From positions 1 to 13,935 of the forward strand of contig JAKADD010000020.1 of assembly GCA_021820825.1 (NCBI GenBank): a stretch of 13,935 nucleotides of DNA. Reading direction: 5' to 3'. Position 1 is the stretch's first letter, and each line of letters begins with the position of its first letter. A program made the position numbers and the translations under genes. Below the pieces are notes generated by a model. It searched no databases, had not been told where the DNA came from, and worked only from the letters and a program-made list of their open reading frames with translations. The stretch is from Bacillota bacterium. Lineage in GTDB: Bacteria; Bacillota; Bacilli; Alicyclobacillales; SLC66. Shown one piece after another: positions 1-13,935 of this stretch.

Positions 1-408
1 TGTTGAAAATACATGTCCGAACGTCACATAGTCAGCGCCGCGCGCCTCCGCTGCGACGGCCTCAGCGAGCGAGTGCACCGAACAGCCGATCAATCCGCGC
101 CAGCCCGTTGCCCGGCGCAGACTCTGAACCGCCTCCAGCGGCAGCGATTTCGTTGCCAGATGAACACCCGCGACACCCGCTGCGATGGCCACATCGACGC
201 GGTCGTTAATGAACAATTCGGTATCCACATGCGCCGCGCGGCATTGCGATGACAGTCTATTGAGCAAAGCGTACGTTTCGGACGCCGGCGATCGCTTCTG
301 GCGGATCTGCAGGACATCCGCCCCTCCAAGCGCGCTTTGCAGCAATGCTTCCTCCAGGGGAAGATAATGACGCTGTTGATCACTGATGATATGGAGAACC
401 GCCCTCAT
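1..408 (-). CDS. tenI: TenI/ThiE-family protein (thiazole tautomerase-like), 3' end beyond the window
   Basis: The reading frame starts at ATG 408 and stays open to base 1, so about 136 N-terminal residues are visible and the C-terminus is missing. The translation shows the ThiE/TenI TIM-barrel pattern: GADVLQIRQK near residue 30, LFINDRVDVAIAAGVAGVHL near 65-85, IGCSVHSLAEAV near 105 and YVTFGHVFST at the edge. The GHVF ending resembles B. subtilis TenI (GHVFET) more than the GPxFPT of thiamine phosphate synthase. TenI aromatises the thiazole tautomer in thiamine biosynthesis; that role is inferred from family resemblance. AAAGGAT lies just upstream of the start as ribosome binding site. The gene follows the sugar operon on the same strand but is separated from it by the terminator at 443-480, leaving only about 35 bases for a promoter, so it may depend on read-through. 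Confidence 0.8.
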   Translation of the reverse strand, partial: MRAVLHIISDQQRHYLPLEEALLQSALGGADVLQIRQKRSPASETYALLNRLSSQCRAAHVDTELFINDRVDVAIAAGVAGVHLATKSLPLEAVQSLRRATGWRGLIGCSVHSLAEAVAAEARGADYVTFGHVFST

Positions 409-442
409 GACTTCATCCTTTCCAGCAAAAAAGCCCTTCCAG

Positions 443-480
443 CAAAAAAAGAAAAAGCCGCACCCAAATACGGATACGGC
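443..480 (-). terminator. Rho-independent terminator of the sugar operon
   Basis: On the minus strand GCCGTATCC, a six-base loop, and GGGTGCGGC form a nine-pair stem (two G-U pairs). It is followed by a T-rich tail, TTTTTCTTTTTTT. It lies about 50 bases after the stop of the GH130 gene at 532. Confidence 0.85.
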
Positions 481-531
481 GGGTTTCCAATGTGAACCCT
501 GCAAACGCGATCAGTTATTATACTATCATAT

Positions 532-1611
532 TTAGACGGCGTTCACTACCACAACCAACCGCAACTCATCCAGCACATCCTGCATCCGCAACTCCATGCA
601 CGCCATGGAAACGTCCGCCGCGCCGTAGTAGATCCGCAATCTGTCCTTTATGACAACGGCCCCGCAGGTGAACACGACATTGGAGAAAAATCCCGATATT
701 TCATACTGTTCTTCCGGAATCAGCAGCGGACGATCCGTACGGGCCAGCACGACCGAGGGATCATGAAGATCCAGCAGAGTCGCTCCCAGGCAATACCGGC
801 CCTGCCCATCCACGGCATGATAGATTTCCAGCCAGCCGTCTGGCGTTCGAATCGGCGCCGCACCCGCGCCAATTCGCCTGCAATCCCAAAAATTCTGGCG
901 CAAACCCAGCAGAAAGCGGTGATTCCCCCAATGGACCAAATCCCTGGATTCCGCGATCCACATCTCCGGAGCGCCGAACCCACTCGGCACCGGACGGTGA
1001 ATGGCGTAGTAACGTCCATTGATCATCTCAGGAAACAGGACGACGTCTTTATTTTCAGGGGGAAATATGACGCCGTGTCGGACTGCGCCTGTAAAATCCG
1101 GTGTGGACGCCAGCCCCACGCAGGCTCCCAGTCTGGAAACGGCCGTGTATGCAATATAATACTGATCGCCGATCTTTGAACACCGGGGGTCCTCAATCCC
1201 GTAAGCGTCCAATTCGTCGTGCGGAAACAGAAACGCCCTATCCTCAATGGTAAAATGGTGGCCATCCCGACTGCGCGCCAACCGGAGATACGAAATGGAC
1301 GTCAGGAATGAAGAGGTGAAGGGATCGCGGCCCCGAATCACACGCGGGTCCGAAAAATCGTAGCGGACATCGTCTGCGTTTAGCCGCACGAACACCACAC
1401 CGCGGACCGCTGGATCATACACTGGCGCCACAATTTCCCCTCGCTCTGGCAAAGCGGCGCTCTCCGCGACACGGAGAATCAGGATGATTTCCTCTTCAAA
1501 CACGGCTGTGGCGGCATTGAACACTCCCACCACTTTACAGCCCGGTATGATCGGCGTCACGTCCTCGGGAGTAATCAATGGGTTAGCATGGTAACGCTCG
1601 ATTGAAACCAC
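532..1611 (-). CDS. GH130-family glycoside phosphorylase (probable beta-mannoside phosphorylase)
   Basis: This 359-residue protein is a five-bladed beta-propeller phosphorylase of family GH130. Members cleave beta-mannosides with phosphate, releasing mannose 1-phosphate. Visible family landmarks are YDFSDPR (84-90), RSRDGHHF (113-120), GIEDPR (138-143, holding a candidate catalytic Asp141), NKDVVLFPE (188-195), IHRP (204-207), RIGAGAAPI (246-254), WLEIYHAVD (260-268) and YYGAADVSMA (328-337). From memory the overall pattern resembles the Listeria Lin0857 type (beta-1,2-mannobiose phosphorylase), but linkage specificity cannot be read from sequence alone. There is no signal peptide, so it acts in the cytoplasm on imported sugar. 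The start is GTG 1611, preceded by AAGGAAG at good spacing. It is the last gene of the importer operon, 47 bases after the second permease. Confidence 0.88.
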   Translation of the reverse strand: MVSIERYHANPLITPEDVTPIIPGCKVVGVFNAATAVFEEEIILILRVAESAALPERGEIVAPVYDPAVRGVVFVRLNADDVRYDFSDPRVIRGRDPFTSSFLTSISYLRLARSRDGHHFTIEDRAFLFPHDELDAYGIEDPRCSKIGDQYYIAYTAVSRLGACVGLASTPDFTGAVRHGVIFPPENKDVVLFPEMINGRYYAIHRPVPSGFGAPEMWIAESRDLVHWGNHRFLLGLRQNFWDCRRIGAGAAPIRTPDGWLEIYHAVDGQGRYCLGATLLDLHDPSVVLARTDRPLLIPEEQYEISGFFSNVVFTCGAVVIKDRLRIYYGAADVSMACMELRMQDVLDELRLVVVVNAV

Positions 1612-1658
1612 AATGTTCTTCCTTCCGGTACCGCGAAATGTGACGATCGTATGCTGAC

Positions 1659-2540
1659 TTATCCCTTTGTTCCTGACATCAGAATTCCCTGGATAAAGTA
1701 GCGCTGTCCAATGAAGAAAATGACGATCATCGGCAGCATGATGACTGCCGAAGCCGCCATGATGTAGTTCCAGTTGGAGTGGAAGATGCCCTCAAATTCC
1801 GTCAGCCCGATCTGCAGCGTATACAGCTTCTGGCTATTCAAATAAATCAGAGGTCCCAGAAAATCATTCCAGGCGCCCTGAAACGAAAAGATGGCCACGG
1901 CGGTGAGCGCGCTCTTGGACAAGGGGAGATAGATGCGCGAAAAAATCGTCCACTCCCCGGCGCCGTCGATATAGGCCGCGTCTTTCAACTCAGGCGGAAT
2001 GTTCATAAAGAACTGCCTGATCAGGAAGACGTAAAAGGCAGATCCAAAGAAGGCTGGAACGATCAGCGGCGCAAATGTGTTGATCCACCCCAACTTGTAA
2101 TACATGATAAACTGGGGCACCAGCAAAATCTGTCCCGGCACCATCAAGGTGGCCAGCATGACGATAAACAGGACATTGCGCCCAGGAAAACGAAACCGGG
2201 CAAATCCGTAGGCGACAAAAGCACTCGAAAACACGTTGCCCACCGTGACCAGCACAGCGATGGCCAGCGTATTGAGCGCGAATTGCCCAAACGGCAACGA
2301 GGTAAGCGCAATCGCAAAATTGTTCCATTCCGCCGGATGGGGGATCCAGACCTGCGGAAAGACAAAAATTTGATCAGACGGCTTGACGGCGCTTGAGATC
2401 AACCAGAACAGCGGAATGAGAAAACAGAACGATGTCGCCATCAGCAGAAGATAGATAAACAATCGATAGACGCGCCTGCGCGCACCGCCTGAAACCTGAA
2501 CGCGGACGCTGTGCGGTCTGGTCGCTGGCGTGGTTTTCAC
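1659..2540 (-). CDS. Sugar ABC transporter permease, MalG-like (CUT1 family)
   Basis: This 293-residue integral membrane protein is the second permease of a carbohydrate importer. A short basic N-terminus precedes a first hydrophobic segment at about 28-50, and further membrane segments follow at about 85-112, 122-145, 158-178, 210-232 and 260-283. The cytoplasmic EAA loop that docks the ATPase is at about 184-207 (LKDAAYIDGAGEWTIFSRIY, then LPLS). The start is GTG 2540, sharing one base with the TAG stop of the upstream permease (TAGTG). The ribosome binding site GGGGGTGA lies about nine bases before it, so the two permeases are probably translationally coupled. The substrate is inferred from the neighbouring GH130 and DUF1861 genes to be a mannoside. 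Confidence 0.93.
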   Translation of the reverse strand: MKTTPATRPHSVRVQVSGGARRRVYRLFIYLLLMATSFCFLIPLFWLISSAVKPSDQIFVFPQVWIPHPAEWNNFAIALTSLPFGQFALNTLAIAVLVTVGNVFSSAFVAYGFARFRFPGRNVLFIVMLATLMVPGQILLVPQFIMYYKLGWINTFAPLIVPAFFGSAFYVFLIRQFFMNIPPELKDAAYIDGAGEWTIFSRIYLPLSKSALTAVAIFSFQGAWNDFLGPLIYLNSQKLYTLQIGLTEFEGIFHSNWNYIMAASAVIMLPMIVIFFIGQRYFIQGILMSGTKG

Positions 2541-3451
2541 TAGGAAGATTCACCCCCGTAGTACACCCAGAGAGCAGAACTGCGAAAGACCAACAGGGAC
2601 AGCAGCATGACAATCAGAAACAAAGCCCATCCCAAGGCTGACGCGTAACCCATCTGCAGTTCACTGAACGCTTTTTGATACAGGTAGAGAGAGTAAAAGA
2701 GACCTGAGTTGGAGACGCCTGCCCCAGTACCCGTACCCTGTCCAATCACAAATGCCTGCGTAAAAAAACTGAATGCGCCGACGATTCCCATGACGAGATT
2801 AAAGAAGAGCACGGGTGAGATCATGGGCAGCGTCACGTGCCAGAACTTGGCCCACACTCCCGATCCATCAAGCACGGCGGCTTCATACAGCTCTGCAGGC
2901 ACATTTTGCAGACCCGCCAAAAAGATGACCATCCAGGTGCCGAGTCCCCAAATGCTCATGATCACATAACCAGGCACCGTGGTTTGCGGCGTCAGAAACC
3001 ATTGCGGTTGGGGCAATCCGATCGTCTTTAAAAACGTGTTCAGGATCCCGTACGCCGGATTCAGAATCCAGATCCAGAGCATCGAGATCGCCACCGGCGG
3101 AAGCAGCGCCGGCAGATAAAAGATTGTACGAAAAAGAGGCATGAAGCGCACATTCTGATTCAGCATAATTGCCAACACAAGAGCAACGATGAGATCGATG
3201 GGAACGGCCAGCAACGCATAGTAAAAGGTCACCTGCAATGACAGCCAGAAGTTCGAATCCCCAAACATATGCGCATAGTTTTGCAGTCCAATGAATTGCG
3301 GCGAAGAAAGCAGGTTGTAGTTGGTCATGCTGATGATCAGGGATGCGATCAATGGGCCCGCGACAAAGACGATGAACCCTATTATCCACGGCGAAATAAA
3401 TAGGTATCCCATGGCTGTTTCCCGGCGTGGACGCCTCATGACTCTCTGCAC
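2540..3451 (-). CDS. Sugar ABC transporter permease, MalF-like (CUT1 family)
   Basis: This is the first permease of the CUT1 importer, about 303 residues with six expected membrane segments beginning at GYLFISPWIIGFIVFVAG. The EAA loop reads ELYEAAVLDGSGVWAKFWHV followed by TLP, in the C-terminal half. An upstream ATG at 3481 is also in frame, but I prefer GTG 3451. It has AGGAGG (3460-3465) eight bases ahead, and the ATG would lie inside the GC-rich hairpin 3471-3495 with no ribosome binding site. The gene overlaps the next permease by one base. No ATPase gene is present in the locus, so a shared MsmX/MsmK-type ATPase encoded elsewhere is likely. Confidence 0.92.
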   Translation of the reverse strand: MQRVMRRPRRETAMGYLFISPWIIGFIVFVAGPLIASLIISMTNYNLLSSPQFIGLQNYAHMFGDSNFWLSLQVTFYYALLAVPIDLIVALVLAIMLNQNVRFMPLFRTIFYLPALLPPVAISMLWIWILNPAYGILNTFLKTIGLPQPQWFLTPQTTVPGYVIMSIWGLGTWMVIFLAGLQNVPAELYEAAVLDGSGVWAKFWHVTLPMISPVLFFNLVMGIVGAFSFFTQAFVIGQGTGTGAGVSNSGLFYSLYLYQKAFSELQMGYASALGWALFLIVMLLSLLVFRSSALWVYYGGESS

Positions 3452-3470
3452 TGGCATCGCCTCCTGTGAC

Positions 3471-3495
3471 GGGGCCCCCATCGCTTGGGGGCCCC
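3471..3495 (-). promoter_or_regulatory. GC-rich intercistronic hairpin between binding-protein and permease genes
   Basis: GGGGCCCCCA and TGGGGGCCCC form a perfect ten-pair stem around a five-base loop. It sits 16 bases after the binding-protein stop and ahead of the permease ribosome binding site. No T-tract follows, so it is more likely an mRNA 3'-end stabiliser or partial attenuator that raises binding-protein expression over the permeases than a full terminator. Confidence 0.7.
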
Positions 3496-3510
3496 ACTTG
3501 CCCTGATCGA

Positions 3511-4818
3511 TCAGCCGTTAGGATTCTTCAAGTAGTTGTTCATGTCGGTTTCCGCCTTTTGGGCGGCCGCTTTGGCACTGGAGGTGCCGAGCAGGATCGG
3601 ATCATACAAGTCGTTGGTCTCGATGTTGTAATAATTGGTCATGTTCTGCATGGGCCGCAAAGAACGGGCAAATTTCATCGAGTCCAGAATGATCGGAATC
3701 CGCGCAGCGGGGATGTGCCCGCCCGGAGCAGAGTTGACGTAGATGGTTTTCAGCCTCTGCGCATATTGCCTGATCGGCGGCGCAACGTGTGTATGCGCAT
3801 ACGCGGTCAATATATCCAGATAGGCCTGCACCACCAGCTTCGGATTGGCCGCCTTCGCATTCACCGCAATTTCCGCGACATAGTCGCCTGTCACTTGCTG
3901 CGTACCACGAGGTATCGGCGCAATCGCAGTGTTGATCCGATGGTTGCCATACGTGTAGTTGCCGTCATTGGCGCCGCCGAGGAACATGGCCACTTTGCCC
4001 TGTCGGAACAGGTCTTCGATGTTCAGGTTTTCGATCTGCGCCTGTGGGGGGATGATTTTGTCTCGCACCATCGTTTGCATGAGCTCGATGCCCTTCAGAT
4101 CGGCAGGACTGGTTAATTCGGCCCGCGTTCCCTGTGGATTAAACATGTGGCCGCCATACGACCAGATGTACGTTTCCAGCGGCGGCCAACCGCTGGCTTG
4201 CAGATAACCGAACTGATGCTTCGCTGGAACCGTGAGCGCCTTCGCATCCCGCAGAAACTGGGTCCATGTCCAATTTGCAGTCGGCATTGGCAGATGCGCG
4301 GCCTTAAACAACTGCGGGTTGTAATACATCACGTAAGGCTGATCGATGAAGGGCAATGCATAGTACTTCCCGCCTATACGATCCCCGGCCAGAGATGCAG
4401 GATAGTAGTTTTGCGGATTTGCCGCCAGATACTGTTTCTTTAACTGCTGTAAGTACGGACTCAGAGCAAGCAGAGTGTGATTCGCGGCGAATGAAGATAC
4501 AAATCCATAATCCACGTAAAAGAAGTCAGGAGCGTCACCGGCGGCCAGTTCTGTAAGCAGTTTTTGGTCATATCCGGAAGGCGGTGTGTACACCGGTTTG
4601 ATAATAAACCGGCCGCGATTCGCATGATTGATTTCATTTAGCAGCTTCACATGACCGGGATGAGCCGACCAGGGAATCCACGATCCAAACGTGATGACTG
4701 GCACATTTTTTGCCGCCGCGGGTTTTGCCGCCGCAGACACCGAGGAACACCCCGCCAGAAGGGAAAGTGATGAAAGAACTGCCGCAAACGAAAGTAGTCT
4801 ATTTGTCTTTTTTGACAT
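3511..4818 (-). CDS. Carbohydrate ABC transporter substrate-binding lipoprotein
   Basis: This 435-residue extracellular solute-binding protein (family 1, CUT1 type) captures the sugar at the outer face of the membrane and delivers it to the two downstream permeases. The N-terminus MSKKTNRLLSFAAVLSSLSL is a lipoprotein signal with the lipobox L-A-G-C; Cys24 would be lipidated. An Ala/Lys-rich linker follows. Landmarks are VITFGSWIPW, LLTELAAGDAPDFFYVD, YYALPFIDQPYVMYYNPQLF and VAMFLGGANDGNYTYG. Longer in-frame starts exist up to 4893, but ATG 4818 puts the basic n-region at the very start and follows AAAAAGGGGGA. An ATG at 4848 with AAAGAGG is an alternative. It is the first gene after the promoter at 4996-5024, with a leader of about 170 bases. 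Confidence 0.92.
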   Translation of the reverse strand: MSKKTNRLLSFAAVLSSLSLLAGCSSVSAAAKPAAAKNVPVITFGSWIPWSAHPGHVKLLNEINHANRGRFIIKPVYTPPSGYDQKLLTELAAGDAPDFFYVDYGFVSSFAANHTLLALSPYLQQLKKQYLAANPQNYYPASLAGDRIGGKYYALPFIDQPYVMYYNPQLFKAAHLPMPTANWTWTQFLRDAKALTVPAKHQFGYLQASGWPPLETYIWSYGGHMFNPQGTRAELTSPADLKGIELMQTMVRDKIIPPQAQIENLNIEDLFRQGKVAMFLGGANDGNYTYGNHRINTAIAPIPRGTQQVTGDYVAEIAVNAKAANPKLVVQAYLDILTAYAHTHVAPPIRQYAQRLKTIYVNSAPGGHIPAARIPIILDSMKFARSLRPMQNMTNYYNIETNDLYDPILLGTSSAKAAAQKAETDMNNYLKNPNG

Positions 4819-4910
4819 TTGAATTATTTTCCCCCTTTTTAGATACATAAGACCTCTTTTTGAACATCCGCATATGCAAAATTCGCCGTTCATTCCTCCT
4901 TTCGATGGGG

Positions 4911-4924
4911 GTTAAGCGCTTCCA
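4911..4924 (-). promoter_or_regulatory. cre-like site in the operon leader
   Basis: The minus strand reads TGGAAGCGCTTAAC, centred on the palindrome AAGCGCTT. It matches most positions of the CcpA consensus TGNAANCGNTNNCA but lacks the final CA. It lies about 70 bases downstream of the predicted transcription start, where CcpA would act as a roadblock. Carbon catabolite repression of a mannoside operon would be expected, but the match is imperfect. Confidence 0.5.
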
Positions 4925-4995
4925 TGGCCGTCAACGGATCATCAAAGCACACCTCTCTTACAAAACGGCCGTATATTTCTTTCGTTCTGTACATA

Positions 4996-5024
4996 AGTAT
5001 ATGAATGATAGATTATCCTGTCAA
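4996..5024 (-). promoter_or_regulatory. Sigma-A promoter of the importer operon
   Basis: TTGACA (5019-5024) and TATACT (4996-5001) are separated by exactly 17 bases on the minus strand. It starts 20 bases after the stop of the ROK gene, so the importer genes can be transcribed separately from the regulator. A CTAG-TTTT-CTAG repeat at about 5036-5048, just upstream of the -35 and overlapping the ROK stop, could be an operator half-site pair, but this is weak. Confidence 0.8.
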
Positions 5025-5044
5025 CACGCATCCCTTCTAGTTTT

Positions 5045-6211
5045 CTAGTCAATCAGTTGCGTATGGTCGTACACATTCTGAAGCGCCAGTGCGGCTGCAC
5101 CAATAGCCACTGCGCTAATGCCAAAGCTTGTGGGGATGACCTCGACCTCACTGCTTTGGCAGAGTTTTCGAATCCGCTCCTGCGTCTCCCGAACCATATA
5201 CTCTGCCGAAAGCAGAGTGCGTCCGCCTAAAATCACGATATCGGGATCGAATACCTGCATGAAATTAAAAATGCCAACGCTCAGATACGAAAGCCCCCGA
5301 TCCACCACTTCACGTTCTGGGCTGCTGCCTTGAATTGCTTGCTGAATGATCGAGTGTACGTTCTCCCCCTGATCGACGTGACGCGCCTCACGAACGGCGG
5401 CCATCATTGCATACGCGGACGCCGCAGTATTGACACACCCTCTGCGTCCACAGCTACAAAGGGAGCCATTCATATCGACGATGGTGTGACTGAATTCGCC
5501 AGCCGTGTTTTTCGCGCCGCAATAGATCGAACGATGAATCGCCATGCCCGCGCCCACGCCCGCATCCGCGAGCACAAACAGGATATGGTTGAAATCATTG
5601 CCCAGCCCAAACCATGTCTCTCCAAGCGCCGCCGCGTCGGCGTCATTGGCTAAAAACGCCGACACACCGAGTTGACTCTGGAAGAGTTCCACGAGTTGCA
5701 GTTCATGCCACTGCACACCGATATCATCGGTCGCCAGCAACTGGCCCTTCACAGGATCAAGCGGTCCAGGCGCCGCGATGCCGACACCGATTACGTTAGC
5801 CAGATCGAGTCCTGAGCGCACGATAAAACGGCTGACGAATTCAATCAGCTGGCTGGCGTTCGTAAGGGAGGCTACTTCAATTTCCTCCTCACGGATCACC
5901 TCGCACAGTAAATTTACGCAGACAAAGCGAGCATAGACTCGTCCCAGTTCAATCCCGATCGCCCCCGCCGCCTGCGCACGAATCTGCAAGAGTATGGCCG
6001 GACGGCCCCCGGTTGAATCGTCCGGACCCATCTCCTCCAGCCACCCCTTCTGCAGCAGAGTGTCCACAATGCGCATCACCGTTGGCGTGGCAATGCGAAT
6101 CTCTCTTCCCAAATTGGACCGCGAAATTTTCCTGTGCATTCTGACTGTGTTGAGAATTCTTCTTTCGTTCAACAGGCGCAGCAAAGAAGATCGAGTTTCC
6201 AGTTCCGACAT
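5045..6211 (-). CDS. ROK-family transcriptional regulator (NagC/XylR-like)
   Basis: The 388-residue protein has an N-terminal winged helix (about 10-62, including SRSNLGREIRIATPTVMRIV) and a C-terminal ROK sugar-kinase-like domain. The domain keeps GIAAPGPLD (144-152), ANDADAAALGE (188-198, with the Asn-Asp pair), GVGAGMAI (218-225) and the zinc motif CSCGRRGC (252-259) with His242 in GEFSHTIV; the usual Gly before that His is Ser here. ROK regulators usually repress sugar genes and release DNA on binding a sugar or sugar phosphate. Its place between the DUF1861 enzyme and the importer suggests it controls both promoters, with mannose or a mannoside as effector; this is inference. The start is ATG 6211 with ACAGGTG upstream. 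It lies 23 bases after the DUF1861 gene and is probably cotranscribed with it. Confidence 0.9.
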   Translation of the reverse strand: MSELETRSSLLRLLNERRILNTVRMHRKISRSNLGREIRIATPTVMRIVDTLLQKGWLEEMGPDDSTGGRPAILLQIRAQAAGAIGIELGRVYARFVCVNLLCEVIREEEIEVASLTNASQLIEFVSRFIVRSGLDLANVIGVGIAAPGPLDPVKGQLLATDDIGVQWHELQLVELFQSQLGVSAFLANDADAAALGETWFGLGNDFNHILFVLADAGVGAGMAIHRSIYCGAKNTAGEFSHTIVDMNGSLCSCGRRGCVNTAASAYAMMAAVREARHVDQGENVHSIIQQAIQGSSPEREVVDRGLSYLSVGIFNFMQVFDPDIVILGGRTLLSAEYMVRETQERIRKLCQSSEVEVIPTSFGISAVAIGAAALALQNVYDHTQLID

Positions 6212-6234
6212 GAGCGCACCTGTCTTTCAGCGGA

Positions 6235-7197
6235 TTAGCTTTCATGATCCAGAAAGGGATCGGGAATCTGCAGTTTGTGCGCCTCACAGTCATTGATCCC
6301 AGCGTACAGTTCTGCACGGCCGTCGCCCAGGCGCACCAATCCTCCTGGAAAAATGACATCCTGCAGATCGGGCCGCTTATAGTTTTGCACATCGATAAAG
6401 CTGCTGCTTGCTGCAATGATCCTGATGGAGGTTGCGTGTTTTGTGGTTGGGTTCCATACAAACGACATCGCGTAGTAGTGGCGCAGATGATCCTCAGTAA
6501 AATACGCGATGTGACCCAAAATGCCAATCCTCCCGTCGCGAAGAACATGCAGTTCATTGACTCCTCCCCATTCTCCAGGAAGGAAACGATGTGGAATCTT
6601 CTCCGCTTGCACAATCACACTGGGCGTCAGATCATCTAACCGTTCAATGACGGCAAATCCGATCTCCGCCTTGCCCCCAAATCCTTTGCCTTTCGGCCTT
6701 GTAAAAACACCGATGCGCCCATCAGACAATTCCACCAGCCGAATGTCCTTCATGCCTTGCGGCCCAACGGCGCACAGGCGCAGATCGCGAATGTTCTTCC
6801 CACGGTAAACCAGCGTTCGAAAATCAAGTTTGTACGGGTCGGCGCCGCGTCTCCAGATCTCCACACCGCCAAACACCAATTCTCCCTGAATGGTGGCAAT
6901 GAAGGGATCCTGTAACGAGGAGAACCGTCTCGTTCCCGTTCGGGGGAACCAGACCCCGTCGCGTTGCACGAAGAATACCACCTCAGAGTCCTCGCTGTCA
7001 CGCGCCTCCACCCTGCCTGCAATGACAGTGTCGCCTTCGTCCATGAACGGAGCGGAAATATTATAAACATCTTTACCTTCTGTATCCGCAAAATTGATCC
7101 GCTCTCCACCCTGTTCAAACCGCCGGGCGGTAAACTCAGTAAACAAATCCCGAGCGCTCTGGGCTCTTTGAACAGGTTCTTTGTACGCCATGTTCAA
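6235..7197 (-). CDS. DUF1861 / GT108-type protein (probable beta-1,2-mannoside phosphorylase or mannosyltransferase)
   Basis: The 320-residue protein carries the conserved features of the DUF1861 family: KDVYNISAPF (42-51), IAGRVEARDSEDSEV (59-73), LQDPF (95-99), FGGVEIW (109-115), KDIRLVELSDGRIGVFTRP (150-168), WGGVNELH (210-217), GRIGILGHIAYF (222-233) and GGLVRLGDGRAELY (285-298). The Leishmania relatives (MTPs, CAZy GT108) are five-bladed propellers that make or phosphorolyse beta-1,2-mannan. Bacterial members are little studied, so the exact reaction here is inferred. There is no signal peptide. The first codon is TTG 7197, placed ten bases after GGAGAGG; an ATG two codons in (7191) is less well spaced. 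It is the first gene of the locus, driven by the promoter at 7244-7271. Confidence 0.82.
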   Translation of the reverse strand: MNMAYKEPVQRAQSARDLFTEFTARRFEQGGERINFADTEGKDVYNISAPFMDEGDTVIAGRVEARDSEDSEVVFFVQRDGVWFPRTGTRRFSSLQDPFIATIQGELVFGGVEIWRRGADPYKLDFRTLVYRGKNIRDLRLCAVGPQGMKDIRLVELSDGRIGVFTRPKGKGFGGKAEIGFAVIERLDDLTPSVIVQAEKIPHRFLPGEWGGVNELHVLRDGRIGILGHIAYFTEDHLRHYYAMSFVWNPTTKHATSIRIIAASSSFIDVQNYKRPDLQDVIFPGGLVRLGDGRAELYAGINDCEAHKLQIPDPFLDHES

Positions 7198-7243
7198 CGC
7201 AAATCAGCCTCTCCAAAATTAACTTATTTCCGCACAGTTTAAA

Positions 7244-7271
7244 AGTATATACCTGCTTGATTGTATGTCAA
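7244..7271 (-). promoter_or_regulatory. Sigma-A promoter of the DUF1861-ROK operon
   Basis: On the minus strand TTGACA (7266-7271) and TATACT (7244-7249) are 16 bases apart. It resembles the importer promoter at 4996-5024 in both hexamers, so the two transcripts may be expressed together. I see no clear shared palindrome that would serve as the ROK operator. Confidence 0.75.
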
Positions 7272-7361
7272 TCCCCCTGCAGCATTCAATCGGGATCTGA
7301 CCTTAAGATTCCGTGGTTCCAGCGACGCAGGCAATCAGTTGCACAATATTGGGGGTCATAA

Positions 7362-7400
7362 ATTCGTGGATTCGTGGTACAATAATTCCATGTTCACGAA
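7362..7400 (+). promoter_or_regulatory. Toxin-antitoxin promoter with repeated operator half-sites
   Basis: An extended -10, TGGTACAAT, has its hexamer at 7378-7383; the -35 is poor. Directly upstream are two tandem copies of ATTCGTGG (7362-7369 and 7370-7377). Downstream at 7393-7400 is TTCACGAA, whose CACGAA is the inverse of TTCGTG. Three half-sites flanking the -10 and predicted start suit autoregulation by the antitoxin or the toxin-antitoxin complex. Confidence 0.65.
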
Positions 7401-7415
7401 AGGGGGGAACGAGCC

Positions 7416-7694
7416 ATGATGATTAAACCGATTGGCGCGAACGGACAAGTGACGTTGGGTACCAAGTATGCGGGACAGTATGTTGCCATTGAGGAAATGG
7501 AGCCGGGGGTCTGGATTCTCAAATTGGGCGATTTCATTCCTCGCAGCGAGCGTTGGCTGCATGAGCCAGCTTTCGCGGCCGAGTTGGACGAAGCGTTGGA
7601 GTGGGCTTCGACGCATGCGCGTGAAGAGATGAATCCGGACGAGTTGGAAAGGCGGCTGCAAGATGACGACAACCGTTCGTCTGGATCTCAATAA
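7416..7694 (+). CDS. Putative type II antitoxin (AbrB-like N-terminus)
   Basis: The 92-residue acidic protein sits directly ahead of, and overlaps, a RelE-like toxin gene. Its N-terminus (IGANGQVTLGTKYAGQYVAIEEMEPGVW) resembles the short beta-hairpin DNA-binding fold of SpoVT/AbrB antitoxins. Its C-terminus (about 50-88) is helical and charged, as expected for the toxin-neutralising tail. The start is ATG 7416 (or 7419), eight bases after GGGGGG. I did not recognise a named family, so the assignment rests on gene order, size, charge and the operator-like repeats upstream. Confidence 0.7.
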   Translation: MMIKPIGANGQVTLGTKYAGQYVAIEEMEPGVWILKLGDFIPRSERWLHEPAFAAELDEALEWASTHAREEMNPDELERRLQDDDNRSSGSQ

Positions 7695-7965
7695 TCCTGT
7701 ATTTCAACGTCAACTCTTTGGTTTGGATAAGCAGGAGCGCAACCAAGTCCTCAATACCCTGAGGAAATTGTCCGAGCTTACGTGGGAACAAATCTATTCC
7801 GACAAAGGACTGCGTTGGGAGCGCATCCTGACGAAGATTGGCCCTAAGGGCGAAAATTTATACAGTCTTCGCGTCAGCCATTCCTTTCGCGCTGTCGCTC
7901 ACCGGGACGGCGATTGGCTGTGCCTGGACGCAGTACACCCCGATCATGATTCCACCTATTCATAA
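7663..7965 (+). CDS. RelE/ParE-superfamily toxin
   Basis: The 100-residue protein shows the RelE/ParE C-terminal pattern LRWERI, then GENLYSLRVSHSFRAVAHRD, then WLCLDAVHPDHDSTY. Members are small ribosome-dependent mRNA interferases or gyrase poisons; which activity applies is not clear. The start ATG 7663 lies inside the antitoxin gene (32-base overlap) and is preceded by AAAGGCGG, so translation is probably coupled. The frame is intact through to the TAA at 7963-7965. Confidence 0.8.
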   Translation: MTTTVRLDLNNPVFQRQLFGLDKQERNQVLNTLRKLSELTWEQIYSDKGLRWERILTKIGPKGENLYSLRVSHSFRAVAHRDGDWLCLDAVHPDHDSTYS

Positions 7966-8000
7966 TAGAGAGCGCCTCACGAAACGAAAAATTCGTACAC

Positions 8001-8060
8001 ATAGCAAGTAATTCGGAAAGAAACGAGCTTCCCTCGTTCTTAACAAAGAATTCCTGCTAT
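8001..8060. repeat. Nested imperfect inverted repeat between convergent genes
   Basis: Three arms nest around one centre: ATAGCA (8001-8006) with TGCTAT (8055-8060), AATTC (8010-8014) with GAATT (8048-8052), and AACGAG (8022-8027) with CTCGTT (8033-8038). The interior loops are unpaired and no clear T-tract follows on either strand. It lies between the convergent toxin and ArsR genes and could act as a bidirectional terminator or be a small relic element. Confidence 0.45.
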
Positions 8061-8156
8061 CACGCTGTCCTGGAACGTTACTTCCTGCTCACTCGCCCCC
8101 GATAGCTGAAGAGGAGACAAACGGGAAACACACAATCAGTGCCTTCCGCAGCCCCT

Positions 8157-8522
8157 TCATTCCTCATCAGATTCAACATAATGAATGAGGGAATCCAGTT
8201 TTTCATCCCAATATTGCTCGAAAAACGATACCCACTGTTTTACTTCAACCAAAGGGGCGGGATTCGCCCAATAATGTGTTTCCCTGCCCTTTCGTCGACT
8301 TTTCACCAGCCCCGCATCCGACAGCACATGCAAATGCTTGTCCACAGCCGTTCGACTTATCGGGAAACGTTCAACTATAGAAACAATTGACATTTCCCCA
8401 TCCGCCAACAGCGTCAAAATTCTGCGACGTGTAGGATCAGCGATTGCTTGAAACACATCATGCTTTAGTGCCAAACCATCCGATTTAGGATTCGATAAAG
8501 GAAGGGAGTCTTTCTTTGACAA
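8157..8522 (-). CDS. ArsR-family winged-helix repressor
   Basis: The protein of about 121 residues has the ArsR pattern HDVFQAIADPTRRRILTLLADG, recognition helix SRTAVDKHLHVLSDAGLV and wing SRRKGRETHYW. No cysteine metal-binding motif (such as CVC) is visible, so it is not an obvious metal sensor; it resembles the SdpR/YdfF-like group often paired with SRPBCC proteins. The frame is open further upstream, but the best start is TTG 8522 with GGGAG just ahead. It therefore overlaps the SRPBCC gene by 38 bases and is cotranscribed with it. It is the likely repressor of the promoter at 8931-8978. Confidence 0.88.
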   Translation of the reverse strand: MSKKDSLPLSNPKSDGLALKHDVFQAIADPTRRRILTLLADGEMSIVSIVERFPISRTAVDKHLHVLSDAGLVKSRRKGRETHYWANPAPLVEVKQWVSFFEQYWDEKLDSLIHYVESDEE

Positions 8523-8907
8523 TTTTCTCCCACCCACCGTCCATAATTTCGCGTACTGCCGTATGAGGCTGTCCGAAAGATGTAGACTTTTCTGCATCGA
8601 AGCCAGAGTGAATCAAAGTAAACTCCGTTTTGTTGTCACCTAAATCCCTAAGCTCGAACGTGAGGTGCCAATCGGAATTCCAATCAAACCCCACCCGGCT
8701 GATTGGCTCTAATTCTGTCACCTTACACCGCGAGTCACCATAAGGACCTGCATGCAGAACAAACTCGTGCCCCAGAACAGGCCCAAAAGTATTCTCCATC
8801 CACCATGCGGCAATGCCATCTGACGATGAAACAGCCGCCCACACTTTTTCTATGGGTGCATTGATTAAGACTGTTTTACGGATTTCAGGCAGTAATGTGT
8901 CTTGCAC
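8485..8907 (-). CDS. SRPBCC (START/AHSA1-like) domain protein
   Basis: This protein of about 141 residues has the AHSA1-type SRPBCC pattern: IRKTVLINAPIEKVWAAVS near the start, then IAAWWMENTFGP, WHLTFELRDLGDNKTEFTLIHSGF, and a terminal helix GGWEKIVKERLPSFI. The fold makes a deep hydrophobic pocket for small ligands, and the function of members next to ArsR regulators is generally unknown. An upstream ATG at 9009 is in frame, but it would begin ahead of the promoter. GTG 8907 follows a strong GGGAGG by seven bases and is the better start. It is the first gene of a two-gene operon with the ArsR repressor. Confidence 0.88.
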   Translation of the reverse strand: MQDTLLPEIRKTVLINAPIEKVWAAVSSSDGIAAWWMENTFGPVLGHEFVLHAGPYGDSRCKVTELEPISRVGFDWNSDWHLTFELRDLGDNKTEFTLIHSGFDAEKSTSFGQPHTAVREIMDGGWEKIVKERLPSFIES

Positions 8908-8930
8908 AATGATACCTCCCAATTGAATAT

Positions 8931-8978
8931 AACACCTGTTGGTGTTTCTTATTATAACACCATATGGTGTTGTGTCAA
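8931..8978 (-). promoter_or_regulatory. Consensus promoter with two palindromic ArsR operator candidates
   Basis: On the minus strand TTGACA (8973-8978) and TATAAT (8951-8956) are 16 bases apart. The spacer holds the perfect 16-base palindrome AACACCATATGGTGTT (8956-8971). A second copy, AACACC-N4-GGTGTT, lies at 8931-8946 over the predicted start. The centres are 25 bases apart. Binding of the ArsR repressor would block RNA polymerase directly. Confidence 0.85.
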
Positions 8979-9067
8979 GCTGACAGTTGCGGTTTCCGGG
9001 ATGCACCAATAAGTAATGTTCATATGGCGTACTGCTGCCCGTGAGCGACGAAGTAGTTATGCTTTAA

Positions 9068-9949
9068 TTAGAACTTCGCTGTTTCCGGATACTTGAGGCA
9101 CTTTTGACCATCGAAATTTCCCCTAACCATCAGTTGGAGCGTTGACTCGTGCGGAACCGGAGTCCAATTGACATTCGTAAAACGATCTGGACAGAAATGG
9201 AGGGTGATTTTTGAAAAAGAAGCTGGTATCTGTGCACAGACATCCTCGAGCGTCTGGAATGTAGGTGCGATTAAATCGTACAGTTCCAAGGTGTCATTGT
9301 TCACGGCAAAGACGATAATAGCATTTAAATCCTTTGCGTAGTACAAACGTTCATGAGCGTGTTGATCATAAATGTTCAGATAAAACGAAGACTTGTAATG
9401 CAAAGGAAAAAAATGTTCCGAGGCTGGCGTGCGTAAATGAAGCAGTGTATTGATGAGCTGCATGTCGGAAGGATCAAACGCGTTTAACCTGCGAACACGC
9501 TCTTCACACACTCCCGTGTGCTCGTACGGCAAGACAAAGCAACTTTCAGAAACGGTCTGAAAGCCGAACTTGGTGTAGAGATTTGGTTTTTCGGTGAAGA
9601 GCAATGACGCCTCAAATCCCGAGTCGATATCATGCAGCATCACTTCGAATAGTCTTTTCATCAGTCCTTGTCCGCGATAATCAGGATGCGTCATGACGGA
9701 CTGGATCCCCGCAACGGTGATTGGTTTGCCTCCGACAACCAATGGGAGTGCAAACATGGACACGTTTGCTATGGCGCGCCCATCGTCGAAGAGCGTATAC
9801 GGATGATATGTGGGATCCCAAAGCCCACGTTGATGAAAATCAGTCAATATATTCTCCGAAATGTCAAAGACAAACTCAAATAGGGGATAAAGTCGTTCAC
9901 GCATACCGTTTTCGGCGCAATAGTCCTCATGGAACTCCGTACCGGACAC
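9068..9949 (-). CDS. Eis-like GNAT acetyltransferase
   Basis: The translation carries an N-terminal GNAT domain: ERLYPLFEFVFDISENIL, then ANVSMFALPLVVGGK, then the acetyl-CoA loop VMTHPDYRGQGLMKRLF and LLFTEKPNLYTKFGF. A C-terminal extension of about 170 residues lacks motifs I can name. Eis-type proteins acetylate amines, including some antibiotics and polyamines; the substrate here is unknown. It is shorter than full Eis (about 400). The frame is open to TTG 10051, but the first 33 residues look random and overlap the upstream gene. GTG 9949 (or ATG 9904) fits the domain better, although no start has a strong ribosome binding site. Confidence 0.75.
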   Translation of the reverse strand: MSGTEFHEDYCAENGMRERLYPLFEFVFDISENILTDFHQRGLWDPTYHPYTLFDDGRAIANVSMFALPLVVGGKPITVAGIQSVMTHPDYRGQGLMKRLFEVMLHDIDSGFEASLLFTEKPNLYTKFGFQTVSESCFVLPYEHTGVCEERVRRLNAFDPSDMQLINTLLHLRTPASEHFFPLHYKSSFYLNIYDQHAHERLYYAKDLNAIIVFAVNNDTLELYDLIAPTFQTLEDVCAQIPASFSKITLHFCPDRFTNVNWTPVPHESTLQLMVRGNFDGQKCLKYPETAKF

Positions 9950-9996
9950 CACCTTTGACTCGCATTGGACGTCCAACCAAAGACGCGATGCATGCT

Positions 9997-10551
9997 TCAC
10001 GATCCAGGCATAGGAATCTTGCGATGGAGAGCCCTTGATAGCAAAATCCAAGCCTCTTCGTCATCTGAACCATACGGATAGGGAACAAAACCGTAACTGA
10101 GATAAATTCCGACTGCCGCGATACTGGTAGTCTGAGTAGTAAGGAACATTTCTCCATGTTCTTTGGCAATTCGTTGCAAGGCTAAAGAGACGAGCCACTT
10201 ACCGAGACCCCGTCCTTGATGGGAAGGAATCACAGCCACCCAGCCCACGCGCCCCATTTTCCGATCTTCCAATTGGCCAAACATGGCTGTAGCTGTACCA
10301 ACGGTCTCTCCTGACTCGTTTTCGACGAACATGCAACGGTCAAAAAGCATGGCTGGGTCAGGGAAGTCGCTTAAAAACCGTTCCTTGGCTTCACTCTCGG
10401 ATCTAAACTCTCCGGCTTGACGCTCAACTCGAGCCCAAGTGTTTTCGTCGCCCTCTCGAAACCATCGAATACGAAATCCATTGCCCGCAATGGTCGGTGC
10501 GGGTAAATCATCGATGTTCGGCCGAAACATAGCCACCATCAGTCGTTTCAA
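9997..10551 (-). CDS. GNAT-family N-acetyltransferase
   Basis: The protein of about 184 residues has a complete single GNAT domain. RIRWFREGDENTWARVE opens it, GTATAMFG follows, the acetyl-CoA loop is VAVIPSHQGRGLGKWLVSLA, and the last part is FLTTQTTSIAAVGIYLSYGF. The substrate cannot be told. TTG 10551 has AAGGTGA at good spacing; GTG 10560 is also possible but has no spaced ribosome binding site. It is followed closely, possibly with overlap, by the Eis-like gene on the same strand, so both are probably one transcript. Confidence 0.82.
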   Translation of the reverse strand: MKRLMVAMFRPNIDDLPAPTIAGNGFRIRWFREGDENTWARVERQAGEFRSESEAKERFLSDFPDPAMLFDRCMFVENESGETVGTATAMFGQLEDRKMGRVGWVAVIPSHQGRGLGKWLVSLALQRIAKEHGEMFLTTQTTSIAAVGIYLSYGFVPYPYGSDDEEAWILLSRALHRKIPMPGS

Positions 10552-10613
10552 CAGTTTCACCTTCGTGTTTGTTATGGAACTCTTGTACCCTTATGCGACA
10601 GAAGGTATGATGC

Positions 10614-10642
10614 GTATTACGCTCCTTCTCGAACAACTACAA
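10614..10642 (-). promoter_or_regulatory. Possible promoter of the GNAT pair
   Basis: TTGTAG (10637-10642) and TAATAC (10614-10619) are 17 bases apart on the minus strand, about 60 bases ahead of the GNAT start. Both hexamers are imperfect. Confidence 0.35.
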
Positions 10643-10980
10643 ATTACAGTTCATGAGATGATCTTGGCGATTCATGAATTGGATTGATCGTTCTGTTCCA
10701 TTAAATACGCTCCTCTAACCCCAACCTTATTGAAGTTATCTCCCCGAATGCGCCACAACGGTCAGTTCCCATTCTATTTCATTTTGAATCCAAAACAACT
10801 TCGCTCGCCATAAAAATATCCGTTTGATACCCAAATTACAACCATTTCTCGCATTGGTGATGGTGTCTCGTAATATTACCAAATTCAAGCCTCATCTACA
10901 CTTGGCAGCGTTCGGCGGCGTTGTCGCGACACGGATTCCATCATGACACCCCGTTCCCGCGTTATCGTGTTATCGTGCCA
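10643..10980. other. Stretch without a recognisable gene
   Basis: Neither strand gives a frame with both a ribosome binding site and family-like sequence. Small structures are present: TTCATGA copies near 10650-10680 and a tandem GTTATCGT pair at about 10962-10977. AT-rich parts near 10770-10890 resemble ordinary intergenic DNA. I see no tRNA, riboswitch or insertion-sequence end. Confidence 0.5.
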
Positions 10981-10981
10981 A

Positions 10982-11007
10982 GGCGGTCAGTCACCTTCCT
11001 GACCGCC
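10982..11007. repeat. Perfect nine-pair hairpin over the stop of the regulator remnant
   Basis: GGCGGTCAG (10982-10990) and CTGACCGCC (10999-11007) flank an eight-base loop. It covers the stop codon of the winged-helix remnant on the minus strand. No T-tract follows on that strand, so it is a weak or T-less terminator at best. Confidence 0.5.
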
Positions 11008-11180
11008 CTGTTTCGTTGCCTCGAACAGCAACTGCAGAGTCTCCATATACTCAAGAAAGGCTTTCCGGCCTGCCTCCGTAGCTTGGCATGTGGTACGCGG
11101 CTTCCGCTCCGCAAACGCCTTCTGAACCGTAATGTAGCCAGCCTGGTTCAAGATGCGGAAGGAAGAAACAGCTCGTCGAA
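10987..11180 (-). pseudogene. 3' remnant of a winged-helix (HTH_34/MarR-like) transcriptional regulator
   Basis: The last 60 or so residues read SSFRILNQAGYITVQKAFAE, then RKPRTTCQATEAGRKAFLEY, then METLQLLF. This is the second half of the winged-helix family in which NLSxHLRxLEEAGYVxVxK, GRKPRTTYxLTxxGRxAF and YLxxLExLL are conserved. The first helices (LGLTDGNLS region) are absent: upstream the open frame runs into unrelated sequence antisense to the plus-strand glutaredoxin gene, with no start and ribosome binding site. The gene is therefore 5'-truncated, perhaps by the rearrangement that brought in the glutaredoxin gene. Confidence 0.6.
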
Positions 11181-11216
11181 AATCACATGTTTTCGGAGGC
11201 AAGAGCGCAATAGGTG

Positions 11217-11222
11217 TATAAT
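11217..11222 (+). promoter_or_regulatory. Possible -10 of the first glutaredoxin gene
   Basis: A perfect TATAAT lies 33 bases before the GTG start and ahead of AAGGAG (11242-11247). No good -35 is seen at 16-18 bases upstream, so the promoter may need an activator. Confidence 0.4.
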
Positions 11223-11254
11223 GAACGGGAGAGAATTGATGAAGGAGATGCAAC

Positions 11255-11500
11255 GTGAACAGCAAAGTTGTCATGTATATAGTTCCGCTCTGACCAAAGT
11301 GCGCGCTTGCAAAGCGCTTCCTTTCGGCGAAAGGCATCCCTTTTGAAGAACGCAATATTTTGACGCACGGTAAATTTCGCCGTGAGATGAAGACTCTCAC
11401 CGACATCATGACAGTTCCCGTTACCGTCATTGGCAACGAAGTGGTTGTGGGATACGACGAACGCGCATTTACCGCGGCGACGGCGCAGCTTCAGATTTGA
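11255..11500 (+). CDS. Glutaredoxin-like protein with in-frame TGA at the first active-site Cys (candidate selenoprotein, UxxC)
   Basis: Reading from GTG 11255, which follows AAGGAG by seven bases, gives MNSKVVMYIVPL, then TGA (11291-11293), then PKCALAKRFLSAKGIPFEER and on to a TGA stop at 11498-11500. The total is 81 residues counting the TGA as residue 13. This is a complete glutaredoxin/NrdH-like fold: beta-strand VVMYI, active-site motif x-P-K-C, helix LAKRFL, GIPFEE, the cis-proline segment TVPVTVIG and GYDERAF. The only defect is TGA in place of the first Cys of CPKC. Two hairpins follow the TGA at SECIS-like distance (11303-11334). Read as selenocysteine this is a UPKC redox protein reducing disulfides; read as stop it is a dead gene. 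The second gene with the same change nearby favours selenocysteine. Confidence 0.75.
11303..11334 (+). promoter_or_regulatory. Candidate bacterial SECIS hairpins of the first glutaredoxin gene
   Basis: Counting from the TGA, bases 10-24 form GCGCTT-GCA-AAGCGC (six perfect pairs, loop starting with G, 16-18 bases after the TGA). Bases 27-41 form CCTTTC-GGC-GAAAGG (six pairs, loop starting with G). Known bacterial SECIS elements are hairpins inside the coding region just after the UGA, with a small loop carrying G at position one or two. Which of the two would bind SelB is unclear. Confidence 0.5.
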
Positions 11501-11563
11501 CGGTGGAGAAGCCGCACTGGCGCTCTCCAAGCCGCCGCTCCCCAAACCCGTATATCTTGGTTC

Positions 11564-11610
11564 GTAGCCCCGCATGACTTGGAAAACAGACGCCAATCAT
11601 GCGGGGCTAC
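11564..11610. repeat. Long perfect inverted repeat between the two convergent glutaredoxin genes
   Basis: GTAGCCCCGCATGA (11564-11577) pairs perfectly with TCATGCGGGGCTAC (11597-11610). TTGG and CCAA continue the stem inward after a one-base bulge, for about 18 pairs in all. It lies 63 bases after one stop and 24 bases from the other. No T-tract follows on either strand. It most likely serves both convergent genes as a bidirectional transcription end, or is a dispersed palindromic repeat. Confidence 0.7.
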
Positions 11611-11633
11611 CCACCGAGTACAACCAACAAAGC

Positions 11634-11894
11634 CTACTCCTCCTCCAGCCAGCCCGCCTCCGTGAGCAGCCCCGTGAGACCCACTGGATCGTACCCGCGC
11701 AAGAACTTGCCGCCCGCGATCACCACGGGAGCCGCCAGAGAACCCGTGAGACGGACCAGATCGTCAATCGCCCCAGATTCCCGAAACACATGCACCTCTC
11801 GAAAGGGAATGCCGCGATGCGAAAGAAACTCTTTCGCCAAACGACACTTTCCTCAGTTAGTCGTCGTGTAGACCAGGACCTCGTCCAATAGCAT
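11634..11894 (-). CDS. Glutaredoxin-like protein with in-frame TGA at the first active-site Cys (candidate selenoprotein, UxxC)
   Basis: From ATG 11894, six bases after AAGGAG, the frame reads MLLDEVLVYTTTN, then TGA (11855-11853), then GKCRLAKEFLSHRGIPFREV and on to TAG at 11634-11636: 86 residues with the TGA as residue 14. The glutaredoxin features are strand VLVYT, the motif x-G-K-C with the resolving Cys17, helix LAKEFL, the cis-proline segment AAPVVIAGG and GYDPVGL. It aligns with the plus-strand gene around the active site (U-x-K-C-x-LAK-x-FLS-x-x-GIPF) but is clearly diverged elsewhere, so it is a paralogue rather than a recent copy. A perfect eight-pair hairpin follows the TGA. Conventional calling would give only a 68-residue piece starting at a TTG (11840) without ribosome binding site. 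Confidence 0.78.
11810..11846 (-). promoter_or_regulatory. Candidate bacterial SECIS hairpin of the second glutaredoxin gene
   Basis: Counting from the TGA, bases 16-34 form GCGAAAGA-GTT-TCTTTCGC: eight perfect pairs with a three-base loop starting with G, 24-26 bases after the TGA. Below an internal loop, TGTCG (bases 7-11) pairs with CGGCA (39-43). Length, position and loop all fit the usual description of bacterial SECIS elements. Confidence 0.6.
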
Positions 11895-11959
11895 AATCCA
11901 CTCCTTAATGGATAATCGTGAAACTTTCCGGCGTCGCGAGAAAACAGGAAGAGACGATC

Positions 11960-11998
11960 CGACTGGCGCTAATCTATACAATGCCATAGCGACTGGCG
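11960..11998. repeat. Nine-base direct repeat upstream of the second glutaredoxin gene
   Basis: CGACTGGCG occurs at 11960-11968 and again at 11990-11998, 30 bases apart, in the 186-base gap between the Asp-box gene and the glutaredoxin gene. It could be a pair of activator sites. I see no strong promoter hexamers in this gap. Confidence 0.3.
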
Positions 11999-12080
11999 GA
12001 ACGCTACTTGCCGCCGCCGAAACGAAGCGGGCAACCACTATGGAACCGCACCGCCTGAGCCTGTTCAATCTCCGCATTCA

Positions 12081-13262
12081 TTATCCGCTTACTGATCGTG
12101 GCTGCACTTCTGACCATGTGCCGCCGCCATTTTTCGTTTTCCAGACGTTTGCCGACCAACCTTCGCCGTCTGCCACCGCCCACCCGATTTCCGGTGTGAC
12201 AAAGTCCACCTGAGTCAGTCCAGGCGGCGCCTTGCGCTCTGACCAATGCACGCCGTCATCCGCTGTTTCGTAAAGCCGCATCGTTATGGCGCCAGGCGGA
12301 ACAAATTCCTGACTGATGACGAAGCATGTTTTTACGTTGACGAACTGAACGTATGTGAAATCCGTACTGTTCGGTGAACGCGCCGCATTGCTCTTCATAC
12401 GCCATGTCTTCCCGCCATCGTGAGTGGTGTAGATCGCCAGCCCCCTGTTGCCGATGGCGAGAGCGCCGGTCTGACGTCCGAAAAACTGTGGTGGATAAGT
12501 GAATGCCCCGCCCGCATGCGAAGGGCTGCGCCACGCAGGCGGGAGTTCAAGCTTCTGATTGGACCAGTATCTCCCGCCGTCCGTTGTGCGCGCCGCCCAT
12601 GCTGTGGTGACATTTGTCGCCGATGTGATCCAGCCCACCGTTTGATTGATGAATGTCATGCCCAGTTTGTCGCCCCAAAACGGGATTGCGCCGTGCGATG
12701 GATCGCCTTGCGCCAGGAGACGCCATGTCCGTCCGCCGTTCGTTGTGCCAAATACTTCGGCGCCCTCGGAACCCATGGCTGCCCCCGTCACAAGCATCAC
12801 GAAACCATCTCGCCGATTCAGAAATTGTATGGTGGGTCCAGACCCGCCTTTCCCAAGCAGCGACCATCTCCAGGTACGCCCGCCGTCTGTTGTGCGCCAG
12901 ATGCGGTCGGTCGCCTTCCACCAATCGCCGTTTGGAGCAGCCGCTTGCTGCAACACCCACGCGTCAGCCATCCCAAGCGCGAAAAATCCTCCCTGCGGAA
13001 CGTAAGGCTTCGACTGCACGACAGCATTGTAGGAAAACCCTGGAGGCGAAGCGGATACCCAATCTTTGCCGCCGTCCGTGGTTCGCCAGACCCCTTTGGC
13101 TGACAACGCCCATCCATCCGTTCTATTCAACATATCCAACTGCCTGAAGTTGAGGCGAATGCTCGACGCCGACTGTGCGCTGGCTCCCGCCGCGAGCGTC
13201 ACAATGAGTGACAGCGCTGTGCCGACCACTGCCCAACTTTTGAATAATCTCCATGACGTCAT
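12081..13262 (-). CDS. Secreted Asp-box (BNR/YCF48-like) repeat protein
   Basis: The protein of about 393 residues has an N-terminal signal peptide (basic SWRLFKS, hydrophobic AVVGTALSLIVTLAAG, likely cleavage after ASA). Seven Asp-box motifs follow at fairly even spacing: TTDGGKDW, TTDGGRTW, TTNGGRTW, TTDGGRYW, THDGGKTW, TADDGVHW and TKNGGGTW. This predicts a seven-bladed beta-propeller of the sialidase/YCF48 type. No sialidase catalytic Arg/FRIP motif is visible, so an enzyme role is unlikely; a binding or scaffold role outside the cell is possible. An ATG at 13268 is in frame, but ATG 13262 is better spaced from GGGGGA. It stands alone on its transcript, with the Fic gene upstream on the same strand. 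Confidence 0.85.
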   Translation of the reverse strand: MTSWRLFKSWAVVGTALSLIVTLAAGASAQSASSIRLNFRQLDMLNRTDGWALSAKGVWRTTDGGKDWVSASPPGFSYNAVVQSKPYVPQGGFFALGMADAWVLQQAAAPNGDWWKATDRIWRTTDGGRTWRWSLLGKGGSGPTIQFLNRRDGFVMLVTGAAMGSEGAEVFGTTNGGRTWRLLAQGDPSHGAIPFWGDKLGMTFINQTVGWITSATNVTTAWAARTTDGGRYWSNQKLELPPAWRSPSHAGGAFTYPPQFFGRQTGALAIGNRGLAIYTTHDGGKTWRMKSNAARSPNSTDFTYVQFVNVKTCFVISQEFVPPGAITMRLYETADDGVHWSERKAPPGLTQVDFVTPEIGWAVADGEGWSANVWKTKNGGGTWSEVQPRSVSG

Positions 13263-13346
13263 ATTCATTTCCCCCAGCGTCGTCTTATCCTACAGACGAT
13301 TGCAAAGGGGTGTTGGTTACAATCTCTCAGCCTCTCCTCATCTCGT

Positions 13347-13935
13347 TCATACCAACTGCAAGTAGAAATCGAGCGTGCGATCCACCAGTGTCGCAACCAG
13401 CGACACAAACGCCGATACATCTCCAGTTGTATGTGAACGGTCCAGGGCTGAATAGTACTCGGCCCTGCTCTCTTTCTCAATCACAATGGGAGGGTACCCG
13501 CTCTTCATTAACTCAAAATTAAGCAACAGACGCGCCGTTTTGCCATTGCCGTCGATGAAGGGATGAATCTTCACGAAATCGCTGTGCACAGCCGCCGCCC
13601 GTTCGATCGCATGTCGCTTCTGTCCATCGGTTTCATACCACTTTACGAATCGCTCCATCTCACTCTGGACATGTACGGCATCAGGCGGAATGTGCCGCGC
13701 ACCGCTGATTACAATGTTTTCCTTGCGATATACACCGGCGTGGTCATCGTCAATGCCTTTCAGAATCAGGCGGTGAATACTTCTTATTTGCCACTCCGAC
13801 AACTTCGCGTCCTTTTGAACGATCTCCAGAACGTACAGGATCGCTTCCCTGTGATTGATCGCTTCCAGGTGTTCTTTGATCGTCTTCCCGCCAACGGTAA
13901 TCCCCTCAAGGGCAACCTTGGTCTCGGACAACGTT
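13347..13935 (-). CDS. Fic-domain protein (AMPylase-like), N-terminus beyond the window
   Basis: The frame is open through the right edge, so the start lies outside; 195 residues are visible. The Fic core motif reads HPFIDGNGKTARLL, with the catalytic His near window position 13565. The family consensus is HPFx(D/E)GNGRxxR; here the first Arg is Lys and the second is kept. LSETKVALEG, GGKTIKEHLEAINHREAI, IHRLILKGI, AGVYRKENIVISG, IPPDAV and ALDRSHTTGDVSAFV match the common chromosomal Fic proteins. These transfer AMP from ATP to a hydroxyl of a target protein. The self-inhibitory (S/T)xxxE(G/N) helix expected just before LTLSETKV would lie off the window. The TTG at 13931 is not the true start. 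Confidence 0.88.
   Translation of the reverse strand, partial: TLSETKVALEGITVGGKTIKEHLEAINHREAILYVLEIVQKDAKLSEWQIRSIHRLILKGIDDDHAGVYRKENIVISGARHIPPDAVHVQSEMERFVKWYETDGQKRHAIERAAAVHSDFVKIHPFIDGNGKTARLLLNFELMKSGYPPIVIEKESRAEYYSALDRSHTTGDVSAFVSLVATLVDRTLDFYLQLV

What the first reader, a model, noticed from the sequence alone, without database searches (positions are those of the whole stretch)
11255..11894. Two convergent glutaredoxin-like genes, both with TGA exactly at the first active-site Cys
Two diverged paralogues each have a good ribosome binding site, an intact start, an intact fold downstream and one single in-frame TGA. In both the TGA replaces the first Cys of CxxC (TGA-PKC and TGA-GKC). 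Random decay would not hit the same catalytic codon twice and leave everything else intact. Seen directly: the codons and frames. Known: selenocysteine replaces catalytic Cys in redox proteins of the thioredoxin fold. Inferred: a paired selenocysteine glutaredoxin system. TGA also serves as a true stop in this window (for example the stop of the plus-strand glutaredoxin gene and the binding-protein gene), so recoding must be local.
Basis: partly seen in the sequence, partly recalled or inferred. Interest (0 to 1): 0.93.

Follow-up and report, generated by a model that had tools for sequence, protein, structure and literature searches.

The report
Two convergent predicted selenocysteine glutaredoxin genes
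Two neighbouring bacterial genes for glutaredoxin-like redox proteins each carry a UGA stop codon exactly where the first active-site cysteine belongs, and related bacteria that have the selenium-insertion genes mostly share this UGA with a conserved, predicted RNA hairpin behind it, so both genes likely make selenocysteine enzymes, a known kind of protein.

Summary
Confirmed. Plus gene 11255-11500 (TGA at codon 13, UPKC) and minus gene 11894-11634 (TGA at codon 14, UGKC) match glutaredoxin (PF00462) and are 35% identical. Among 57 relatives in 59 genomes of the order of Alicyclobacillus tolerans, 36 carry an in-frame TGA, in all 36 at the first Cys of CxxC; one has a TAG too. SelA is in 20 of 21 genomes with a TGA form and 9 of 38 others; two genomes without SelA and tRNA-Sec have TGC there. 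The four nearest genomes have selA, selB (in pieces in one), selD and tRNA-Sec. A hairpin like the published bacterial SECIS follows the UGA, at 23 nt (minus) or 32 nt (plus), with frozen wobble bases; the window's own plus copy is weak. The kind is known (UxxC glutaredoxin). New to me: this pair, at least three further UGA-coded glutaredoxin groups in the order, and database entries that start after the active site (8 of 8 found, one being the window's own). The window's own genome is not held; selenium insertion is untested.

The parts
11255..11500 (+). plus-type glutaredoxin gene, GTG start, predicted 81-aa selenoprotein (VPLUPKC), TGA stop
   Evidence: relatives; AlphaFold2 model pLDDT 92.0
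11291..11293 (+). predicted Sec codon UGA (codon 13), first position of CxxC
11318..11336 (+). predicted SECIS hairpin of the plus type; the window copy pairs contiguously only over 11320-11334 (CCUUUC-GGC-GAAAGG); loop 32 nt after the UGA
11634..11894 (-). minus-type glutaredoxin gene, ATG start, predicted 86-aa selenoprotein (TTNUGKC), TAA stop
   Evidence: relatives; AlphaFold2 model pLDDT 90.2
11853..11855 (-). predicted Sec codon UGA (codon 14), first position of CxxC
11819..11837 (-). predicted SECIS hairpin GCGAAAGA-GUU-UCUUUCGC, loop 23 nt after the UGA
11556..11618 (.). inverted repeat between the two convergent genes (22-nt arms, 86% complementary), possible shared terminator
   Evidence: the terminator scan did not list it

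Best explanation
The two convergent genes each carry an in-frame UGA at the first active-site cysteine codon of a glutaredoxin, and this UGA is most likely read as selenocysteine by the ordinary bacterial machinery, which would make both proteins UxxC selenoglutaredoxins. Proposed course (inferred from the known bacterial pathway): SelD makes selenophosphate, SelA converts Ser-tRNA-Sec(UCA) to Sec-tRNA-Sec, and SelB binds the hairpin 23 or 32 nt downstream of the UGA and delivers Sec at that codon only, so that TGA still ends other genes. The Sec selenolate would then attack disulfides and the Cys of UxxC would resolve the selenenylsulfide. Shown: codon, frame, conservation, conservation of the hairpin sequence, machinery genes in the nearest genomes. 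Predicted: the fold and the hairpin. Inferred: Sec insertion, redox activity. Unknown: the reductant and the targets.
For: TGA at the first CxxC position in 36 of 36 TGA-bearing relatives, and Cys at the second position in all 58 rows examined. SelA in 20 of 21 genomes with a TGA form against 9 of 38 without (Fisher P 6e-8, genomes not independent). Close relatives with TGC in two genomes in which SelA and tRNA-Sec were not found (G040, G041). SelA, SelD with an internal TGA and tRNA-Sec above cut-off in 4 of 4 nearest genomes, SelB above cut-off in 3 of 4 and in pieces in the fourth; controls above cut-off among 14 well-known genomes: SelA 2, SelB 2, SelD 2, tRNA-Sec 5. Anticodon UCA in 6 of 6 tRNA-Sec loci scanned. 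Hairpin of 8 pairs: mean 7.85 and 7.71 paired against 5.16 and 5.58 under synonymous recoding, not reached in 3000 draws; mean third-position entropy 0.32 and 0.28 inside against 1.14 and 1.50 outside. At least 6 pairs closing a G[GU]N loop in 33 of 38 TGA rows (second copy of the G003 pair left out), 0 of 18 Cys rows. Published SECIS model (PMC13188914, passage read): apical loop 3-9 nt, G in its first two bases, 16-37 nt from the UGA. The UGA of selD has a helix of at least 6 pairs of this kind in 4 of 7 selD loci of the four genomes.
Against: The window's own genome could not be searched. G049 has a TGA form and no SelA or tRNA-Sec (1.6 Mb, perhaps incomplete). tRNA-Sec passed the stricter filter in only 18 of the 21, and the tRNA-Sec model also rings above cut-off in 5 of 14 control genomes. 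Covariation is thin: three compensated cells in the minus type, none in the plus type. In the window the plus-type hairpin has 6 contiguous pairs, -4.2 kcal/mol alone, weaker than the model's -7.5 limit, and the minimum-energy fold of the 54 nt shows another hairpin instead. One Cys form (L066) reaches 7 of 8 pairs and another 6 at the plus-type place, without the loop pattern. Five of 38 TGA rows lack the loop-closing helix of 6 pairs. By whole-fold energy the synonymous test reached P 0.05 in only 5 of 13 and 6 of 15 sequences. In 3 of 7 selD loci the helix had 5, 3 or 0 pairs. No peptide or selenium data.
Confidence: 0.95

Rival explanations
1. The UGA is read as cysteine by a suppressor tRNA-Cys(UCA), such as the selC*-type tRNAs described in a review.
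For: Such tRNAs are reported from some anaerobic Firmicutes and other phyla (PMC7609411, passages read). The Cys relatives show that Cys occurs at this site.
Against: The UCA tRNAs in six loci are called tRNA-Sec by ARAGORN and score above Rfam's cut-off for tRNA-Sec. SelA, which makes Sec, goes with the TGA forms. A SECIS-like hairpin is kept. I made no genome-wide search for tRNA-Cys(UCA).
Confidence: 0.02
2. Both are decaying pseudogenes with one chance nonsense mutation each.
For: Nothing beyond the stop itself. One relative, L072 in G031, has a second stop (TAG) and may be decaying.
Against: The same TGA at the same codon in 36 relatives, across types only about 31% identical, Cys at the second position in all 58 rows, and low third-position variation in the hairpin.
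Confidence: 0.01
3. Sequencing or assembly error.
For: The window is an unnamed contig and could not be re-read.
Against: The same TGA stands in separate assemblies, among them an isolate genome whose contig title gives 80-fold coverage (L003).
Confidence: 0.01
4. The UGA truly ends translation and a shorter protein that starts after the active site (as the database entries have it) is the product.
For: The 8 entries found for the minus gene, one being the window's own, begin after the site.
Against: Such a product would lack the first strand and the UxxC site (models), while the stretch before the UGA is kept in frame in the relatives and has a ribosome-binding site before the upstream start.
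Confidence: 0.01

Closest known systems
Selenoprotein glutaredoxin of Clostridium oremlandii (Kim et al. 2011, reference 85 of PMC13188914; paper not held, title only seen); that PDB 7c10, titled dithiol cGrx1, is this protein is recalled
   Same: PF00462 with Sec at the first position of UxxC (table of PMC13188914); 7c10 is the best solved match by sequence to the plus protein (E 5.6e-11) and 39% identical in the fold search. Best for the minus protein is 4tr0, cGrx2 (E 3e-8).
   Different: 33-39% identical to 7c10. By its title the Clostridium protein serves a selenoprotein MsrA; in the four nearest genomes MsrA was found in 2 of 4 (one only a short match) and without TGA.
UXX-star (seleno)protein glutaredoxin-like families, NCBIfam NF041212, NF041211, NF047338, NF041114
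   Same: Glutaredoxin-like, named for Sec in the active site.
   Different: Both window proteins score below the cut-offs (49.7 and 43.1 bits against 66 for NF041212) and have UxxC; the review gives UxxT for family 1 and GxGU for family 2.
YruB-family glutaredoxin-like protein, TIGR02196, and NrdH, TIGR02194
   Same: TIGR02196 is the best NCBIfam match of both proteins when UGA is read through.
   Different: Below cut-off (62.7 and 58.1 against 88.55); that these models describe CxxC proteins is recalled.
Bacterial SECIS element (model in the Fig. 2 legend of PMC13188914, read)
   Same: Loop with G in its first two bases, N1-G[G/U]N-N2 pattern, 23 and 32 nt after the UGA.
   Different: The window's plus-type hairpin alone is weaker than the model's energy limit.

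Membership tests
Glutaredoxin (PF00462) | Score above the Pfam gathering cut-off and glutaredoxin fold | tested here: met
   61.4 and 45.9 bits against 22.9 (UGA read through); AlphaFold2 pLDDT 92.0 and 90.2; top Foldseek match of both models is a glutaredoxin, 3ic4
Bacterial selenoprotein | In-frame UGA aligned with Cys of non-selenoprotein homologues | tested here: met
Bacterial selenoprotein | UGA conserved in relatives | tested here: met
   36 of 57 relatives, all 36 at the same codon
Bacterial selenoprotein | SECIS hairpin 16-37 nt downstream with G in the first two loop bases | tested here: met
   clear for the minus type; in the window's plus type the place and loop fit but the energy of the hairpin alone does not
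Bacterial selenoprotein | selA, selB, selC, selD in the same genome | tested here: inconclusive
   Own genome not held. Present in the four nearest genomes, SelB in pieces in G001
Bacterial selenoprotein | Selenium or Sec shown in the protein | not testable with these tools
   needs 75Se labelling or mass spectrometry
UXX-star family (NF041212) | Score above NCBI's cut-off | tested here: not met
   49.7 and 43.1 bits against 66; 0 of 4 nearest genomes over cut-off
YruB family (TIGR02196) | Score above NCBI's cut-off | tested here: not met
   62.7 and 58.1 bits against 88.55
selC*-type UGA-to-Cys suppression | A Cys-type tRNA with anticodon UCA | tested here: inconclusive
   Only six tRNA-Sec loci were scanned (6 of 6 tRNA-Sec); no genome-wide search for tRNA-Cys(UCA)

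The most novel reading that the evidence does not exclude
Alicyclobacillus-like Bacillota run a diversified selenoglutaredoxin network: at least five separately UGA-coded glutaredoxin groups, up to three per genome, most with their own SECIS hairpin, in which Sec and Cys have been exchanged repeatedly and in which the convergent pair of the window acts as a Sec-to-Sec electron relay.
Probability: 0.12. Interest if true: 0.6.

Novelty: new member of a known kind. Interest (0 to 1): 0.4.

Why it matters
It adds likely glutaredoxin selenoprotein groups to an order of Bacillota that includes Alicyclobacillus; two searches of the open library for Alicyclobacillus with selenoprotein or selenocysteine gave 8 and 5 papers, none about this by its title (listings only). 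The database entry of a named isolate starts after the active site, so the catalytic half is missing there. TGA and Cys versions occur within each of the two types in related genomes, which makes a natural set for measuring what Sec gains in this fold.

Tried and rejected
UXX-star or YruB membership: rejected, below cut-off. Tandem Sec-Grx with Sec-MsrA as in C. oremlandii: not supported, MsrA in 2 of 4 genomes and without TGA. Bacillithiol as reductant: BshA above cut-off in 1 of 4 (A. tolerans), so not general. The pair as a fixed unit: side by side only in the window and in G003; G002's window-like locus keeps the plus gene but lacks about 0.4 kb with nearly all of the minus gene. Third group (L095 and its kin): its whole-fold energy was not special under synonymous recoding (0 of 6), though 4 of 6 have the loop-closing helix. 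No Rfam family at gathering threshold and no tRNA in the window. Rows dropped: the tree left out L072 (two stops), L104 (fragment) and L078 (second copy of the G003 pair); one search did not re-extract three Cys hits (G001:C74, G002:C248, G003:C81); searches left out L069 (protein identical to L070), L072 and the second copy L078; one search's Cys comparison used 7 of the 18 Cys rows.

Papers: PMC13188914, PMC7609411 and PMC5029168 (passages read; the last has no Alicyclobacillus or glutaredoxin); deep-Sep PMC12013277 (term search only, none found). Haft and Tolstoy 2025 and Kim et al. 2011 are not held; only their titles were seen in a reference list. Other papers were seen in search listings only.

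Full report
WHAT IS THERE. The plus gene runs 11255-11500 (GTG start, stop TGA) and the minus gene 11894-11634 (ATG start, stop TAA). Each has one internal stop, a TGA at codon 13 and 14. Read through, both match Pfam glutaredoxin PF00462 (E 9.7e-17, 6.6e-12) and are 35% identical to each other. AAGGAG stands 7 and 6 nt before the starts. AlphaFold2 gives confident models for both (pLDDT 90.2 and 92.0), and the top Foldseek match of each is a glutaredoxin (3ic4).

RELATIVES. A protein search with the minus gene gave 8 entries (51-83 aa), every one starting after the active site; one (P0004) is the window's own, one is named glutaredoxin family protein of Alicyclobacillus tolerans, one that of a Bacilli MAG. 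The plus gene gave one fragment. A scan of one genome per species gave five loci: three Bacillota MAGs, A. tolerans BL-1 and a distant Burkholderiales protein with an ordinary Cys. In the first four the DNA has TGA at the same codon. A. tolerans also has a convergent plus-type gene (59% identical) with TGA.

SURVEY. A profile of seven sequences was run on all 59 held genomes of the order of A. tolerans: 57 hits in 27 genomes, 36 with one TGA (one of these also with a TAG), 21 without a stop. I re-extracted 54 of the 57, plus the window's two and a second copy of the G003 pair, 58 rows: in all 40 TGA rows the TGA is at the first CxxC position, in all 18 others that codon is TGC or TGT, and the second Cys is present in all 58. 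By sequence and tree the hits include the minus type, the plus type, a third group (YSQxxU, six genomes) and two single forms in G044, so at least five UGA-coded groups. The tree has few columns (79) and many open forks; it needs 7 changes between Sec and Cys, at least 3 forced by well supported branches. Cys forms lie within or beside both window types.

MACHINERY. SelA above cut-off in 29 of 59 genomes (control: 1 of 14 well-known genomes, E. coli), tRNA-Sec in 27 of 59 under stricter filters (control 3 of 14). SelA is in 20 of the 21 genomes with a TGA form and in 9 of the 38 others (Fisher P 6e-8; the genomes share ancestry, so P is only a guide). tRNA-Sec is in 18 of the 21 (missing in G049, G054, G055). 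G049 (1.6 Mb) has neither; its protein row is identical to that of G050, which has both. In G040 and G041 SelA and tRNA-Sec were not found and close relatives have TGC. The four genomes nearest to the window have SelA (4 of 4), tRNA-Sec (4 of 4), SelD with an own TGA (4 of 4) and SelB above cut-off (3 of 4; in G001 in pieces at contig ends). Controls above cut-off among 14 genomes in these calls: SelA 2, tRNA-Sec 5, SelB 2, SelD 2. ARAGORN calls six of six scanned tRNA-Sec loci tRNA-SeC with anticodon tca. The window's own genome is not held, so for the window this is inference from relatives.

HAIRPIN. Thirteen minus-type sequences share GCGAAAGA-GUU-UCUUUCGC or close variants at nt 19-37 counted from the U of UGA; fifteen plus-type sequences (14 different) share UUCCUUUC-GGN-GAAAGGAA or close variants at nt 28-46. 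98.1% and 96.4% of cells pair. Compensatory change is small: C-G to U-A in three minus-type sequences, none in the plus type. Under synonymous recoding with the window's codon use the observed mean pairing (7.85 and 7.71 of 8) was not reached in 3000 draws (means 5.16 and 5.58), and third codon positions vary less inside the hairpin (mean entropy 0.32 and 0.28) than outside (1.14 and 1.50). Seven Cys forms have 2-4 pairs at the minus place and 2-7 at the plus place (L066 has 7, L067 has 6). Looking for a helix of at least 6 pairs closing a G[GU]N loop 16-37 nt after the codon: 33 of 38 TGA rows (second copy of the G003 pair left out), 0 of 18 Cys rows, and 6 of all 508 TGA triplets in the window, the two Sec codons among them. 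Place and loop fit the SECIS model quoted in PMC13188914. At the UGA of seven selD loci of the four genomes the same measure gives 7, 7, 7, 6, 5, 3 and 0 pairs. Against it: the window's plus-type helix has only 6 contiguous pairs, -4.2 kcal/mol, and the 54-nt minimum-energy fold there shows another hairpin; judged by energy alone the test was significant in 5 of 13 and 6 of 15 sequences, 0 of 6 of the third group, 0 of 2 of the G044 forms and 1 of 18 Cys forms.

FUNCTION. By family the proteins would be thiol-disulfide oxidoreductases with Sec as attacking residue and Cys as resolving residue (inferred). The reductant is open: BshA passes its cut-off only in A. tolerans. The Sec-MsrA partner of the Clostridium protein is not seen. 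In A. tolerans the plus-type gene follows a run of four open frames on the same strand that look by eye like cysteine desulfurase and NAD synthesis genes (not searched against families). In G058 and G059 it lies tail to tail with a selD gene.

KNOWN OR NEW. Sec-containing glutaredoxin with UxxC is a known selenoprotein family (table of PMC13188914); the nearest solved relative of the plus protein is 7c10, titled dithiol cGrx1. The window proteins miss the cut-offs of the UXX-star and YruB models. Searches for Alicyclobacillus with selenoprotein (8 papers) and with selenocysteine (5 papers) listed no title on this subject (listings only, open-licence papers only). So: new members of a known kind.

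Noticed in passing
L021 (G002:C6), against window 11164-12621: A locus about 94-96% alike in a relative keeps the plus gene but lacks about 0.4 kb that hold nearly all of the minus gene; the two matching stretches overlap by 5 bases at the junction, which suggests a deletion (another minus-type copy is on contig C213 of that MAG).
   Followed up: partly
G002, G003, G004 (L040/L043, L042/L044, L039/L045): These genomes hold two selD genes each, both with an internal TGA (one of G004's is cut short).
   Followed up: partly
L065, L068: A plus-type glutaredoxin gene lies tail to tail with a selD gene in two genomes (G059, G058).
   Followed up: no
window 532-6211, minus strand: Operon-like run: a protein scoring 503.5 bits (cut-off 550) for a beta-1,2-mannobiose phosphorylase model, two Ugp-like ABC permeases, a binding protein and a ROK-like regulator, all below the cut-offs of the NCBIfam models listed.
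   Followed up: no
window 7416-7965, plus strand: Two small overlapping genes that look like a toxin-antitoxin pair by size and order; the first had no NCBIfam match, the second no Pfam match (one library each).
   Followed up: no
window 13347-13934, minus strand: Fic/DOC family protein (PF02661), running off the window's end.
   Followed up: no
L072 (G031): A plus-type relative with both the TGA and a TAG; perhaps a decaying copy.
   Followed up: no
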